NCBI RefSeq assembly: GCF_006438825.1
Contig: NZ_RCZP01000002.1
Span: 94,568-158,567, forward strand
DNA from: Muricoccus nepalensis
Lineage (GTDB): Bacteria > Pseudomonadota > Alphaproteobacteria > Acetobacterales > Acetobacteraceae
Direction of reading: 5' to 3'
DNA length: 64,000 bases
Under the pieces are notes generated by a model that had not been told where the DNA came from, made no database searches, and saw nothing but the letters and a program-made list of their open reading frames with translations. How positions within the stretch are numbered: position 1 is the first letter of the stretch; every line of letters begins with the position of its first letter. Both the position numbers and the translations under genes were made by a program. Positions 1 through 64,000 of this stretch are shown here, one piece after another.

Positions 1-1383
1 TATGGCACGCCGCGCAACGCGGTGGACGCGGCCTGCGTGCCCGGGGGCTCCTCCTCGGGCTCGGCCAGCGCCGTCGCGGCGGGCATCGCGGCCTTCTCGC
101 TGGGCACGGACACGGCGGGATCGGGGCGGGTGCCGGCGGCGTTCCAGAACATCGTCGGGCTGAAGCCGAGCCTCGGCCTCGTGCCGACGCGGGGCGTGGT
201 GCCGGCCTGCCGCTCGCTCGACGCCGTCTCGGTCTTCGCGCTGACGGCCGCGCAGGCGGGGGCGGTGCTGGCGGTGCTGGCCGGGCCGGACGCGGCCGAT
301 CCCTACTCCCGCGCGGCGCCCGCGGGCTGGCGGGCCACGGGCGGCGCGGTGCCCCCCGCGCTCCGCGTCGCGGTGCCGGAGGAGGCGGAGCTTCTCTTCG
401 ACACGCCGGACGACGCCGCGCTGTTCCGCGCCGCCCTCGCGCGGCTGGAGGGGATGGGGGCGGTGCTGGAGCGCGTCTCCATCGCGCCCTTCCTGGCGCT
501 CGCCCGCCGCCTCTACGACGGCGCCTGGGTGGCCGAGCGGACGGCGGCGCTGCGGGACTGGGTGGAGAACCGCCCGGCCTCGCTGCACCCGGTCACCCGG
601 ACCATCCTGGAGGGCGGCCTCGCCCGTCGCACGGTGGACGCCTTCGACGACTTCCACGCGGTGGCGGAGGCGCGGCTCCTCTCGCGGGCGCTGTTCGCGC
701 GCGCCGACCTGCTGGCGGTGCCGACCGCGCCGGGCATCCCGACGCTGGCGGACCTGGCCGCCGAGCCGGTGGCCGCCAACAGCCGCTGCGGCACCTACAC
801 GAACTTCGTGAACCTGCTGGACCTCTCGGCGCTGGCGCTGCCCGCGGGATTCCGGGGCGACGGGCGGCCGGCGGGGGTCACCCTCATCGGCCCCGCCTTC
901 GCCGAGGCGCGGCTGCTCGCGGTGGGGGGCGCCCTGCACCACGCGGCCGGGCTGCCGCTCGGCGCCACCGGCGAGCCGACGCCGCCGCCCGAGGCGGGGG
1001 CCGGCGCGGGGGCGGGGGAGATCCCGCTCTTCTGCATCGGCGCGCACATGGCGGGCCTGCCGCTGAACGGGCAGGTCACCGCGCTCGGCGGGCGCTTCCT
1101 GCGGCGGGACCGGGCGGCGCCGGGCTACCGGCTCTACGCGCTGGGCAACCGGCCCGGGCTGATCCGGGGCGAGGGCGAGGCGGCGATCGAGGGGGAGGTC
1201 TGGGCCCTGCCGGCCGCGGGGATCGGCCCCCTGCTGGCCCAGGTGCCGCCGCCGCTCGGCTTCGGGACGGTGGCGCTGGAAAGCGGGCCCTGCCTCGGCT
1301 TCCTGGCGGAGCCCGCCGGCCTGGTGGGGGCGCCCGAGATCACGGCGCTTGGAGGATGGCGGGCCTACCTGGCATCGCGCTGA
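1..1383 (+). CDS. atzF: Allophanate hydrolase, 3' part (5' end outside window)
   Basis: The frame is open from base 1, so the N-terminus lies outside the window. The first visible residues are the amidase-signature core, GGSSSGSASA followed by GTDTAGSGR. These carry the cis-Ser and nucleophilic Ser of the Ser-cisSer-Lys triad; the Lys should lie upstream, out of view. After the amidase domain comes a separate C-terminal domain of about 120 residues (from GEIPLFCIGAHMAGLPLN), typical of allophanate hydrolases and not of ordinary amidases. The enzyme splits allophanate (urea-1-carboxylate) to ammonia and CO2, usually after urea carboxylase or in triazine and ureide breakdown. No urea carboxylase is visible; it may lie upstream. 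The 3' end overlaps the convergent SulP gene by 44 bases. The family call is firm because of the two-domain layout. Confidence 0.9.
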   Translation, partial: YGTPRNAVDAACVPGGSSSGSASAVAAGIAAFSLGTDTAGSGRVPAAFQNIVGLKPSLGLVPTRGVVPACRSLDAVSVFALTAAQAGAVLAVLAGPDAADPYSRAAPAGWRATGGAVPPALRVAVPEEAELLFDTPDDAALFRAALARLEGMGAVLERVSIAPFLALARRLYDGAWVAERTAALRDWVENRPASLHPVTRTILEGGLARRTVDAFDDFHAVAEARLLSRALFARADLLAVPTAPGIPTLADLAAEPVAANSRCGTYTNFVNLLDLSALALPAGFRGDGRPAGVTLIGPAFAEARLLAVGGALHHAAGLPLGATGEPTPPPEAGAGAGAGEIPLFCIGAHMAGLPLNGQVTALGGRFLRRDRAAPGYRLYALGNRPGLIRGEGEAAIEGEVWALPAAGIGPLLAQVPPPLGFGTVALESGPCLGFLAEPAGLVGAPEITALGGWRAYLASR

Positions 1384-3046
1384 CGGGGGGCGCGGCGGGA
1401 GGCGGTGCCAGCTCCGCCCGGGCCGCCGCCACGGCCTCGGCGAGGCTGGCCCGGAAGCGGACGGCGGGCGGGCGCACCCCGTGGGTGCGCAGAACCCGCC
1501 GGATCGGCGGGCTCGCGCCGGCGAGGAGGACGAGCGCGCCCGCGCGCCGCGCCTTGCGGGCGAAGCCCTCGATCGTCGCGGCCGCCGTGGAATCGAGCAC
1601 GGGCACGGCCGAGACGTCGATCACGTAGGCCCGGGGCGGCGCGCCCACCCCGTCCAGCGCGGCTCCCACCCCGGCCGCCGCGCCGAAGAAGAAGGCGCCG
1701 GCGATGCGGATGACCGCGATGTCGGGATCGGCGGGGAGGGCGTCGCCCTCCTCCGCGGCGTCGGCCTGGTCGGCCTCCACCACGGGGCGGCCGGTCTCCA
1801 CCCGCACGGCCTGGGCCATGCGGTGCAGGAAGAGCAGCGCGCCGATGCCGAAGCCGATGACGATGCCCTCGATCAGGTCGCGGAAGACGACGAGGAGGAG
1901 GGTGGCGAAGAGCACCACGCCGTCCCCACGCGAGCCGCGCAGGAGGGCGGCCATGGCGTGCCGCTCCACCATGTTCCAGGCGACCACCGCCAGCAGCCCG
2001 GCCAGCGCCGCCAGCGGGATATAGGCCGCGAGCGGCGCGGCCAGCAGCATGAAGAGAAGCAGGAAGACCGCGTGCAGCATGCCCGAGACTGGGCCGCGGG
2101 CGCCGGCGCGCACGTTCGTCGCGGTGCGGGCGATGGTGCCGGTGACGCAGAAGCCGCCGAAGAGGGCGGAGCCGATGTTGGCGACTCCCTGCGCCACCAG
2201 CTCGGCGTTGGAGCGGTGCCGGCGACCGCTCATGCTGTCCGCCACCACGGCCGAGAGAAGGCTCTCGATGCCGCCCAGCAGCGCGAAGGAGAGCGCGGCC
2301 GGGAGCACCGCGAGGACGGCCTCGGGGCTCATGTCCGGCAGGGCGGGCGCGGGCAGGGATTGCGGGATGCCGCCGAAGCGGGTGCCGATGGTCTCCACGG
2401 GCAGGCCGAGGCCCGTGGCGAGGGCCGCCGCGGCGGCGACCGCGATGAGGAAGCCCGGCCAGGTCGGGCGCCACCGCCGCAGCACCAGGATGATCGCGAC
2501 CGACAGCGCGGCCACGCCCATCGCCGCCGGGCTGGCCGTCGGCAGCGCCCCCCAGAGCGCCGCGAGCTTCGGCAGGAAGGGGCCGGGCTCGCGCGCCAGC
2601 GTGAGGCCCAGCAGGTCCTTCATCTGGCTGGCGAGGATGATCACGCCGATGCCGGCGGTGAAGCCGACGGTCACGGGGTAGGGGATGTACTTGATGAAGG
2701 TGCCGAGGCGCAGCAGGCCGATGGCCATCAGGATGAGCCCCGACAGCAGCGTCGCCAGCACCAGCCCCTCGATCCCGTGCACGGCGACGGTGGAGGCGAC
2801 GAGCACGATGAAGGCGCCCGCCGGCCCCCCGATCTGGAAGCGGCTGCCGCCGAGGAGCGAGACGAGGAAGCCGCCCACGATAGCCGTGTAGAGCCCCCGG
2901 TCCGGGCCCATGCCGGAGGCGATGGCGATGGCCATGGAAAGGGGGAGGGCGACGATGGCCACGGTGAGCCCCGCCACCGCGTCCGCCCGCAGCGCCCCGA
3001 GCCCATAGCCCTCCCGCAGGACGGTCACGAGCTTGGGGGTGAACAT
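1340..3046 (-). CDS. SulP-family inorganic anion transporter with STAS domain
   Basis: About 568 residues, a normal SulP length. The N-terminal half has many hydrophobic segments, opening with the family-typical MFTPKLVTVLREGYGLGALR and LTVAIVALPLSMAIA. The C-terminal 110 residues form a STAS domain with the VLDSTAAATI turn. Members move sulfate, bicarbonate or other anions across the inner membrane; the substrate here cannot be read from sequence. I place the start at 3046 because it matches where homologues begin. An in-frame ATG at 3118, with GGAGG nine bases upstream, would add 24 basic residues and overlap the upstream dehydrogenase by 34 bases, so coupling from that start is possible. 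The 3' end overlaps the allophanate hydrolase gene tail to tail. Confidence 0.9.
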   Translation of the reverse strand: MFTPKLVTVLREGYGLGALRADAVAGLTVAIVALPLSMAIAIASGMGPDRGLYTAIVGGFLVSLLGGSRFQIGGPAGAFIVLVASTVAVHGIEGLVLATLLSGLILMAIGLLRLGTFIKYIPYPVTVGFTAGIGVIILASQMKDLLGLTLAREPGPFLPKLAALWGALPTASPAAMGVAALSVAIILVLRRWRPTWPGFLIAVAAAAALATGLGLPVETIGTRFGGIPQSLPAPALPDMSPEAVLAVLPAALSFALLGGIESLLSAVVADSMSGRRHRSNAELVAQGVANIGSALFGGFCVTGTIARTATNVRAGARGPVSGMLHAVFLLLFMLLAAPLAAYIPLAALAGLLAVVAWNMVERHAMAALLRGSRGDGVVLFATLLLVVFRDLIEGIVIGFGIGALLFLHRMAQAVRVETGRPVVEADQADAAEEGDALPADPDIAVIRIAGAFFFGAAAGVGAALDGVGAPPRAYVIDVSAVPVLDSTAAATIEGFARKARRAGALVLLAGASPPIRRVLRTHGVRPPAVRFRASLAEAVAAARAELAPPPAAPPVSAMPGRPAILQAP

Positions 3047-3084
3047 CTCCGCGAAGCCCGGGCCCTTCGGCGCGGGCGCCCGCC

Positions 3085-4035
3085 TCAGATCACGCGCACG
3101 GGCTTTCCCGCCATCCATGCCTTCAGCGCCTCCAGCGCGCCGCCGTAGAAATGCTCATAGTTCTGGCGCGTGACATAGCCGAGATGCGGCGTCAGCACCG
3201 TGTTCGGCAGGGACGCGAGGGCGGTGCCGGCCGGCAGGGGCTCCTCGTCGTAGACGTCGAGGGCGGCGCCGGCGAGGCGGCGCGCGCGCAGCGCCTCCTC
3301 CAGCGCCGCCGTGTCCACGAGCGGCCCGCGCGAGGTGTTCACGAGGTAGGCGCCGGGCTTCATCAGGCCGAGCTCGGCCGCGCCGATCGTGTGGCGGGAG
3401 CGCTCCGAGAGGACGAGGTGGAGCGTCACGACGTCGGCTTCCCGCAGCAGCTCCTCCTTGCTCACCCGCGTGGCGTCGGCGGCGCGCGCGGCCTCGTCGG
3501 TCAGGTTCGTGCTCCAGGCGAGCACCCGCATGTCGAAGGCGCGCGCCACCCGCGCCACCCGCTGGCCCTGCTTGCCCAGCCCGATGACGCCGAGGGTGCG
3601 CCCCTCCAGCCCCTCGCCGAGCACCGTCTGCCAGCGGCCCTCGCGCAGCGCGCGGTCCTGGGCGGGGATGTCGCGGAGGAGGGCAAGGATGAGGCCCCAG
3701 GTGAGCTCCGAGGTCGGGGAGGTGGTGCCGGGCGTGCCGCAGAAGGTGATCCCGCGCTCCTTCAGCGCCGCCGCGTCCACCGAGTTGTTCCGCCCGGCCG
3801 TGGTGACCAGCAGCCGGAGGTTCGGCAGTCGCTCGATCAGCGAGCGCGGGAAGGGGGTGCGCTCGCGCATGAGGACGATGGCGTCGTAAGGGGCGAGGCG
3901 GGCCGCCAGCGCGTCCGGGTCCTTGATCGTGTCGCGGAAGACGTCCACGGGCACGCCGAGCGAGCCCCAGTCGCCGAAGGAGAGGGCGACGCCCTGGTAG
4001 TCGTCCAGCACCGCGATGCGGCTCAGCGTGTTCAT
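3085..4035 (-). CDS. D-2-hydroxyacid dehydrogenase family protein
   Basis: 316 residues. The Rossmann nucleotide-binding loop GLGKQG is at residues 152-157. It is followed by the family blocks VNTSRGPLVD, which carries the substrate-binding Arg, and TPHLGYVT, which carries the catalytic His near the C-terminus. The N-terminal LDDYQGVA is typical of the SerA-like D-isomer subgroup found in proteobacterial catabolic loci. These enzymes reduce 2-keto acids or oxidise D-2-hydroxy acids with NAD(P); the substrate is not predictable. The gene lies on the same strand just upstream of the SulP transporter gene with about 38 bases between them, so the two may be co-transcribed. Confidence 0.88.
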   Translation of the reverse strand: MNTLSRIAVLDDYQGVALSFGDWGSLGVPVDVFRDTIKDPDALAARLAPYDAIVLMRERTPFPRSLIERLPNLRLLVTTAGRNNSVDAAALKERGITFCGTPGTTSPTSELTWGLILALLRDIPAQDRALREGRWQTVLGEGLEGRTLGVIGLGKQGQRVARVARAFDMRVLAWSTNLTDEAARAADATRVSKEELLREADVVTLHLVLSERSRHTIGAAELGLMKPGAYLVNTSRGPLVDTAALEEALRARRLAGAALDVYDEEPLPAGTALASLPNTVLTPHLGYVTRQNYEHFYGGALEALKAWMAGKPVRVI

Positions 4036-4087
4036 GCGCGCTTCTTCCTCCGGTGGGCGCGCCGGTGGCGAGTCCCTTGCCCCCAGG

Positions 4088-4594
4088 CTAGGCCAGAACC
4101 CCGCCCCCGTCAGGGGTGCCGAGAAGCCGCTCCACGGGGTCGCCCAGGCGCAGCGCGCCGCCCTCGATCACGCGGGCGGTGATGCCGCCGTGGCCGCGCA
4201 CGGCGTTGTAGCCGCCGGGGCCGAGCTCCTCGTCCATGCGCGAGCAGGGGTGGCAGTCGCCCGACCATTCCAGCAGCACCTCGCCGACCCGGAAGCGACG
4301 GTTGCGGAGCGCCGAGAGGTTGATGCCCTCCACCACGAGGTTCCGCCGCAGCCGCGCCGGTTCCACCGCCTCGCGCGCGAGGTAGCCGGCGATGGCGCGG
4401 AGCTGCTCGGCCGCGATGAGCGTCACCTGCCGCGCGCCGTCGCGGGTGCTGGCGAAGCGGTCGCCGGACAGGCCTTGGCCGCGCTCGGCGCGGGCGGCCT
4501 CCACCGCCCGCACCGGCGCGCGGCGGGCCGGGCGGAGCCCGATCCAGGCGAGGCGGCCGGGGGCCACCGGCCCGTCGATCAGCCGCGCGAGCAT
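4088..4594 (-). CDS. MOSC domain-containing protein
   Basis: 168 residues, essentially a single MOSC domain. Visible hallmarks are GLSGDRF near residue 42, QVTLIAAEQL, the RRNLVVEGINLSAL block, and the conserved sulfur-carrying cysteine in GDCHPCSRM. MOSC proteins handle sulfur or molybdenum cofactor-linked reduction; stand-alone members resemble YiiM and act in detoxification of N-hydroxylated or xenobiotic substrates. There is no signal peptide, so it should be cytosolic. It is on the same strand between the Lrp-type regulator and the dehydrogenase, but I see no functional link to either. Only a weak ribosome-binding site precedes the ATG at 4594. Confidence 0.88.
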   Translation of the reverse strand: MLARLIDGPVAPGRLAWIGLRPARRAPVRAVEAARAERGQGLSGDRFASTRDGARQVTLIAAEQLRAIAGYLAREAVEPARLRRNLVVEGINLSALRNRRFRVGEVLLEWSGDCHPCSRMDEELGPGGYNAVRGHGGITARVIEGGALRLGDPVERLLGTPDGGGVLA

Positions 4595-4647
4595 GGAGCC
4601 GGGGGCGGGCGAGGCGGGGCGCGGGGGCTCGCCGAAGAGGTCGCGGG

Positions 4648-5139
4648 TCAGGGCGCGTAGCCCGTGGGAAGGGCGGTCGTGTACTTGATCTGCTCCATCG
4701 AGAAGCTCGAGCTGACGTCGAAGAGGTCCGCCATCTCGATGAGGCGCTTGTAGACGCCGTCATAGGCCGCGATGTCCGGCACGACGACGCGGAGAAGGTA
4801 GTCGACGCTGCCGCTCATGCGGTGGAACTCCAGCACCTCGGGGATCTCGCTGACCGCGCGGCAGAAGCGCTCGGCCCAGTCCATGCTGTGGCGGTTGGTG
4901 CGGATGGTGACGAAGACGGTGACGCCGACGCGCATCTTCGCGGGGTCCAGCAGGGCCACGCGGCGGCGGATCACGCCCTCCTCCTCCAGCCGCCGGATGC
5001 GGCGCCAGCAGGGGGAGGGGGAGAGGCCGGCGCGCTGGGCGACCTCGGCCACCGAGAGGGTGGCGTCCTCCTGCAGGCATTCGAGGATCTTGCGGTCGAA
5101 CCCGTCGAGCGGGGATGGATTTTGCGCCAATTCGGCCAA
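4648..5139 (-). CDS. Lrp/AsnC family transcriptional regulator
   Basis: About 163 residues. The N-terminal helix-turn-helix (DGFDRKILECLQEDATLSVA onward to PCWRRIRRLEEEGVI) is followed by an AsnC-type ligand-binding domain (VFVTIRTN, EIPEVLEFHRMSGSVDYLLR). Both are classic Lrp features, and the length fits. There is no in-frame ATG or GTG near the expected N-terminus. A TTG at 5139, or one three codons later at 5130, must be the start, and neither has a strong ribosome-binding site. An imperfect palindrome (TTGGCCGAATTGGCGCAA, minus strand) spans this start region and could be an autoregulatory operator. The divergent neighbour at 5245 encodes a small membrane protein. Regulators of this family sense amino acids, but the target is unknown. 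Confidence 0.88.
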   Translation of the reverse strand: MAELAQNPSPLDGFDRKILECLQEDATLSVAEVAQRAGLSPSPCWRRIRRLEEEGVIRRRVALLDPAKMRVGVTVFVTIRTNRHSMDWAERFCRAVSEIPEVLEFHRMSGSVDYLLRVVVPDIAAYDGVYKRLIEMADLFDVSSSFSMEQIKYTTALPTGYAP

Positions 5140-5244
5140 TCCAGGTATGGAATGGCGGCATTGTCGGGTGATGCGGCATGGAACGCAATCCCATGCCCCG
5201 CGACGACCACTAGGATCGGCGCCACGCCCGAGGAGCCGACGCGC

Positions 5245-5502
5245 ATGCCGACCCCGTCCTTCACCGACCACCCGGCCTCGGTGGGCGAGACCTACACCGA
5301 GCACCTGCACACGGCCGCCTGGTTCGGCTGGCGGATGCTGCTGGGCTCGCTCGCCTGCTTCGTGCACGCGGTGCTGCCCTTCCTGTTCACGCGCACGGGG
5401 TCGGCGACCATCACCCAGCTGCACGACCGGATGGTGCTGAACCGGGTGCGGGCGGCCCGCGCCCCGGACGCCGCCGGGGACGCCGCGCGCCAGCCTCTCT
5501 AG
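5245..5502 (+). CDS. Small DUF6356-like membrane protein
   Basis: 85 residues, beginning MPTPSFTDHPASVGETYTEH. This resembles a small alphaproteobacterial family (annotated as DUF6356 as far as I recall), with a conserved FTxHPxSVGETYxEH start and one hydrophobic segment around MLLGSLACFVHAVLPFLF. The family has no established function. I chose the ATG at 5245 because it coincides with the conserved N-terminus and a GAGGAGC ribosome-binding site precedes it. It is divergent from the Lrp-type regulator and could be its target, which is inference from position only. Its last four bases overlap the end of the convergent thioredoxin-like gene. Confidence 0.75.
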   Translation: MPTPSFTDHPASVGETYTEHLHTAAWFGWRMLLGSLACFVHAVLPFLFTRTGSATITQLHDRMVLNRVRAARAPDAAGDAARQPL

Positions 5503-6488
5503 CCGAAGGTCGCGCTGAACAGCGACAGGCCGGGTGCGGGCGCCTCGACCTCCACGAGGTGCTCGCCGTAGGTCTCGCCGTCGAGCAGCGTGTAGAGGGT
5601 CGGCCGGCCGACCTCGACCACGCGCCAGGCGCCGCCATCGGCCCGCACGCGCAGGGGGATGCCCTCGGCCATCCCCTCCGCCACCCCGGCCACGAGGTGG
5701 AGCCGGGCCGCCGAGAAGCGCATCCGCAGGCCGCCGCGCGCGGAGCGGAGCACCAGCTCCTCCTCGCCCCGCGCCCAGGTGCCGTCGAGGTCGTAGCGGT
5801 TCAGGCCCGGCCCCGCGCCCGCGAAGGCGTAGGTGGCCTCGCCGCGCCGGGGCGACTGCGCGCGCTCCTGCGGGGTCGGGTGCAGGGCGCCGAAATAGAC
5901 CTCGGGCGAGCGGACATGGGACAGGTCCGGGTCCTCGCCCGGGCGCGCCGGGAAGGGGCCGGAGAGGCCGAGAAGCCCGCGGATCGCCCCCTCCATCTCC
6001 CGCGCGTGGCCCTCCCCCTCCCGCAGGAGGACCACCCGGCCCTCGCGGTCGAGCAGGTAGAAGGCGGGCCAAGCCTGGTTGCTCCAGGCGCGCCAGGTCC
6101 GGCGGTCGTTGTCCTGGCCCACGGGGTAGAGGATGCCGAACTCCCGCACCGCGGCCTCGACGTTGCGGCGCATCCGCTCGAAGCCGAATTCCGGCGTGTG
6201 GATGCCGACCACCTGCAGCCCGCGCGGCCCGTACTCGGCCTGCCAGCGGTTGAGGTAGGGGACGGTGCGGCGGCAGTTGATGCAGGAGTAGGTCCAGAAG
6301 TCGACCAGCGCGACCTTGCCGCGCAGCCCGGCGACCGAGAGCGGCGCCGGCGCGTTGATCCAGCCGTCGATCCCCACGAAGTCGGGCGCCTGGGGGGCGA
6401 AGGAGCGGGCCGGGGAGGGGGCCAGGGCCGGCACCAGGCCGGCCAGGAGCCCCGGGGCGAGGAGGCGGCGTCCGGGCAAGGGGGTCAC
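5499..6488 (-). CDS. Exported thioredoxin-like (redoxin) protein with CxxC
   Basis: About 329 residues from a GTG at 6488. A TTG at 6533 would give 15 more residues that do not look like part of a signal peptide. From the GTG the N-terminus reads as a signal sequence (PLPGRRLLAPGLLAGLVPAL). The redoxin domain follows with KVALVDFWTYSCINCRRTVP, giving a CxxC pair at about residues 69 and 72, then the IHTPEFGFER and YPVGQDND blocks. A C-terminal beta-rich domain of about 120 residues completes the protein. This layout matches the exported thioredoxin plus accessory domain seen in DipZ/TlpA-like proteins. A periplasmic thiol-disulfide or redox role is likely; the partner is not evident. Confidence 0.85.
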   Translation of the reverse strand: MTPLPGRRLLAPGLLAGLVPALAPSPARSFAPQAPDFVGIDGWINAPAPLSVAGLRGKVALVDFWTYSCINCRRTVPYLNRWQAEYGPRGLQVVGIHTPEFGFERMRRNVEAAVREFGILYPVGQDNDRRTWRAWSNQAWPAFYLLDREGRVVLLREGEGHAREMEGAIRGLLGLSGPFPARPGEDPDLSHVRSPEVYFGALHPTPQERAQSPRRGEATYAFAGAGPGLNRYDLDGTWARGEEELVLRSARGGLRMRFSAARLHLVAGVAEGMAEGIPLRVRADGGAWRVVEVGRPTLYTLLDGETYGEHLVEVEAPAPGLSLFSATFG

Positions 6489-6552
6489 TCCATCAGGCCT
6501 GGTGGAGCTGACGACGCGGCGGGCGGGATTCAAGGCCGCCGCGCCGGGGCGG

Positions 6553-8436
<1,884 letters not shown>

Positions 8437-8528
8437 GGCGCCCCTTCTAGACCGCGGGGAGGGCGGGACGGAACGCCGCATTGCGCATCCCCGTCGCGCG
8501 CCGGCCGAGGGGGGCTCCCCCTCCGCCC

Positions 8529-8556
8529 TTGCAGCGGGCGCGCCGCGTGCTAGGCC
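8529..8556 (+). promoter_or_regulatory. Putative nhaA promoter
   Basis: TTGCAG at 8529-8534 and TAGGCC at 8551-8556 are separated by 16 bases and end 35 bases before the nhaA start codon. The same TTGnnn-N16/17-TAnnnn pattern precedes ndk, hrcA and the exported lyase gene in this window, which supports a housekeeping promoter. The -10 element is far from the E. coli consensus, as is common in GC-rich alphaproteobacteria. Confidence 0.45.
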
Positions 8557-8591
8557 CGTCCCCTCGAGACCGAGGGGGAGCGAGGCGGCCG

Positions 8592-9782
8592 ATGGACAGG
8601 ACCCACCACCACCCGCCGCCGAGCGCCCTGCGCCGCTTCCTCGATTCGGAGTCCTCGGGCGGGCTGGTGCTGATGGGGGCGGCCGCCCTGGCGCTGGTCA
8701 TCGCCAACACGCCGCTGAACGCCGCCTACCAGGGGGTGCTGCACGCCCATCTCGGCCCGCTTTCGGTCGAGGAATGGATCAACGACGGGCTGATGGCCCT
8801 GTTCTTCCTGTTCGTCGGCCTGGAGATCAAGCGCGAGGCGGTCGACGGGCAGCTCGCCACCTGGCCCCGCCGCGCGCTGCCCGGGCTCGCGGCCGCGGGG
8901 GGGATGCTGGTGCCCGCCCTCATCTACCTGATGGTCAACCCCAGCCGCACCGCGCATGGCTGGGCCATCCCGACCGCGACCGACATCGCCTTCGCCCTCG
9001 GCGTCCTCTCGCTGCTCGGCCGGCGCGTGCCGGCCTCGCTCCGGGTCTTCCTGGCAGCGCTGGCCATCATCGACGACCTCGGGGCGGTGGCCATCATCGC
9101 GGTCTTCTACACGGGGGGCCTCTCCCTGCCCGACCTCGCGGCCGCGGCGGCCGTGATCGCGGTGCTGGCGGCGATGAACCGGCTGGGCGTGCTCCGGCTC
9201 CTGCCCTACCTCCTGCTCGGCGCCGTGCTCTGGGTGCTGATGCTGCGCTCGGGGGTCCACGCGACGCTGGCGGGGGTCTTCCTCTCCCTCACCATTCCCC
9301 TGCGCCACCGGCCCGGCGCGGTCGACGACGAGCGCGCGAGCCCGCTGCACCGGCTGGAGCACCGCCTGGCCGTGCCCGTGGGCTTCGTCATCGTGCCCGT
9401 CTTCGGGCTGGCCAACGCGGGGGTGCCCTTCCTGAACCTGCCGGGGGAGGCCCTGGTCGCCCCGGTCACGCTGGGCGTCGGCCTCGGGCTGCTCCTGGGC
9501 AAGGCGATCGGCGTCTTCGGGGCGGCCAGCCTCGCGATCCGCCTCGGCCTCGCGGACATGCCCGCCCATGCCAGCCGCCTCCAGCTCTTCGGCGTGGCCC
9601 TCCTCTGCGGGATCGGCTTCACGATGAGCCTCTTCGTCACCCTGCTCGCCTTCCCCGGCGACCCGCTGCTCCAGGCGGAGGCGAAGATCGGCATCCTCGG
9701 CGGCTCCCTTCTCTCGGGGCTGCTCGGCTACGCCCTGTTGCGCGTGGCGCCGCGGGACGTCCCGGCGACGCCCTCGCGGTGA
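8592..9782 (+). CDS. nhaA: Na+/H+ antiporter NhaA
   Basis: 396 residues, the usual NhaA length, with about twelve hydrophobic segments. Family blocks are clear: [40 protein letters not shown], and [19 protein letters not shown], which carries the paired Asp residues (D163/D164 in E. coli) that bind sodium and protons. The [10 protein letters not shown] segment near the end is also diagnostic. It exchanges internal sodium for external protons and so protects against salt and alkaline stress. The ATG at 8592 follows GAGGGGGAGCGAGG. ndk lies 79 bases downstream with its own promoter-like sequence. Confidence 0.96.
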
Positions 9783-9802
9783 GGGGGCGGGGCGGGTCCC
9801 CC

Positions 9803-9831
9803 TTGCCGAACGCCCCCGGCGCCGCTACCGG
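9803..9831 (+). promoter_or_regulatory. Putative ndk promoter
   Basis: TTGCCG at 9803-9808 and TACCGG at 9826-9831 are separated by 17 bases and end 30 bases before the ndk ATG. The pattern matches that seen upstream of nhaA and the exported lyase gene. Confidence 0.45.
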
Positions 9832-9861
9832 CGCCCACACCAACAGAGGGAAACCGCCACC

Positions 9862-10284
9862 ATGGCCACCGAGCGCACCTTTTCGATCCTCAAGCCCGAC
9901 GCGACCCGCCGGAACCTGACCGGCAAGATCAACGCCGTCTTCGAGGAGAAGGGCCTGCGCATCGTCGCCCAGCGCCGCATCCAGATGACCCAGTCGATGG
10001 CCGAGACCTTCTACGGCGTCCACAAGGAGCGGCCTTTCTTCAAGGACCTCGTCTCCTTCATGACCTCTGGCCCCGTGGTCGTGCAGGTGCTCGAGGGCGA
10101 GGACGCGGTGGCCAGGAACCGCGAGATCATGGGCGCCACCAACCCCGCCAACGCGGCCGAGGGCACCATCCGCAAGCTCTTCGCCGAGAGCATCGAGGCG
10201 AACTCGGTCCACGGCTCCGACAGCCCGGAGAACGCGGCGACCGAGATCGCCTTCTTCTTCGCCGGCCACGAGATCGTCGGCTGA
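9862..10284 (+). CDS. ndk: Nucleoside-diphosphate kinase
   Basis: 140 residues, the standard length. [11 protein letters not shown] opens the protein and NSVHGSDS contains the phospho-accepting His at residue 117. It transfers the gamma phosphate of ATP to nucleoside diphosphates, keeping the NTP and dNTP pools in balance, in the cytosol. An AGAGGGAAA ribosome-binding site precedes the ATG. A strong hairpin with a T run follows the stop codon, so it is probably transcribed alone from the promoter at 9803-9831. Confidence 0.98.
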
Positions 10285-10291
10285 GGCGGCC

Positions 10292-10321
10292 GGGCCGGGA
10301 GGGTCCCTCCCGGCCCTTTTT
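10292..10321 (+). terminator. Intrinsic terminator of ndk
   Basis: A perfect 12-base inverted repeat (GGGCCGGGAGGG at 10292-10303 and its complement at 10305-10316; the innermost pairs would open to form the loop) is followed directly by TTTTT. It starts eight bases after the ndk stop codon. This is the clearest factor-independent terminator in the window. Confidence 0.92.
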
Positions 10322-10446
10322 GCCCCGTCTCGGAAATGAGTGCTTCGCCGGGGGCGGCGCCCGTGCGATCAACCCGGCCTAACCGCCACGCACTGGAACA
10401 CCGCCTTGCCGAGGATCATGGCCACGAGCCCGGGGCCGCGCCGCCC

Positions 10447-11034
10447 ATGACCGCCGCCCAGGCCGAGGCCCCCGCGGCCGTCGCGGCGCCAATCGAGCTC
10501 AGCCCGGTCGAGAACCGGACCGAGGTCCGGAACCATTTCCGCCGCTGGCGCAAGGCCCTGGCCGCCGACGCCCGCTTCCCCGCCGCCCGCCGGCCGGAGC
10601 CCGAGGACGAGGCGGAGGCGGTGAAGGACGGCTTCCAGTGGAAGCTCACCCTCCGCCCGGCCGGGCAGGCCGCGGCGCTGGACTTCAGCATCCGGCTGCT
10701 CGAGAAGTCCGCTTCCTACACGCCGCTCGACCGGAACAACCAGGCGGCGATCGGCCGCGACCGGGCCGACGGGCGCTTCTACATCCTGCGCCAGTGGTAC
10801 GACACGAAGCGGATCGGCAGCCGGGCGCTGAACGCCGAGGCCCTGGCCGGCTACGACGCGCCGCGCCCGGCCGACCTGCTCCACGCGGAGTCCAAGCCCA
10901 ACGCGGGCCGCGGCCGGCTCTACCTGGTGGTGGCCTGCCTGGACGACACGGACGAGGCGATCGCCGAGCAGACCCACGCGGCGCTGGGCGCCTTCCACCG
11001 CGTGGCCAAGGCGGCGCGCGCCGACTTCATCTGA
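10447..11034 (+). CDS. Hypothetical protein, 195 aa
   Basis: I do not recognise this protein. It has an Ala-rich first 15 residues, then a compact mixed domain with WKLTLRPAG, FSIRLLEKSASYTPLDRN, FYILRQWYDTKRIGSRALN and LYLVVACLDDTDEAI. Alternating hydrophobic strands suggest an alpha/beta fold. There is no signal peptide or membrane segment. The ATG at 10447 is preferred over the in-frame ATG at 10336, because the latter sits only 15 bases after the ndk terminator and would add a low-complexity leader. The base composition of its codons matches the neighbours, so it looks native. It faces the convergent Bug receptor gene. Confidence 0.7.
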   Translation: MTAAQAEAPAAVAAPIELSPVENRTEVRNHFRRWRKALAADARFPAARRPEPEDEAEAVKDGFQWKLTLRPAGQAAALDFSIRLLEKSASYTPLDRNNQAAIGRDRADGRFYILRQWYDTKRIGSRALNAEALAGYDAPRPADLLHAESKPNAGRGRLYLVVACLDDTDEAIAEQTHAALGAFHRVAKAARADFI

Positions 11035-11080
11035 CGGGCTTGTCTGACCGGCCGGGCGCCGCCCCGCGAGGGGGCGGGCC

Positions 11081-12097
11081 CTAGCCGAAGCTGATGCCGG
11101 TGTCCCGCATCAGCCCCTGCACCAGGACCCGCTCGCTCACCAGGCGACGGGCCAGCCCCTCGGCGTCCGGCGGCACCGCCGTGGCTCCCATGGCCGCCAG
11201 GCGCCGGCGCACCTCCTCGTCCCTCGTCGCGAACTCCACGGCCTGCTCCAGCTGCCGCAGGACCGGCTCGGGCGTGCCGGCGCGGCAGAACATCGCGTTC
11301 CAGCTGGTGAGGTCGAAGTCCGGGAAGCCGGATTCGGCGATCGTCGGCACCCCCTCGATGCCGCCGCGCCGCTGGCCCGAGGTCAGGGCGATGGGCCGCG
11401 CCCGCCCGCCCTCCATCACCGGGTGGAGCGAGTTGGCCGAGAGATAACCGGACGGCAGGGTGCCCCCCGCCAGGTCGCGCGCGACCTCGGCGCCCCCGCG
11501 GTAGGGGATGTGCTCCATCTTCACCCCCGCGCGGTGCGCCAGCAGCGCCCCGGCGAGGTGCCCGGTGTTGCCCACCCCCGGCGTGCCGTAGGGCATGCCG
11601 TCCGGCATGGCCCGCGCCGCGTCGAGGTAGCCCTTGAGGTCCCGCACCGGCGAGGAGCCCGGGACGGCCAGGATGTAGGGGACCTCCGCCACCATCCCGA
11701 CCGGGGTGAAGTCGCGCTCGTAGTCGAAGGGCAGGTTGCGGTTGATGAACTGGGCGATGATGAAGGAGGCGGCGTCGAAGAGCAGCGTGTGGCCGTCCGC
11801 CGGCGCCTGGAAGACCTGCCCGGCTGCGAGCGCCCCCCCGGCGCCGGTGCGGTTCTCCACCACCACCGTCTGCCCGAGGAACTCCGCCATCCTCGGCTGG
11901 ATGAGCCGGGACATGGTGTCGGAGTTGCCGCCCGCCGCGAAGGCGATCACCACCCGGATGGGGCGGCTGGGGAAGCCCGCCTGCGCCCGCACCGCCGGGG
12001 CGGCCAGCAGCCCGCCCGCCAGGAGGCCCCCCACCAGGGCGCCGAGGCCGCGCCGGCCCGGCCGCGGCGGGGACGGGGGGGCGGGAAATCGGCTCAT
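11081..12097 (-). CDS. Bug/TctC-family solute-binding protein
   Basis: 338 residues. The N-terminus has a signal peptide (basic RPGRRG, then GALVGGLLAGGLLAAPAVRAQ). The mature part starts with FPSRPIRVVIAFAAGGNSD and contains VVVENRTGAGG, DGHTLLF and HIPYRGGAEVARDLAGG, all hallmarks of Bug receptors. They bind small carboxylates or other organic acids in the periplasm, sometimes for tripartite tricarboxylate transporters, often as orphans. No TctA or TctB permease is nearby. AAGGAG lies nine bases before the ATG. It is divergent from the GNAT gene at 12194. The ligand cannot be predicted. Confidence 0.92.
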   Translation of the reverse strand: MSRFPAPPSPPRPGRRGLGALVGGLLAGGLLAAPAVRAQAGFPSRPIRVVIAFAAGGNSDTMSRLIQPRMAEFLGQTVVVENRTGAGGALAAGQVFQAPADGHTLLFDAASFIIAQFINRNLPFDYERDFTPVGMVAEVPYILAVPGSSPVRDLKGYLDAARAMPDGMPYGTPGVGNTGHLAGALLAHRAGVKMEHIPYRGGAEVARDLAGGTLPSGYLSANSLHPVMEGGRARPIALTSGQRRGGIEGVPTIAESGFPDFDLTSWNAMFCRAGTPEPVLRQLEQAVEFATRDEEVRRRLAAMGATAVPPDAEGLARRLVSERVLVQGLMRDTGISFG

Positions 12098-12193
12098 CGG
12101 GCGCGCTCCTTCACGGCGCCGGCCCTTGGCGGGCCCGTCGCGTCGCCCGATCCTGCGCCGGCCCGCCCGTTGGGTCGAGTTCAGGAGACCGCG

Positions 12194-12670
12194 ATGACCC
12201 CCCCGATCCTCCGGCCGCTGCAGGAGGGCGAGATGCCCGCGCTGGTGGCGATGCAGTCCGCCTCCTTCGCGGCCCTCGCCACCGCCTACCCGGCCGCTCT
12301 GACCCCGGCCTACGACGCCATGCTGCGGGAGCCGGGCTACGCGGCGGAGGTGGCGGAGAGTGACGTCTGGGTCGCGGAGGCGGGGGGCGCGATCCTCGGC
12401 AGCGCGGGGTGGCTCGGGCAGGGGGACGGGGTGGGGCGGATCCGCAAGGTCTTCGTCCACCCCGACGCCGCCCGGCGGGGCCTGGCGACGCGGCTGGTGC
12501 GCGCGGCGGAGGAGCGGGGGCGGGGGGCCGGCTGCACCCGCTTCGTGCTGCGCGCCTACCTCAACGCCGTGCCGTTCTACGAGAGCCTCGGCTACGCCGC
12601 GGACCGGCCGGGCGAGCGGCCTCTGCCGGGCGGTCTCTCCATGCCCGTGCTGTTCATGCGGCGCGGCTGA
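12194..12670 (+). CDS. GNAT family N-acetyltransferase
   Basis: 158 residues forming one GNAT domain. The acetyl-CoA binding motif A is visible as VGRIRKVFVHPDAARRGLATRLVRAAE (read in two parts: IRKVFVHPDAA and RRGLATRL), and motif B as FVLRAYLNAVPFYESLGY. These enzymes acetylate amino groups on small molecules or proteins; the acceptor here is unknown. GGAGA precedes the ATG at 12194. The last 17 bases overlap the end of the convergent lysozyme-like gene. Confidence 0.88.
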   Translation: MTPPILRPLQEGEMPALVAMQSASFAALATAYPAALTPAYDAMLREPGYAAEVAESDVWVAEAGGAILGSAGWLGQGDGVGRIRKVFVHPDAARRGLATRLVRAAEERGRGAGCTRFVLRAYLNAVPFYESLGYAADRPGERPLPGGLSMPVLFMRRG

Positions 12671-13379
12671 GCCCCGGCCGCGCCGCGTAGGACACGCCCG
12701 CGAAGTCCCGCAGCCGCTGCTCGACATCGGCGAAGGCGACCCGCGCGGCCTCGGGCACCGGGGCGTCCGGGGTGCGGGTGCGGTGCTCCAGCCAGCGGGC
12801 CACCGCGCCCGCGCCGCGGCGATGGGCGGCGGCGACCAGCCCGGCCTCGGTCAGCGGGACGGTTCCCCCGTCGGTCGCGGTCACCGTCTGCCCGGCGGCG
12901 CGAAGGGAGCCGTTGGCCGCGAGCTGCTGCTCCGCCCGCAGGAGATAGTCGCTCATCGCCGTCTCCTGGGCGGCGGGATTGCTGAGGAAGTCGGCCTCGC
13001 TCCGCACGCCGGCCGCCGCGGCGCGCTCGGTCCAGGCGCCGGCGCCGTCCTGCCAGCCGATATCGCGGAGTGCGATCGGCATGAATTGGTAACGGCCGAG
13101 CGCGCCGGAGGTGGGGTTGCGGGCGGCCCAGCCCGCCCCCGCGCTCTCGAGCGCCGCGATCCGGTTGCGGAAGGTGGCATCGGTGCCAGCAGCGGGGGGG
13201 CTGCCGGGGGTGCCGGCGCCCGCCAGCGCGCGCTCGGCCGGCGCCGCCGCGGGGGGGCGCGGCGGGGTGAAGGGCGCCTGGGCCCGCGCAAGCGCGCCCT
13301 TGAAGTCCGCCGTCTTGGCGACCGTCTTCACGGCGCGGCCGGGCCGCAGGGCGGGGGCCTGCACTGCCTGTGTGCTCAT
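12654..13379 (-). CDS. Lysozyme/lytic-transglycosylase-like protein
   Basis: 241 residues. A Pro/Ala-rich region fills the first 65. Then comes FRNRIAALESAGAGWAARNP, with a Glu in the position of the catalytic Glu of lysozyme-like folds, followed by SGALGRYQFMPIALRDIGW, which resembles the GxYQF segment of transglycosylases. The rest is helical. It probably binds or cleaves peptidoglycan, and similar proteins are common in Acetobacteraceae. I see no clear signal peptide, so export would need another route, for example the flagellar or a type I system. The family call is from motif resemblance only. Confidence 0.6.
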   Translation of the reverse strand: MSTQAVQAPALRPGRAVKTVAKTADFKGALARAQAPFTPPRPPAAAPAERALAGAGTPGSPPAAGTDATFRNRIAALESAGAGWAARNPTSGALGRYQFMPIALRDIGWQDGAGAWTERAAAAGVRSEADFLSNPAAQETAMSDYLLRAEQQLAANGSLRAAGQTVTATDGGTVPLTEAGLVAAAHRRGAGAVARWLEHRTRTPDAPVPEAARVAFADVEQRLRDFAGVSYAARPGLSRAA

Positions 13380-13493
13380 GCCACGGAACCTGCCACAGGG
13401 GCCTCAGCGGAGGGTTAACGGGCAGGCGTTCTGTCTGGCGCAACTTGGCGGGGAGAGTTCCGTTCTCCGGGCCAGCCCAGAAGGACCCCGCGC

Positions 13494-14366
13494 ATGCCCG
13501 ACGACCAGACGACGCCCCAGCCGCCGCAGCACCAGGACCGCCAGCCCGGCATCGAAGCGGCGATGACGCCCCGGCCGCAGTCGTCGATGGAGAACTGGCG
13601 CCCCTCGGGCAAGCTGGAGGGCAAGACGGCGCTCGTCACCGGCGGGGATTCCGGCATCGGGCGCGCGGTCGCCATCGGCTTCGCGAAGGAGGGGGCCGAC
13701 GTCGTCGTCCTCTACAAGGACGAGCACGAGGACGCCGCCGAGACGAAGCGCCTGGTGGAGGCGGCCGGGCGGCGCTGCGAGACGATCGCGGGCGATGTCG
13801 GCGACGCGTCGTTCGTGCGCGAGGCCGTCGCGCGCGCGGCCGGGTTCCTCGGCGGGCGCATCGACGTGCTCGTGAACAACGCGGCCGAGCAGCACGAGAA
13901 CAAGGATTTCGCGACGATCGACGAGGCGCAGGTGGAGCGCACCTTCCGCACGAACATCCTCGGCTACTTCTGGGTGGCGAAGAACGCGCTGGCGCACATG
14001 CCCGAGGGCGGCACGATCATCAACACGACCTCCGTGACCGCCTACAAGGGCAGCCCGCAGCTCATCGACTACTCGAGCACGAAGGGCGCCATCCTCGCCT
14101 TCACGCGGAGCCTCTCGCAGCAGCTTTTCGAGAACCGGAAGATCCGCGTGAACGCGGTCGCGCCCGGGCCGATCTGGACGCCGCTGATCCCCGCGAGCTT
14201 CACGGACGAGGAGTCGGCCAAGCACGGCTCCTCCGCGAAGATGGGCCGCGCGGGGCAGCCGGACGAGGTGGCGCCGAGCTACATCTTCCTCGCCTCCGAG
14301 GCGGACAGCTCCTACATCAACGGGCAGGTGCTGCACCCCAACGGGGGCGACGTGGTGAACGCCTAG
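13494..14366 (+). CDS. SDR family oxidoreductase (YghA / general-stress type)
   Basis: 290 residues. After a 40-residue Gln/Pro-rich leader comes the cofactor motif VTGGDSGIGRAVA, then VLVNNAAEQH, the catalytic Ser in NTTSVTAYKG and YSSTKGA with the catalytic Tyr-x-x-x-Lys. It ends with INGQVLHPNGGDVVN. The long leader and the GGDSGIGR form place it with YghA and general-stress-protein 39 dehydrogenases, which use NAD(P)H on aldehydes or alcohols. AGAAGGA precedes the ATG by eight bases. It converges with the UraD-like gene, overlapping by four bases. Confidence 0.9.
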   Translation: MPDDQTTPQPPQHQDRQPGIEAAMTPRPQSSMENWRPSGKLEGKTALVTGGDSGIGRAVAIGFAKEGADVVVLYKDEHEDAAETKRLVEAAGRRCETIAGDVGDASFVREAVARAAGFLGGRIDVLVNNAAEQHENKDFATIDEAQVERTFRTNILGYFWVAKNALAHMPEGGTIINTTSVTAYKGSPQLIDYSSTKGAILAFTRSLSQQLFENRKIRVNAVAPGPIWTPLIPASFTDEESAKHGSSAKMGRAGQPDEVAPSYIFLASEADSSYINGQVLHPNGGDVVNA

Positions 14367-15175
14367 GTCGCCAGCCGCCACCCCGCCGCCGCGCGGCTCA
14401 GGCGGAGGGCGAGGGGGGCGGCGGGGTCCTCGACGGCGAAGGGGATCGCCTCGCCGTCGGCGACGACCGTGTAGCGGCCGATGCGCATCGTCTCCCCCGC
14501 CAGCAGGGGGCCGGCGCGGCCTTCGGCGTCCGTCGTCCACTCCCCAGCCGGGGCGCCCTCGATGCGGAGCGCCAGCGCCAGCCCGGCGAACGGGGTGCCG
14601 TCAGCGCCGGCCGCTGCGAGGACAATGCGGCCGCGCGGCGGCTCCGCGTCCGGCGCCGCCACCCGCGCCGCGAGGCGGAGGCGCGAGACATGGGCGACCT
14701 CCTCCAGCGCGGCCGCGCGCTCCACGGCGACGGGGTTGCCGAGCCGCGCCCGGAAGCGCCGGAGCACGTCCGGCCCCGTGTGCCGGCGAAGGCAGATCAT
14801 GAAGGGGATGCCGTGCCGCGCGCGGTAGGCCGCGTTCAGCCGCCGGAGCTCCCCCGCATCCTCGAGCCCCGCGCCGCCCTGCTCCTCGCGGGAGGCGGCG
14901 GTCATGTCGGGGGGCAGGGCGCCGGCGGTGAGCTCGGGGTGGAGGTTGAGGAAACGAACGCGCCCCGCCTCGTCCTCGCCGCGGACCACGGCCATCAGCG
15001 CGGCGTGCAGGGCGGCGGTGCTGGCGAAGGGGCGGGAGGCGGCCGCGCGCCGGGCGACCCAGGGGGCGTGCTCGAAGACGCCGTCGAGCGCGGCGGCGAA
15101 GCCCTCCGCCGGCAGCGCGTTCAGCGCCGCGAGGTCCGGCCGGGGCACGGGGCCCGCTGCCTGTCCATCGCCCAT
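14363..15175 (-). CDS. uraD: OHCU decarboxylase (UraD) with degenerate transthyretin-like tail
   Basis: 270 residues. Residues 1 to about 165 are a 2-oxo-4-hydroxy-4-carboxy-5-ureidoimidazoline decarboxylase: [10 protein letters not shown] with the catalytic His79, [13 protein letters not shown] with the active-site Glu, and [20 protein letters not shown]. This step makes S-allantoin from urate oxidation products. Residues from about 185 resemble 5-hydroxyisourate hydrolase ([24 protein letters not shown]). However, the N-terminal catalytic His and the C-terminal YRGS signature are both missing, so that domain is probably not catalytic. Plant allantoin synthase joins the same two activities. 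AAGGA lies seven bases before the ATG. No urate oxidase gene is visible nearby. Confidence 0.85.
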
Positions 15176-15339
15176 GCCGCGTCCTTTCGCCCTGCCGCCG
15201 GGATGATCCCAGCCCGGGGCAGGGCGGGCAACGGGGGGCGGGGCGTTTCACGGTGCAGCATTTACCGCCCTGGCGCGTTCATCGAGCTCGGTCCGGGCTG
15301 TCCCGGGCGGCGAGACCCCATCCCCGAGGAGCGCGGCGC

Positions 15340-16509
15340 ATGAGAGCGATCACCTGGCACGGCAAGAACGACATGCGCTGCGACACCGTGCCCGACCCCA
15401 AGATCGAGGACGGGCGCGACGCCATCATCAAGGTGTCCTCCTGCGCCATCTGCGGGTCCGACCTGCACATCATGGACGGCATGATCCCCGGCATGGAGCG
15501 CGGCGACATCGTCGGGCACGAGTGCATGGGCGAGGTGGTTGAGGTCGGCAAGGACAACAAGAAGCTGAAGGTTGGCGACCGCGTCGTCGTGCCCTTCACC
15601 ATCTCCTGCGGCGAGTGCTTCTTCTGCCAGAAGGGGTTCTTCTCGGGCTGCGAGCGGTCCAACCGCAATGCCAAGACCGCGGAGAAGCTCTGGGGCCACT
15701 CGCCCGCAGGGCTCTTCGGCTACTCGCACATCCTCGGCGGCTACGCGGGCGGGCAGGCGGAGTACGTGCGCGTGCCCTACGCGGACGTCGGCCCGATCAA
15801 GGTGCCGGACGGCATGACGGACGAGCAGGTGCTGTTCCTGTCCGACATCTTCCCGACGGGCTACATGGGCGCCGATTTCTGCAACATCCAGGGCGGCGAG
15901 ACGATCGCGGTCTGGGGCTGCGGCCCCGTGGGGCAGATGGCGATCCGCAGCGCCTTCATCCTCGGCGCCGAGCGCGTGATCGCGATCGACACGGTGCCCG
16001 AGCGCCTCGCCATGGCGCGCGCGGCGGGCGCCATCACGCTCGATTTTCACGACGTGGACGTCTACGACGCGATCCAGGAGCTGACGAAGGGCCGCGGCGC
16101 GGACGCCTGCATCGACGCGGTCGGCACCGAGGCGGACGGCACGGCGAGCTTCGATTCCGTGATCGACCGCATCAAGGTCGCGACCTTCATGGGCACGGAC
16201 CGCCCGCACGTGCTGCGCCAGGCGATCCACTGCTGCCGCAACTTCGGCACCGTTTCGATCATCGGCGTCTACGGCGGGCTGCTCGACAAGATCCCGTTCG
16301 GATCGGCGATCAACCGCGGCCTGACCTTCCGCATGGCCCAGACGCCCGTGCAGCGCTACCTACCGATCCTGCTGGAGCGCATCCAGAAGGGCGAGATCGA
16401 CCCCTCCTTCGTCATCACCCACACGGCCTCGCTCGAGGAAGGCCCCGATCTCTACAAGACCTTCCGCGACAAGAAGGACGGCTGCATCAAGGTCGTCCTG
16501 AAGCCCTGA
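15340..16509 (+). CDS. Zinc-dependent alcohol dehydrogenase (MDR family)
   Basis: 389 residues. The catalytic zinc ligands are in [11 protein letters not shown] (Cys38) and GHECMGEV (His60, Glu61). A structural zinc lobe follows at [15 protein letters not shown]. The NAD site is [16 protein letters not shown]. The long insert and the [10 protein letters not shown] block place it with the glutathione-independent formaldehyde dehydrogenase-like branch. It oxidises an alcohol or aldehyde in the cytosol; the substrate is unknown. It is 23 bases upstream of an SDR gene on the same strand, so an operon is likely. Codons AAG, ATC and GAC are used heavily, typical of a well-expressed gene. Confidence 0.93.
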
Positions 16510-16532
16510 TCCCAGACATCCGGAGAAGCATC

Positions 16533-17321
16533 ATGGCCCAGGCCATCCGTCCGCTCGCCCTCGTCACGGGCGCCTCCACCGGCATCGGCCTCGAACTCGC
16601 GAAGCAGGCGGCGCAGCACGGCTACGACCTGCTGATCGCGGCCGACGAGCCGGCGATCGAGGCCGCCGCCACCGAGTTGCGCGCGATGGGCGTCAACGTC
16701 GACGCCGTGCAGGCCGACCTTTCCACCACGGAAGGCGTCGACCGGATGCTCGAGGCGCTGCGCGGGCGCGACGTGGAGGCGCTGCTCGCCAACGCCGGGC
16801 GCGGCCTCGGCAAGGGGTTCCTCGACGAGGACTTCGACCGCGCGCGCCAGGTGGTGGACACGAACGTCACCGGCACGATCTACCTCATCCACCGCGTCGG
16901 CCGTGCCATGCGGGCGCGCAACGCGGGGAAGATCCTCATCACGGGGTCGATCGCGGGCTTCATGCCCGGCAGCTTCCAGGCCGTCTACAACGGCACGAAG
17001 TCCTTCCTGAACTCCTTCTCCTTCGCCATCCGCGACGAGCTGAAGGAGACGAACATCACCGTCACCTGCCTCATGCCCGGCCCGACCGAGACGGAGTTCT
17101 TCGAGCGGGCCGACCTGATGGACACCTCCGTCGGCCAGGGAAAGAAGGACGACGCCGGGATGGTCGCGCGCGTCGGCTTCGAGGCCATGCTGAAGGGCGA
17201 GGGCGACGTCGTCGCGGGCTGGAAGAACAAGGTCCAGTCGGCCATCGCCAACGTGCTCCCGGCCGGGGTCACGGCGGCGCTCCACCGCGGCATGGCGGAG
17301 CCGGGCAGCGGCAAGCAGTAG
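16533..17321 (+). CDS. SDR family oxidoreductase
   Basis: 262 residues. VTGASTGIGLELA is the cofactor loop, ALLANAGRG the structural Asn segment, ITGSIAGFMPG carries the catalytic Ser, and YNGTKSF carries the Tyr-x-x-x-Lys pair. The last 40 residues (VVAGWKNKVQSAIANVLPAG) resemble the C-terminus of stress-associated short-chain dehydrogenases. It sits 23 bases after the zinc alcohol dehydrogenase and probably shares its transcript; GGAGAAGC precedes the ATG. The pair may process a common alcohol or aldehyde, but this is inference from position. A palindrome that could end the transcript follows the stop. Confidence 0.9.
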   Translation: MAQAIRPLALVTGASTGIGLELAKQAAQHGYDLLIAADEPAIEAAATELRAMGVNVDAVQADLSTTEGVDRMLEALRGRDVEALLANAGRGLGKGFLDEDFDRARQVVDTNVTGTIYLIHRVGRAMRARNAGKILITGSIAGFMPGSFQAVYNGTKSFLNSFSFAIRDELKETNITVTCLMPGPTETEFFERADLMDTSVGQGKKDDAGMVARVGFEAMLKGEGDVVAGWKNKVQSAIANVLPAGVTAALHRGMAEPGSGKQ

Positions 17322-17328
17322 CGCCAGC

Positions 17329-17350
17329 GGAGGGGCCGCGCGGCCCCTCC
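17329..17350. terminator. Perfect inverted repeat between convergent genes
   Basis: GGAGGGGCCG and its complement flank two bases, forming a perfect 22-base palindrome. It lies between the stop of the SDR gene (17321) and the end of the disrupted polymerase-domain gene (17352). There is no T run, so it may slow or end transcription from both sides only with Rho, or mark mRNA ends. Confidence 0.55.
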
Positions 17351-17351
17351 C

Positions 17352-18254
17352 TCAGCGCGCCTTCGGCAACGGCCGGGCCGCCGCCTCGAAGCCGGCCCAG
17401 GGGTCGGGCGCCGCGATGCGGGCGGGGGCGGTGCGGAGGGTGAAGGCGCGGGGATCGAGGTCCGGTCCCACCTCCGTCCAGTCGAGCGGCAGGGAGACAC
17501 CGGCGCCGGGCCGCGCCCGCGGCGATCAGGCGGCCACGGCCGAGGCGCCGCGCGCGTTGCGCTGGTAGTCGAGGAAGATGCGGCCGGCGCGCGCCTCCTT
17601 GGCGCTCGCGGTCGTGAAGCGGGCGGGCTCCTCCGCCTCCAGCGCCTTGCACAGCCTCTCGGCCGTGTCGTGCAGGCCCTTCCAGCTCGCGCCCGAGACG
17701 GGGACGACGACGTGCAGTCCCTTGCCGCCCGTGGTCTTGCAGAAGGGGGCGAGGCCGAGGGCCGCGACGCGCTCGCGCAGGGCCAGCGCGGCCTCGACGA
17801 CGCGGTCGAAGGGGAGGCCCTCCGCGGGGTCTAGGTCGAGGATCATCCGGTCGGGCCGCGTGATGGCGGTGCTCTTCGCCGGCCAGGGGTGGATCTCCGG
17901 CGCGCCGAACTGCGCGAGGGCGACCAGCCCCTCCACCCCGTCCACCTGCAGCAGCGGGGACGCCTCCCCGCGCGGCGTCACGGGCGTGAGGCGCGCGGGG
18001 GTGCCGCGGCCGGCGTGGCGCTGGAAGAAGGTCTCCGCCCCGATGCCGTCCGGCGCCCGCAGCAGCGAGAGCGGGCGGCCGGCGATCCAGGGCAGGAGGC
18101 GCGGCGACACGGCCTCGAAGTAGCGGGCGAGGTCGCGCTTGGTGAGGCCGTCCGCGGGCCAGTAGAGGCGGTCCGGGTGGGTGAGCGGCACGCCCGCGAC
18201 CGTCTCCGCGGGGGCGGCGGACCGGCTACGGGGCGGGGCGGGCGTGCGGGCCAT
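17352..18254 (-). pseudogene. LigD-type polymerase/primase domain gene interrupted by in-frame TGA
   Basis: The frame from the ATG at 18254 encodes a stand-alone LigD polymerase domain: LTHPDRLYWPADGLTKRDLA, ILDLDPAEG with two catalytic Asp, TTGGKGLHVVVP, and IFLDYQRNARGASAV with the third Asp. A TGA at 17526-17528 ends it after 242 residues. The same frame continues beyond the stop for 57 codons as [16 protein letters not shown] and a normal family C-terminus, ending at 17352. Homologues read APYSPRARPG where this has AA-stop-SPRARPG, so the stop replaces a conserved Tyr. All catalytic Asp residues lie before it, so a shortened enzyme could be active. The family fills gaps in non-homologous end joining with Ku. 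Neither Ku nor a ligase domain is in the window. Confidence 0.8.
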
Positions 18255-18288
18255 GGCAAGGCCTGAACGCGCGCCTGGCCGCGGCGGT

Positions 18289-19305
18289 TTAGGCGAGCAT
18301 GTCCTTGACCATCGGCACCACCTTGCCGCCGTAGAGCTCGATGCTGCGCATCATGCGCGCGTGCGGCAGGGTGCCTGCGCTGTACTTCATCTCGAAGCGG
18401 GACAGGCCGAGGGCGCCCACGGTCGAGGCGATGCGCCGCGCGACGGTCTCGGGCGCGCCGAGGTAGAGCGAGCCGCCGGCGATTTCGCGCTCAAAGTCCT
18501 CCGGGCGCGCGGCGGGCCAGCCGCGCTCGGCGCCGATGCGGTCGCGGGAGGCCTTCCAGTGCGGCCAGAGCTCCTCGCGCGCCGCCTCGTCCGTCTCGGC
18601 GACGTAGCCGTGGGAATGCACGCCGACGGGCTGCGTCCCGATGCCGAACTGCGCCAGCGCCTGGTGGTAGAGGTCGACATAGGGGCGGAAGCGCGCGGGG
18701 TCACCGCCGATGATGGCGAGCATCATCGGCAGCCCGTAGCGGGCCGCGCGGATCACCGATTTCGGGCTGCCGCCGACGCCGATCCAGGCTTTCAGCGATC
18801 CCTCCACGGGCGGGAAGACGCGCTGCGCCTCGAGCGGCGGGCGCGTCTTCCCCTGCCAGGTCACGGGCTCGCCGGAGAGGAGGGCGGCGAAGAGGTCGAG
18901 CTTCTCCTCGAACAGCGTCTCGTAGTCCTCGAGGTCGTAGCCGAAGAGAGGGAAGGATTCCGTGAAGGAGCCGCGCCCGAGGACCACCTCGGCCCGCCCG
19001 GAGGAGACGGCGTCCAGCGTCGAGAAGCGCTGGAAGATGCGGATCGGGTCGTCCGAGCTGAGGACCGTCACGGCGGAGCCGAGGCGGATGCGGCGGGTGC
19101 GCGCGGCGATGGCGGCCAGCACCACCTCGGGGGAGGAGACGGCGAAGTCGTCGCGGTGGTGCTCGCCGATGCCGAAGAAGTCGATGCCGAGCTCGTCCGC
19201 CAGCACCGCCTCGTCGACAAGCTCGCGGATGACTTGCGCCGGGTGGACCGGCCGGCCGTCGGGGCCGGTCGTCACGTCGCCGAAGGTGTCGAGGGCGAAT
19301 TCCAT
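18289..19305 (-). CDS. LLM class flavin-dependent oxidoreductase
   Basis: 338 residues of the luciferase-like monooxygenase fold. Landmarks are ADELGIDFFGIGEHHRDDFA, RIRLGSAVTVLSSDDPIR, GRAEVVLGRGSF and KAWIGVGGSPKSV. Such proteins use reduced flavin or F420 to oxidise small organic substrates, or act as NADH:flavin reductase partners; the substrate is unknown. The ATG at 19305 has GGGGAG six bases upstream. It begins two bases after the stop of the FAD oxidoreductase gene on the same strand, so the two are almost certainly one operon and may form a flavin-linked pair. Confidence 0.92.
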   Translation of the reverse strand: MEFALDTFGDVTTGPDGRPVHPAQVIRELVDEAVLADELGIDFFGIGEHHRDDFAVSSPEVVLAAIAARTRRIRLGSAVTVLSSDDPIRIFQRFSTLDAVSSGRAEVVLGRGSFTESFPLFGYDLEDYETLFEEKLDLFAALLSGEPVTWQGKTRPPLEAQRVFPPVEGSLKAWIGVGGSPKSVIRAARYGLPMMLAIIGGDPARFRPYVDLYHQALAQFGIGTQPVGVHSHGYVAETDEAAREELWPHWKASRDRIGAERGWPAARPEDFEREIAGGSLYLGAPETVARRIASTVGALGLSRFEMKYSAGTLPHARMMRSIELYGGKVVPMVKDMLA

Positions 19306-19307
19306 GC

Positions 19308-20942
19308 CTAGCTCCCCGCCGGTGCCAGGGCGGAGAGGCTGGCCGCGACCGCCTCCGCCGCGCGAATGCCATCCACCCCCGCCGAGAGGATGCCGCCCGC
19401 GTAGCCCGCGCCCTCGCCGGCCGGGAAGAGGCCGGGGGTGTTCAGGCTCTGCCCGGTCTCGTCGCGCTTGATGCGCAGCGGCGAGGAGGTGCGCGTCTCC
19501 ACCCCCGTCATCACGGCGTCGGCCATGGCGAAACCCTTGATCTGACGGTCGAAGGCCGGCAGCGCCTCGCGGATGGCGGCCACCGCGAAGGCGGGGAGGC
19601 AGAGGGCGAGGTCGGTCGGCGTGACGCCCGGGCGGTAGGAGGGGACGACGCTGCCGAGCGCCGTGGAGGGCCGCCCGGCGAGGAAGTCCCCCACCCGCTG
19701 GGCGGGCGCGCGGTAGTCGCCTCCGCCGGCGATGAAGGCGCGCTCCTCCAGCTCCCGCTGGAGCGCGATGCCGGCGAGCGGGGAGCCCGGGTAGTCGCGC
19801 TCGGGCGTGATGCTGACCACGATGCCCGCGTTCGCGTTGCGCTCGTTGCGGGAATACTGGCTCATCCCGTTCGTGACCAGGCGCCCGGGCTCGGAGGCGG
19901 CGGCCACGACAGTGCCGCCCGGGCACATGCAGAAGGAGTAGACGGCGCGGCCCTCGGCCTCCGGCGTGCGGCAGTGGTGCACGAGCTTGTAGTCGGCGGC
20001 GCCGAGGATCGGATGGCCAGCCTGCGGGCCGAAGCGGCAGCGGTCGATGAGGCCCTGCGGGTGCTCGATGCGCACGCCGATCGAGAAGGGCTTCGCCTCC
20101 ATGTAGACGCCGCGGTCGTGCAGCATCTCGAAGGTGTCGCGCGCGGAGTGGCCGACGGCGAGGACGGCGTGGTCCGCCTCCAGGAAGGAGCCGTCGGAGA
20201 GGTGCAGGCCGCGCAGGCGCCGGCCGGCGTCGGTCTCGATGCCCTCCACCCGCGTGCCGAAGCGGTACTCGCCGCCCAGCGCCTCGATCGTCGCGCGCAT
20301 GTGCTCGACCATGGAGACGAGGCGGAAGGTGCCGATATGCGGCTTGGAGACGTAGAGGATCTCCTCCGGCGCGCCGGCGCGGACGAATTCCTCCAGCACC
20401 TTGCGGATGCGGTTCGCGCTGTCGCCGATGCCGCTCCAGAGCTTGCCGTCCGAGAAGGTGCCGGCGCCGCCCTCGCCGAACTGGACGTTCGATTCCGGCG
20501 TCAGCACCGAGCGGCGCCAGAGGCCCCAGGTGTCCTGCGTGCGCTGGCGCACCACCTGCCCGCGCTCGATCAGGATCGGGCGGAGGCCCATCTGCGCGAG
20601 GATGAGCATGGCGAAGAGGCCGCAGGGCCCGGCGCCGATCACCACGGGGCGATGGCGCGGCGGCACGGCGGGGGCGGGGGGCAGGCGGTAGCGCGTCTCG
20701 GGCGTGACGGAGACCTGGCGGTGACCCTCGAGCCGCGCCAGCACCGCCGCCTCGTCCCGCAACGCGACGTCGAGCGTGTAGATGAGCGCGATGGCCCCGC
20801 GGCGCCGGGCATCGTGGCCGCGGCGGAAGACGGTGATGTCCAGCACCTCCCCGGGCGGCACGCCCAGGCGCGCGGCGGCGGCGTCGCGCAGCGCGTCGTC
20901 CGCGTGGTCGAGGGGGAGCTTGATCTCGGTGAGGCGAAGCAT
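19308..20942 (-). CDS. FAD-dependent oxidoreductase (uncharacterised FAD/NAD(P) dehydrogenase family)
   Basis: 544 residues. The first 95 form a small alpha/beta N-terminal domain (LRDAAAARLGVPPGEVLDIT) typical of this family. A Rossmann FAD motif follows, VVIGAGPCGLFAMLILAQMG, with QFGEGGAGTFSDGKLW and a C-terminal GLFPAGEGAGYAGGILSAG. The layout matches the large uncharacterised COG2509-type dehydrogenases. No function is established; redox chemistry on an unknown substrate is likely. A TATATC -10-like element lies about 27 bases before the ATG at 20942. It is followed at once by the LLM flavoenzyme. Confidence 0.9.
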   Translation of the reverse strand: MLRLTEIKLPLDHADDALRDAAAARLGVPPGEVLDITVFRRGHDARRRGAIALIYTLDVALRDEAAVLARLEGHRQVSVTPETRYRLPPAPAVPPRHRPVVIGAGPCGLFAMLILAQMGLRPILIERGQVVRQRTQDTWGLWRRSVLTPESNVQFGEGGAGTFSDGKLWSGIGDSANRIRKVLEEFVRAGAPEEILYVSKPHIGTFRLVSMVEHMRATIEALGGEYRFGTRVEGIETDAGRRLRGLHLSDGSFLEADHAVLAVGHSARDTFEMLHDRGVYMEAKPFSIGVRIEHPQGLIDRCRFGPQAGHPILGAADYKLVHHCRTPEAEGRAVYSFCMCPGGTVVAAASEPGRLVTNGMSQYSRNERNANAGIVVSITPERDYPGSPLAGIALQRELEERAFIAGGGDYRAPAQRVGDFLAGRPSTALGSVVPSYRPGVTPTDLALCLPAFAVAAIREALPAFDRQIKGFAMADAVMTGVETRTSSPLRIKRDETGQSLNTPGLFPAGEGAGYAGGILSAGVDGIRAAEAVAASLSALAPAGS

Positions 20943-21013
20943 GGCGGCGGGGATATAGGGTGCTCGCCCGTGGAATGATACACGGCGGGGTGCCCCGCGC
21001 CCGCCGGCCTGCC

Positions 21014-21041
21014 TTGCCCCGGGCGCGGCCTTCCCTAGGAT
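21014..21041 (+). promoter_or_regulatory. Putative promoter of the exported lyase gene
   Basis: TTGCCC at 21014-21019 and TAGGAT at 21036-21041 are separated by 16 bases and lie 58 bases before the ATG at 21100. The spacing and sequence agree with the promoter-like pairs at nhaA and ndk. Confidence 0.45.
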
Positions 21042-21099
21042 GCCCGCCGGCCCCCGGGCGGTCCCTGCCGGCCCGGGCCGGGCCGCGGGGGAATGGGCC

Positions 21100-22641
21100 A
21101 TGCGCCGCTGGATCGTGCTTCTCGGAGTGGCCGCCCTCTGCTCCGCGGCGGACCCGCTGGCCGCCCAGGCGCCCGCCGCCCCGGGGCAGTCCCAGGCCCG
21201 GCCGGCGCCGCGGCGGGACGCCTTCTACTGGCTCGGCGAGATCAACAAGGCCAGCGCCGTCATCAATTCCGAGGAGGGGCTGCTGGACCCCGCGCTGGCG
21301 CCGCGGATCGCGGCGGGGCTGAACCGCGTGCTTCAGGCCGGCGATCGGCCCGGGGGGCCGCGCCCGAGCCTCGTCATCACCTTCGAGCCGCTGCTGATCG
21401 AGGCCGCGGGGGTGGAGGCCACGCTGCTGCACGCGGGGCGGTCGAGCCAGGACATGCTGGCCACCGTGCGCGCCGCCATCCTGCGCGACGAGCTGCTGCG
21501 CCTGTCGGAGGCGCTCGGCCGCACCACGGCGACGATGCTGCGCCTGGCGGAGGCCCAGGCGGCGACGGTCGTGCCGAACTACACCAACGGCGTGGCGGCC
21601 CAGCCCAACAGCTACGGCCACTACCTCCTCGGCCACGTCGCGGGGCTGGAGCGGGACGCGCAGCGGCTGCGGGAGGCCTTCGCGCGGCTCGACCTCTCGC
21701 CCATGGGCACCACCGTGCTGAACGGCACGAGCTGGCCGCTGAACCGGGACCGCATGGCGCGCTACCTCGGCTTCCCCGGCACGGTGGAGAACGCCTACGA
21801 CGCCGCGCAGATCGTGGCGGCCGAGATGCCCGCGGAGATCGGTGCGGTCGCGACCGGCATCGCGCTGCACGCCGGCGCCTTCGTCGAGGACGTCATGACG
21901 CAGTACGCTCAGCCACGGCCCTGGATCCTGCTGCGGGAGGGCGACGGCAACACCTACGTCTCCTCGGCCATGCCGCAGAAGCGCAACCCCGGCCTGCTGA
22001 ACGACACGCGCGCCCAGGCCTCGCGGGTCGTGACGCTGGGGATCGGGCGCGCGATCCAGGCGCACAACATCCCGCCGGGGATGAGCGACGCGAAGGGGGT
22101 GGCCGACAACGTCGCCGTCACCGCCGGCGCCGTCGCGCTGCTGGACGCCTGGGACCGGGTGCTGAAGGCCCTCGTCATCAGCCCCGAGCGCGCGCTGGAG
22201 GAGCTGAACAGCGACTGGACGGCCTCCCAGGAGATCGCGGACGTGCTGATGCGGAAATACCGCCTCCCCTTCCGCGCCGGGCACCACTTCGCCTCCGAGG
22301 TGGTGGACCACGCCAAGGCCCACGATATCCGCCCGACCGACTTTCCCTACGCGGAGGCGCGGCGGATCTACGGGGAGACGCTGCGCGAGATGGGCCTTTC
22401 CCCCGCGGAGCTGCCGATGGGCGAGGCGGAATTCCGCGAGACGCTGGACCCCGTGGCCATCGTCCGCAACCGCGCGACGGCCGGCGGCCCGCAGCCGGCG
22501 GAGATGGCGCGGATGCTGGCCGGCGCGGGCGAGCGCCTGGCCGAGGGCGCGCGCTGGACCGGGGAGCGGCGCGGCCGGATCGACGCCGCGCTGGGCGCGC
22601 TGGACGGGGATTTCGGCCGCCTCCTCGCCCGCGCGCCGTGA
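21100..22641 (+). CDS. Exported argininosuccinate-lyase-like protein (fumarase/ASL superfamily)
   Basis: 513 residues. The first 24 form a signal peptide (MRRWIVLLGVAALCSAADPL, then an AQA cleavage site). The rest aligns with the argininosuccinate lyase fold: LHAGRSSQDMLAT matches HTGRSRNDQ, LNGTSWPLNRDRMARYLGF matches GTAYPIDRE, and SSAMPQKRNPG is the superfamily signature with the catalytic Ser. Where true ASLs have YTH with a catalytic His, this protein has NYTNGVAAQP, so that His is an Asn. A cytosolic urea-cycle role is therefore unlikely; a periplasmic elimination reaction is more plausible. GGGGGAA lies upstream of the ATG. The gene has its own promoter-like element and no obvious operon partner. 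Confidence 0.85.
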   Translation: MRRWIVLLGVAALCSAADPLAAQAPAAPGQSQARPAPRRDAFYWLGEINKASAVINSEEGLLDPALAPRIAAGLNRVLQAGDRPGGPRPSLVITFEPLLIEAAGVEATLLHAGRSSQDMLATVRAAILRDELLRLSEALGRTTATMLRLAEAQAATVVPNYTNGVAAQPNSYGHYLLGHVAGLERDAQRLREAFARLDLSPMGTTVLNGTSWPLNRDRMARYLGFPGTVENAYDAAQIVAAEMPAEIGAVATGIALHAGAFVEDVMTQYAQPRPWILLREGDGNTYVSSAMPQKRNPGLLNDTRAQASRVVTLGIGRAIQAHNIPPGMSDAKGVADNVAVTAGAVALLDAWDRVLKALVISPERALEELNSDWTASQEIADVLMRKYRLPFRAGHHFASEVVDHAKAHDIRPTDFPYAEARRIYGETLREMGLSPAELPMGEAEFRETLDPVAIVRNRATAGGPQPAEMARMLAGAGERLAEGARWTGERRGRIDAALGALDGDFGRLLARAP

Positions 22642-22714
22642 CGTTGCGGGGCGACGCCCCCGCCACCCTTTCCCGCCCGCCGCGTTACGCCCGGGACTTC
22701 GGACGGAGACGGTG

Positions 22715-23722
22715 ATGAAGGCCATGGTGCTGCGGGCCCCCGGCGGGCTGGATCGGATCGAGCGCGCCGAGCGCCCCGACCCCGGACCGCCCGGTGCGGG
22801 CGAGATCCGGGTCGCGCTGCACGCCTCCTCCCTCAACTTCCACGACCTCGGCGTCGCCACGGGGCGGATGCCCTCGGCGGACGGCCGCGTGCTGATGGCC
22901 GACGGCGCCGGGGTGGTCGAAGCTGTGGGCGAGGGCGTGGCGGGGTTCGCGGTGGGCGATCACGTCGTCTCCTGCTTCTTCCCGGACTGGCAGGACGGCG
23001 GCCCGACCGTCGCCGACTTCTCCCGCACCCCCGGCGACGGCATTGACGGCTTCGCGCAGGAGGTGGTGACCCTTCCCGCCACCGCCTTCACCCGCGCGCC
23101 CTGCGGCTTCAGCCACCTGGAGGCCGCGACCCTCACCACGGCGGGGCTCACCGCCTGGCGCGCGCTGGTGGTGGATGGCGGGCTGAAGCCGGGCGACACG
23201 GTGCTGGCGCTGGGCACGGGGGGCGTCTCGATCTTCGCGCTGCAACTCGCGAAGAGGACGGGGGCGCGGGTGATCATCACCTCCTCCTCCGACGAGAAGC
23301 TCGAGCGCGCCCGCGCGCTCGGCGCCGACGAGACCGTGAACTACCGCGCCACCCCCGAATGGGGCGCCCGCGTGCGCGAGCTGACGGGCGGGCGCGGCGT
23401 GGACCACGTCGTGGAGGTCGGCGGGCCCGGCACGCTGCCGCAGTCCATCCAGGCCGTGCGGATCGGCGGGCACATCTCCCTCATCGGCGTGCTGACGGGG
23501 CGGGGCGGGGAGGTGCCGACGGCGCTGCTGATGGCCAAGCAGGCGCGGTTGCAGGGGCTGATCGTCGGCAGCCGGCGCCACCAGGAGGACTTCGTGCGCG
23601 CCCTCGACGGTGGCGGGCTGCGCCCGGTGATCGACCGCGCCTTCCCGCTGGAGGGGCTGGCGGAGGCCTTCCGCTACGAGGAGGGCGCCGGGCACTTCGG
23701 CAAGATCGGGGTGGAGTGGTAG
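22715..23722 (+). CDS. NAD(P)-dependent MDR alcohol dehydrogenase / quinone oxidoreductase-like
   Basis: 335 residues of the medium-chain dehydrogenase family. The GroES-like N-terminal half (IRVALHASSLNFHDLGVATG) lacks the Cys and His-Glu zinc ligands, so it belongs to the zinc-free quinone oxidoreductase-like group. The cofactor site is VLALGTGGVSIFALQLAKRTGARVI in two parts, with VDHVVEVGG and FGKIGVEW at the end. It reduces enones, quinones or similar compounds with NADPH. The ATG at 22715 is chosen over the adjacent GTG at 22712 because of GGAG seven bases upstream. It ends five bases before the convergent BaiN-like gene. Confidence 0.9.
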   Translation: MKAMVLRAPGGLDRIERAERPDPGPPGAGEIRVALHASSLNFHDLGVATGRMPSADGRVLMADGAGVVEAVGEGVAGFAVGDHVVSCFFPDWQDGGPTVADFSRTPGDGIDGFAQEVVTLPATAFTRAPCGFSHLEAATLTTAGLTAWRALVVDGGLKPGDTVLALGTGGVSIFALQLAKRTGARVIITSSSDEKLERARALGADETVNYRATPEWGARVRELTGGRGVDHVVEVGGPGTLPQSIQAVRIGGHISLIGVLTGRGGEVPTALLMAKQARLQGLIVGSRRHQEDFVRALDGGGLRPVIDRAFPLEGLAEAFRYEEGAGHFGKIGVEW

Positions 23723-23726
23723 GCCC

Positions 23727-24908
23727 TCAGACCGAGAGGCCCGCGCACCAGCCCGACGCCCAGGCCCACTGGAAGTTGTAGCCGCCGAGCCAGCCCGTGA
23801 CGTCCACGGCCTCGCCGACGACGTGCAGGCCGGGGACCTCCTTCGCGGCCATCGTGCGGGAGGAGAGCGCCGCGGTGTCGACGCCGCCGGCCATGACCTC
23901 CGCCTTCGCGTAGCCCTCGGTGCCGGCGGGCGTCAGCGCCATGGACTTCAGCATCGCCGCCACGGCGCCGAGCGCCTTGTTGCCGAGCTCCCCCACCGGG
24001 CGCGTGTGCTCGGCCAGGCGCACCGTGCTGAGCGCCGCCGCCAGGCGCTGCGGCAGCTTCTCCGCGAGCACGGTGTGCAGCGCGGCGCGTGGCCGCTCGT
24101 CGCGCCGGGCGCGGAGCCAGGCGAGCGCGTCCACGTCCGGCAGCAGGTCCACCGTCACCGCGCCGCCCGGCCGCCAGGGGGTGGAGACCTGGAGGATGGC
24201 GGGGCCGGAGAGGCCGCGATGGGTGAAGAGCATCGCCTCCCGGAAGGTCGATCCCCCCGCCCGCGCCTCTACCGGCAGGGAGACGCCGGAGATGGGGCGC
24301 ATGAGCGCCAGCGCCTCCTCGCCGAAGGTCAGGGGCACGAGGCCGGGGCGTGGCTCCACGACCGGCAGGCCGAAGCGGCGCGCGATGTCGAGGGAGAGGC
24401 CCGTGGCCCCCATCTTCGGGATGGAGAGCCCGCCGGTGGCCAGCACGAGCGCGGGCGCGGTGAAGGCGCCGCGGTCGGTCTCCACGCGGAAGTCGTCGGC
24501 GCGCGAGACGTCGACGACGCGGTGGCGCAGGCGAAGGTCCACCCCCGCCGCCTCGCATTCCGCGAGCAGCATATCCACGATCGCGCGCGCCGAGCCGTCG
24601 CAGAAGAGCTGGCCGAGCGTCTTCTCGTGGTAGGCGATGTGGTGCTTCTCGACGAGGGCGATGAAGTCGCCGGCCGTGTAGCGGCTGAGGGCGGAGCGCG
24701 CGAATTGCGGGTTGGCGGAGAAGAAGCGCGCGGGCTCCGTGCCCGTGTTCGTGAAGTTGCAGCGCCCGCCGCCGGAGATGAGGATCTTCGCGCCCGGCGC
24801 GTCCGCGTGGTCGAGCAGCAGCACGCGCCGGCCGCGCTGCCCCGCCGCCATGGCGCACATCAGCCCGGCCGCGCCGGCGCCGAGCACGATCGCGTCGAAG
24901 TGGCTCAT
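23727..24908 (-). CDS. BaiN/HI0933-like NAD(P)/FAD-dependent oxidoreductase
   Basis: 393 residues. The FAD-binding loop is IVLGAGAAGLMCAMAAGQRG, followed by KILISGGGRCNFTNT, the invariant family signature, and GGLSIPKMGATG. It ends with GEAVDVTGWLGGYNFQWAWA, also diagnostic. These flavoproteins are widespread, and BaiN, involved in bile-acid dehydroxylation, is the named member; the general bacterial substrate is unknown. The start codon overlaps the stop codon of the upstream aldehyde dehydrogenase (ATGA, 24905-24908), so translation is probably coupled. Confidence 0.93.
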   Translation of the reverse strand: MSHFDAIVLGAGAAGLMCAMAAGQRGRRVLLLDHADAPGAKILISGGGRCNFTNTGTEPARFFSANPQFARSALSRYTAGDFIALVEKHHIAYHEKTLGQLFCDGSARAIVDMLLAECEAAGVDLRLRHRVVDVSRADDFRVETDRGAFTAPALVLATGGLSIPKMGATGLSLDIARRFGLPVVEPRPGLVPLTFGEEALALMRPISGVSLPVEARAGGSTFREAMLFTHRGLSGPAILQVSTPWRPGGAVTVDLLPDVDALAWLRARRDERPRAALHTVLAEKLPQRLAAALSTVRLAEHTRPVGELGNKALGAVAAMLKSMALTPAGTEGYAKAEVMAGGVDTAALSSRTMAAKEVPGLHVVGEAVDVTGWLGGYNFQWAWASGWCAGLSV

Positions 24909-26260
24909 CCCATCAGCCGCCGGATGATCGAGAGCGGGGTCTTGTAGGGCGGGTAGCGCATGGGCGGATCGATGCCCGCGGGCTGGCGGAACAGGGCGCG
25001 CGCGTTGGAGAAGGCCTCGAAGCCCGACCGCCCGTGGTAGCGCCCCTGGCCGCTCGGCCCCACGCCGCCGAAGGGAAGGTCGGGCACGGTGCAGTGGACG
25101 ATCGCCTCGTTCACGCAGAACCCGCCGGACGGCAGGGCCGCCGCCACGGCCTCGGCGAAACCCGCGTCCCGCGTATGGACGTAGAGGGCGAGCGGCCGCG
25201 GCTGGCGGGACAGGCCCGCGAGCATCGCCCCCCGGTCGCGCCAGGTGGCGATCGGCAAGATGGGGCCGAAGATCTCCTCCCCCAGCAGCGCGGGATCGGG
25301 GTCGAGGAGGACGGCCGGCTGCAGGCGCAGCGCCGCCTCGTCCACGCCGCCGCCGATGACGGCGCGGCCGAGCGGCAGCAGGCGGCGGAGGCGGTCGAGG
25401 TGGCGGGCGTTGACCACCCGCTGCATCCCGCGCCCGTCCTCGCCGTAGAAGCGCGCCAGCGTGGCCCGCAGCGCCTCCACCAGCGGCGCCGCCACGTCCT
25501 CCCGCACGAGGAGGTGGTTGGGGGCGAGGCAGGTCTGGCCGGCGTTGAGGAACTTCGACCAGGCGATGCGCCGCGCGGTCAGCGCGAGGTCGGTGCCGCC
25601 GTCCACCACGCAGGGGTTGGCGCCGCCGAGCTCCAGCGTCGTCGTCGCGAGGTTGCGGGCCGCGGCCTCGGCCACCTTGCGGCCGGTCTCGGTGCCGCCG
25701 GTGAAGAAGACGTGGTCGAAGGGAAGCGCGGTCAGCGCCGCCGCCACCTCCGGGCCGCCCTCCGCCACCTGCACGTGGCCGGGGGCGAAGCAGCGGGCCG
25801 CGAGGCGCGCGATGGCCGCCGCCGTGGCGGGCGCGGCCTCGGAGGGCTTGAGCACCACGGCGTTGCCGGCGGCGACCGCGCTGACCAGCGGCACGAGGAG
25901 GAGCTGCACGGGGTAGTTCCAGGGGCCGAGGATCAGCACGGCGCCCTTGGGCTCCATCCGCAGCGCGGCGCGGCCGGGCAGGTGGAACCAGCGCCCGCCC
26001 ACCCGCCGCTCCGCGGCCCAGCGGGGCAGGCGCTTGAGGGCGAGGGCGATCTCCTGCCGCACGAGCATGATCTCGGAGGTCCAGGCCTCGAAGGCGGACT
26101 TGCCGAGGTCGGCCGCAAGCGCGTCGAGCAGCTCCGGCTCCATCGCCTCCAGCCCGTTGCGGAGCGCCTCGAGCGCGGCGCGGCGGGCGGGGAGGGGAAG
26201 GGCGGCGCCGCCCGCGGCGAAGGCGCGGGCCGCGTCGAGCAGGGCGGGGGCGTCGAGCAT
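24905..26260 (-). CDS. Aldehyde dehydrogenase (class 3 / coniferyl aldehyde type)
   Basis: 451 residues, shorter than class 1 and 2 enzymes and in the range of class 3. Key segments are LGPWNYPVQLLLVPL, FFTGGTETGRKVAEAAA, the catalytic Glu in LELGGANPCVV, and NAGQTCLAPNHLL with the nucleophilic Cys. EEIFGPILPI and SGQGRYHGRSGFEAFS close the domain. It oxidises aldehydes, often fatty or aromatic, to acids. Class 3 members can be membrane linked, but no C-terminal anchor is obvious here. Its stop overlaps the BaiN-like gene start, so it is the first gene of a two-gene unit. Confidence 0.93.
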   Translation of the reverse strand: MLDAPALLDAARAFAAGGAALPLPARRAALEALRNGLEAMEPELLDALAADLGKSAFEAWTSEIMLVRQEIALALKRLPRWAAERRVGGRWFHLPGRAALRMEPKGAVLILGPWNYPVQLLLVPLVSAVAAGNAVVLKPSEAAPATAAAIARLAARCFAPGHVQVAEGGPEVAAALTALPFDHVFFTGGTETGRKVAEAAARNLATTTLELGGANPCVVDGGTDLALTARRIAWSKFLNAGQTCLAPNHLLVREDVAAPLVEALRATLARFYGEDGRGMQRVVNARHLDRLRRLLPLGRAVIGGGVDEAALRLQPAVLLDPDPALLGEEIFGPILPIATWRDRGAMLAGLSRQPRPLALYVHTRDAGFAEAVAAALPSGGFCVNEAIVHCTVPDLPFGGVGPSGQGRYHGRSGFEAFSNARALFRQPAGIDPPMRYPPYKTPLSIIRRLMG

Positions 26261-26360
26261 GCGCCCGTCTAGCAGCCTTCGTCCCCGCTGGCATCCGGCC
26301 GCCCTGGTGGCGCGCCCCGTGTCGCCGGTGCGCTCTGCGTCGTCGGCGCGCGCGGCGTCG

Positions 26361-27314
26361 CTAGCGCGCGCGCGTCGCCTGGCCGAGGAGGGGAAGGTCC
26401 GCGGCCTCGGCGGCGGGGGAGGCCATGATGAGGCGGTTGACGTAGGGGTCCAGGCCCGCGGGCAGGGGGGCCGCGACGGGCGCGTAGCGGAAGGCGAAGA
26501 TCGGCAGGATCGAGTACTGGACCTGCAGGATGAGGCGCGGCGCCCCGGCCGGGGGCAGGCCCATGTGGATGCCGTGGGTGTCGGCGACGAAGGTCGTGCC
26601 GGCCGGCCCGGTGACGGTGCGGATGCTCCGCGGCCCGTATTCCCGCTCCAACGCGGCCCGCTGGTAGGGCCGCGCGCGCAGCTGGGCGGCCGTGTTGTGG
26701 GAGCCGCGCACGTAGACATGCGGCCCGTCCTCGGCCCCGACGTCGGTCAGGTAGACGAAGAGCTTGAGGAAGCGCCAGTCGTCGGGGTCGCGGTGGAAGA
26801 GCTGCGTCGCCTCGGGCCGGGCGGCCGCCGGCAGGGACCAGCGCACGCCGAGGCTGGAGATGGTGGGCTTGCAGCCGAGGTAGCCGGCGACGAGGCGGAG
26901 GAGGCCGGGCGCGTTGATCGCCTCCATCAGCCCGGGGCAGGCGACGACGGTGGAGAGGGGATAGGAGGCCATGGAGGTGCCCGGCTCTACCTCCTCCAGG
27001 CGCATCAGCCGGCGGCCGGGGCCGACGACCCGCTGGGCGCGGAAATAGGCGAGCATCTCGCCCGGATCGGCCGGGGGCGGCGGGCCGTCGAGCATCGCCA
27101 GCCCGTCCTGCCGCAGCCCGGCGAGGGCGGGGTGGGGCGGCTCGCCCGCGGGGAGGGCGGTCCCGGCGCCCTGCCGCAGGCGGATCGCCGCCGCCAGGCA
27201 GCGCGAGACGGAGCCCCGCAGCCGGCGGCCGGTGACCAGGCGCTGCGCGTAGTAGGCGGCCGCGCGCCCGGGCTCGAAGCCGCGTCCCGGTCGAAGCCGT
27301 GCATAGTCGATCAT
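26361..27314 (-). CDS. Phytanoyl-CoA dioxygenase (PhyH) family protein
   Basis: 317 residues. The iron-binding facial triad is visible as FHRDPDD (His174, Asp176) and a distal His in ADTHGIHMG. The Arg just after (GAPRLILQVQY) is in the position that binds 2-oxoglutarate. VYLTDVGAEDGPHVYVRGSH is the usual core strand pair. Members hydroxylate lipids, amino acids or natural products with iron, oxygen and 2-oxoglutarate. The ATG at 27314 has only a weak ribosome-binding site. A perfect CtrA-type site lies about 160 bases upstream. The 100-base gap to the aldehyde dehydrogenase is low-complexity GC repeat with no recognisable signal. Confidence 0.85.
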   Translation of the reverse strand: MIDYARLRPGRGFEPGRAAAYYAQRLVTGRRLRGSVSRCLAAAIRLRQGAGTALPAGEPPHPALAGLRQDGLAMLDGPPPPADPGEMLAYFRAQRVVGPGRRLMRLEEVEPGTSMASYPLSTVVACPGLMEAINAPGLLRLVAGYLGCKPTISSLGVRWSLPAAARPEATQLFHRDPDDWRFLKLFVYLTDVGAEDGPHVYVRGSHNTAAQLRARPYQRAALEREYGPRSIRTVTGPAGTTFVADTHGIHMGLPPAGAPRLILQVQYSILPIFAFRYAPVAAPLPAGLDPYVNRLIMASPAAEAADLPLLGQATRAR

Positions 27315-27475
27315 GCGTGCCAAGCCCCAGCAAGGCGAAGGGTCCCGGCGCCGGGCGGCGGCCGGTTCGTTCCTTCTTGAGATCGTTATAGACCCGGCGT
27401 CCAGGTGGCGTGGCGGCCTCGTGGGGCGCAGCGGCGGCGCTCTCAAAATCGTGCGCGGCGTAATGAAACGAAAGG

Positions 27476-27490
27476 TTAACAGAAGGTTAA
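27476..27490. promoter_or_regulatory. Perfect CtrA-type binding site upstream of the PhyH gene
   Basis: TTAA-N7-TTAA occurs exactly (27476-27479 and 27487-27490), as GTTAACAGAAGGTTAAC, matching the consensus of the alphaproteobacterial cell-cycle regulator CtrA. It lies in the only AT-rich part of the 196-base gap between the LysR gene and the PhyH gene. It is upstream of the PhyH gene and just past the end of the LysR gene, so it would act on the PhyH gene. A TATAAC -10-like element follows on the minus strand at 27385-27390. CtrA itself is not in the window. Confidence 0.6.
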
Positions 27491-27511
27491 CGGGACATGA
27501 AGGGCGGGCCG

Positions 27512-28435
27512 TCAGCGCCGGAGCAGCCATTCCACCAGCTTGCCCCGAAGCCAGATCTCGCTCGGGTCCTGGTCCACGGCGGTGCGCCAAGCCATGTGGG
27601 TCAGCGCCTCCGGGCAGGGGAAGGGCGGGGGGTCGTGCGCCAGGCCCTCCAGCATGCCGAGCGCCGCCATGGCGGAGAGCGCGCCCTCGGGGATGAGGCA
27701 GAGCATGTCGGAGCCGGGCAGGGTGCGCGGCATGAGGGCGAAGTCGGGGATGCCCATGACGACGTGGCGGCGGCGGCCGAGTCGCGCCAGGGCCTCGTCC
27801 GCGAAGCCCGTGAGGTCGCCGCGTGGGGTCACCAGCAGGTGCGGGCGCTCGCAGTAGCTGTCGAGGTCGACCGGGCCGGGGGAGGCCGCGTCGCGGAGCA
27901 CGCGCCAGCCGTCCCGCCGCAGCACGCGCTGCTTGGAGGCCGCGGGCAGGTCGATGACGAGGCCGATCGCCGTGTTCACCTCCCGCGAATCGAGCAGGTG
28001 CGGGATGTTCCGGTAGTTGGCCGTGCGGATGATGAACTGGCACTGCGGCGCGGCGCGGCGGAGCTGCGGCAGGACGGGGATCATCGCCATCCCGATGTCC
28101 GCGCTCATGCCCAGGCGGAAGGTGCGGGTGTCCGTCGCGGGGTCGAAGGGGATGGCGCCGGCGACGGCGCCGGCCACCCCGGTCAGCGCGGGGGCGAGCT
28201 GCTCCATCAGCGCCTCGGCCCGCGGCGTCGGCTCGAGCACCCGGCCGTTCCGCACGAAGAGCTCGTCGTGGAAGAAGGCGCGCAGCCGGGCCAGGGCCGA
28301 GGAGGTGGCGGGCTGGGAGAGGAAGAGGCTCTCGCCGGCCCGCGTCACGCTCCGCTCCCGCATGAGGGCGGCGAAGACGGGGAGGAGGTTCAGGTCGAAC
28401 TGCCGCAGCCCCACCTCGTCCGGGCGTCGTTGCAT
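27512..28435 (-). CDS. LysR family transcriptional regulator
   Basis: 307 residues. The N-terminal helix-turn-helix is DLNLLPVFAALMRERSVTRA followed by SLFLSQPATSSALARLR, a canonical LysR DNA-binding domain of the NodD/NahR-like subgroup. The rest is the periplasmic-binding-like effector domain (FRLGMSADIGMAMIPVLPQL). The ATG at 28435 is chosen because GGAG lies about eight bases upstream and homologues start here; an in-frame ATG 18 codons earlier lacks this. The inducer is unknown. LysR genes usually control the divergent neighbour, which here is a 79-residue exported protein. Confidence 0.92.
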   Translation of the reverse strand: MQRRPDEVGLRQFDLNLLPVFAALMRERSVTRAGESLFLSQPATSSALARLRAFFHDELFVRNGRVLEPTPRAEALMEQLAPALTGVAGAVAGAIPFDPATDTRTFRLGMSADIGMAMIPVLPQLRRAAPQCQFIIRTANYRNIPHLLDSREVNTAIGLVIDLPAASKQRVLRRDGWRVLRDAASPGPVDLDSYCERPHLLVTPRGDLTGFADEALARLGRRRHVVMGIPDFALMPRTLPGSDMLCLIPEGALSAMAALGMLEGLAHDPPPFPCPEALTHMAWRTAVDQDPSEIWLRGKLVEWLLRR

Positions 28436-28475
28436 GAGGGGGCTCCTGAAAGTTCCATCCACCGGACGAATAGCA

Positions 28476-28487
28476 GGCATCCATGCC
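28476..28487. promoter_or_regulatory. Inverted repeat in LysR divergent promoter region
   Basis: GGCAT-CC-ATGCC lies 41 bases upstream of the LysR start and 86 bases before the divergent small gene. Dyads of this kind in the LysR-to-target gap often bind the regulator. It is flanked by a wider imperfect repeat (TTCCATCCAC and GTGGAA). Confidence 0.35.
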
Positions 28488-28572
28488 ATCGAGTGGAAAG
28501 GGCCCGCACCGGGCTCATATGGGGTGGTGAGGCGACGATATGCTTCGGCGCCATCTACTTGGGATATAGAAT

Positions 28573-28812
28573 ATGTCTTCCGTTAACCTGACCAAGACCC
28601 TCCGCGCGCTCGGCTTGGCCGCCGCGGTCATGGGGTCCTTCGTCGCGCAGGGCGCCAGCGCCCGCACCCTCTACACCGTCGACGGCCCGATCTCCGTGCC
28701 CGAGACCACCATCCAGCAGAGCCGTACCCCGCTGGCGAGCCCGGCCCAGGCACCGGCCCTCGTCTTCCTCGAGCGCAGCGGCGCCACGGGCGGCGGCGGC
28801 CAGCACTCCTGA
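28573..28812 (+). CDS. Small exported hypothetical protein, 79 aa
   Basis: A signal peptide is clear: basic LTKTLRALG, hydrophobic LAAAVMGSFVAQG, and a likely ASA cleavage site. The mature part is only about 48 residues (TLYTVDGPISVPETTIQQ onward), ending in GATGGGGQHS, with no Cys and no recognised domain. It lies divergent to the LysR gene and is followed by two stacked hairpins. The upstream sequence is AT-rich (TTGGGATATAGAATATG) with only a weak GGGA as ribosome-binding site. Function is unknown; a small periplasmic or secreted peptide under LysR control is possible. Confidence 0.65.
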   Translation: MSSVNLTKTLRALGLAAAVMGSFVAQGASARTLYTVDGPISVPETTIQQSRTPLASPAQAPALVFLERSGATGGGGQHS

Positions 28813-28820
28813 TTGGACAA

Positions 28821-28841
28821 GGCGGGGCCTCGCGCCCCGCC
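28821..28841 (+). terminator. Hairpin after the small exported gene
   Basis: GGCGGGGC at 28821-28828 pairs with GCCCCGCC at 28834-28841 around a five-base loop, nine bases after the stop codon. There is no T run directly after it; the second hairpin 15 bases on is the more likely end point. Confidence 0.5.
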
Positions 28842-28855
28842 CGCGTGCCGAGAAG

Positions 28856-28881
28856 GGCCGCCGGGATCCCCGGCGGCCTTT
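28856..28881 (+). terminator. Intrinsic terminator after the small exported gene
   Basis: A perfect ten-base stem (GGCCGCCGGG and its complement) with an ATC loop is followed by TTTCCT. It lies 44 bases after the stop codon and just before the end of the convergent ABC receptor gene, so it may also work in the other direction. Confidence 0.75.
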
Positions 28882-28900
28882 CCTGCGTTTGCGCCCCGGC

Positions 28901-30478
28901 TCAAGACCGGCGCAGGTTCCACAGGTAGGGGTTGGGCCCCTGCAGCACGCCCGAGAGATCCGCGCGGAAGGCGGTTTTGAGGACGAAGAGGCCGCTCGGC
29001 GCGAAGCCGACGCTCTCCCAGGCCGTGCGCTGGACCGCGGCGAAGGCCTCCGCCTGCGCCGCCGGGTCGGGGGCGTAGAGCCAGCGCTCGATGCCGGCCT
29101 CGGTCGCGGGGTCGGTGGGCCAGCCGAACCAGGCGGTCGGGCCGTCGCCCCGGATGCCCGAGTTCACGGCGGGGTTGGCGATGGAGGCCGCGGGGAAGTT
29201 GGTGGGGTAGATGCTCCAGCCGCCATGCGCCACGTCCTCCCGCGAGTTGCGGCGGGAGAGCATGGCGGCCCAGTCCATCTCCTGCAGGTCCACCTGGAAG
29301 CCGAGTTGCCGGCAGAGATCCGCCGCCAGCCGGCCCTGGGGGGCGACGGCCGCGAAGTCGGTCGGGTTGATCACCACCACCTTCGCGCCCTCGGCCCCCG
29401 CGGCACGGATCGCGGCGCGCGCGCGGGCGAGGTCGCGCGGCGGGGCTGGGAACTCCTCCACCCCCGGCAGGGTGCAGGGAAAGAGGGCGTGGCACTCCCG
29501 CCAATCGCCGGGCGCGGCGACGGAGGCCATGTGGTCGGGCTGGCTGAGGCAGTCGCGCAGGGCGCGGCGCACCTCCACGCGGTCGAAGGGCGGGTGGAGG
29601 TGGTTGAAGCGGATGACGCCGAGGAACCCCGTGGGGTCGTAGACCTGGGTGCGGATGCCTCGGTCGCGCGCCATCAGCGGTAGCAGGTCGGGCAGGGGGT
29701 ATTCCACCCAGTCCACCTCCCCCCGCTGGAGGGCGGCGCCCGCGGTCGCGCCGTCGGGGATGATGTGCCACTCCAGCCGGTCGAAGGTCACGCGCTTGCC
29801 GCCCGAGGCGCCCTCGGCGGGCTCGTCGCGGGGGACGTAGGCCTCGTTGCGGGCGTAGGCGACGAAGCTGCCCGGGTTGAACTCGGGGGCGAGGAACTTC
29901 CAGGGGCCGCTGCCGACCATCTCGGGCACGGGACGGTCGGGCGGGGTGGCGGCTAGGCGCTCGGGCATGATGAAGGGCGGCACGCTCGCGGGCTTGCCCA
30001 GCGCGTAGAGAAGGGCCGGGAAGGGCCGGCTGAGCCGGATGGTGAGCGTCCGGTCGTCCGGCGTGCCCCACTCGGCCACGGCGCGGGCCAGGATTTGCCC
30101 GAAGAGGTCGCGCACGCACCAGCGCTTGAGGCTGGCCACGCAGTCGCGGGCGAGCACGGGCGCGCCGTCGTGGAAGCGGAGGCCGTCGCGCAGGCGGATG
30201 GTCCAGAGGAGGCCGTCCGCGCTCGCCTCGTGGCCGGCGGCCATCTGCGGGTGGATGGCCAGCTTCGCGTCGGTCGCGAAGAGGGTGTCGAAGACGCAGA
30301 AGCCGTGGGTGGTGCTGATCGTCGCGTTCTGCACGATCGGGTCGAGCGCCGTCAGCGCCGCCTGGGGCACGAAGCGGAGCGTCCGCGCCCGGTTTGGCGC
30401 GGCCACGGAGGGCTGCGCGAGCGCGGGCAGCGGGAGGGCCGCGAGGGCGGCCCCCGTCAGAAGGGATCGGCGTTGCAT
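28901..30478 (-). CDS. Peptide-type ABC transporter substrate-binding protein (SBP_bac_5) under a TPP riboswitch
   Basis: 525 residues. A signal peptide (MQRRSLLTGAALAALPLPAL) precedes a family 5 solute-binding domain: LRDGLRFHDGAPV, GSGPWKFLAPEF, VEVRRALRDCLSQPDH and KVVVINPTDF. Relatives bind peptides, nickel or other solutes in the periplasm. No permease or ATPase gene is adjacent. The leader 126 bases upstream holds a TPP riboswitch on the same strand, so expression should fall when thiamine diphosphate is plentiful. That suggests uptake of thiamine, a precursor or a breakdown product, which is inference. GGAGGAGGAGAG just before the ATG fixes the start. A paralogue is at 44622-46205. Confidence 0.92.
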   Translation of the reverse strand: MQRRSLLTGAALAALPLPALAQPSVAAPNRARTLRFVPQAALTALDPIVQNATISTTHGFCVFDTLFATDAKLAIHPQMAAGHEASADGLLWTIRLRDGLRFHDGAPVLARDCVASLKRWCVRDLFGQILARAVAEWGTPDDRTLTIRLSRPFPALLYALGKPASVPPFIMPERLAATPPDRPVPEMVGSGPWKFLAPEFNPGSFVAYARNEAYVPRDEPAEGASGGKRVTFDRLEWHIIPDGATAGAALQRGEVDWVEYPLPDLLPLMARDRGIRTQVYDPTGFLGVIRFNHLHPPFDRVEVRRALRDCLSQPDHMASVAAPGDWRECHALFPCTLPGVEEFPAPPRDLARARAAIRAAGAEGAKVVVINPTDFAAVAPQGRLAADLCRQLGFQVDLQEMDWAAMLSRRNSREDVAHGGWSIYPTNFPAASIANPAVNSGIRGDGPTAWFGWPTDPATEAGIERWLYAPDPAAQAEAFAAVQRTAWESVGFAPSGLFVLKTAFRADLSGVLQGPNPYLWNLRRS

Positions 30479-30603
30479 CCTGCTCTCCTCCTCCGGCGGG
30501 CGGCGGTGGGGAGTGGGGCATGAGGGCGCGCGTCCCCGTGCCGCCCGGCGGGGCGGGGATGGGGCGGTTCCGCCGGGGGCGGGCGCGTGGCCGTCATGGT
30601 GCA

Positions 30604-30707
30604 CCGATCCCTACGCCGGTCCGAACCGGGTCAGGTTCCAGGGGTCGCGGGTCTCCCCGCCTCTCAGCCCGAAATGGGCTCCCCCCGGTGTCCGCGGGCG
30701 GTATCGG
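30604..30707 (-). promoter_or_regulatory. TPP (thiamine diphosphate) riboswitch
   Basis: Read on the minus strand, the conserved THI-box parts occur in order. P1 arms CCGAT and ATCGG lie at the two ends. The GGGCTGAGAGG core (consensus CUGAGA) follows a GCCC-ATTTC-GGGC hairpin, next comes a P3a hairpin GCGGGgagaCCCGC, then ACCCCTGGAACCTGA (consensus ACCCUUGAACCUGAUC). The last part is the P4/P5 stem CCGGTTCGGACCGG followed by CGTAGGGAT. Each conserved block of the Rfam-type TPP aptamer can be seen. The leader downstream to 30478 is GC-rich and has no T-run terminator, so the switch may act at translation or through Rho. The only gene downstream on this strand is the peptide-type receptor. Confidence 0.93.
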
Positions 30708-30773
30708 GGAAGGCCGGGCGCGAAGCAAGGGCCGAGTGGCGGCGCGCCGTCCCGCGACGCGGACGCGTCCCGG

Positions 30774-31223
30774 CTAGTTGGGACGCTGGCTGGGGGAAGG
30801 GCCGTTCATCAGCCGCGCCAGGTCGCGCCGGCGGGGCCGGGCCGCCGCCGGGGCGGCGTGGTGGCCCATCGCGGGCAGCACCGGGCGGATCATGCCGGAG
30901 AAGGAGGGGCGCCCGGAGGCGTCCACCAGCCGCGTGACATAGGCCTGGGCCCAGACCACGCTGCCGTCGCGCCGCAGGTAGCGCTTGGCGATGGTGAAGG
31001 GCTCGCCGTGGAGGTGCAACCGTTCCAGCAGCCCCTCGCAGACCGGCCAGTCCTCGGGATGGGTCAGGGCCTTGATGCTCAGCCCGACGAGCGTGGGCGC
31101 CTCGTAGCCGAGCAGCTCGCAGACGGTGCGGTCCACCTGGGTCAGGCGTCCTGCCTCGTTGCTGACGGCAAAGCCAAGGGATTGGTCGATCAAGCCGAAG
31201 GTCCTGCTGAGAACGCGTCCCAT
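30774..31223 (-). CDS. PAS domain protein
   Basis: 149 residues with a single PAS fold: FGLIDQSLGFAVSNEAGRLT, VCELLGYEAPTLVG, ALTHPEDWPVCEGLL, and a PAC-like RRDGSVVWAQAYVTRLVDASG. No kinase, GGDEF or other output domain is attached, so it may pass its signal to a partner by binding. The C-terminal 35 residues are Arg/Ala-rich and disordered. The ATG at 31223 has GGAG eight bases upstream. It lies just upstream, on the same strand, of the riboswitch-led receptor gene and may end before it; no common function is evident. Confidence 0.82.
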   Translation of the reverse strand: MGRVLSRTFGLIDQSLGFAVSNEAGRLTQVDRTVCELLGYEAPTLVGLSIKALTHPEDWPVCEGLLERLHLHGEPFTIAKRYLRRDGSVVWAQAYVTRLVDASGRPSFSGMIRPVLPAMGHHAAPAAARPRRRDLARLMNGPSPSQRPN

Positions 31224-31470
31224 GTCATCCGCTCCGCTCCAGCGCAGCAACGCGCGCCGGGCCGCGAAGTCACGGGTCGGGTCCCGCGAGGGAGCCGTCC
31301 CGGGCGATACATGGGGCCGCCCGGCCGGGCGTAAACCGGGCCGGGGCGCGCCGCCGGGCCGGCCGGAGGGAACCCGCGCGCCGCGGCCCGGTTATGGCCG
31401 CGAGGCCCGGCCCGTCGCCGACCCCGTCCGGCCCGCGACCGCGCGGCCCATCCCTCTCCAGGAGCACCCC

Positions 31471-32427
31471 ATGCCCCGCATCTCCGGCGCCGTCGTCGTC
31501 ATCGCCGGCGCGTCCAGCGGCATCGGCCGCGCGACCGCCCAGCTTCTGGCACGGCGCGGGGCGCATCTCGTCCTCGCCTCCCGCCGCGCCGACACGCTCG
31601 AGACCGTGCGCGCGGAGTGCGAGCGGCTGGGGGCCGAGGCCATCGCCTTCCCGACCGACGTGACCGACGCGGGCGCCGTGCAGCAGCTGGCCGAGGCCGC
31701 GCGCATCCGCTTCGGGCGGATCGACGTCTGGATCAACAACGCGGGCATCGACGCCATCGGCCCCTTCGAGGAGGTGCCGGTCGAGGCCCACGCGCAGACG
31801 ATCCGCACGAACCTCCTGGGCGGCATCCACGGCGCCCACGCCGTGCTGCCCGTGTTCAAGCGGCAGCGGCAGGGGGTGCTGATCAACACCCTCTCGATCG
31901 GCTCCTGGGTGCCGACCCCCTTCGCGGCCTCCTACGCGGCCTCGAAGGCGGGGGCGCTGGCCTTCGCGGAATCGCTGCGGGCGGAGCTGCAGGACCACGC
32001 GGACATCCATGTCTGCGACGTCTTCCCCGCGGTGGTGGACACGCCGGGCCTTCGCCACGGGGCGAACCACACGGGCCACCGGATCGAGGTCGGCGGCCCC
32101 GTGACCTCGCCCTTTGCGGTGGCCGAGGCCATCGCCTCCCTCATCGAGGAGCCGCGCGCGGCGGCGGTGGTCGGGCCGGCGGCCTGGGCGCTGCGCCTGG
32201 CCTCCACCGTTGCGCCGGGGCCGCTGCGCTGGGCGATGGGCAAGGTGATGCGGCGCGGCCTGGGGCGGGCGCCGAAGGCCGGTGTGTCGGACGGCAACCT
32301 CTTCGAGGCGCCGGCGGACCACGAGGTCTATGGCGGCTTCCGGAAGGAGGCGGGCCTCAAGCTGCCGCCCAAGGCCTGGCTGACGGTGGCGGGGATCGCC
32401 GGCTTCCTCCTCCTCCGCCGGCGCTGA
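31471..32427 (+). CDS. SDR family oxidoreductase with C-terminal membrane tail
   Basis: 318 residues. VVVIAGASSGIGRATAQLLA is the cofactor loop, VWINNAGIDAI the Asn segment, NTLSIGSWVP carries the catalytic Ser, and YAASKAGALAF the Tyr-x-x-x-Lys pair. After the core is an extra 70-residue region. It ends in KAWLTVAGIAGFLLLRRR, a short hydrophobic tail with terminal Arg residues that may anchor it to the membrane. CAGGAG precedes the ATG. The stop codon is followed within 20 bases by the 27-base hairpin repeats that lead into hpxZ. Confidence 0.9.
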   Translation: MPRISGAVVVIAGASSGIGRATAQLLARRGAHLVLASRRADTLETVRAECERLGAEAIAFPTDVTDAGAVQQLAEAARIRFGRIDVWINNAGIDAIGPFEEVPVEAHAQTIRTNLLGGIHGAHAVLPVFKRQRQGVLINTLSIGSWVPTPFAASYAASKAGALAFAESLRAELQDHADIHVCDVFPAVVDTPGLRHGANHTGHRIEVGGPVTSPFAVAEAIASLIEEPRAAAVVGPAAWALRLASTVAPGPLRWAMGKVMRRGLGRAPKAGVSDGNLFEAPADHEVYGGFRKEAGLKLPPKAWLTVAGIAGFLLLRRR

Positions 32428-32444
32428 GGGCGGCGGCTGCGCCG

Positions 32445-32515
32445 GGCGCCGCCGGAGCGGCAACTTTGCCAGGCGCCGCCGGAGCGGCGGTTTTGCCAGG
32501 CGCCGCCGGAGCGGC
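32445..32515. repeat. Three 27-bp direct repeats, each with a small hairpin
   Basis: The 17-base core GGCGCCGCCGGAGCGGC occurs at 32445-32461, 32472-32488 and 32499-32515, an exact 27-base period. Each core contains the hairpin GCCGC-CGGA-GCGGC. The spacers are AACTTTGCCA and GGTTTTGCCA, so the second copy reads as a hairpin followed by TTTT, which could stop transcription. The period is nine codons, and the plus frame would encode PGAAGAA repeats, but the gene boundaries argue against translation. Confidence 0.8.
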
Positions 32516-32552
32516 GACGATGGGGCCCGCAACAGGCAAGGAATACCCCCGC

Positions 32553-32936
32553 GTGGAGATCGACATCCCCGAGGTGCGCGCCGAGGTCGAGGCCGCCTTC
32601 GCCCGCTACGAGCAGGCCCTGGTCACCAACGACGTGCCGGTGCTGGAGGAGCTGTTCCGCGATGCCCCGCAGACCATCCGCTACGGCGTGGGCGAGAACC
32701 TCTACGGCATGGAGGCGATCCGCGCCTTCCGCCGCGCGCGCCCCTCGGTCGGGCTGATGCGGCACCTCTTCCGCACGGAGATCACCACCTACGGGCGCGA
32801 CCTGGCCACGGCCAACACGATGTTCCGCCGGGACGCCATGGTCGGAAAGGTGGGGCGCCAGAGCCAGACCTGGGTGCGCTTCCCCGAGGGGTGGCGGGTG
32901 GTCTCGGCGCATGTGAGCGTCATCGCCGAGGTCTGA
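32553..32936 (+). CDS. hpxZ: Oxalurate catabolism protein HpxZ-like (DUF3225)
   Basis: 127 residues, the family length. FARYEQALVTNDVPVLEELF, TIRYGVGENLYGMEAIRAFR and RQSQTWVRFPEGWRVVSAHVS match HpxZ of the Klebsiella hpx purine pathway. The fold is NTF2-like. HpxZ is linked genetically to oxalurate breakdown, which follows allantoin; its exact reaction is not established. The start is taken as GTG at 32553, giving MEIDIPEV as in homologues, with AAGGAA about nine bases upstream. An ATG at 32520 in the same frame adds 11 residues. No other hpx gene adjoins it, though uraD and allophanate hydrolase are elsewhere in the window. Confidence 0.85.
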   Translation: MEIDIPEVRAEVEAAFARYEQALVTNDVPVLEELFRDAPQTIRYGVGENLYGMEAIRAFRRARPSVGLMRHLFRTEITTYGRDLATANTMFRRDAMVGKVGRQSQTWVRFPEGWRVVSAHVSVIAEV

Positions 32937-32941
32937 GCGGG

Positions 32942-32972
32942 CCGGCCCGTCCCCTTGCGGGGGACGGGCCGG
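32942..32972. terminator. Strong bidirectional hairpin between convergent genes
   Basis: A perfect 13-base stem (CCGGCCCGTCCCC at 32942-32954 and its complement at 32960-32972) surrounds a TTGCG loop. It lies six bases after hpxZ and nine before the end of the convergent gene. It lacks a T run but is stable enough to act as a terminator or mRNA end barrier for both. Confidence 0.7.
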
Positions 32973-32981
32973 ACCCGCGCG

Positions 32982-33392
32982 TCAGTGCCCGGGGCCCTTC
33001 CAGACGCCGCCCGGCCGGTCGGCGAAGCCGATGCCGGTCCAGGCGCGCTGCGCGTCGCCCGCGAAGCCCGGGTGCGCGTCGCGCTCCAGCCGCTGGAAGC
33101 GGCGCTCCAGCAGCGTGGCCCCGCCCTTGGCGTAGAGGCGCCACCCGACGATCCGCAGCTGCGCCACGATCGCCGCCTGGGCCGGATCGGCCGCCGCCTC
33201 GCGCAGCGCCACCACGTCAGGGGGCTCGGGGTTTGCCATCTCGGCCTCCACCTGGCGATGGAGGTCGTGCAGCAGCCGCTCCATCTCCTCCCAGGAGGGC
33301 GGCGGCGGGGGCGCCGGCTGCGCGTCGCGCCACCGCCGGTGCGCCGCCGCCAGCCGGGCGAGGATCGCCTCCTCCTCCCCCGTCTCGCTCAT
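32982..33392 (-). CDS. Hypothetical protein, 136 aa
   Basis: Not a family I recognise. It opens with a charged helix (ETGEEEAILARLAAAHRRWR), a short proline run, then an amphipathic helix SWEEMERLLHDLHRQVEAEM. The C-terminal half (VAQLRIVGWRLYAKGGATLL, ERRFQRLERDAHPGFAGDAQ) looks globular and helical. There is no signal peptide or membrane segment. GGGAGGG about seven bases before the ATG at 33392 supports a real gene. It lies 22 bases upstream of the end of the FAH-family gene on the same strand and may be its operon partner. Confidence 0.65.
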   Translation of the reverse strand: MSETGEEEAILARLAAAHRRWRDAQPAPPPPPSWEEMERLLHDLHRQVEAEMANPEPPDVVALREAAADPAQAAIVAQLRIVGWRLYAKGGATLLERRFQRLERDAHPGFAGDAQRAWTGIGFADRPGGVWKGPGH

Positions 33393-33414
33393 GCCGTGCC
33401 CTCCCGGCGCCGGG

Positions 33415-34260
33415 CTAGGCCGCGGCCACGGTGCGCTGGGTCTGCACGCCCAGCCCCTCGATGCCGACCCGCATCACCTGGCCCGGCCGGAGATAGACCG
33501 GCGGCTTCATGCCGAGGCCGACGCCGGGCGGCGTGCCCGTGGTGATGATGTCGCCGGGGTGGAGGGTGACGAAGCGCGAGACGTAGGCGACGAGGGTGCG
33601 CACGTCGAAGATCATCGTGCGCGTGGAGCCGTCCTGCATCCGCTTGCCGTCGAGCTCGAGCCACATGGGCAGGTCCTGCGGGTCGGCCACCTCGTCCGCG
33701 GTGACGAGCCAGGGGCCGACGGGGCCGTAGCCGTCCGCGCTCTTGCCCTTGTCCCAGGTGCCGCCGCGCTCGAGCTGCCATTCCCGCTCGGAGACGTCGT
33801 TGCAGACCGCGTAGCCCGCGACGTGGCCGAGCGCGGCCTCCTCCGTCACGCGCTTGGCGGTGGTGCCGATGACGATGGCCAGCTCCACCTCCCAGTCGCT
33901 CTTCTGGCTGTCGGGCGGGATCTCGATGTCGTCGTCCGGGCCGGCGAGGGTGTTGAGCGACTTGAGGAAGATGATCGGCTCCTTCGGCACCGCGGCGCCG
34001 CTCTCGGCGGCGTGGTCGGCGTAGTTGAGGCCGATGGCGACGAAGTTGCGCGTGCCGGCCACGGGCGGGCCGAGCCGCACCCCGGCCTCCACCACCGGCA
34101 GCGTGGCCGGGTCGAGGGCGGCGAGCCTTGCCAGCCCCTCCGGCGAGAGCGCCGCGCCGCCGAGGTCGGGCACCACGCCCGAGAGGTCGCGGATCGTGCC
34201 GGTCGCGTCCAGCATCCCCGGTTTCTCGGCGCCGGGCGCGCCGTATCGCAGAAGCTTCAT
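33415..34260 (-). CDS. Fumarylacetoacetate hydrolase (FAH) family protein
   Basis: 281 residues. The family core is visible: NFVAIGLNYADHAAESG, EPIIFLKSLNTLAGP, DWEVELAIVIG with the metal-binding Glu pair, YAVCNDVSEREWQ and ITTGTPPGVGLGM. Members cleave C-C bonds or isomerise 2-oxo acids with magnesium; this N-terminal layout is common in those annotated as ureidoglycolate lyase-like or 2-hydroxyhepta-2,4-diene-1,7-dioate isomerase. With HpxZ next to it a ureide role is tempting, but the sequence alone does not decide. GGGGGAACCAGGA precedes the ATG at 34260. Confidence 0.92.
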   Translation of the reverse strand: MKLLRYGAPGAEKPGMLDATGTIRDLSGVVPDLGGAALSPEGLARLAALDPATLPVVEAGVRLGPPVAGTRNFVAIGLNYADHAAESGAAVPKEPIIFLKSLNTLAGPDDDIEIPPDSQKSDWEVELAIVIGTTAKRVTEEAALGHVAGYAVCNDVSEREWQLERGGTWDKGKSADGYGPVGPWLVTADEVADPQDLPMWLELDGKRMQDGSTRTMIFDVRTLVAYVSRFVTLHPGDIITTGTPPGVGLGMKPPVYLRPGQVMRVGIEGLGVQTQRTVAAA

Positions 34261-34341
34261 TCCTGGTTCCCCCTGGTCATCCGCCGCGCTTAGCACGGCG
34301 CCCGCCGCGCGCCGATGCCGCGCGGGCCGCGTGGATCGGCC

Positions 34342-35400
34342 TCAGCCGAAGGATTCCTCGAGGAAGACCTGCACCGCCTGGAACAGGGCGCCCCGGTTTC
34401 GCTCCAGCATCATCGCGTGCGTGCCCTCCGCGAGGATCGTCAGCCGCTTGCCCGGGGCGTTCACCATCAGCGGGAAGAGCGTGTTGGCCATCGAGGGCGG
34501 CGTGTCCCGGTCCCATTCGCCGAGCACCAGCAGGGCCGGCACCGTGACCTTGGCGGGGTCGTAGAAGGGCTTCCCAGCGTCCCAGTAGTCGCGGAGGTCC
34601 TGGAGCACGCCGTTCGGCGCGCGCAGCGCGGAGGGCACCTGGCGGGAGCCCTCGGGGTCGGTCGCGAAGGTGGTGTCCGCCCAGTGCTCGAACCAGCCGG
34701 GCGGAAGGAGGGCGGCGCGCTTGGCGTCGGGCACCCCGGTCAGCCAGCGCTCCCGCGCCTGGGCGCGGGTGACGGTGCGGTAGGCGGAGAGCGGCCCGTC
34801 CGGCACCGGCACCGCGCCGCGGTTGCTCGGGTCGCGCAGCCAGACGGGGGCGTAGAGCACCACCCGGTCCACGAGCGAGGGGTTGTCGGCCGCGAAGCGC
34901 GCGACGAGCGTCGTGCCCCAGGACCAGCCGACCAGCCCCGTCTTGGCCACGCCGCGCGTCTCGCGGATGTGCTTCAGCGCCGCGCCGATGTCGGCCACCG
35001 CCGCCTCGCCGCGGCTGGGCGGGGGGGTGGTGTCCGCGGGCGGGCGGGTGGAGCGGCCGTAGCCGACGAGGTCGACGCTCCAGACGTCGAAGCCGCGCCC
35101 GGCCATGTAGTCCATCCAGGAGACGCCGGAGAGGGGCAGGTCGAAGGCGGTGCTCGCGGGGTAGGTGGCGCCGTGGACGCAGAGGATGGTGCGGTCCGGC
35201 CGCGCGGCCCCGCCCGCTGGGTTGCCCGCCTGGCCCCGCTTGTTCCGCAGGTAGAGCTGCGTGCCGGGCAGGGCGCCGGGGATCAGCACCTCGTCGAAGG
35301 CGACCCCGGCCGGCTGCGCCGCGGCCGGGTCCGCCGCGGCGGCGAGGGCGAGGGCGGCGCCCCCGGCGAGGGGGGCAGCAAGGGCGGTGCGGCGCTGCAT
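34342..35400 (-). CDS. Exported alpha/beta hydrolase
   Basis: 352 residues. An N-terminal signal (MQRRTALAAPLAGGAALALA, then a run of Ala to AQPAG) may be of the Tat or Sec type. The hydrolase core has ILCVHGATYPAS (oxyanion loop), the nucleophile elbow GWSWGTTLV, LLVLGEWDRDTPP with the acid Asp, and GTHAMMLERN with the catalytic His. It is probably a periplasmic esterase or lactonase of unknown substrate. Its start at 35400 faces the MATE gene across 205 bases in which I see no clear signal. Confidence 0.87.
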   Translation of the reverse strand: MQRRTALAAPLAGGAALALAAAADPAAAQPAGVAFDEVLIPGALPGTQLYLRNKRGQAGNPAGGAARPDRTILCVHGATYPASTAFDLPLSGVSWMDYMAGRGFDVWSVDLVGYGRSTRPPADTTPPPSRGEAAVADIGAALKHIRETRGVAKTGLVGWSWGTTLVARFAADNPSLVDRVVLYAPVWLRDPSNRGAVPVPDGPLSAYRTVTRAQARERWLTGVPDAKRAALLPPGWFEHWADTTFATDPEGSRQVPSALRAPNGVLQDLRDYWDAGKPFYDPAKVTVPALLVLGEWDRDTPPSMANTLFPLMVNAPGKRLTILAEGTHAMMLERNRGALFQAVQVFLEESFG

Positions 35401-35605
35401 GCGGATGGTTCCTCCTGGGCGTGGGCCCGGGCGATCGGGCACCCCGCGTTTCCTGGACCCTGCCACCGGCGCCCGCGCCTGCCAACGCCCTGCCCGCGCC
35501 GTGGGGCCGCTTCCGGCGGCGCAGCGGGGAGCCCTGCGCGGCGCGCGGCGGTGCCTTCCGCCGCCACGCCTGCATCCCCGGCGCGCGCGCCCCACATGGG
35601 GGTCG

Positions 35606-37036
35606 ATGACCGAAAACGACGGGGAAGCGGCCGGGGCGCGGCGCGAGCGGGCGGGGTGGTGGGCGGAGGCGCGGGCGACGCTCCTCCTCGCCTGGCCGAT
35701 GGCGCTCACCAACCTCTCGCAGATGGCGCTGCTGGCGACGGACGCGGCCTATCTCGGGCACCTTTCGACGGAGGCGCTGGCCGCCGTCACCCTCTCCGGC
35801 ACCCTCTTCTGGACGATGCTCTCCCCGGGCTTCGGCCTCTCCTTCGCCAGCGCGGCGCTCCTCGCGCAGGAGCGGGGGCGGCGGGTGGGGCACGTGCGGG
35901 CCATGCGGCGCACGCTGCGCGCGGGCTTCTGGGGGGCGGTGCTGGCGGCGCTGCCGGGCATGGTCCTGCTGTGGAACGGGGGCGCGGTCCTGCGGCTGCT
36001 CGGGCAGGACCCGGCGCTGGCCGGCCAGGCGCAGGAGTTCATGCGCGCCGTGCTTTGGGGGATCATCCCCTTCGGCCTCTTCCTCACCCTGCGCGGGCTG
36101 ATGGCGGCGATGGAGCGGCCCTGGGCGCCGCTGGTGATCGGCGTGCTGGCCGTGCCGCTGAACGCGCTCATCGGCTGGGTGCTGATCTTCGGCAACCTCG
36201 GCGCCCCGGCGCTGGGGGTGCAGGGCGCGGGCATCGCGGGGGCGGCCGCCGACACCTTCATGTTCGCGGCCCTCGCCCTCGTGGTGGCGCGCGACCGGCG
36301 GCTGCGGCGCTACCGCTTCTTCGGGCGTCTCTGGCGGCTGGACCTCTCGCGGCTGGGCAAGGTGCTGTGGCTCGGCCTGCCGATCTCGGCGCAGATGCTG
36401 CTCGAGATCGGGCTGTTCAGCGCGGTGGGGCTCGTCATGGGGGCCTTCGGGGCGGTCGCGGTCGCGGCCCACGCGATCGCGCTGCAGATCGCGAGCACGA
36501 CCTTCGCCATCCCCCTCGGCCTCGCCCAGGCCGCGACCACGCGGGTGGGGCTGGCGGTCGGCGCCGCCCGGCCGCGGGCGGCCTGGCGGGCGGGGTGGAC
36601 GGCGATCCTTCTCTCGGTGGCCTTCATGGGGCCGATGGCCGCGGTCATGCTGCTCGCGCCCGGCGCCCTCGTCGCGCTCTTCCTCGACCCCGCCGCGCCC
36701 GGCGCGACCGAGACCGCGGCGCTGGCCGCGACCCTGCTGTTCCTCGCGGGGCTGTTCCAGCTTAGCGACGGCGTGCAGGTGGTGGGGGCGGGGGCGCTGC
36801 GCGGGCTGCAGGACACGCGGGTGCCGATGCTGATCGCGGCGGCCGGCTACTGGGCGCTGGGCTTCACCGCGGCGGTGGCGCTCGCCTTCCCGGCCGGGCT
36901 GGGCCCGCCCGGCATCTGGGCGGGGCTCGTCGTCGGGTTGCTGGGGGTGGCCGGCGCCATGGGGTGGCGCTGGGCGCGGCTCTCGGCGCGGGGCGGGTTG
37001 ACGGCCGGGCGCGGCCTTGCCCCCATCGCGCCATGA
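35606..37036 (+). CDS. MATE family multidrug efflux transporter
   Basis: 476 residues with about twelve hydrophobic segments in two related halves. LLAWPMALTNLSQMALLATD, with TDAAYLGHLSTEALAAVTLS after it, opens half 1 as in NorM; half 2 starts at GKVLWLGLPISAQMLLEIGL. FQLSDGVQVVGAGALRGLQDT near residue 390 is the family signature. It exports cationic or aromatic compounds using sodium or proton gradients. GGGGG precedes the ATG at 35606. The stop overlaps the start of the next gene (ATGA), so the two are translationally coupled. Confidence 0.93.
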   Translation: MTENDGEAAGARRERAGWWAEARATLLLAWPMALTNLSQMALLATDAAYLGHLSTEALAAVTLSGTLFWTMLSPGFGLSFASAALLAQERGRRVGHVRAMRRTLRAGFWGAVLAALPGMVLLWNGGAVLRLLGQDPALAGQAQEFMRAVLWGIIPFGLFLTLRGLMAAMERPWAPLVIGVLAVPLNALIGWVLIFGNLGAPALGVQGAGIAGAAADTFMFAALALVVARDRRLRRYRFFGRLWRLDLSRLGKVLWLGLPISAQMLLEIGLFSAVGLVMGAFGAVAVAAHAIALQIASTTFAIPLGLAQAATTRVGLAVGAARPRAAWRAGWTAILLSVAFMGPMAAVMLLAPGALVALFLDPAAPGATETAALAATLLFLAGLFQLSDGVQVVGAGALRGLQDTRVPMLIAAAGYWALGFTAAVALAFPAGLGPPGIWAGLVVGLLGVAGAMGWRWARLSARGGLTAGRGLAPIAP

Positions 37037-37479
37037 GCACGCCGCCCGACCCCCGCCCCGCCATCTGGAAGAAGCTCCTCACGCTGGAGGCGCTGTCGGC
37101 GCGGCTGGGGGAGAGCGCGCCGAGCTTCCTCGGCTTCCGCATCACGGAGATGGGGCCGGACTACCTGCGCGGCGCCATGCGGCTCGACCACCGGCACGTC
37201 CAGCCCTGGCGGGTGCTGCACGGGGGGATCTCGGTGGTCGTCTCGGAGACGCTCGGCAGCGTCGCCTCCTACCTCGCGGTGCCCGAGGGCTTCCACTGCG
37301 TGGGGATCGAGATCAACGCGAACCACCTCGCGCCCGTGCCCGAGGGGCAGGAGATCACGGCCGAGTGCCGTCCGCTGCACACCGGCCGCTCCATCCAGGT
37401 CTGGCAGACCGAGATCCGGCGGCCGGACGGGCGGCTGGCCTGCGTCTCGCGCCTCACCTGCAGCGTCCTGCCGGACTGA
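37033..37479 (+). CDS. PaaI-family hotdog thioesterase
   Basis: 148 residues, a single hotdog domain. RHVQPWRVLHGGISVVVSET carries the HGG segment on the central helix with its nearby acid residue, followed by GIEINANHLAPVPEGQEITA and RSIQVWQTEI. Members hydrolyse acyl-CoA thioesters, such as phenylacetyl-CoA intermediates. It overlaps the MATE gene by four bases. A thioesterase coupled to an efflux pump may help clear an accumulating aromatic acid, which is speculation from position. Confidence 0.88.
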   Translation: MSTPPDPRPAIWKKLLTLEALSARLGESAPSFLGFRITEMGPDYLRGAMRLDHRHVQPWRVLHGGISVVVSETLGSVASYLAVPEGFHCVGIEINANHLAPVPEGQEITAECRPLHTGRSIQVWQTEIRRPDGRLACVSRLTCSVLPD

Positions 37480-37576
37480 CGGGGCGCCGTTACGTTCCGT
37501 CGCCGGTCGGCGCGGACGGGAAACGGCGGCCGCGGCATCATGGTGCCGGTCCTTCACCGCCGACGGAGACGAGTCC

Positions 37577-37966
37577 ATGCGCAAACCCTTCCTCCTGGCC
37601 GCGGCCCTCGCCCTCGCGGCCGGCCCGGCCCTCGCCCAGGTCGGGGCACCTCCCGGGCCGCCCCCCGGCGCCGCGCCGCCGCCGCAGGCCGCGGCCCCGG
37701 TGCCGCCTCCCCCGCCGCCCGGGCCGCGCGGCCCCGGGATGGAGGGGCCGGGGATGATGGGCGGGCGGATGATGCCGGGCGAGCCCCCGGGGCCGATGCG
37801 CGGCTGGCACCGCGGCCCGCCGCCCTCCCGCGCGGCGAGCTTCCACTTCCAGCGCGAGGACGGGGAGATCCACATCCACTGCGCCGAGGGGGAGTCGACC
37901 CGCGCCTGCGTCGACGCCGCGGCGGTCCTCCTCGACCGGCTCGTGGGCGCCCCGCCGGCGCGCTGA
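37577..37966 (+). CDS. Proline/glycine-rich exported protein, 129 aa
   Basis: A signal peptide (MRKPFLLAAALALAAGPALA) precedes about 55 residues of Pro, Gly and Met repeats (GAPPGPPPGAAPP, GMEGPGMMGGRMMPGEP). A short C-terminal domain follows, SFHFQREDGEIHIHCAEGES and TRACVDAAAVLLDRLV, with two Cys and several His that could bind metal. I do not recognise a family. Met-rich and His-rich exported proteins sometimes bind copper, but there is no direct evidence. The gene stands alone, followed by an 18-base palindrome. Confidence 0.7.
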   Translation: MRKPFLLAAALALAAGPALAQVGAPPGPPPGAAPPPQAAAPVPPPPPPGPRGPGMEGPGMMGGRMMPGEPPGPMRGWHRGPPPSRAASFHFQREDGEIHIHCAEGESTRACVDAAAVLLDRLVGAPPAR

Positions 37967-37999
37967 GGGTCGGGGAGGGCGATCACAAGCCCTTCAGAC

Positions 38000-38017
38000 C
38001 CCTCCCCGCGGGGAGGG
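38000..38017. terminator. 18-bp perfect palindrome
   Basis: CCCTCCCCG and its complement meet without a loop, 33 bases after the stop of the proline-rich exported gene and 52 before the porin start. It may act as a terminator hairpin with its middle pairs open; no T run follows. Confidence 0.45.
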
Positions 38018-38069
38018 CGCGCCGCGCGAAGGGGGCTAGAGGGCTCCGGAGCGGTTCGGAGGGTAGGGC

Positions 38070-39308
38070 TTGTCGTCTCGTCACCGGTTTGCGCTTACCC
38101 TCGCGCTCGCCCTCTCGTCTGCCGTCCCGGCCGCCCGGGCCGAGGAGGCGGACGGGGTCCGCTGGAACGGGGCGGTGCCGACGCTGCGGCTCGCCGAGGG
38201 CGGCTTCACCCTTCGCCCCACGCTCCGCCTCGACGCCGACGCCGGCTCCTTCTTCGGCCAGGAGGAGCCGGGCGGCTACCGCAGCGGGGTGAACATCCGG
38301 CGCGGCCGGCTGGGCGCGCGCGGCACGATCCTGCGGGACTTCTCCTACACCTTCACCTGGGAGTTCGGCGGGTCCACGCCGAACGACTACGGCAACCTCT
38401 TCGAGGCCCAGATTGCCTATGCGGGGATCGAGGGGGCGACGATCCGGGCCGGCGCCTTCACCCTCCAGCACCTGCCGGACTTCGCCGGCCCCTCCTTCGA
38501 CCTGCCCTTCCTCGAGCGCGCGCTGATCAGCAACGTCGCGGGCTCGCTCGCCTCCGGCACCTCGCGCGCGGCGATCGGGGTGGAGGGGAACGGGGCGGTT
38601 GGCGGGGCGGGGGCGCGGTGGAACGCGAGCGCCTACGCCACCGGCGGCGTGGCCTCGACGCCCGACGACGAGCGCCAGCGGGGCTTCGCGGGGCGGGCCG
38701 TGCTGCTCGCGGTCGACCGGCCGGGGGTGCAGCTCCAGTTCGGCCTGGACGGCGCGGTCCAGCTCCATCCGGGCACGAGCCCGGGGCCGGAATCCGTGCG
38801 CCTTCGCGACTACCCCGAGCTTCGCGTGGACAGCCGCCGCTTCCTCGACAGCGCCTCGATCCGCGCCGGCAGCGCCTGGGCGGCGGGGCCGGAGGCCTCG
38901 GCGCGGCTCGGGCCGGTCACCCTGGAGGGGGTCTGGCAGCGCGTGGCGGTGGACGCCGCCAGCGGTCCGGACCCGCGCTTCGAGGGCTGGTATGTGCAGG
39001 CCCTGGTGCCCCTGGTGGGGGCGCCGCGGGAACGCTCGGCGGAGAGCGGCACCTGGAAGCGCCCCGCGCCGAGGGGGGAGGGCGGCTTTCCGGGGGCGCT
39101 CGAGCTCGGCGCCCGCTACAGCACCGTGGACCTGCGCCAGGGGGCGCAGGGCTCGCGGCAGTCGATCCTGACCGCGGTGCTGAACTGGTACCCGACGGAG
39201 CGGCTGCGCCTGGCCGCCCAGTACGAGAACGGCCGCACGGCGGTGGCCGGGGGCGGCCCGGACCAGGACTTCCAGGCCGTCGGGCTGCGCGCCGCCTTCA
39301 ACCTCTAG
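38070..39308 (+). CDS. OprP/OprO-like porin
   Basis: 412 residues. A signal peptide (SSRHRFALTLALALSSAVPA) is followed by a beta-rich chain with alternating residues: LRPTLRLDADAGSFFGQ, GVNIRRGRLGARGTILRDFS, YTFTWEFGG and ALELGARYSTVDL. It ends in LRAAFNL, with a terminal hydrophobic residue after a beta strand as outer-membrane proteins need. This matches phosphate-selective porins O and P, although selectivity cannot be told. The start is TTG at 38070, supported by GGAGGG six bases upstream and by the signal peptide. It probably admits anions or other small solutes. Confidence 0.87.
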   Translation: MSSRHRFALTLALALSSAVPAARAEEADGVRWNGAVPTLRLAEGGFTLRPTLRLDADAGSFFGQEEPGGYRSGVNIRRGRLGARGTILRDFSYTFTWEFGGSTPNDYGNLFEAQIAYAGIEGATIRAGAFTLQHLPDFAGPSFDLPFLERALISNVAGSLASGTSRAAIGVEGNGAVGGAGARWNASAYATGGVASTPDDERQRGFAGRAVLLAVDRPGVQLQFGLDGAVQLHPGTSPGPESVRLRDYPELRVDSRRFLDSASIRAGSAWAAGPEASARLGPVTLEGVWQRVAVDAASGPDPRFEGWYVQALVPLVGAPRERSAESGTWKRPAPRGEGGFPGALELGARYSTVDLRQGAQGSRQSILTAVLNWYPTERLRLAAQYENGRTAVAGGGPDQDFQAVGLRAAFNL

Positions 39309-39317
39309 GGCGCGGCC

Positions 39318-40196
39318 TCAGCAGCCGCCGGGCACGGCCTCCAGGGTCTCCAGGCGGCCATTCACGGAGAACTCCCCGAAGTCCATGTTCAGGTCGTCCG
39401 CGACGCCGTTCGCGTAGTAGCGCAGGCCCACCTCGTAGTCCGGGGAGGAGGCGCCGCCGCCGCTGCTGTCCTTGCCGAAGAAGGCGATGCGCATGCGCCC
39501 GCTCTCCTGGCCGTTGAGCAGGGGGAAGCGGGGCTGGCCGTCGGCCTCGCGCCGCCAGGGGGAGATGACGGTGGTGCTCTCCTGCGCGCCGTCCTCGCTC
39601 GTGCCGTCCATGAGGGGCACGTTGAGGATGCGCTCCGCCGCCCGCGCCGCGCCGATCGCGCGGATGGTGTGGGCCATGGGCAGCAGGGTGCCGGGGGGCA
39701 GCCTCTCCTGGCGGGCGGCGGGCTGGTCGTAGTTGGCGACGCCGGAGCCGTCGGGCTGGAGGGTGGCCTCGCCGGTGATGCGGTTGCTCACCGCCCCGCC
39801 GGTCATCTGGGTCATGGAGAAGCGGAGGCGCTTGCCGTCCTTGCTCTCGAAGGTCGCGTAGTCGGAGGCGGTCTCGATCGTCTGCCCGTCGCGGTCCTGC
39901 AGGCGCATGGTCAGGCGCTGGCGGCTCGCCCAGCCGTCGCAGGCGTCCAGCACCTCGAAGAGCATGACGCCCTCGGCGCGGGCGATGTCGGAGCTGTCGC
40001 GCGACTTGTCGAAGGAGAGGCGGTAGGCGCCGCGATGGGCCACCATCTCCTCCGACCCCGGCAGGGCGGCCGGGGCCTGGGCCGCCCCGGGCGCGGCCGC
40101 CGCCTGCTGGGCCGGGGCGGGCGCCGGGAGGGCGAGGAGCGCCCCCAGCGCGAGGGCGGGGAGGGCGGTGGCGGCGAGAAGAGAGCGCAGGCGCAT
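39318..40196 (-). CDS. eipB: EipB-family cell envelope integrity protein (DUF1849)
   Basis: 292 residues. A signal peptide (MRLRSLLAATALPALALGAL) leads to a beta-spiral type domain: MVAHRGAYRLSFDKSRDSSD, FEVLDACDGWASRQRLTMRL, YATFESKDGKRLRFSMT. A Cys in LDACDGW and a Cys as the last residue (PGGC) correspond to the disulfide pair described in Brucella EipB. EipB proteins are periplasmic, conserved in alphaproteobacteria, and needed for envelope integrity. The call rests on these blocks. It sits downstream of aspS on the same strand with 28 bases between them. Confidence 0.88.
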   Translation of the reverse strand: MRLRSLLAATALPALALGALLALPAPAPAQQAAAAPGAAQAPAALPGSEEMVAHRGAYRLSFDKSRDSSDIARAEGVMLFEVLDACDGWASRQRLTMRLQDRDGQTIETASDYATFESKDGKRLRFSMTQMTGGAVSNRITGEATLQPDGSGVANYDQPAARQERLPPGTLLPMAHTIRAIGAARAAERILNVPLMDGTSEDGAQESTTVISPWRREADGQPRFPLLNGQESGRMRIAFFGKDSSGGGASSPDYEVGLRYYANGVADDLNMDFGEFSVNGRLETLEAVPGGC

Positions 40197-40224
40197 CGAG
40201 GTGCCTTTCCGGTTCGCCCCTGAC

Positions 40225-42081
40225 TTAGGTGTTCTTCGCCGCCGTTGCACCCTGCGGGCCTACGGCGCCCTCGCCGGGGGCGGCGGGAGCCTTGGGGGGC
40301 ACCTTGGCCGGGGGGAGGTCCGGCTTCAGGAACAGCTCCTTCCAGCGGGAGGGCTCGACGGGGGCGGGGGCGCCCATCATCAGGTCCTCGGCCTGCTGGT
40401 TGAGGGGGAAGAGGGTGATCTCGCGGATGTTCGGCTCGTCGGCCAGCAGCATGACCATGCGGTCGATGCCCGGGGCCGAGCCTCCGTGCGGGGGGGCGCC
40501 GTAGCGGAAGGCGTTCAGCATGCCCCCGAAGCGCGCCTCCACCTCGTCGGCCGAGTAGCCGGCGATCTCGAAGGCGCGGATCATGATGTCCGGGCGGTGG
40601 TTGCGGATGGCGCCCGAGGACAGCTCGATGCCGTTGCAGACGATGTCGTACTGGAAGGCCTTGATGTCGAGCGGGTTCATGGAGTTCAGCGCCTCCAGCC
40701 CGCCCTGGGGCATGGAGAAGGGGTTGTGGCTGAAGTCGATGCCGCCCGGCTTCTCCTCGCTCGCCTCGTACATCGGGAAGTCGACGATCCAGCAGAAGCG
40801 GAAGGCGTTCTCCTCGATGAGGCCGAGCTCGTTGCCGAGGCGCGTGCGGACGGCGCCGGCGAACTTCTGGGCGTCCTCCTTCGCGCCGGCGGCGAAGAAG
40901 ACGGCGTCGCCGGGCTGCAGGCCGCAGGCGGCGCGGATGGCCTCCACGCGGTCCGCCTCGAGGTTCTTGGCGATGGGGCCCTTCGCGCCGTCGGCGGCGA
41001 ACTGGATGTAGCCGAGCCCGCCCGCGCCCTCGGCGCGCGCCCACTCGTTCAGCTTGTCGAAGAAGCCGCGGGGCTTGTCGGCCGCACCCGGCGCCGGGAT
41101 GGCGCGGACGATGCCGCCCGAGGCCGCGATCTTCGAGAAGAGGCCGAAGCCCGAGTTCGCGAAGTGCTGCGTGACGTCCGTGATCTTCAGCGGGTTGCGG
41201 AGGTCGGGCTTGTCCGAGCCGTATTCCAGCATCGCGGTGTCGTAGGCGATGCGCGGGAAGGGGGCGGGCGTGACCGTGCGGCCGCCGCCGAACTCCTCGA
41301 AGACGCCGTGCATCACGGGCTCGATCGCCGCGAAGACGTCCTCCTGCGTCACGAAGCTCATCTCGAAGTCGAGCTGGTAGAACTCGCCGGGGGAGCGGTC
41401 GGCGCGGGCGGCCTCGTCGCGGAAGCAGGGGGCGATCTGGAAGTAGCGGTCGAAGCCCGCGACCATGGCGAGCTGCTTGAACATCTGCGGCGCCTGGGGC
41501 AGCGCGTAGAACTTGCCGGGGTGCAGGCGTGAGGGGACGAGGAAGTCGCGCGCGCCCTCGGGGCTGGACGCGGTCAGCAGCGGCGTCTGGAACTCGGTGA
41601 AGCCCTGCTCGATCATCCGGCGGCGGATGGAGGCGATGACGCCGGCGCGCAGCATGAGGTTGCGGTGCTGCTTCTCGCGCCGGAGGTCGAGGAAGCGGTA
41701 GCGGAGGCGCAGCTCCTCCGGAAATTCCTGGTCGCCGGCGACCTGGATCGGCAGGACCTCGGCCGCGGACTGGACCTCGAGGGCGGTGACGCGAAGCTCC
41801 ACCTCGCCGGTCGGCAGCCGGGGGTTCACCGTGCCGCCCTCCCGCGCCACGACCTGGCCGGTGACGGTGATCACGCTCTCGGGGCGCAGGTTGTCGGCCG
41901 CCTCGAAGACGGGGGAGCCGGCGGGGACCACGCACTGGGTGAGGCCGTAGTGGTCCCGCAGGTCGAGGAAGAGCAGCCCGCCGTGGTCGCGCTTGCGGTG
42001 CACCCAGCCGGAGAGCCGGACGGTGCTGCCGGCGTCCGACGCGCGGAGCGCGCCGCAGGTGTGGGTGCGGTAGGCATGCAT
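40225..42081 (-). CDS. aspS: Aspartyl-tRNA synthetase
   Basis: 618 residues. An N-terminal OB-fold anticodon-binding domain ([20 protein letters not shown]) precedes a class II catalytic core. [20 protein letters not shown] is motif 2 and [14 protein letters not shown] motif 3; the bacterial insertion (GAD domain) is present around residues 290-420. It charges tRNA-Asp, and in organisms without AsnRS may also charge tRNA-Asn; which applies is not decidable here. The last 35 residues are a Pro/Ala-rich extension not found in E. coli. The start ATG at 42081 has a poor ribosome-binding site. Confidence 0.97.
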
Positions 42082-42181
42082 GGGAGGGGGCCTGATGCTG
42101 GTCGTGGTGCCGGTGGTCGTGGTGCCGGCGTCAGGCCCGCAAGAGCGGCAGGGCGGCCCGGGTGTCAACCCCGGAGGCCCT

Positions 42182-42204
42182 GAGGGGGCCGCGGGGGCCC
42201 CCTC
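42182..42204 (-). terminator. Hairpin after maeB
   Basis: GAGGGGGCC at 42182-42190 and its complement at 42196-42204 enclose a GCGGG loop, eight bases after the maeB stop codon on the minus strand. There is no T run. It separates maeB from aspS. Confidence 0.5.
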
Positions 42205-42211
42205 CCTGGGG

Positions 42212-44530
<2,319 letters not shown>

Positions 44531-44621
44531 GGTCATTCCTCCCGCTCAGGCTTGCCGCCCGGCTCCCCGCTCTGGCCGCCTTATGCCCCGCGGGGCGGGC
44601 GGCGTGAAGCGCCGCGCGTGG

Positions 44622-46205
44622 TCAGGTCCGGCGGATGTTCCAGGGATAGGGCGTGCTGCCCTCCAGGAAGTCCGTCAGGTTGCGCCGGAAGGCGGTGCGG
44701 ACGGTGAACTGGCCGAGCGGGATGGTCGCCACCTCGTCCAGCGCGAGGCGGCCCAGCGCCTCCGCGGCGCGGGCGCGGGCCGCGTCGTCGGGCGCGTCGA
44801 TCCATTCCGTCGTCAGCGCCTCGGCGCGGTCGCTCTTCCACCAGCCGAACCACCCGGCCTCGCCCTGGCCCCGGATGAGGGGGGACATGGCGGGGCTGGA
44901 ATAGGTGTTGGAGGAGCCGGTGGTGTGGAAGATGCTCCAGCCGCCGCGCTCCACGGGCTCGCGCGAGGTGCGGCGCTGGATGACCGTGCCCCAGTCGCTC
45001 TCGGCGAGCTCCACGTTCACGCTGATCCGGCGCAGCGCGTCCGCGGTCACCTGGCCGAGCGGGCCGATGTCCGGGTAGTCGGTCGGGTTGATGACGACGA
45101 CCTTGCCGTTGCCGTAGCCGGCCTCGCGCAGCGCCGCGCGCGCGGCCTCGAGGCTGCCGGGCATGAGGTCGGGGTTGTCGCGGTAATAGGCGGTGCGCTT
45201 GGGGAAGAGGCTCCGCGAATCCGTCCAGAGGGCGGTGTCGTCGCCCTGGGCGGCCCGCATGTAGTTCTCCTGGATGACGGAGAGGCGCACGGCGCGGCGC
45301 ATCCGCACGTCGTCGAAGGGCGGCTGGAGGCAGTTCAGCCGCATCAGGGCCAGCCGCCCCTCGACGTCGAGGATCTCCTGGCGGATCTCGCGGTTGCGGG
45401 CGAGCACGGGCCGGAGGTCGGACAGCGGGCGCTCCCACCAGTCCACCTCGCCGTTCGTCAGCGCGGCCGCGGCGGTGGAGGGGTCGGAGATGACGTTCCA
45501 CTCGACCCGCGCCATCCGCGCGATCTTGGCGCCCGAGGCGCGCTGCGGCGGCTCCTGGCGGGGGACGTAGCCGTCGAACCGTTCGTAGACCACGCGCGAG
45601 CCCGAGTTGTACTCGCTGGCCACGAAGCGATAGGGGCCGGAGCCCGTCATCTCCGTGATGGCGCGGTTCGCGTCCTGGCTCGCCAGCCGCTCGGGCATGA
45701 TGAAGCAGACGCTCGCGTCGGGCTTGGCCAGGGCGTCGAGGATGAGCGGGAAGGGGCGGCGGAGGCGGGCCTCGAAGGTCCGGTCGTCGATCGCGCGCCA
45801 CTCCGCGACCGCGCGGGCGAGGAGCTGGCCGAAGGGGTCGCGCACGCACCAGCGCTGGACGCTGGCGATGCAGTCGGCGGCGCGCACGGGCTCGCCGTCG
45901 TGGAAGCGGAGGCCGTCGCGCAGGCGGAAGCGCCAGCGGAGGCCGTCGTCCAGCACCTCGTGCCCCTCGGCCATCTGCGGCCGGGGCCGGTTCGCGGCGT
46001 CGACCGCGTAGAGGGTGTCGAAGACGTAGTAGCCGTGGTTCGTGGTGACGGTCGCCGTCGTCCAGATGGGGTCGAGGCTGCTGAGATTGGCTTGGGGCAC
46101 GAAGCGGAGCGGGGCGGCGCGCGCCCCTTGGGAGAGGGCCGGCGACGCCAGGGCCGGGCCCGCGGCCAGCGCCGCGCCGCCTCGGAGCAGGGTTCGACGA
46201 TCCAT
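44622..46205 (-). CDS. Peptide-type ABC transporter substrate-binding protein (paralogue)
   Basis: 527 residues. A signal peptide of Tat-like form (MDRRTLLRGGAALAAGPALA) precedes a family 5 solute-binding domain: LRFVPQANLSSLDPIW, RLRDGLRFHDGEPVRAADCI, TGSGPYRFVASEYNSGS and KVVVINPTDYPDI. It shares many blocks with the receptor at 28901-30478 (for example RWCVRDPFGQLLARAVAEW against RWCVRDLFGQILARAVAEW), so they arose by duplication. No permease or ATPase adjoins it. No TPP riboswitch is found in its upstream region (46206-46354). The ligand is unknown. Confidence 0.9.
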   Translation of the reverse strand: MDRRTLLRGGAALAAGPALASPALSQGARAAPLRFVPQANLSSLDPIWTTATVTTNHGYYVFDTLYAVDAANRPRPQMAEGHEVLDDGLRWRFRLRDGLRFHDGEPVRAADCIASVQRWCVRDPFGQLLARAVAEWRAIDDRTFEARLRRPFPLILDALAKPDASVCFIMPERLASQDANRAITEMTGSGPYRFVASEYNSGSRVVYERFDGYVPRQEPPQRASGAKIARMARVEWNVISDPSTAAAALTNGEVDWWERPLSDLRPVLARNREIRQEILDVEGRLALMRLNCLQPPFDDVRMRRAVRLSVIQENYMRAAQGDDTALWTDSRSLFPKRTAYYRDNPDLMPGSLEAARAALREAGYGNGKVVVINPTDYPDIGPLGQVTADALRRISVNVELAESDWGTVIQRRTSREPVERGGWSIFHTTGSSNTYSSPAMSPLIRGQGEAGWFGWWKSDRAEALTTEWIDAPDDAARARAAEALGRLALDEVATIPLGQFTVRTAFRRNLTDFLEGSTPYPWNIRRT

Positions 46206-46354
46206 CCCGTTCTCTCCCGCGTGGTCCGGCCGGGCGGTCCCGGCTCCTCCGCTAAAAGCCTGCGCCCGGGCCGCCACCCCTGGCAAGCGCCGGGGCCGGC
46301 GCGGGGCGCGCAAGCGCTGGACCGATCCCCTCGCCGCACTTACGACTGGGCGCC

Positions 46355-49063
46355 ATGAACGCCGCGCCGCCCCTCCCGCACGACCTGCCCCGGGCCGAGG
46401 GCGCCACCCCCGCCATGGCGCAGTGGTTCGCCGCCAAGGCCGCCCATCCCGACGCCCTGGTCTTCTTCCGCATGGGCGACTTCTTCGAGCTCTTCTTCGC
46501 CGACGCCGTGACCGCCGGCGAGGCGCTGGGCCTGGCCGTCTCGCACCGGGGCGAGCACGGGGGGCGGCCCGTCCCCATGGCCGGCGTGCCCGTGCACGCG
46601 ATGGAGGCCTATCTCGCCCGCCTCATCCGCCGGGGCTTCCGGGTCGCGATCTGCGAGCAGATGGAGACGCCCGAGGCCGCCAAGGCGCGTAAGGCCCCGG
46701 CCGTCCGGCGGGAGGTGGTGCGGGTCGTCACCCCGGCGACGGTGACCGAGGAATCGCTGCTCGAGGGCGCGCGCCCGTCCTGGCTGCTGGCGCTCGCGCC
46801 CGAGGGCGGGGAGCGGGTGGGGGCCGCCTGGCTCGACGTCTCGACCGGCCAGGTCTGCACCGAGAGCCTTGCCGCCGCGGAGCTCGGCGCCCTCCTCGCG
46901 CGCCTGGAGCCGGCCGAGGTGCTGGCGCCCGAGGCGCTGGCCGCCGGCGACGCCCTGACGCCGCTCGGCGGCACGGTGCGCGAGGTGGCGCCGCCGCGGG
47001 ACGGCGGGCGCGTCGCGGCCGAGGCCTGGGGGGTGGCGAGCCTGGCCGCCTTCGGCGCCTTCACCGAGGGCGAGGCGGCGGCGCTGGCCATGGCGCTCGA
47101 CTACGTCCGCGCCACCTCCGGCGGCACCCTGCCGCGCCTCGCCCCGCCGGAGTGCCGGGGCGGGGAGGGGACCCTGCGGATGGACGCGGCGACGCGCCGG
47201 AGCCTTGAGATCCTCAAGGCCGAGCGCGGCGGCAAGGACTGCCTCCTCGGCGCCGTGGACCGCACCCTGACGGCGGCCGGCGCCCGCGAGCTGGCGGCCC
47301 GGCTGGCCATGCCGCTCGCCGAGGCGGAGCCGGTCGCGGCCCGGCACGACGCCGTCGCCTTCCTGCTGGCCGCCGACGCCGTGCGGGGGGCGCTGCGGGA
47401 GGCGCTGCGGGGCGCGCCCGACATGGCCCGCGCCCTCGGCCGCCTCTCGGTGGAGCGCTTCTTTCCCCGCGACCTGGCCGCGCTGCGGGACGGCCTCGCC
47501 CGCGCCGAGGCGATGCGGGACGCGATCGCGGGCGCGGAGGGGGTGCCGCCCGTGCCCCCGCTGCTGTCGCACGCCGCCGAGGCGCTGGTGCCGCAGGGCT
47601 CGCCGCGGGCGGAGCTCGCCCGGGCGCTCGCCGCTGAGCTGCCGGCCCGGCTGGAGGAGGGCGGGGTGGTCGGCCCCGGCTACGACGGGGAGCTGGACGC
47701 GCTGCGGCGCCTCCGGGACGACGCGCGCGGGGCCATCCTCGCGCTCCAGATGGACCTCGCCCAGGCCTGGGGGGTGGCCAGCCTCAAGATCCGCCACCAC
47801 CAGCAGCTCGGCTTCCTGGCCGAGGTGCCCTCGGCCGCGGGCGAGACCCTGCTGCGCGCCAAGCCCGCGCCGGGGCCGATGGCGCCGGTCCACCGCCAGA
47901 GCATGGCCAGCGCCCACCGCTTCACCTGCGGGGCGCTGTCCGACCTCGACCGCAAGCTCTCCCAGGCGCGGGACGAGGCGGCGCGGCGGGAGGCGGCGGT
48001 GGTGCGGCACCTGCGGAAGCTTTGCCTGGAGGCCGCGCCCGGCATCGCCGCCGCGGCGCGGGCGATGGCGGAGCTCGACGTCCATGCGGCCTCGGCGGAG
48101 CTCGCGGCCGGGGGCGGCTGGTGCCGGCCCGAGATGACGGAGCGGCCGGACTTCTGCGTCGCGCAGGGGCGGCACCCCGTGGTGGAGGCGGCGCTGCGGC
48201 GGAGCCGGGGGCCGGCCTTCGTGCCGAACGACGCCGACCTCTCCCCCGGGCGGCGCCTCTGCCTGCTGACCGGGCCGAACATGGCCGGCAAGTCCACCTA
48301 TCTCCGCCAGAACGCGCTGATGGTGGTGCTGGCCCAGGCCGGGCTCTACGTGCCCGCCGAATCCGCGCGGATCGGGCTCGTGGACCGGCTCTTCTCCCGC
48401 GTCGGCACGGCGGACGACATCGCGGGCGGGCGCTCCACCTTCATGGTGGAGATGAGCGAGACGGCGGCGGTGCTGAACCAAGCGGGGCCGCGGAGCTTCG
48501 TGGTGCTGGACGAGGTCGGGCGCGGCACGGCCACCTGGGACGGGCTGGCCATCGCCTGGGCGGTGCTGGAGGCGCTGCACGACCGGCTGCGGTCCCGCAC
48601 CCTGTTCGCGACGCATTTCCACGAGCTGACGGCGCTGGCCGGGAAGCTGCCGGAGCTGGCGCCCGCCGCCATGAAGGTGCGGGAGCACCGGGGGCAGGTG
48701 GTGTTCCAGCACCTCGTGGGGCCGGGCGCCTCGGAGCGTTCCTGGGGCCTGCACGTCGCGCGGCTGGCGGGCGTGCCGCGCGAGGTGGTGGGGCGGGCCG
48801 AGGTGGTGCTGGCCTCGCTGGAGGAGCGCGCGCGGGGGCTGGACCCCCTCTCGGGCGAGCTGCCCCTCTTTGCCGCCGCCCCGGCGCCGCGGCCGCAACC
48901 GCCGGTAGAAGAGGATCCGCTGCGGGCCGCGCTGGAGGGGCTGGATCCTGATGCGATGGCGCCACGGGAGGCCCTGGAGGCGCTGTACCGGCTGAAATCC
49001 TTGCTGCCGGGCCACAGGGTGGCTGTTGCGCCGCAGGAGGACTCCTTATCTTCGGTCGGATGA
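46355..49063 (+). CDS. mutS: DNA mismatch repair protein MutS
   Basis: 902 residues. The mismatch-recognition motif is GDFFELFF (Phe-x-Glu, here with Phe in the middle position in place of the usual Tyr), followed by MAGVPVHAMEAYLARLI. The ATPase has Walker A GPNMAGKST near residue 640, the GRSTFMVEMSETAAVLN block and Walker B VVLDEVGRGTATWDG. It binds base mismatches and recruits MutL, which is not in the window. The stop overlaps the glnD start (ATGA), so the two are coupled. Confidence 0.98.
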   Translation: MNAAPPLPHDLPRAEGATPAMAQWFAAKAAHPDALVFFRMGDFFELFFADAVTAGEALGLAVSHRGEHGGRPVPMAGVPVHAMEAYLARLIRRGFRVAICEQMETPEAAKARKAPAVRREVVRVVTPATVTEESLLEGARPSWLLALAPEGGERVGAAWLDVSTGQVCTESLAAAELGALLARLEPAEVLAPEALAAGDALTPLGGTVREVAPPRDGGRVAAEAWGVASLAAFGAFTEGEAAALAMALDYVRATSGGTLPRLAPPECRGGEGTLRMDAATRRSLEILKAERGGKDCLLGAVDRTLTAAGARELAARLAMPLAEAEPVAARHDAVAFLLAADAVRGALREALRGAPDMARALGRLSVERFFPRDLAALRDGLARAEAMRDAIAGAEGVPPVPPLLSHAAEALVPQGSPRAELARALAAELPARLEEGGVVGPGYDGELDALRRLRDDARGAILALQMDLAQAWGVASLKIRHHQQLGFLAEVPSAAGETLLRAKPAPGPMAPVHRQSMASAHRFTCGALSDLDRKLSQARDEAARREAAVVRHLRKLCLEAAPGIAAAARAMAELDVHAASAELAAGGGWCRPEMTERPDFCVAQGRHPVVEAALRRSRGPAFVPNDADLSPGRRLCLLTGPNMAGKSTYLRQNALMVVLAQAGLYVPAESARIGLVDRLFSRVGTADDIAGGRSTFMVEMSETAAVLNQAGPRSFVVLDEVGRGTATWDGLAIAWAVLEALHDRLRSRTLFATHFHELTALAGKLPELAPAAMKVREHRGQVVFQHLVGPGASERSWGLHVARLAGVPREVVGRAEVVLASLEERARGLDPLSGELPLFAAAPAPRPQPPVEEDPLRAALEGLDPDAMAPREALEALYRLKSLLPGHRVAVAPQEDSLSSVG

Positions 49064-51804
49064 ACACCGCTGCCCTCGGCGAAGCCGAAGCACCCTTCGC
49101 GCCGCAGATCGGGTTTGGCGGGGCGGGGCTGGAAGGGCTCGCCGCCTCGCCGCCGCCCGCGCGCGACGAGGCGCTGGCGCTGCTGCGGCGGCACCTCAGC
49201 CGCATCCAGGGCGGCATGCAGGAGCGCTTTGAGCGGGAGAGCCTGGCGGGGCTGGTGGCCGCGCGGGCGCTGGCCGCCGAGATGGACGGGCTGATCGCGG
49301 GCATCCTGCGCTACAGCCTCGTGGCCACCGGCGTGCCGGCGGGCTCCTCCCCTTTCGCGCTCGCCGCCACGGGCGGCTACGGGCGCGGGACGCTGGCGCC
49401 CTATTCCGACATCGACCTCCTCTTCGTCTCCGACGCGCCGCTGGAGGCCCAGGGGCGGCGGGCGGTCGAGTTCATGCTCTACCTCCTGTGGGACCTCGGC
49501 GTGAAGGTCGGGCACGCGACCCGCTCGGTCGCCGAGTGCCTGGTGGACGCGCGGGCCGACACGACCGTGCAGACGGCGCTGCTCGACGCGCGCTTCCTGG
49601 AGGGGGACCAGGCGGTCTACGAGCGCTTCCACGAGGCCTACGCGGCGGCGCGGGCGGAATGGGGCCTCGCGCAGTTCCTCCACGCGAAGCAGATCGAGCG
49701 CGGCCTGCGCCACGCCCGCTACGGCGACAGCCCCTACCTCGTGGAGCCCCACATCAAGGAGGGGCGCGGCGGGCTGCGCGACCTCCAGACGATGTACTGG
49801 ATCGCGCGCTACGCCTTCGACGTCGAGAAGATGTGGCAGCTCGTCGGGCCCGACAGCCCGGGCGGCGGGCTGCTGACGGCGCAGGAGGCGCGGGCCTTCC
49901 GCCGCGCCTGGTCCTTCCTCTGGACCGTGCGCTTCCACCTCCACTACGTCACCGGGCGCGCCGAGGAGCGGCTGACCTTCGACCTGCAGCCCGTGGTCGG
50001 CGCCCGCATGGGCTACACCCGCCACGGCAAGCAGGACGGGGTGGAGCGCTTCATGAAGCACCTCTTCCTCACCGCGCGCGAGGTGGTGCGGCTCAAGCGG
50101 CTGCTCGAGCCCGCGGTGGAGCGGGCGGCGCTGGGGATGCCGGCGCTGCAGCCCGCCCCCGACAGCGCGATGAAGCGCGACGGGCTGACGCTCGCCGACG
50201 GCAAGATCCTCTTCGCGCCGAGCCACGACATCGCGGCCGACCCCGCGGTGATGCTGCGCCTCGTGCGCACCGCGCGCGACCGGGGGCTCGAGATCCACCC
50301 GCTGGGGCTGCGCGCCCTCATCCGCAACGCGCGCTACGCGGCGCGGCTGCGCGGCCAGGAGGCGGCCAGCACCCTCTTCCTCGACATCCTCACGGGGAAG
50401 AACAGCGCGCACTGGCTGCGCGCGCTGAACGAGGCCGGCGTGCTGTCCCGCCTGGTGCCGGAATGGGCGCGCATTGTCGGGCTGATGCAGTTCGACACCT
50501 ACCACGTCTTCACCGTGGAGGAGCACACGATCGAGGCGGTCGGCGTGATGAACGCCCTCGAGCGCGGGGAGCTGGACACGATCGCGCCGGTGGCGTCCGA
50601 GCTGGTCGGGCAGCTCCAGTCCCGCCGCGCGCTCTACGCGGCCATCCTGCTGCACGACATCGCCAAGGGGCGCGGCGGCGACCACTCCGAGCTCGGCGCC
50701 GGCATCGCGCAGGAGCTCTGCCCGCGCCTGGGCCTCTCGCCCGAGGAGACGGAGACGGTCTCCTGGCTCGTGCTGAACCACCTGCTGGTGAGCCAGACGG
50801 CCTTCAAGCGCGACATCGACGACCCCAAGACCATCCTCGACCTCGCCGAGGTCGTGCAGTCGCCGGAGCGGCTGCGGCTGCTGCTCGTGCTGACGGTCTG
50901 CGACATGCGGGCGGTCGGGCCGAAGGTCTGGAACGGCTGGAAGGCGACCCTGCTGCGGGAGCTCTACTGGCGCGTGGCGGAGGTGCTGGCGGGCGGCCTC
51001 TCGGTGCCCGAGCGCGACGTGCGCGTGGCGCGGGCGAAGGAGGCGGCCGCCGCGGCCCTCTCCTTCCGCCCGGCGGCGGAGGTGGAGCGCTTCCTCTCGC
51101 TCGGCTATCCCGGCTACTGGCTCTCCTTCGACCCCGAGACGCACGCGCGCCACGCGGCGCTGATCCGCGACTCCGAGAGCACGGGCGCGCCGCTGACGGT
51201 GCGGACCGAGGTGCTGGAGGACCGCGCGGTCACGGAGGTCACGGTCCACACCGCCGACCATCCCGGCCTGTTCAGCCAGATCGCGGGCGCGCTGGCGGTG
51301 GGCGGCGCCTCCATCGTGGACGCGCGGATCCACACCATGACCAACGGCATGGCGCTCGACACCTTCTGGGTGCAGGACGCGGGGGGCGGCGCGCTGGACG
51401 CGCCGCACCGCCTCGCGCGGCTCTCGGTAATGATCGAGCAGGCGCTGTCGGGCCGGATGCGGATCAACGACGAGATCAAGAAGGTCAAGCGCGAGCCCGC
51501 GCGGCTCCGGGCCGTGACGGTGCCGCCGCGCGTGGTCATCGACAACCACGCGAGCAACACGCACACGGTGGTCGAGGTGAACGGGCGCGACCGGCCGGGG
51601 CTGCTGCACGACGTGACCGCCGCCCTCTCCGCCCAGGGCGTGCAGATCGCCTCCGCCCATGTCACGACCTACGGCGTGCGGGCGGTGGACGTCTTCTACG
51701 TGAAGGACCTCTTCGGCCTCAAGATCGAGAACGAGCGGAAGCTGGAGGGGCTGCGGCGGGCGGTCCTGGCCGCGCTGGGGACGGAGGCGGCGCCGGCCGC
51801 CTGA
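49060..51804 (+). CDS. glnD: [Protein-PII] uridylyltransferase / uridylyl-removing enzyme
   Basis: 914 residues in the standard GlnD order. The nucleotidyltransferase domain has ATGGYGRGTLAPYSDIDLLF near residue 105 with its metal-binding Asp pair. An HD domain (AAILLHDIAKGRGGDHSELG) lies near residue 530, and two ACT domains begin near 727 (TVHTADHPGLFSQIAGA) and 837 (VEVNGRDRPGLLHDVTA). It uridylylates PII proteins when glutamine is low and removes UMP when glutamine is high, controlling nitrogen assimilation. The ACT domains sense glutamine. It overlaps mutS by four bases. Confidence 0.97.
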   Translation: MNTAALGEAEAPFAPQIGFGGAGLEGLAASPPPARDEALALLRRHLSRIQGGMQERFERESLAGLVAARALAAEMDGLIAGILRYSLVATGVPAGSSPFALAATGGYGRGTLAPYSDIDLLFVSDAPLEAQGRRAVEFMLYLLWDLGVKVGHATRSVAECLVDARADTTVQTALLDARFLEGDQAVYERFHEAYAAARAEWGLAQFLHAKQIERGLRHARYGDSPYLVEPHIKEGRGGLRDLQTMYWIARYAFDVEKMWQLVGPDSPGGGLLTAQEARAFRRAWSFLWTVRFHLHYVTGRAEERLTFDLQPVVGARMGYTRHGKQDGVERFMKHLFLTAREVVRLKRLLEPAVERAALGMPALQPAPDSAMKRDGLTLADGKILFAPSHDIAADPAVMLRLVRTARDRGLEIHPLGLRALIRNARYAARLRGQEAASTLFLDILTGKNSAHWLRALNEAGVLSRLVPEWARIVGLMQFDTYHVFTVEEHTIEAVGVMNALERGELDTIAPVASELVGQLQSRRALYAAILLHDIAKGRGGDHSELGAGIAQELCPRLGLSPEETETVSWLVLNHLLVSQTAFKRDIDDPKTILDLAEVVQSPERLRLLLVLTVCDMRAVGPKVWNGWKATLLRELYWRVAEVLAGGLSVPERDVRVARAKEAAAAALSFRPAAEVERFLSLGYPGYWLSFDPETHARHAALIRDSESTGAPLTVRTEVLEDRAVTEVTVHTADHPGLFSQIAGALAVGGASIVDARIHTMTNGMALDTFWVQDAGGGALDAPHRLARLSVMIEQALSGRMRINDEIKKVKREPARLRAVTVPPRVVIDNHASNTHTVVEVNGRDRPGLLHDVTAALSAQGVQIASAHVTTYGVRAVDVFYVKDLFGLKIENERKLEGLRRAVLAALGTEAAPAA

Positions 51805-51817
51805 GGCGCGGCCCGCC

Positions 51818-52009
51818 CTAGCGCCGCGCGCGGAGGAGCGCCGCGGCGGAGAGAAGGATGGCCGCGATGAGGACGCCCGCGGCGACGAGGCCGGCGGGCG
51901 TCGCGCGCGCCGTGGCCCGGAGGGTGCCGGCCGGGCCGAGGCGGAGCTCCAGCTCGGCGCGCATCTCCTCGGGGTGGGATGGCGGGCTGCCCATCGGCTG
52001 GTTCTCCAT
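51818..52009 (-). CDS. Small single-span membrane protein, 63 aa
   Basis: About 30 hydrophilic residues (MENQPMGSPPSHPEEMRAEL onward) precede a membrane span, GLVAAGVLIAAILLSAAALL, ending in RARR, which fits an N-in or N-out single-pass protein. I do not know the family. The ribosome-binding site is weak (AAGGA about 15 bases upstream). It lies between the ends of glnD and hrcA, 29 bases downstream of hrcA's transcription unit start side on the same strand reading away from hrcA, and probably shares the hrcA transcript. Confidence 0.5.
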   Translation of the reverse strand: MENQPMGSPPSHPEEMRAELELRLGPAGTLRATARATPAGLVAAGVLIAAILLSAAALLRARR

Positions 52010-52038
52010 GGCGGCGGGAGGGTCCTTCCGTCGGCGGG

Positions 52039-53133
52039 TCAGCCGAGCATGCGGCCGATCACCTGCGCGGTGTAGTCCACCACCGGGATGACGCGCCCGT
52101 AGTTGATCCGCGTCGGCCCGATCACGCCGATGGCGCCGACGATCCGCTCCTGCCCGTTGCGGAAGGGGGCGACGACCATGGAGAGCCCGGCCGTGTCGAA
52201 GACGCCGCTCTCGGCCCCGATGAAAATCTGCACGCCCTGGCCGCGCTGGGCGAGCTCCAGCAGGCGCAGCATCGTCTCCTGCGCCTCCAGCCGGTCGAAC
52301 AGCGACTGGATCTCGGCGACGCGGGCGGCCTGGTCAATGTTCTGCAGCAGCCGGGACTGGCCGCGCAGGATGAGCGAGCCGCCCCCGCCGCCCGCCCAGG
52401 TCGCGAGGCCGGACTGGACCACCTGGTTCGTCAGGGCATCCAGCGCCGTGCGGTTCGCCGCGATCTCGGAGGAGACGAGGTGGCGGGTGTCCTCCAGCGT
52501 GCGGCCGTTGAGGCGGGCGTTGAGGTAGTTGCCGGCCTGGGCCAGGGCGCCGGCGGGAAGGCCGGGGGGCACCTCGATGATGCGGTTCTCGACCTGCCCG
52601 CGCTCGCCCACCAGCACCACCAGGGCGCGGCCGGGGCCCAGCGCCACGAACTCGATGTGGCGCACGGCCGATTCGGCGCTCGGCGCGACGACGAGGCCGG
52701 CGGCGCCGGCGAGGCCCGAGAGCATCTGCCCGGCCTCGGCCAGCGTGTCCTGCATGGAGCGGCCGGAGGCGGCGCAGCGGGCCGAGATCGCCTCGCGCTC
52801 CTCGTCCGTCAGGTCGCCGAACTCGAGCAGCCCGTCCACGAAGAGGCGCAGCCCGCGCTCGGTGGGCAGGCGGCCGGCGGAGGTATGGGGGGCGTAGAGG
52901 AGCCCCGCCTCCTCGAGGTCGGCCATGGCGTTGCGGATGGTCGCGGGCGAGAGGGAGAGGGGGAGGCGGCGCGACAGGGTGCGGCTTCCCACGGGCTCCC
53001 CGGTCTCGACATAGAGTTCCACCACCTGGCGGAGGATCGAGGCGCTGCGCGTGTCGAGGCCCGGCAGATGGCCCGCCGCGGAGATGCTGCGCGCGGCGGT
53101 GAGGCCGGGTCGCTGGTTGGGCTGGGCGCCCAT
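52039..53133 (-). CDS. hrcA: Heat-inducible transcriptional repressor HrcA
   Basis: 364 residues. A winged helix (LDTRSASILRQVVELYVETG, then GSRTLSRRLPLSLSPATIRN) leads into LEEAGLLYAPHTSAGRLPTE, the HrcA signature. A GAF-like domain and the inserted domain follow, ending with PTRINYGRVIPVVDYTA. It represses groESL and dnaK-type operons through CIRCE elements; GroEL keeps it active. I see no CIRCE element in the window. grpE, its usual downstream partner, is absent; a 63-residue membrane protein follows instead. A promoter-like pair lies 38 bases before the start codon. Confidence 0.96.
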   Translation of the reverse strand: MGAQPNQRPGLTAARSISAAGHLPGLDTRSASILRQVVELYVETGEPVGSRTLSRRLPLSLSPATIRNAMADLEEAGLLYAPHTSAGRLPTERGLRLFVDGLLEFGDLTDEEREAISARCAASGRSMQDTLAEAGQMLSGLAGAAGLVVAPSAESAVRHIEFVALGPGRALVVLVGERGQVENRIIEVPPGLPAGALAQAGNYLNARLNGRTLEDTRHLVSSEIAANRTALDALTNQVVQSGLATWAGGGGGSLILRGQSRLLQNIDQAARVAEIQSLFDRLEAQETMLRLLELAQRGQGVQIFIGAESGVFDTAGLSMVVAPFRNGQERIVGAIGVIGPTRINYGRVIPVVDYTAQVIGRMLG

Positions 53134-53170
53134 TCGTTCGCGGGTCTCCTGTGACCGTGGGTGAATCCGT

Positions 53171-53199
53171 AAGCTAGGTAGAGGGGCGAGGGGCGTCAA
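53171..53199 (-). promoter_or_regulatory. Putative hrcA promoter
   Basis: On the minus strand TTGACG (53194-53199) and TAGCTT (53171-53176) are 17 bases apart, ending 37 bases before the hrcA start. The extended form, CGTTGAC with CCTAGCTTAC, resembles both the housekeeping and the alphaproteobacterial heat-shock sigma32 consensus; which sigma factor uses it cannot be said. Confidence 0.55.
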
Positions 53200-53402
53200 C
53201 GCGGCGCGGCCGGGAGGGGCACCCCCCTGGAACGCGCGACGGGCCGCGGCGCCCGCGCTTTCCAGCCCCACCAACGCTTTGTTCGGGGTTTGTGATGTTC
53301 TGTTAAGTCTTCCGCAAGCCGTCCCTGCCACAATACGTCACACCCGCGACATTGTTCCGTCGCGAGACCCATGCCCAATGAGGTGGCAATGCGGAGGCCG
53401 CC

Positions 53403-53648
53403 ATGGGCGACACACGCGACGGACACGGACGCAAGCGGGGACTGCCCTCGGTCGGGGCCTGGGCCGCGATGCTGACCCTGTGGCTCCCCCCGCCCGAGGC
53501 AGGGGCCGCCGCGCAGGGCGCCGCCCGCCCGGTCGCGGTCCTGCCCGCCCCGGCGGGGCCCGGCTGCCTCGCGCCCTCGGCCCCGGCCGGCGGGCTGGCC
53601 GCCCCGGCCTGCGGCGGAAGCGGGACGGAGCGGCCGCCGGCGGGGTGA
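53403..53648 (+). CDS. Small hypothetical protein, 81 aa
   Basis: A basic start (MGDTRDGHGRKRGLPSVG) precedes a short hydrophobic stretch, AWAAMLTLWLPPPEAG, then an Ala/Pro/Gly-rich tail with two Cys (GPGCLAPSAPAGGLAAPACG). It may be a secreted or anchored peptide, but could also be a chance frame. GGAG seven bases before the ATG and an AT-richer region upstream (53276-53380, unusual for this window) support expression. It lies between hrcA and rph. No family recognised. Confidence 0.4.
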   Translation: MGDTRDGHGRKRGLPSVGAWAAMLTLWLPPPEAGAAAQGAARPVAVLPAPAGPGCLAPSAPAGGLAAPACGGSGTERPPAG

Positions 53649-53688
53649 CGCCCGCGGCGCGACCGCCGCCCGGGCCGGACCCTTCTCG

Positions 53689-53717
53689 TTGACAGGGGTG
53701 GGGCCGGGCGTGTTCCT
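53689..53717 (+). promoter_or_regulatory. Putative rph promoter
   Basis: TTGACA, a perfect -35 hexamer, is at 53689-53694. Seventeen bases on, the -10 position (53712-53717, GTTCCT) is a poor match. The rph start codon is 31 bases further on. The call rests mainly on the -35 element and position. Confidence 0.4.
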
Positions 53718-53747
53718 CCCGCCTCCGTCGCGAGAGAGAGCCGCCGC

Positions 53748-54569
53748 ATGTCCCACTCCCCGCCCGGCCGGAACGCCGGCAAGGCCACCGGAACCGCCTT
53801 CGGCGCCGCCCTCGGCCAGGCGCTCGGGATCGAGCCCGGCGCCCGGCTGCCCGGCCGCCCCTCCGGCCGCGCGCCCGACCAGCTTCGCGCCCTGACGCTC
53901 GAGCCCGGCTTCGCCCGCCACGCGGAGGGGTCCTGCCTCGTCCGGATGGGGGTGACGGAGGTGCTCTGCACCGCCAGCGTCGAGGGGCGGGTGCCGGGCT
54001 TCATGCGCGGCAAGGGCCAGGGCTGGGTGACCGCCGAGTACGGCATGCTCCCGCGCGCGACCCACACGCGGGGCGAGCGGGAGGCGGCGCGCGGCAAGCA
54101 GTCCGGCCGCACGCAGGAGATCCAGCGCCTGATCGGCCGCAGCCTGCGCGCCGTGACGGACCGCGCGGCCATGGGCGAGATGACCATCACCCTCGACTGC
54201 GACGTGCTGACGGCCGATGGCGGCACGCGCTGCGCCGCCATCACCGGGGCCTGGGTGGCGCTGCACCTCGCCTTCCAGCACCTCCGCCGCAACAACATCC
54301 TCGCGCGCGACCCGCTGGTGGACCAGGTGGCGGCCGTCTCCTGCGGGATCCACGACGGCGTGCCGGTGCTCGACCTCGACTACGCCGAGGACAGCGCGGC
54401 GGGCACGGACGGCAACTTCGTCCTCACGGGCAAGGGCGGCCTCGTGGAGGTGCAGGCGACGGCCGAGGGCGCCCCCTTCTCCGAGGCGGAGCTGACGGGG
54501 CTGCTGGGGCTGGCGCGGAAGGGGGCGGCGGAGCTCTTCGCGGCGCAGCGCGCGGCGGTGGGGCTGTGA
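53748..54569 (+). CDS. rph: Ribonuclease PH, with N-terminal extension
   Basis: 273 residues against about 238 for the family. The conserved start [19 protein letters not shown] begins only at residue 37, so there is an Ala/Gly-rich extension ([19 protein letters not shown]). No ATG or GTG exists at the usual place. Catalytic blocks follow: [20 protein letters not shown], the phosphate-binding [16 protein letters not shown], and [17 protein letters not shown]. It trims the 3' ends of tRNA precursors using phosphate. GAGAGAGAG precedes the ATG. The last bases overlap rdgB (GTGA). Confidence 0.94.
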
Positions 54570-55186
54570 GCGGGGCGCGCCGCCCGCTTCGCGAGAAGCG
54601 GCTCCTCCTGGCCACGCACAACGCCGGCAAGGCGCGCGAAGTGGCGGCGCTGCTGGCCGAGCACGGGATCGACGTGGTCACGGCGGGCGCGCTCGGCCTG
54701 CCCGTGCCGGAGGAGACCGAGACGAGCTTCATCGGCAACGCCACGCTCAAGGCCCTGGCCGCGGCGCGGGCGGGGGGGATGGTCGCGCTGGCCGACGATT
54801 CGGGCTTCTCCGTCGCCGCCCTGGACGGGGCGCCGGGAGTCTACACCGCGGACTGGGCGGAGCGGCCGGACGGCACGCGGGACTACGCCGCGGCCATGGC
54901 GAAGGTCGAGCGGCTCGCCCGGCACTCCCCGAATCGCCGCGCCTGGTTCTCCTGCGCGCTGGCGATCGCCTGGCCAGACGGGCATGTCGAGGCCTTCCTC
55001 GGCGAGGCGCCCGGCGGGTGGGTCTGGCCGCCGCGCGGCGAGACCGGCTTCGGCTACGACCCGATGTTCGTGCCGGAGGGGGAGACCCTGACCTTCGCGG
55101 AGATGGAGCCCGCGCGGAAGCACGCCATCAGCCACCGCGCGGCGGCCTTCCGGCTTCTCTCGACGGCCTGCCTGCCGGCGGGCTGA
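54566..55186 (+). CDS. rdgB: RdgB/HAM1 family non-canonical purine NTP pyrophosphatase
   Basis: 206 residues starting at GTG 54566. [18 protein letters not shown] holds the nucleotide-binding Thr-x-Asn and Lys, followed by [20 protein letters not shown] with the catalytic Asp, and [13 protein letters not shown] and [10 protein letters not shown] at the C-terminus. It hydrolyses ITP, dITP and XTP to monophosphates and protects DNA from base analogues. It overlaps rph by four bases. In many alphaproteobacteria hemW comes next; here the stator genes follow. Confidence 0.96.
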
Positions 55187-55214
55187 GCGGGGCCGGGGCG
55201 CCCGGCGGGGGCGG

Positions 55215-55229
55215 TTAACCCGGCCTTGA
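55215..55229. promoter_or_regulatory. CtrA-like site upstream of motBA
   Basis: TTAA at 55215-55218, seven bases, then TTGA at 55226-55229 gives one mismatch to TTAA-N7-TTAA. It lies 43 bases before the motB start. CtrA controls flagellar genes in many alphaproteobacteria, so the position makes sense. Confidence 0.5.
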
Positions 55230-55271
55230 TGGTCATCGGCGATCTTGCACCCGAATAGCGGGTGCGGAGCC

Positions 55272-56333
55272 GTGGCAAAAGGCAAGGGCGAAGGCGTCAC
55301 CATCGTCATCAAGAAGGAGGAGGGGGGCGAGGGCGGCCACCACGGCGGCGCGTGGAAGGTCGCCTACGCCGACTTCGTCACGGCCATGATGGCCTTCTTC
55401 CTCCTCATGTGGCTGCTGAACGCGACCACGGAGGAGCAGCGGCGGGGCCTGGCCGACTACTTCAACCCGACCAACGTCATGGGCCAGCGCCCCAGCGGCT
55501 CGGGCCAGCCCTTCGGCGGGCGCACCCCGAACGAGACGGGGCAAATGGCCTCCAACGCCTCCTCCGTGCGGGTCGAGACCGGCCCGCGCCCCGTGGTCTT
55601 CGACCTCGAGGAGGACGACAGCAACACGCCCGCCAGCGCGGTGGAGCGGCGCGAGGGGCCCAAGGGCGACGACGAGACCGCGACGCCCGCGCGGCTGCTG
55701 GCCGAGCGCTCCGCCGCCATCCGCGCCTCGGCCTCGGCCGCCCCGCCCGGGGAGCGCGAGGCGGGGGACCGCGAGACGGGCACGGGCTCCGCCGACGTCA
55801 CCAAGGCCACCAGCGAGGCGCTGCGCGAGGAGCACGAGAAGCGCGAGCGCGAGGTTCTGGACCGGTTGGCCGACCAGGTGCGGGCCGCCGTGCGCGACGA
55901 CCCGGCGCTGGCCGACCTCGCGAAGCAGCTCCAGGTGGAGCAGACGCCGGAAGGCCTGCGCATCCAGATCCTCGACGCCGAGCGCCAGCCGATGTTCGCC
56001 CTCGGCGGCAGCGTGCCGGCGGACAAGGCGCGGGCGCTGCTGGCGAAGGTGGCGGCGGTGATCAACCGGGTGCCCAACGCCGTCTCCATCAGCGGCCACA
56101 CGGACGCCACGCCCTTCCGGCCCGGCGCCCGCTCCAACTGGGACCTCTCGACGGAGCGCGCTAATGCGACGCGCCGTCTGCTGGTTGAGGGAGGCATCCC
56201 CGAGAGCCGGATCCGCAGCGTGGCGGGCCTGGCCGAGCGCGAGCCGCTGATGGCCAACGACCCCGGCAACCCCGCCAACCGGCGGGTCTCCATCCTTCTG
56301 CTGCGCGAGAACACGAGGAACGCCGCACCGTGA
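55272..56333 (+). CDS. motB: Flagellar motor protein MotB
   Basis: 353 residues from GTG at 55272. The N-terminal segment WKVAYADFVTAMMAFFLLMW carries the proton-binding Asp34 at the membrane span start, as in MotB of E. coli (Asp32). A long charged linker precedes the OmpA-like peptidoglycan-binding domain (VSISGHTDATPFRPGARSNW, LSTERANATRRLLVEGGIPE). It anchors the stator to the cell wall. The start has GGAG only two bases away, but the MAKGKGEG sequence matches homologues. Its stop overlaps motA (GTGA). Confidence 0.94.
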   Translation: MAKGKGEGVTIVIKKEEGGEGGHHGGAWKVAYADFVTAMMAFFLLMWLLNATTEEQRRGLADYFNPTNVMGQRPSGSGQPFGGRTPNETGQMASNASSVRVETGPRPVVFDLEEDDSNTPASAVERREGPKGDDETATPARLLAERSAAIRASASAAPPGEREAGDRETGTGSADVTKATSEALREEHEKREREVLDRLADQVRAAVRDDPALADLAKQLQVEQTPEGLRIQILDAERQPMFALGGSVPADKARALLAKVAAVINRVPNAVSISGHTDATPFRPGARSNWDLSTERANATRRLLVEGGIPESRIRSVAGLAEREPLMANDPGNPANRRVSILLLRENTRNAAP

Positions 56334-57196
56334 CGACGATCATCGGCTTCGTGGTGATGATGATCACCGTCTTCGGCGGCTACACGCTGTCGGGCGGCAA
56401 GTTCGACATCATCCTGCACGCCCTGCCGCTCGAGGGGATGATGATCGGGGGGGCTGCGATCGGCGCCTTCGTCATGTCGAACTCGATGCACGACGTGAAG
56501 CACACGCTGGGCGGCTTCGGGAAGCTGCTGAAGGGCGCGCGCTTCCACAAGTCCGACTACGTGGAGATGCTGTCGCTGCTCTACTACTTCGTGCGACTCG
56601 TGCAGACGAAGGGCGCCATGGCGCTGGAGGCGCATATAGAGAAGCCCGACGAGAGCCCGGCCTTCGCGAAGTTCCCCAAGATCAAGGCGAACCACCACGT
56701 TGTCGCGATCATCTGCGACTACCTGCGGATGGTCGGGATGAACGCCGACGACCCGCACCAGATCGAGGACGTGATGGCGCGCGAGCTGAAGAAGATCAAG
56801 GAGGAGGAGCTGCACCCCTCCCACGCCATGCAGAACATGGCGGACGCGCTGCCGGCGCTCGGGATCGTGGCCGCGGTGCTCGGCGTCATCAAGACCATGG
56901 CCTCGATCGACCAGCCGCCGACGGTGCTGGGCGGCATGATCGGCGGCGCGCTGGTGGGGACCTTCCTCGGCGTGCTGCTCGCCTACGGCGTCATGGGCCC
57001 CATGGCCGCGCGGCTGAAGGGCGTGGTGGACGAGGAGCAGAAGTACTTCGAGGTGATCCGCGCGGTGCTGGTGGCCCACCTGCACGGCAACGCGCCCCAG
57101 GTTTCCGTGGAGACGGGGCGGAAGATGGCGCCCTCCAGCCACATGCCCACCTTCCAGGAGCTGGAAACGGCGCTGCAGGAATTGCAGATCGCCTGA
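56330..57196 (+). CDS. motA: Flagellar motor stator protein MotA
   Basis: 288 residues from GTG at 56330, with four membrane spans. GGYTLSGGKFDIILHALPLE, FVMSNSMHDVKHTLGGFGKL and HPSHAMQNMADALPALGIVA, with the conserved Pro and charged loop residues, are typical of the alphaproteobacterial form. MotA and MotB together form the proton-driven stator complex at the flagellar base. The order motB then motA is the reverse of E. coli. No flagellar basal body or hook genes are in the window. Expression probably follows the CtrA-like site upstream of motB. Confidence 0.95.
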   Translation: MTTIIGFVVMMITVFGGYTLSGGKFDIILHALPLEGMMIGGAAIGAFVMSNSMHDVKHTLGGFGKLLKGARFHKSDYVEMLSLLYYFVRLVQTKGAMALEAHIEKPDESPAFAKFPKIKANHHVVAIICDYLRMVGMNADDPHQIEDVMARELKKIKEEELHPSHAMQNMADALPALGIVAAVLGVIKTMASIDQPPTVLGGMIGGALVGTFLGVLLAYGVMGPMAARLKGVVDEEQKYFEVIRAVLVAHLHGNAPQVSVETGRKMAPSSHMPTFQELETALQELQIA

Positions 57197-57217
57197 TCCC
57201 CGGGCTACGCGGCGGGG

Positions 57218-57643
57218 ATGGACGACACAGCCCCCTTCCACGACCTCATCGGCATCACCCTCGACGAGTGGCGCGACGGCTTCGCCCGCCTCGCCCTCGT
57301 GGTGGAGCCCCGGCACCACAACCGCAGCGGGGTGCTCCACGGCGGCGTGCTCCTCTCCATGCTCGACCAAGCCGGGGGTTATGCCGGGCTGTTCTGCACG
57401 GTGCCGGGGAACGTCCGGCGGGCGGTGACGGTCGACCTCGACTGCCGCTTCACCGGGCAGGTGACGGAGGGCCGGATCGTGGCGGAGGGGCGGGTGGTCA
57501 CCGCCGGGCGAAACATCTTCTTCACCCGCACCGAGGTGCTCGGGCCGGACGGGACGATCGTGGCCTTCGGGGCCGGCACGCATCGCTGGCGGGGCGGGAG
57601 CAACCTGCCCGAGGGCGTGCCGGCCGATTCGCCCCTTCGGTGA
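57218..57643 (+). CDS. PaaI-family hotdog thioesterase
   Basis: 141 residues. HHNRSGVLHGGVLLSMLDQA carries the HGG turn and acid residue of the active site, followed by VTVDLDCRFTGQVTEGRIVA and RNIFFTRTEVLGPDG. Like the protein at 37033-37479 it should hydrolyse acyl-CoA thioesters, but the two are not close paralogues. It begins 21 bases after motA on the same strand; I see no functional link, and co-transcription is possible. It ends nine bases from the convergent SDR gene. Confidence 0.87.
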   Translation: MDDTAPFHDLIGITLDEWRDGFARLALVVEPRHHNRSGVLHGGVLLSMLDQAGGYAGLFCTVPGNVRRAVTVDLDCRFTGQVTEGRIVAEGRVVTAGRNIFFTRTEVLGPDGTIVAFGAGTHRWRGGSNLPEGVPADSPLR

Positions 57644-57652
57644 GGCGGGGCG

Positions 57653-58426
57653 TCAGGCCCCGCCCCAGTTCATCGTCAGCCCGCCGTCCATCACGATCGT
57701 CTGCCCCGTGATGTAGTCGGCGTCCGGGCCGGCGAGGAAGAGGGCGAGCTTGGCAATCTCCTCGGGCTGGCCGGCGCGGTGCCAGGGGATCTCCTTGAAG
57801 GAGGCCTCGCGCTTGGCGGGGTCGTCCAGGCGCTCCTGGGTCATCGGCGTCTGGATCAGGCCGGGGGCGATGCCGACCACGTTGATGCGGTGGGGGGCGA
57901 GCTCGACCGAGAGGCTGCGGGTGAGGGAGCCGAGCCCGGCCTTGGACATGCCGTAGGGCGCGCTGCCGTCCGTCGGCAGGTGCTGGGCGACCGAGGAAAC
58001 GTTGATGATCTTGCCGCCCCCGCCGGCGGGGAGGCGGTGCTGGAGAAAGGCGCGGGCGCACCAGAGCGGGCCGAGGAGGTTCGTGCGGATCACCACCTCG
58101 GCGTCCTCGTCGCTGATCTCGGCCACGGGCTTCTTGCCGCCCATGCCCTTGCCCGCGTTGTTGACGAGGATGTCGGGAATGCCGAGCGCGTCGCGCGCCG
58201 CCTTGAAGGCGGCGGTGACGGAAGCGGAGTCCATGACCTCCATCCGGGTGACGAAGGCCTGGCGCCCCGCGGATTCGACCCGGCCGGCCGTCTCCCGCGC
58301 GCCGGCCTCGTCGGTGTGCCAGGTGACGGCGATGTCGGCGCCGGCGCGGGCCAGGGCGACGGCGATCTCCGCCCCGATGCCCGAGTCCGACCCGGTGACG
58401 AAGGCCACCTTGCCCTGAAGAATCAT
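57653..58426 (-). CDS. SDR family oxidoreductase (glucose 1-dehydrogenase-like)
   Basis: 257 residues. [20 protein letters not shown] is the cofactor loop, [12 protein letters not shown] the Asn segment, [11 protein letters not shown] has the catalytic Ser, and [15 protein letters not shown] the Tyr-x-x-x-Lys pair. [18 protein letters not shown] ends it. The substrate group (sugar, polyol or steroid) is not clear. The ATG at 58426 faces no neighbour closely. It converges with the hotdog thioesterase gene. Confidence 0.9.
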
Positions 58427-58484
58427 CCCGCGCCTCCGTTCGTCCGAGCCGTCTCAAGCGCGGGAACGAGGGCGCGGTTGCCCG

Positions 58485-58778
58485 TCAGCTCTTGCGGAGG
58501 CCGCGGAGATTGGCGCTGACGCGGCGGCGGGCCGGGCTGGCGGCGGCGGCCATGACGGCCGCCGGGTTCTCGCCCCGCAGGGCCGCGCGGCCGGCGGCGA
58601 ACCAGCCCTCGGTGAAGGCGCGCTGCTTCTCCAGCGCCATGCGGGTGAGCTCGGCGGCCGCGCTGTCGGGCTTGGCCATGAGGTCGGCGCTGCGGAGCGC
58701 GAAGACCCAGCCGGCCTGCCAGGCGAAGAGGGGCCAGTTGCCCCCCGCGCCGGCGGCGGCCTTGCGGGCGCGGCTCAC
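58485..58778 (-). CDS. Small phasin-like helical protein, 97 aa
   Basis: Starts at GTG 58778, overlapping the peroxiredoxin stop (GTGA). NWPLFAWQAGWVFALRSADL and AAELTRMALEKQRAFTEGWF suggest two amphipathic helices like those of phasins, which coat polyhydroxyalkanoate granules, but I do not see a defining signature. The C-terminus is basic (SPARRRVSANLRGLRKS). The overlap strongly implies co-expression with the peroxiredoxin. Function is unproven. Confidence 0.6.
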   Translation of the reverse strand: MSRARKAAAGAGGNWPLFAWQAGWVFALRSADLMAKPDSAAAELTRMALEKQRAFTEGWFAAGRAALRGENPAAVMAAAASPARRRVSANLRGLRKS

Positions 58779-59257
58779 AGCTTGGCCATGACGGCTTCGG
58801 CGCTGCTCACGTCGAAGGCGCCGGGCTCCTCGACGCCGACATAGGTTGCCTTGCCGTCCTTGGCGACGAGGGCGAAGCGCTGGGCGCGGACGCCGAGGCC
58901 GCGGGCCGTCAGGTCCTGCTCGAGGCCGAGCGCCTTGGTGAAGGCGGCGCCGCCGTCGGCGAGCATGACCACCTTGTCCTCCACGCCCTGGTCGCGGGCC
59001 CAGGCCTGCATGACGAAGGCGTCGTTCACGGCCACGCAGGCGACGGTGGCGACGCCCTTGGCCTTCAGCGCCTCGGCCTGCTGCACGAAGCCGGGCAGGT
59101 GGCGCGCCGAGCAGGTCGGGGTGAAGGCGCCGGGGACGCCGAAGAGGACGACGGTGCCGCTGCCGAGGAGGGCGGCGGTGTCGACCTCCTTCGGGCCCTC
59201 GGCGCTCGCCTGCATGATCTTGACGGAGGGAATGGCGTCGCCGGTCTGGATGGCCAT
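58775..59257 (-). CDS. Peroxiredoxin (Prx5/AhpE-like, glutaredoxin-linked type)
   Basis: 160 residues. The peroxidatic Cys is at residue 49 in GVPGAFTPTCSARHLPGFVQ, which with the next Thr and Arg forms the active site. KGVATVACVAVNDAFVMQAW is the Prx5 helix that follows. It reduces hydrogen peroxide and alkyl hydroperoxides using glutathione or thioredoxin systems. It sits divergent from yqgE with the 14-base repeats between. Translation is coupled to the small phasin-like gene. Confidence 0.94.
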   Translation of the reverse strand: MAIQTGDAIPSVKIMQASAEGPKEVDTAALLGSGTVVLFGVPGAFTPTCSARHLPGFVQQAEALKAKGVATVACVAVNDAFVMQAWARDQGVEDKVVMLADGGAAFTKALGLEQDLTARGLGVRAQRFALVAKDGKATYVGVEEPGAFDVSSAEAVMAKL

Positions 59258-59350
59258 GGGGGGTCCTTGAAGGGGATGGGCCCGGGGAGTTTCGGCGCCC
59301 CTTCGGCCGGGCTGTCAACCGGCAAGCGGCGCGCGGAATGCGTTCGGGCG

Positions 59351-59406
59351 GGTTGCAGTGCCCGGGTTGCAGTGCCCGGGTTGCAGTGCCCGGGTTGCAG
59401 TGACTG
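59351..59406. repeat. Four 14-bp tandem repeats upstream of yqgE
   Basis: GGTTGCAGTGCCCG is repeated exactly at 59351-59364, 59365-59378 and 59379-59392, and a fourth copy (59393-59406, GGTTGCAGTGACTG) differs at two places. The array lies in the 172-base gap between divergent peroxiredoxin and yqgE genes, ending 23 bases before the yqgE start. It could be a cluster of regulator-binding sites, or a slippage-prone repeat that alters promoter spacing. There is no spacer sequence as in CRISPR. Confidence 0.9.
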
Positions 59407-59429
59407 GGGGGCGCCGCCATCTTCGCGGA

Positions 59430-60119
59430 ATGACGCGGCGCCCGAAGGACAAGGCCTCCCCCCCTCCCGTTCCCGACGAGGACATGCCCGACGAGGGCAT
59501 GGAGGGCGAGGCCGAGTCCCCCCCGATTCAGCTCTCCCGCATGAAGCGCTCCCCCGCCGAGGAGGGGTGGCTCGGCGGGCAGTTGCTGATCGCCATGCCC
59601 AGCATGGAGGACCCGCGCTTCGCGCGCGCGGTCATCTGCCTCTGCGCCCACTCGGCGGAGGGGGCGATGGGCATCGTGCTGAACCGCGCGATCGAGAACC
59701 TCACCTTCGACGACCTGCTCAAGCAGCTCGACGTCACGCCGGTGCCGCCGGCGCGGCGCATCCGGCTGCACGCGGGCGGGCCGGTGGAGGGCGGGCGCGG
59801 CTTCGTGCTGCACACCCAGGACTGGTCGAGCGAGAGCAGCCTGACGGTGGACGGCGGCTTCGCCCTGACCGCGAGCGTGGACATCCTCAAGGCCATCGCC
59901 GGCGGCGGCGGGCCGCGGCAGGGGTTGCTGGCGCTCGGCTACGCCGGCTGGGGCCCGGGGCAGCTCGAGAGCGAGATCCAGCACAACGCCTGGCTGAACG
60001 TGACCCCGGACGAGGCCATCCTCTTTACCGAGGAGGACCAGGACGCGAAGTGGCGCCGGGCGCTGGCGAAGCTGAAGGTGGATCCGCTGCTGCTGGTGGG
60101 GACGGCCGGGCGGGCCTGA
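59430..60119 (+). CDS. yqgE: YqgE/AlgH family protein
   Basis: 229 residues. An acidic, Pro-rich leader of about 40 residues precedes the family core: GGQLLIAMPSMEDPRFARAV, EGAMGIVLNRAIENLTFDDL, HAGGPVEGGRGFVLHTQDW and LALGYAGWGPGQLESEIQHN. Function is not settled; AlgH of Pseudomonas affects alginate and virulence gene expression. The start ATG is 23 bases downstream of the last 14-base repeat and has only weak ribosome-binding sequence (GCGGA). Confidence 0.95.
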   Translation: MTRRPKDKASPPPVPDEDMPDEGMEGEAESPPIQLSRMKRSPAEEGWLGGQLLIAMPSMEDPRFARAVICLCAHSAEGAMGIVLNRAIENLTFDDLLKQLDVTPVPPARRIRLHAGGPVEGGRGFVLHTQDWSSESSLTVDGGFALTASVDILKAIAGGGGPRQGLLALGYAGWGPGQLESEIQHNAWLNVTPDEAILFTEEDQDAKWRRALAKLKVDPLLLVGTAGRA

Positions 60120-60140
60120 GCCGCCGGGCGCCCCCGCGCC

Positions 60141-61004
60141 CTAGTCCGCGAAGCGCCCGACCGGCGTGCCGGCCACGCCCACGTCGAGGACGACGAGGCG
60201 CCCGTCATGCGGGCCCGTCTCCTTCTGCAGGCTTGTCACGAACAGCGTGCGCAGGCCCGGCCCGCCGAAGCAGGGCATGGTGGGGGAGCGCACGGGCAGC
60301 TCCACGAAGCGGTCCAGCGTGCCGTCGGGCAGCCAGCGGTTGAGGCGTCCGGCCGAGACGCCGGCGCTCCAGTAGGCGCCCTCCGCGTCCACCGCGCCGC
60401 CGTCGGGGCGGCCGATCGCGTCGGTGGGGCGGGCGATCTCGCGCCGGTTCGAGATGGCGCCCGTCGCGGGGTCGTAGTCCCAGTTCCAGATGACCGAGGC
60501 GCGGCTGTCCGAGTGCCAGAGCGTCCGCCCGTCCGGGCTCCAGGCGAGGCCGTTGGAGATGACGAGGCCGTCCGCCAGGCGCACGCAGCTCCGCTCCCCC
60601 GGCGAGAGGCTCCAAAGGGCGGCATGGGGTCCCTTCTCGGGCACGTCGTGCATCGAGCCCACGAGGAAGCGGCCCTCGGGCGAGACCTTGCCGTCGTTGA
60701 GGCGGTTCTCCGGCCGGTCCGGCTCCGGCGCGGCCACGCGGTAGAGCGAGCCGTCCTTGGGGTCGAAGCGGTGGATGCCCGAGCGCAGGCCGAGCAGCAG
60801 CGTGCCCGAGCGGCAGAGGCCGAGGCAGCCGACCGGCTCGGGCATGCCCCAGGTCTCGGTCTCCCCGGTCTCGGGGTCGGTGCGGTGCACGGCGGGGCGG
60901 GGGATGTCCACCCACCAGAGGCGGCCGAGCTCCTCGTCCCAGACCGGGCTCTCCCCCGTGCCGGCGGCGGGGGCGACGTCGAGGATGCGGATGGGCGCTG
61001 TCAT
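60141..61004 (-). CDS. SMP-30/gluconolactonase (LRE) family protein
   Basis: 287 residues of a six-bladed propeller. GTGESPVWDEELGRLWWVDI carries the metal-binding Glu18. LVISNGLAWSPDGRTLWHSD and GRPDGGAVDAEGAYWSAG carry the Asn and Asp ligands, and DRPENRLNDGKVSPEGRFLV is the substrate loop. Members hydrolyse sugar lactones with calcium or zinc, for instance after sugar dehydrogenases. No sugar pathway genes are adjacent. There is no signal peptide, so cytosolic. Confidence 0.92.
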   Translation of the reverse strand: MTAPIRILDVAPAAGTGESPVWDEELGRLWWVDIPRPAVHRTDPETGETETWGMPEPVGCLGLCRSGTLLLGLRSGIHRFDPKDGSLYRVAAPEPDRPENRLNDGKVSPEGRFLVGSMHDVPEKGPHAALWSLSPGERSCVRLADGLVISNGLAWSPDGRTLWHSDSRASVIWNWDYDPATGAISNRREIARPTDAIGRPDGGAVDAEGAYWSAGVSAGRLNRWLPDGTLDRFVELPVRSPTMPCFGGPGLRTLFVTSLQKETGPHDGRLVVLDVGVAGTPVGRFAD

Positions 61005-61049
61005 CGGGCGGAGCCTTGCTGCTGGGAGGGGCGCGGTGACCGGGCGGGC

Positions 61050-61343
61050 CTAGCCCGGCGGCAGGGCCTCGGCCAGGAGGTCCCCGGTCTCGGGATGGCG
61101 GGCCATGTAGGCGGCGACGAAGGAGCAGCGGGGCACGACGCGCAGCCCCTCCGCCCGGATGAGGTCGAGCGCACCGCGGACGAGGCGGGAGCCGACGCCC
61201 TGGCCGGACAGCGCCTCCGGCACCTCGGTGTGGACGAGGATGATGCGCCCCTCCCCGCGGCGGTAGGCGATGAGGGCGAGCTGCCCGTCCACCCTCATCT
61301 CGAAGCGCTCCGCCGCGCGGTTGTCGGTGACCTCGCCGGGCAT
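61050..61343 (-). CDS. GNAT-like N-acetyltransferase (YjdJ type)
   Basis: 97 residues, the short form of GNAT. ERFEMRVDGQLALIAYRRGE, ILVHTEVPEALSGQGVGSRL with the CoA-binding loop, and VVPRCSFVAAYMARHPE match the YjdJ family. Its acceptor is unknown. The ATG at 61343 has AAGGAGGG about nine bases upstream; an in-frame ATG at 61388 would add 15 residues. It is 45 bases upstream of the lactonase gene on the same strand. Confidence 0.88.
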   Translation of the reverse strand: MPGEVTDNRAAERFEMRVDGQLALIAYRRGEGRIILVHTEVPEALSGQGVGSRLVRGALDLIRAEGLRVVPRCSFVAAYMARHPETGDLLAEALPPG

Positions 61344-61415
61344 CCCTGTTCCCTCCTTCTCGCCGGACACGAGCGCTGAACGCCCCATCGCTGAACGCCG
61401 GGCGGCGGCGGGCGT

Positions 61416-62453
61416 TCAGCCCTTCTCGACGATGAAGCCGATGGAGGTCGCGACCAGCCCCATGATCGAGAGGCGGAGATGCGGCGCCTCCGGGAGGGAG
61501 AGGGGGCTGTCGTTGCCGGGGTAGGGCGGCAGGTCCACGAAGCCGTCGAGCACGCCGGTGCCGGTGCCGAAGTCCACCGGCAGCATCCGGTGGCCGGCGC
61601 GCGCGAGGCGGGCGCCCAGTTCCTCGATGTGGCGGCGCTGGAAGAGGACGGTGGAGCCCTCCTCGATGGTCGGGCCCTCGGGGTTGATGTTGAACTCCGT
61701 GGTGTGGACGGCAACGCCGCCCGGCCGGAGGCAGCGCATCGCCTCCACCACGAAGTCGAGCCCCTGCGCGATCGAGCCGCAATGCTCCAGCGAGCAGACG
61801 GACCAGAGGAAGTCGAAGCCCCCGTGCAGGTCGGCGGGGATGCGGTTCATGTCGACGGGGCGGAGGGAGACGCGCGCGTTGAAGGCGTCGAGGTCGATCA
61901 GGCCCGGCTTGAAGATCGTGTCCACCCGGCCGCCGTGCTGGTCCGTCTCGATCCAGTTGCGGGCGCGCAGGTCCCGGGGGTCGAGGTCGGTCGCGACCAC
62001 CTCCGTGCCGCGGGCGGCGAAGAAGCTCGGCAGCCATTCCGCGCCGACCGCAAAGCCGAGGCCGCGCTTGCCCGGCGCCATCATGCCGCGCTCGTGCAGG
62101 GCCTGGAGGGCGTAGCAGTCCTCCCAGACCTTGCGGTGGTACATCGGCACGAAGCCGATCCGGCCGCACCAGTGGCGGAGCCAGTCGCCCTCGATGTCCT
62201 CCTGCCGGCAGAGGCGGCCTCCGAAGCCCATGGTGACGGGCTCCGGGGGGAGGGGGGCGGCCCGGCCGGCCAGCCCCGCCTCGTAGAAGCGGCTCGCGAT
62301 GGCCGAGCCCATGACCTTCGTGTTCCAGGCCGCCAGCTCCGCGTTGCGGGCGGTGGCGCCGGCGGAGACCTCCAGCGAGTGGATCTTCCGGAGGAGGTTG
62401 CCCGCCCCAAGGCGCTGGGCCCCGCGGGCCAGGGAACGGAGGCGGCGGAGCAA
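61416..62453 (-). CDS. Class I SAM-dependent methyltransferase family protein
   Basis: About 345 residues. There is no in-frame ATG or GTG near the start; a TTG at 62453 with GGGAAGGGA upstream is the best choice. RGLGFAVGAEWLPSFFAARG followed by EVVATDLDPRDL fits a SAM-binding Rossmann loop with its acidic residue, although the glycine motif is irregular. FDFLWSVCSLEHCGSIAQGL and VEAMRCLRPGGVAVHTTEFN follow the methyltransferase pattern. The C-terminus has a short extension. The acceptor is unknown; relatives occur near polysaccharide or lipid genes, of which none are seen here. Confidence 0.75.
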   Translation of the reverse strand: MLRRLRSLARGAQRLGAGNLLRKIHSLEVSAGATARNAELAAWNTKVMGSAIASRFYEAGLAGRAAPLPPEPVTMGFGGRLCRQEDIEGDWLRHWCGRIGFVPMYHRKVWEDCYALQALHERGMMAPGKRGLGFAVGAEWLPSFFAARGTEVVATDLDPRDLRARNWIETDQHGGRVDTIFKPGLIDLDAFNARVSLRPVDMNRIPADLHGGFDFLWSVCSLEHCGSIAQGLDFVVEAMRCLRPGGVAVHTTEFNINPEGPTIEEGSTVLFQRRHIEELGARLARAGHRMLPVDFGTGTGVLDGFVDLPPYPGNDSPLSLPEAPHLRLSIMGLVATSIGFIVEKG

Positions 62454-62521
62454 GGCGGGTCTTCCCTTCCCGGGCGATACGACCCTCTCTAGCCGCCGCC
62501 GGATCGGCTGACCACCCTCGC

Positions 62522-63502
62522 CTAGCTGTCCAGCCGGATGCCGAGCTCGCGGATGAGCGGGCGCCACTCCGCGTTCTCGCGCGCGACGAAGGCGGCGAAG
62601 TCGGCGGGGGAGGGGTTGGCGCGCTCGATGCCGAGCGTGGTGAAGCGGGCCTGCACCTCCTCCGAGCCGATGGCGCGGGAGAGCTCCGCGGCCAGGCGCG
62701 CGACCACCGGGGCGGGCGTCGCGGCGGGGACCGAGATTCCCTGCCAGCCATAGGCGATGGCGCCGGCGTGGCCGAGCTCGCGCGCGGTGGGCACGGCGGC
62801 GCTGGTGGGGGAGCGCGCCTCGCTCAGCACGCAGAGGGCGCGCACCCGGCCGTCGGCGATGAAGGCGGTGCCGGTCGCGCAGTCGATCATCACGCTGTCC
62901 ACCGTGCCCGCCAGCAGGTCCTGCATGGCCGCAGGGCCGCCGCGGTAGGGGACGTGGGTGGCCTCGAAGCCGGCGCGGCGCTTGAACATCTCCATCGCCA
63001 GGTGGTGCGGCGAGGCGACGGCGGGGGTGCCGTAGGTCGGCGCGCGCCCGGCCGCGGCCGTGATGTAGCCCGCGAGGTCCCGGATCGGGCTGTCCGCCCG
63101 CACGACGAGGAAGAGCGGGAAGCGCCCGATGAAGCCAACGCCCGCGAGGTCCCGGTCGGGATCGTAGGGCAGGCGGGCGTAGAGGGCGGGGTTGTAGACG
63201 AGGATGCCGTTGTCGACGTGCAGCAGCGTGTTGCCGTCGGGCGCGCTGCGGGTGACGGTCTCGCTCGCCACCACGGCGCCGCCGCCGGGCCGGTTCTCCA
63301 CCACCACGTTCTGGCCGAGGCGCGGCCCCATCTGCCCCGCGATCATGCGCCCGAAGAGGTCCGAGGCGCCGCCGGGCGGGTAGCCGATGATCAGGCGCAG
63401 CGGCCGGTCGAGCCAGGCGGCCTGGGCGTGGCCGGCGTTGGGCAGGAGGGAGGCGGTGCCGAGGCCGAGGGCCCCGCGCGCGAGGCCGCGTCGCGTCAGC
63501 AT
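62522..63502 (-). CDS. Bug/TctC-family solute-binding protein
   Basis: 326 residues. A signal peptide (MLTRRGLARGALGLGTASLL) ends at AGHAQAA. WLDRPLRLIIGYPPGGASDL, VVVENRPGGGAVVASETVT, DGNTLLHVD and HVPYRGGPAAMQDLLAGTVD are the Bug landmarks. It binds an unknown carboxylate or related compound in the periplasm. No tripartite permease genes adjoin it; the next gene upstream is an AEC transporter running in the same direction, which is not a known Bug partner. Confidence 0.92.
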   Translation of the reverse strand: MLTRRGLARGALGLGTASLLPNAGHAQAAWLDRPLRLIIGYPPGGASDLFGRMIAGQMGPRLGQNVVVENRPGGGAVVASETVTRSAPDGNTLLHVDNGILVYNPALYARLPYDPDRDLAGVGFIGRFPLFLVVRADSPIRDLAGYITAAAGRAPTYGTPAVASPHHLAMEMFKRRAGFEATHVPYRGGPAAMQDLLAGTVDSVMIDCATGTAFIADGRVRALCVLSEARSPTSAAVPTARELGHAGAIAYGWQGISVPAATPAPVVARLAAELSRAIGSEEVQARFTTLGIERANPSPADFAAFVARENAEWRPLIRELGIRLDS

Positions 63503-63618
63503 GAGGGTGGATCCCGTCCGGGGGTTGCGGCGGGCATCATGCGGCAGGGCCCCGGCCCCGCCAATCCGGGAGCGGGACGGTTTCGGCGGGGGCGGGCGGC
63601 GATCCGCCCGCGCGCGGG

Positions 63619-64000
63619 TCAGGCCAGGGGCAGGACTGCCCAGAGAATCGCCAGCCAGAGCGGCAGCGTCGCGACGGCCACGAGGTGCTGGAGCGTGGTC
63701 ATGGCCGCCATCAGCGGCGCGTCGCCCCCCATCATCCGCGCCATGACATAGGCGGTCGTCGCGGTGGGCTGGGCCATGAAGACGGTGGCGATGCTCGCGG
63801 GCAGCGGGTCGAGCCGAAGGGCGAGGCAGAGGAGGAGGGTGAGCGCGGGCATGGCGAGGAGCTTCCAGGCCGTCGTCGCGCCCTGCAGCACCAGGCGGTC
63901 CCGGAGCGCCTCGGCGCCGAGCGCCGCGCCGACCGCGAGGAGGCCGAGCGAGACGGTGGCCTGGCCGAGGCTGCGCGCCAGCGGGCCGATGCCCGGCAGC
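63619..64000 (-). CDS. AEC family transporter, 3' part (5' end outside window)
   Basis: The frame is open to the window edge. The visible 126 residues contain hydrophobic segments GQATVSLGLLAVGAALGAEA, AMPALTLLLCLALRL and a C-terminal AVATLPLWLAILWAVLPLA. FMAQPTATTAYVMARMMGGD is the diagnostic block of auxin efflux carrier family proteins, with the conserved Pro and Ala turns. Bacterial members move malonate, malate or other organic anions. Only the last third is present. It is 116 bases upstream of the Bug receptor gene. Confidence 0.85.
   Translation of the reverse strand, partial: LPGIGPLARSLGQATVSLGLLAVGAALGAEALRDRLVLQGATTAWKLLAMPALTLLLCLALRLDPLPASIATVFMAQPTATTAYVMARMMGGDAPLMAAMTTLQHLVAVATLPLWLAILWAVLPLA

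Follow-up and report, generated by a model that had tools for sequence, protein, structure and literature searches.

Closest described lyases and the gene in the window

Argininosuccinate lyase (ASL, ArgH) has a His and Glu pair, and we know of no signal peptide in EDDS lyase, a member of the same superfamily. Enzymes of this superfamily form homotetramers in which three subunits share an active site. EDDS lyase from Chelativorans sp. BNC1 (PDB 6g3d and relatives) is active with a Gln in place of the His at the YT-x motif and keeps the Ser, Lys and Asn of the SS-loop; its pocket residues are named as R112, N113, Q159, N288, D290 and Y320 in the available part of the source (PMC12363623), and the residue letters given there confirmed the EDDS lyase numbering used here. 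Among the papers listed in our literature search for a description of an exported family of such lyases, we found only a proteome study of Achromobacter xylosoxidans. In the part available, this study lists for the periplasmic fraction three uncharacterised "argininosuccinate lyases", for which Tat signals are predicted and Tat export is proposed in preference to Sec, and its authors warn of heavy cytosolic contamination of this fraction (PMC11533796). In two further papers, as far as their available parts go, argininosuccinate lyase is named in lists only (PMC1766932 and PMC7522526).

The gene studied here lies in the window, the whole stretch of 64,000 nucleotides from Muricoccus nepalensis that was analysed. 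It occupies positions 21100..22641 of the + strand (ATG at 21100, stop codon 22639-22641; all features of the gene given below are on this strand) and encodes a protein of 513 amino acids. A putative ribosome-binding-like GGGGGAA (21087..21093) is located 6 nt 5' of the ATG. The product shares the fold, the Lyase_1 and ASL_C2 domains and the SSxMPQK signature with ArgH and delta-2 crystallin, and it differs from them in carrying an export signal and a GRSSQD loop (residues 113-118, 21436..21453), where ArgH has GRSRND. The Pfam scores were 85.8 bits for Lyase_1 (cut-off 27) and 34.9 bits for ASL_C2 (cut-off 27.3), and the modelled fold and the SSxMPxKxN loop with the catalytic Ser likewise place the protein in the Lyase_1 superfamily.

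An earlier note on this DNA had claimed a signal peptide, the SSAMPQKRNP signature and an Asn in place of the His of the YTH motif, and all three are present in this reading frame. The product opens with MRRWIVLLGVAALCSAADPLAAQAPAAP, which we read as a putative signal peptide. Our rule-based scan assigned it to residues 1-24 (21100..21171), so that the N-terminus can be written as MRRWIVLLGVAALCSAADPLAAQA|P, with predicted cleavage after AQA at a site placed by eye. The segment YTNGVAAQP forms residues 161-169; its YTNG motif (residues 161-164, 21580..21591) contains Asn163 (21586-21588) in place of the catalytic His of ASL. SSAMPQKRNP forms residues 288-297 within the signature loop TYVSSAMPQKRNPGLLN (residues 285-301, 21952..22002), in which Ser288, Lys294 and Asn296 are kept and Asn301 replaces the Glu of ASL. 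We take Asn163 and Asn301 to correspond to His162 and Glu296 of ASL in duck numbering.

Neither the THLQ His with its partner Glu nor the GRSRND loop of ArgH is found in the window protein, and its score with the argH equivalog model of NCBIfam was 168.9 bits against a cut-off of 279.5. The top NCBIfam model was that of XcbC from coenzyme M synthesis (NF052535), with 172.6 bits against a cut-off of 575. A separate, ordinary ArgH with the motifs FTHLQPAQP and GSSIMPQKRNP (L002) is encoded on another contig of the same genome, which makes it very improbable that the window gene encodes the arginine-pathway enzyme. Several relatives bear the name "argininosuccinate lyase" in their records, and this database name is probably wrong for the family.

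Export signals, distribution and phylogeny

By identity to the window protein, the family falls into two clades, A (about 62% or more) and B (42-49%). We scanned its members for a positive n-region, a 10-residue hydrophobic core and small residues at the cleavage site, allowing any in-frame start and treating the controls likewise. This rule was passed by 103 of 105 distinct Asn-bearing members versus 1 of 37 cytosolic relatives without the Asn, and by all 20 clade-B members (L014 is counted in both the 105-member and the clade-B set). In the two failures, L065 and L067, the rule overlooked a hydrophobic stretch, and in L176 it chose one lying before the likely signal. The mature chain contains no Cys in 101 and one Cys in 4 of the 105 members, versus 1-7 in each of the 37 cytosolic relatives. 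Counted from the sequences, 14 of the 20 clade-B proteins (L162-L167, L170, L172-L177 and L179) have a CX5C pair directly after the signal peptide and before the lyase domain, which could possibly form a disulfide.

Judged from these signals, the window protein is very probably exported and periplasmic. The earlier note had considered that an alternative downstream start might leave no signal peptide; no such case was found, and we rejected a mis-annotated start of the window gene since the signal peptide is family-wide and both start and signal are kept in relatives. Sec appears more likely than Tat as the export route of the family, because only 9 of the 105 distinct members have RR in the n-region. 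The MRRW of the window protein is among these nine, so Tat, less likely for the family, could be used by this protein itself; the usual flanking pattern of Tat signals was not seen around it.

The note had also not recognised a periplasmic lyase with changed chemistry as a described kind of protein. Its periplasmic part is borne out by the family-wide signal and the Cys-poor mature chain, which make export very probable, whereas the claim of novelty has to be softened, because the Achromobacter list places lyases in a periplasmic fraction of a genus that carries the family. In the Achromobacter genus group, 42 of the 43 genomes searched have the family, with at most one member per genome. Thus, at most one of the three accessions in the available part of that list is probably a family member, and, given also the contamination, the list lends weak support to export.

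Members with at least 44% identity were found in 8 of 60 genomes searched, the genome of the window included, and in 6 of 15 genomes of the genus. A motif-led scan of 84,980 species genomes, one per species, returned 450 stretches that match the family motif and encode a relative, the best 80 of which were kept. These belong to Alpha- and Betaproteobacteria, namely Roseomonas-type genera, Bosea, Methylobacterium, Cupriavidus, Pandoraea, Comamonas, Bordetella and Achromobacter. The gene is also carried by 14 plasmid records (60-80% identity). The wider group around Achromobacter has the family in 97 of 268 genomes (E up to 1e-48), including G975, whose sole match is the outlier L181. Phylum- and class-wide counts of 5/398 and 1/385, both including the genome of the window, are lower bounds, since about three candidates per genome were scored at a strict E-value. 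One genome contains a copy of the gene that is broken by in-frame stops (L020, G019:C63:8843-9852), near a gene that by eye resembles a dicarboxylate symporter.

The note had called for a phylogeny of the signal-peptide-bearing members. In a maximum-likelihood tree of 48 proteins, the exported proteins together with L181 formed one clade with 100/100 support. The branch leading to it measures 2.24 changes per column and separates it from ArgH, from EDDS lyase and from four further types of cytosolic protein. The cytosolic pair L137/L138 grouped with the family side at 99/96 in this first tree, a placement that involves long branches flagged by a warning of the program, and did not do so in a second tree, to which the relative L207 had been added and in which the clade again received 100/100. 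The nearest outlier, L181 (1-2101), is 34% identical to the window protein, has Gln at the His place, three Cys and no signal peptide, and takes a tentative place at the base of the clade in the trees. Its gene lies directly 3' of a gene that resembles TctC by eye. We conclude from the sequences that the family is a Lyase_1 subfamily of its own, neither ArgH nor EDDS lyase, which is large, unnamed and proteobacterial.

Close homologues proven to be cytosolic ASLs, which the note had named as an argument against its reading, were not found among the proteins compared. The nearest case is the signal-less L207 (MT837184.1), a protein not proven to be an ASL that is 50% identical to the window protein and has the same motifs, including the Asn. 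It contains four Cys, its start is probably the GTG at 2835, and it scored higher with the argH model (186.8 bits) than with that of XcbC (161.4 bits). The second tree placed L207 within the exported group as the sister of clade A; the simplest explanation is that it lost its signal, although its branch is long. Since it keeps the Asn without a signal peptide, Asn and export are separable. A gene for a DcuC carrier (NF037994, 353.8 bits, cut-off 100) is situated 42 bp 3' of the L207 lyase gene, and a divergent LysR gene lies upstream. The record is filed as "Bacteriophage sp." from human faeces and contains bacterial genes for a porin, LysR, the lyase, DcuC and a histidine kinase (L207:2736-5672). 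A viral origin was considered and rejected, as this match from a phage collection is a scaffold from faeces, itself unverified, that carries bacterial genes; a scan of viral contigs with L207 gave one weak match (33% over 78 residues).

Active site and fold

Asn163 is present in all 136 aligned family rows. Fifty of these rows came from similarity searches that used no motif pattern (50/50 with Asn), whereas loci picked up with patterns, one of which contains YTN, are among the other 86; therefore, only the fifty are free of bias at this position. A few of the 136 rows represent copies within one genome, any ArgH row lying in a family locus had been taken out beforehand, and the similarity-found outliers L181 (Gln) and L182 (His) are excluded. 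The position of the ASL Glu is occupied by Asn, Ile, Met or Gln and in none of the 136 rows by Glu. Thr162, Ser288, Lys294 and Asn296 are invariant (136/136, in Alpha- and Betaproteobacteria); the row finder itself required a loose form of the signature motif, yet all 136 loci gave a row.

With EDDS lyase the window protein shares the absence of the His and the residues T158, S280, K286 and N288, which are kept as T162, S288, K294 and N296. It differs in most of the pocket: at the positions of R112, N113, Q159, N288, D290 and Y320 it has S, Q, N, N, G and G, and Asn replaces E293. The counterpart of Y320 is Gly327 in one alignment and Met328 in another. Both belong to a family-specific stretch from H322 to K332 (22063..22095) with invariant His322, Asn323, Gly327, Met328, Asp330 and Lys332, where His322, Asn323, Asp330 and Lys332 are new compared to EDDS lyase, whose corresponding stretch contains Tyr320. 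The loop that reads GRSRND in ArgH is GRSSQD in clade A, with Ser-Gln for the Arg-Asn of ASL and EDDS lyase, and GRSRQD, with Arg-Gln, in clade B.

The structural model of the window protein had a mean pLDDT of 88.6, with values below 50 at residues 1-35, the region of the signal peptide. Its closest fold was EDDS lyase, with Z of 37.6-39.0 and an rmsd of 2.4-2.6 across 460-461 residues; identity in these structural alignments was about 24%. Crystallins and ASLs came next with Z of about 31-35, and Foldseek returned the identical order. The model has the superfamily fold, with EDDS lyase closer than ASL. EDDS lyase was the best PDB sequence match as well (7.9e-33 and 2.2e-32).

The same His-to-Asn change had been made by hand in delta-2 crystallin, and the title of PDB entry 1dcn describes the protein as "inactive mutant H162N"; our literature search brought up no paper on H162N in an ASL. 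The family thus presents a natural H-to-N and E-to-N enzyme in a superfamily in which the engineered His change bears an "inactive" title. Since EDDS lyase is active with Gln at the His place, loss of the His need not mean loss of activity; by the same token, the His position varies naturally, and so the Asn alone is no proof of new chemistry. The note had ascribed changed chemistry to the protein because of this substitution. That argument does not suffice by itself; the pocket, however, departs from ASL beyond the His, which makes a changed substrate or chemistry likely.

Proposed reaction and genetic context

With about even confidence, we propose that the family is a periplasmic elimination enzyme, probably Sec-dependent, that would release fumarate from a 2-substituted succinate without a His acid. 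By analogy with the superfamily, Ser288 would take the C3 proton of a C4-dicarboxylate (succinyl unit) bearing a leaving group at C2, and Thr162, Lys294 and Asn296 would hold the aci-carboxylate. Departure of the leaving group from C2 may then need no classical His acid, as in EDDS lyase; this would suit amines or good leaving groups, and the fumarate freed in the periplasm could be imported by the C4-dicarboxylate carriers of the cell. The leaving-group side is remodelled (RN to SQ, D to G, and no Tyr at EDDS-lyase position 320), and N-substituted aspartates or thio-/sulfo-succinates are candidate substrates. DcuC beside L207, a clue to C4-dicarboxylate chemistry, is consistent with this proposal. 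The "inactive" title of 1dcn, by which the same change in an ASL abolishes activity, speaks against it, as does the absence of a conserved operon across the loci examined.

A second clue comes from proteomics. The genome G831, which from its gene spacing we take to be that of Advenella mimigardefordensis DPN7T, has the family gene at 1,942,960-1,944,375. From the positions of etfA (16520, at 1,890,102) and tsf (19340, at 2,211,742), locus tag 16970 is predicted at about 1,941,430; tig (22030) was found no more than about 8.4 kb from where it is predicted, and the next Lyase_1 gene is 0.49 Mb off. By locus-tag position, the G831 family gene therefore fits MIM_c16970. According to the available part of the proteome paper, growth on mercaptosuccinate raised this "putative argininosuccinate lyase" 6.4-fold versus succinate and 3.5-fold versus dithiodipropionate, the protein was 1.9-fold up on dithiodipropionate versus succinate, and a periplasmic DctP receptor was 8.1-fold up on mercaptosuccinate versus succinate (PMC5373536). 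Since the same list, as far as available, contains many stress and envelope proteins, the rise of MIM_c16970 may be unspecific; the available text gives no discussion of this protein (PMC5373536).

The same residues can be read in other ways. The Ser loop might isomerise, cyclise or decarboxylate a periplasmic polycarboxylate without release of fumarate. The missing His-Glu pair in all 136 rows and the appearance of a cycloisomerase (1re5) and the trans-aconitate decarboxylase Tad1 (9h3i) among the fold matches would fit such a reaction, but the nearest relatives by both sequence and fold are C-N lyases, cycloisomerase models scored far below argH and XcbC (best 48.7 bits), and the DcuC gene adjoining L207 suits a C4-dicarboxylate, so we consider this unlikely. 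A special case of the proposed elimination is an EDDS-lyase-like C-N lyase that would split aminopolycarboxylates or EDDS-type metallophores into amine and fumarate outside the cytoplasm. EDDS lyase, likewise without the His, is the best match by sequence and fold, and ZIP-type zinc transporters, which rank with the most frequent downstream families, are encoded by the next gene downstream in 3 of 62 loci. Set against the low overall identity to EDDS lyase, a ZIP link confined to these three loci and a difference at five of the six pocket positions named in the available text, of which N288 alone is kept (clade B also keeps the Arg), this variant appears quite unlikely.

A catalytically dead, exported binding or structural protein, similar in kind to delta-1 crystallin, is improbable: 1dcn, the pocket altered at several places and the lack of conserved neighbours would agree with it, while the invariance of Ser288, Lys294, Asn296 and Thr162 across Alpha- and Betaproteobacteria and the dispensability of the His in EDDS lyase argue against it. 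An acid-free periplasmic C-S elimination on a substrate of the mercapto- or sulfo-succinate type, with sulfide or sulfite released and fumarate passed to TRAP, Dct or TTT importers, has a slight probability; we know of no description of C-S lyase chemistry combined with a periplasmic location in the aspartase/fumarase superfamily. We attach next to no probability to an ordinary cytosolic ArgH with a misread N-terminus, in spite of the names in several records, in view of the separate ArgH with intact THLQ, the argH score below its cut-off, the family-wide signal peptide and the replacement of the ASL residues His, Glu, Arg and Asn.

Export of an ASL relative with a rebuilt active site appears to occur in many soil-dwelling and opportunistic bacteria. 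The family, a variant of a known superfamily, is widespread, uncharacterised and probably mislabelled in databases, being named after an enzyme of arginine synthesis that it very probably is not. If the proposed periplasmic elimination holds, a textbook cytosolic reaction would have been moved outside the inner membrane, pointing to a nutrient, chelator or signal that these bacteria dismantle before uptake. The family is of moderate interest now and would be of high interest if a periplasmic substrate were found.

No widely shared neighbour was detected among 81 loci by heuristic gene picking and clustering. For the immediate neighbours, the commonest Pfam family occurred in 4 of 64 loci upstream (among the best 25 of 75 families) and in 3 of 62 loci downstream (among the best 25 of 57); these tallies leave out genes of more than 720 residues (74 upstream and 72 downstream remained) and then ten near-duplicates per side. 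The most shared cluster in 16 clade-B loci was TctC-like (6/16, not always adjacent). TctC-like genes lie within up to 8 kb in 22 of the 81 loci, directly upstream in some (L039, L061, L094). We discounted this TctC (Bug) neighbourhood as functional evidence and gave it no weight, because the genome of the window alone has at least 150 genes for TctC, the TTT receptor, in 6.5 Mb (150 of 197 candidates scored).

TRAP DctP- and DctQ-like genes were recognised by eye in five loci, e.g. L077. An upstream gene cluster is common to L077, L078, L079, L083 and L096 and, as these loci are mostly from Bosea, reflects one clade at best. In the window, a gene identified by Pfam as encoding an MDR/zinc-type dehydrogenase (22712-23722, + strand) follows 70 bp 3' of the lyase gene, and its cluster occurs in 6 of the 81 loci. 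The divergent gene at 19308-21101 (- strand) appears FAD-dependent-like by eye. As listed, this frame runs into the beginning of the lyase gene; its translation therefore probably begins further inside, which would leave a short upstream region common to both genes, and no site resembling a sigma-70 promoter was found in it. The Pandoraea loci L064, L072 and L090 have in common a downstream gene for a protein of 258 residues.
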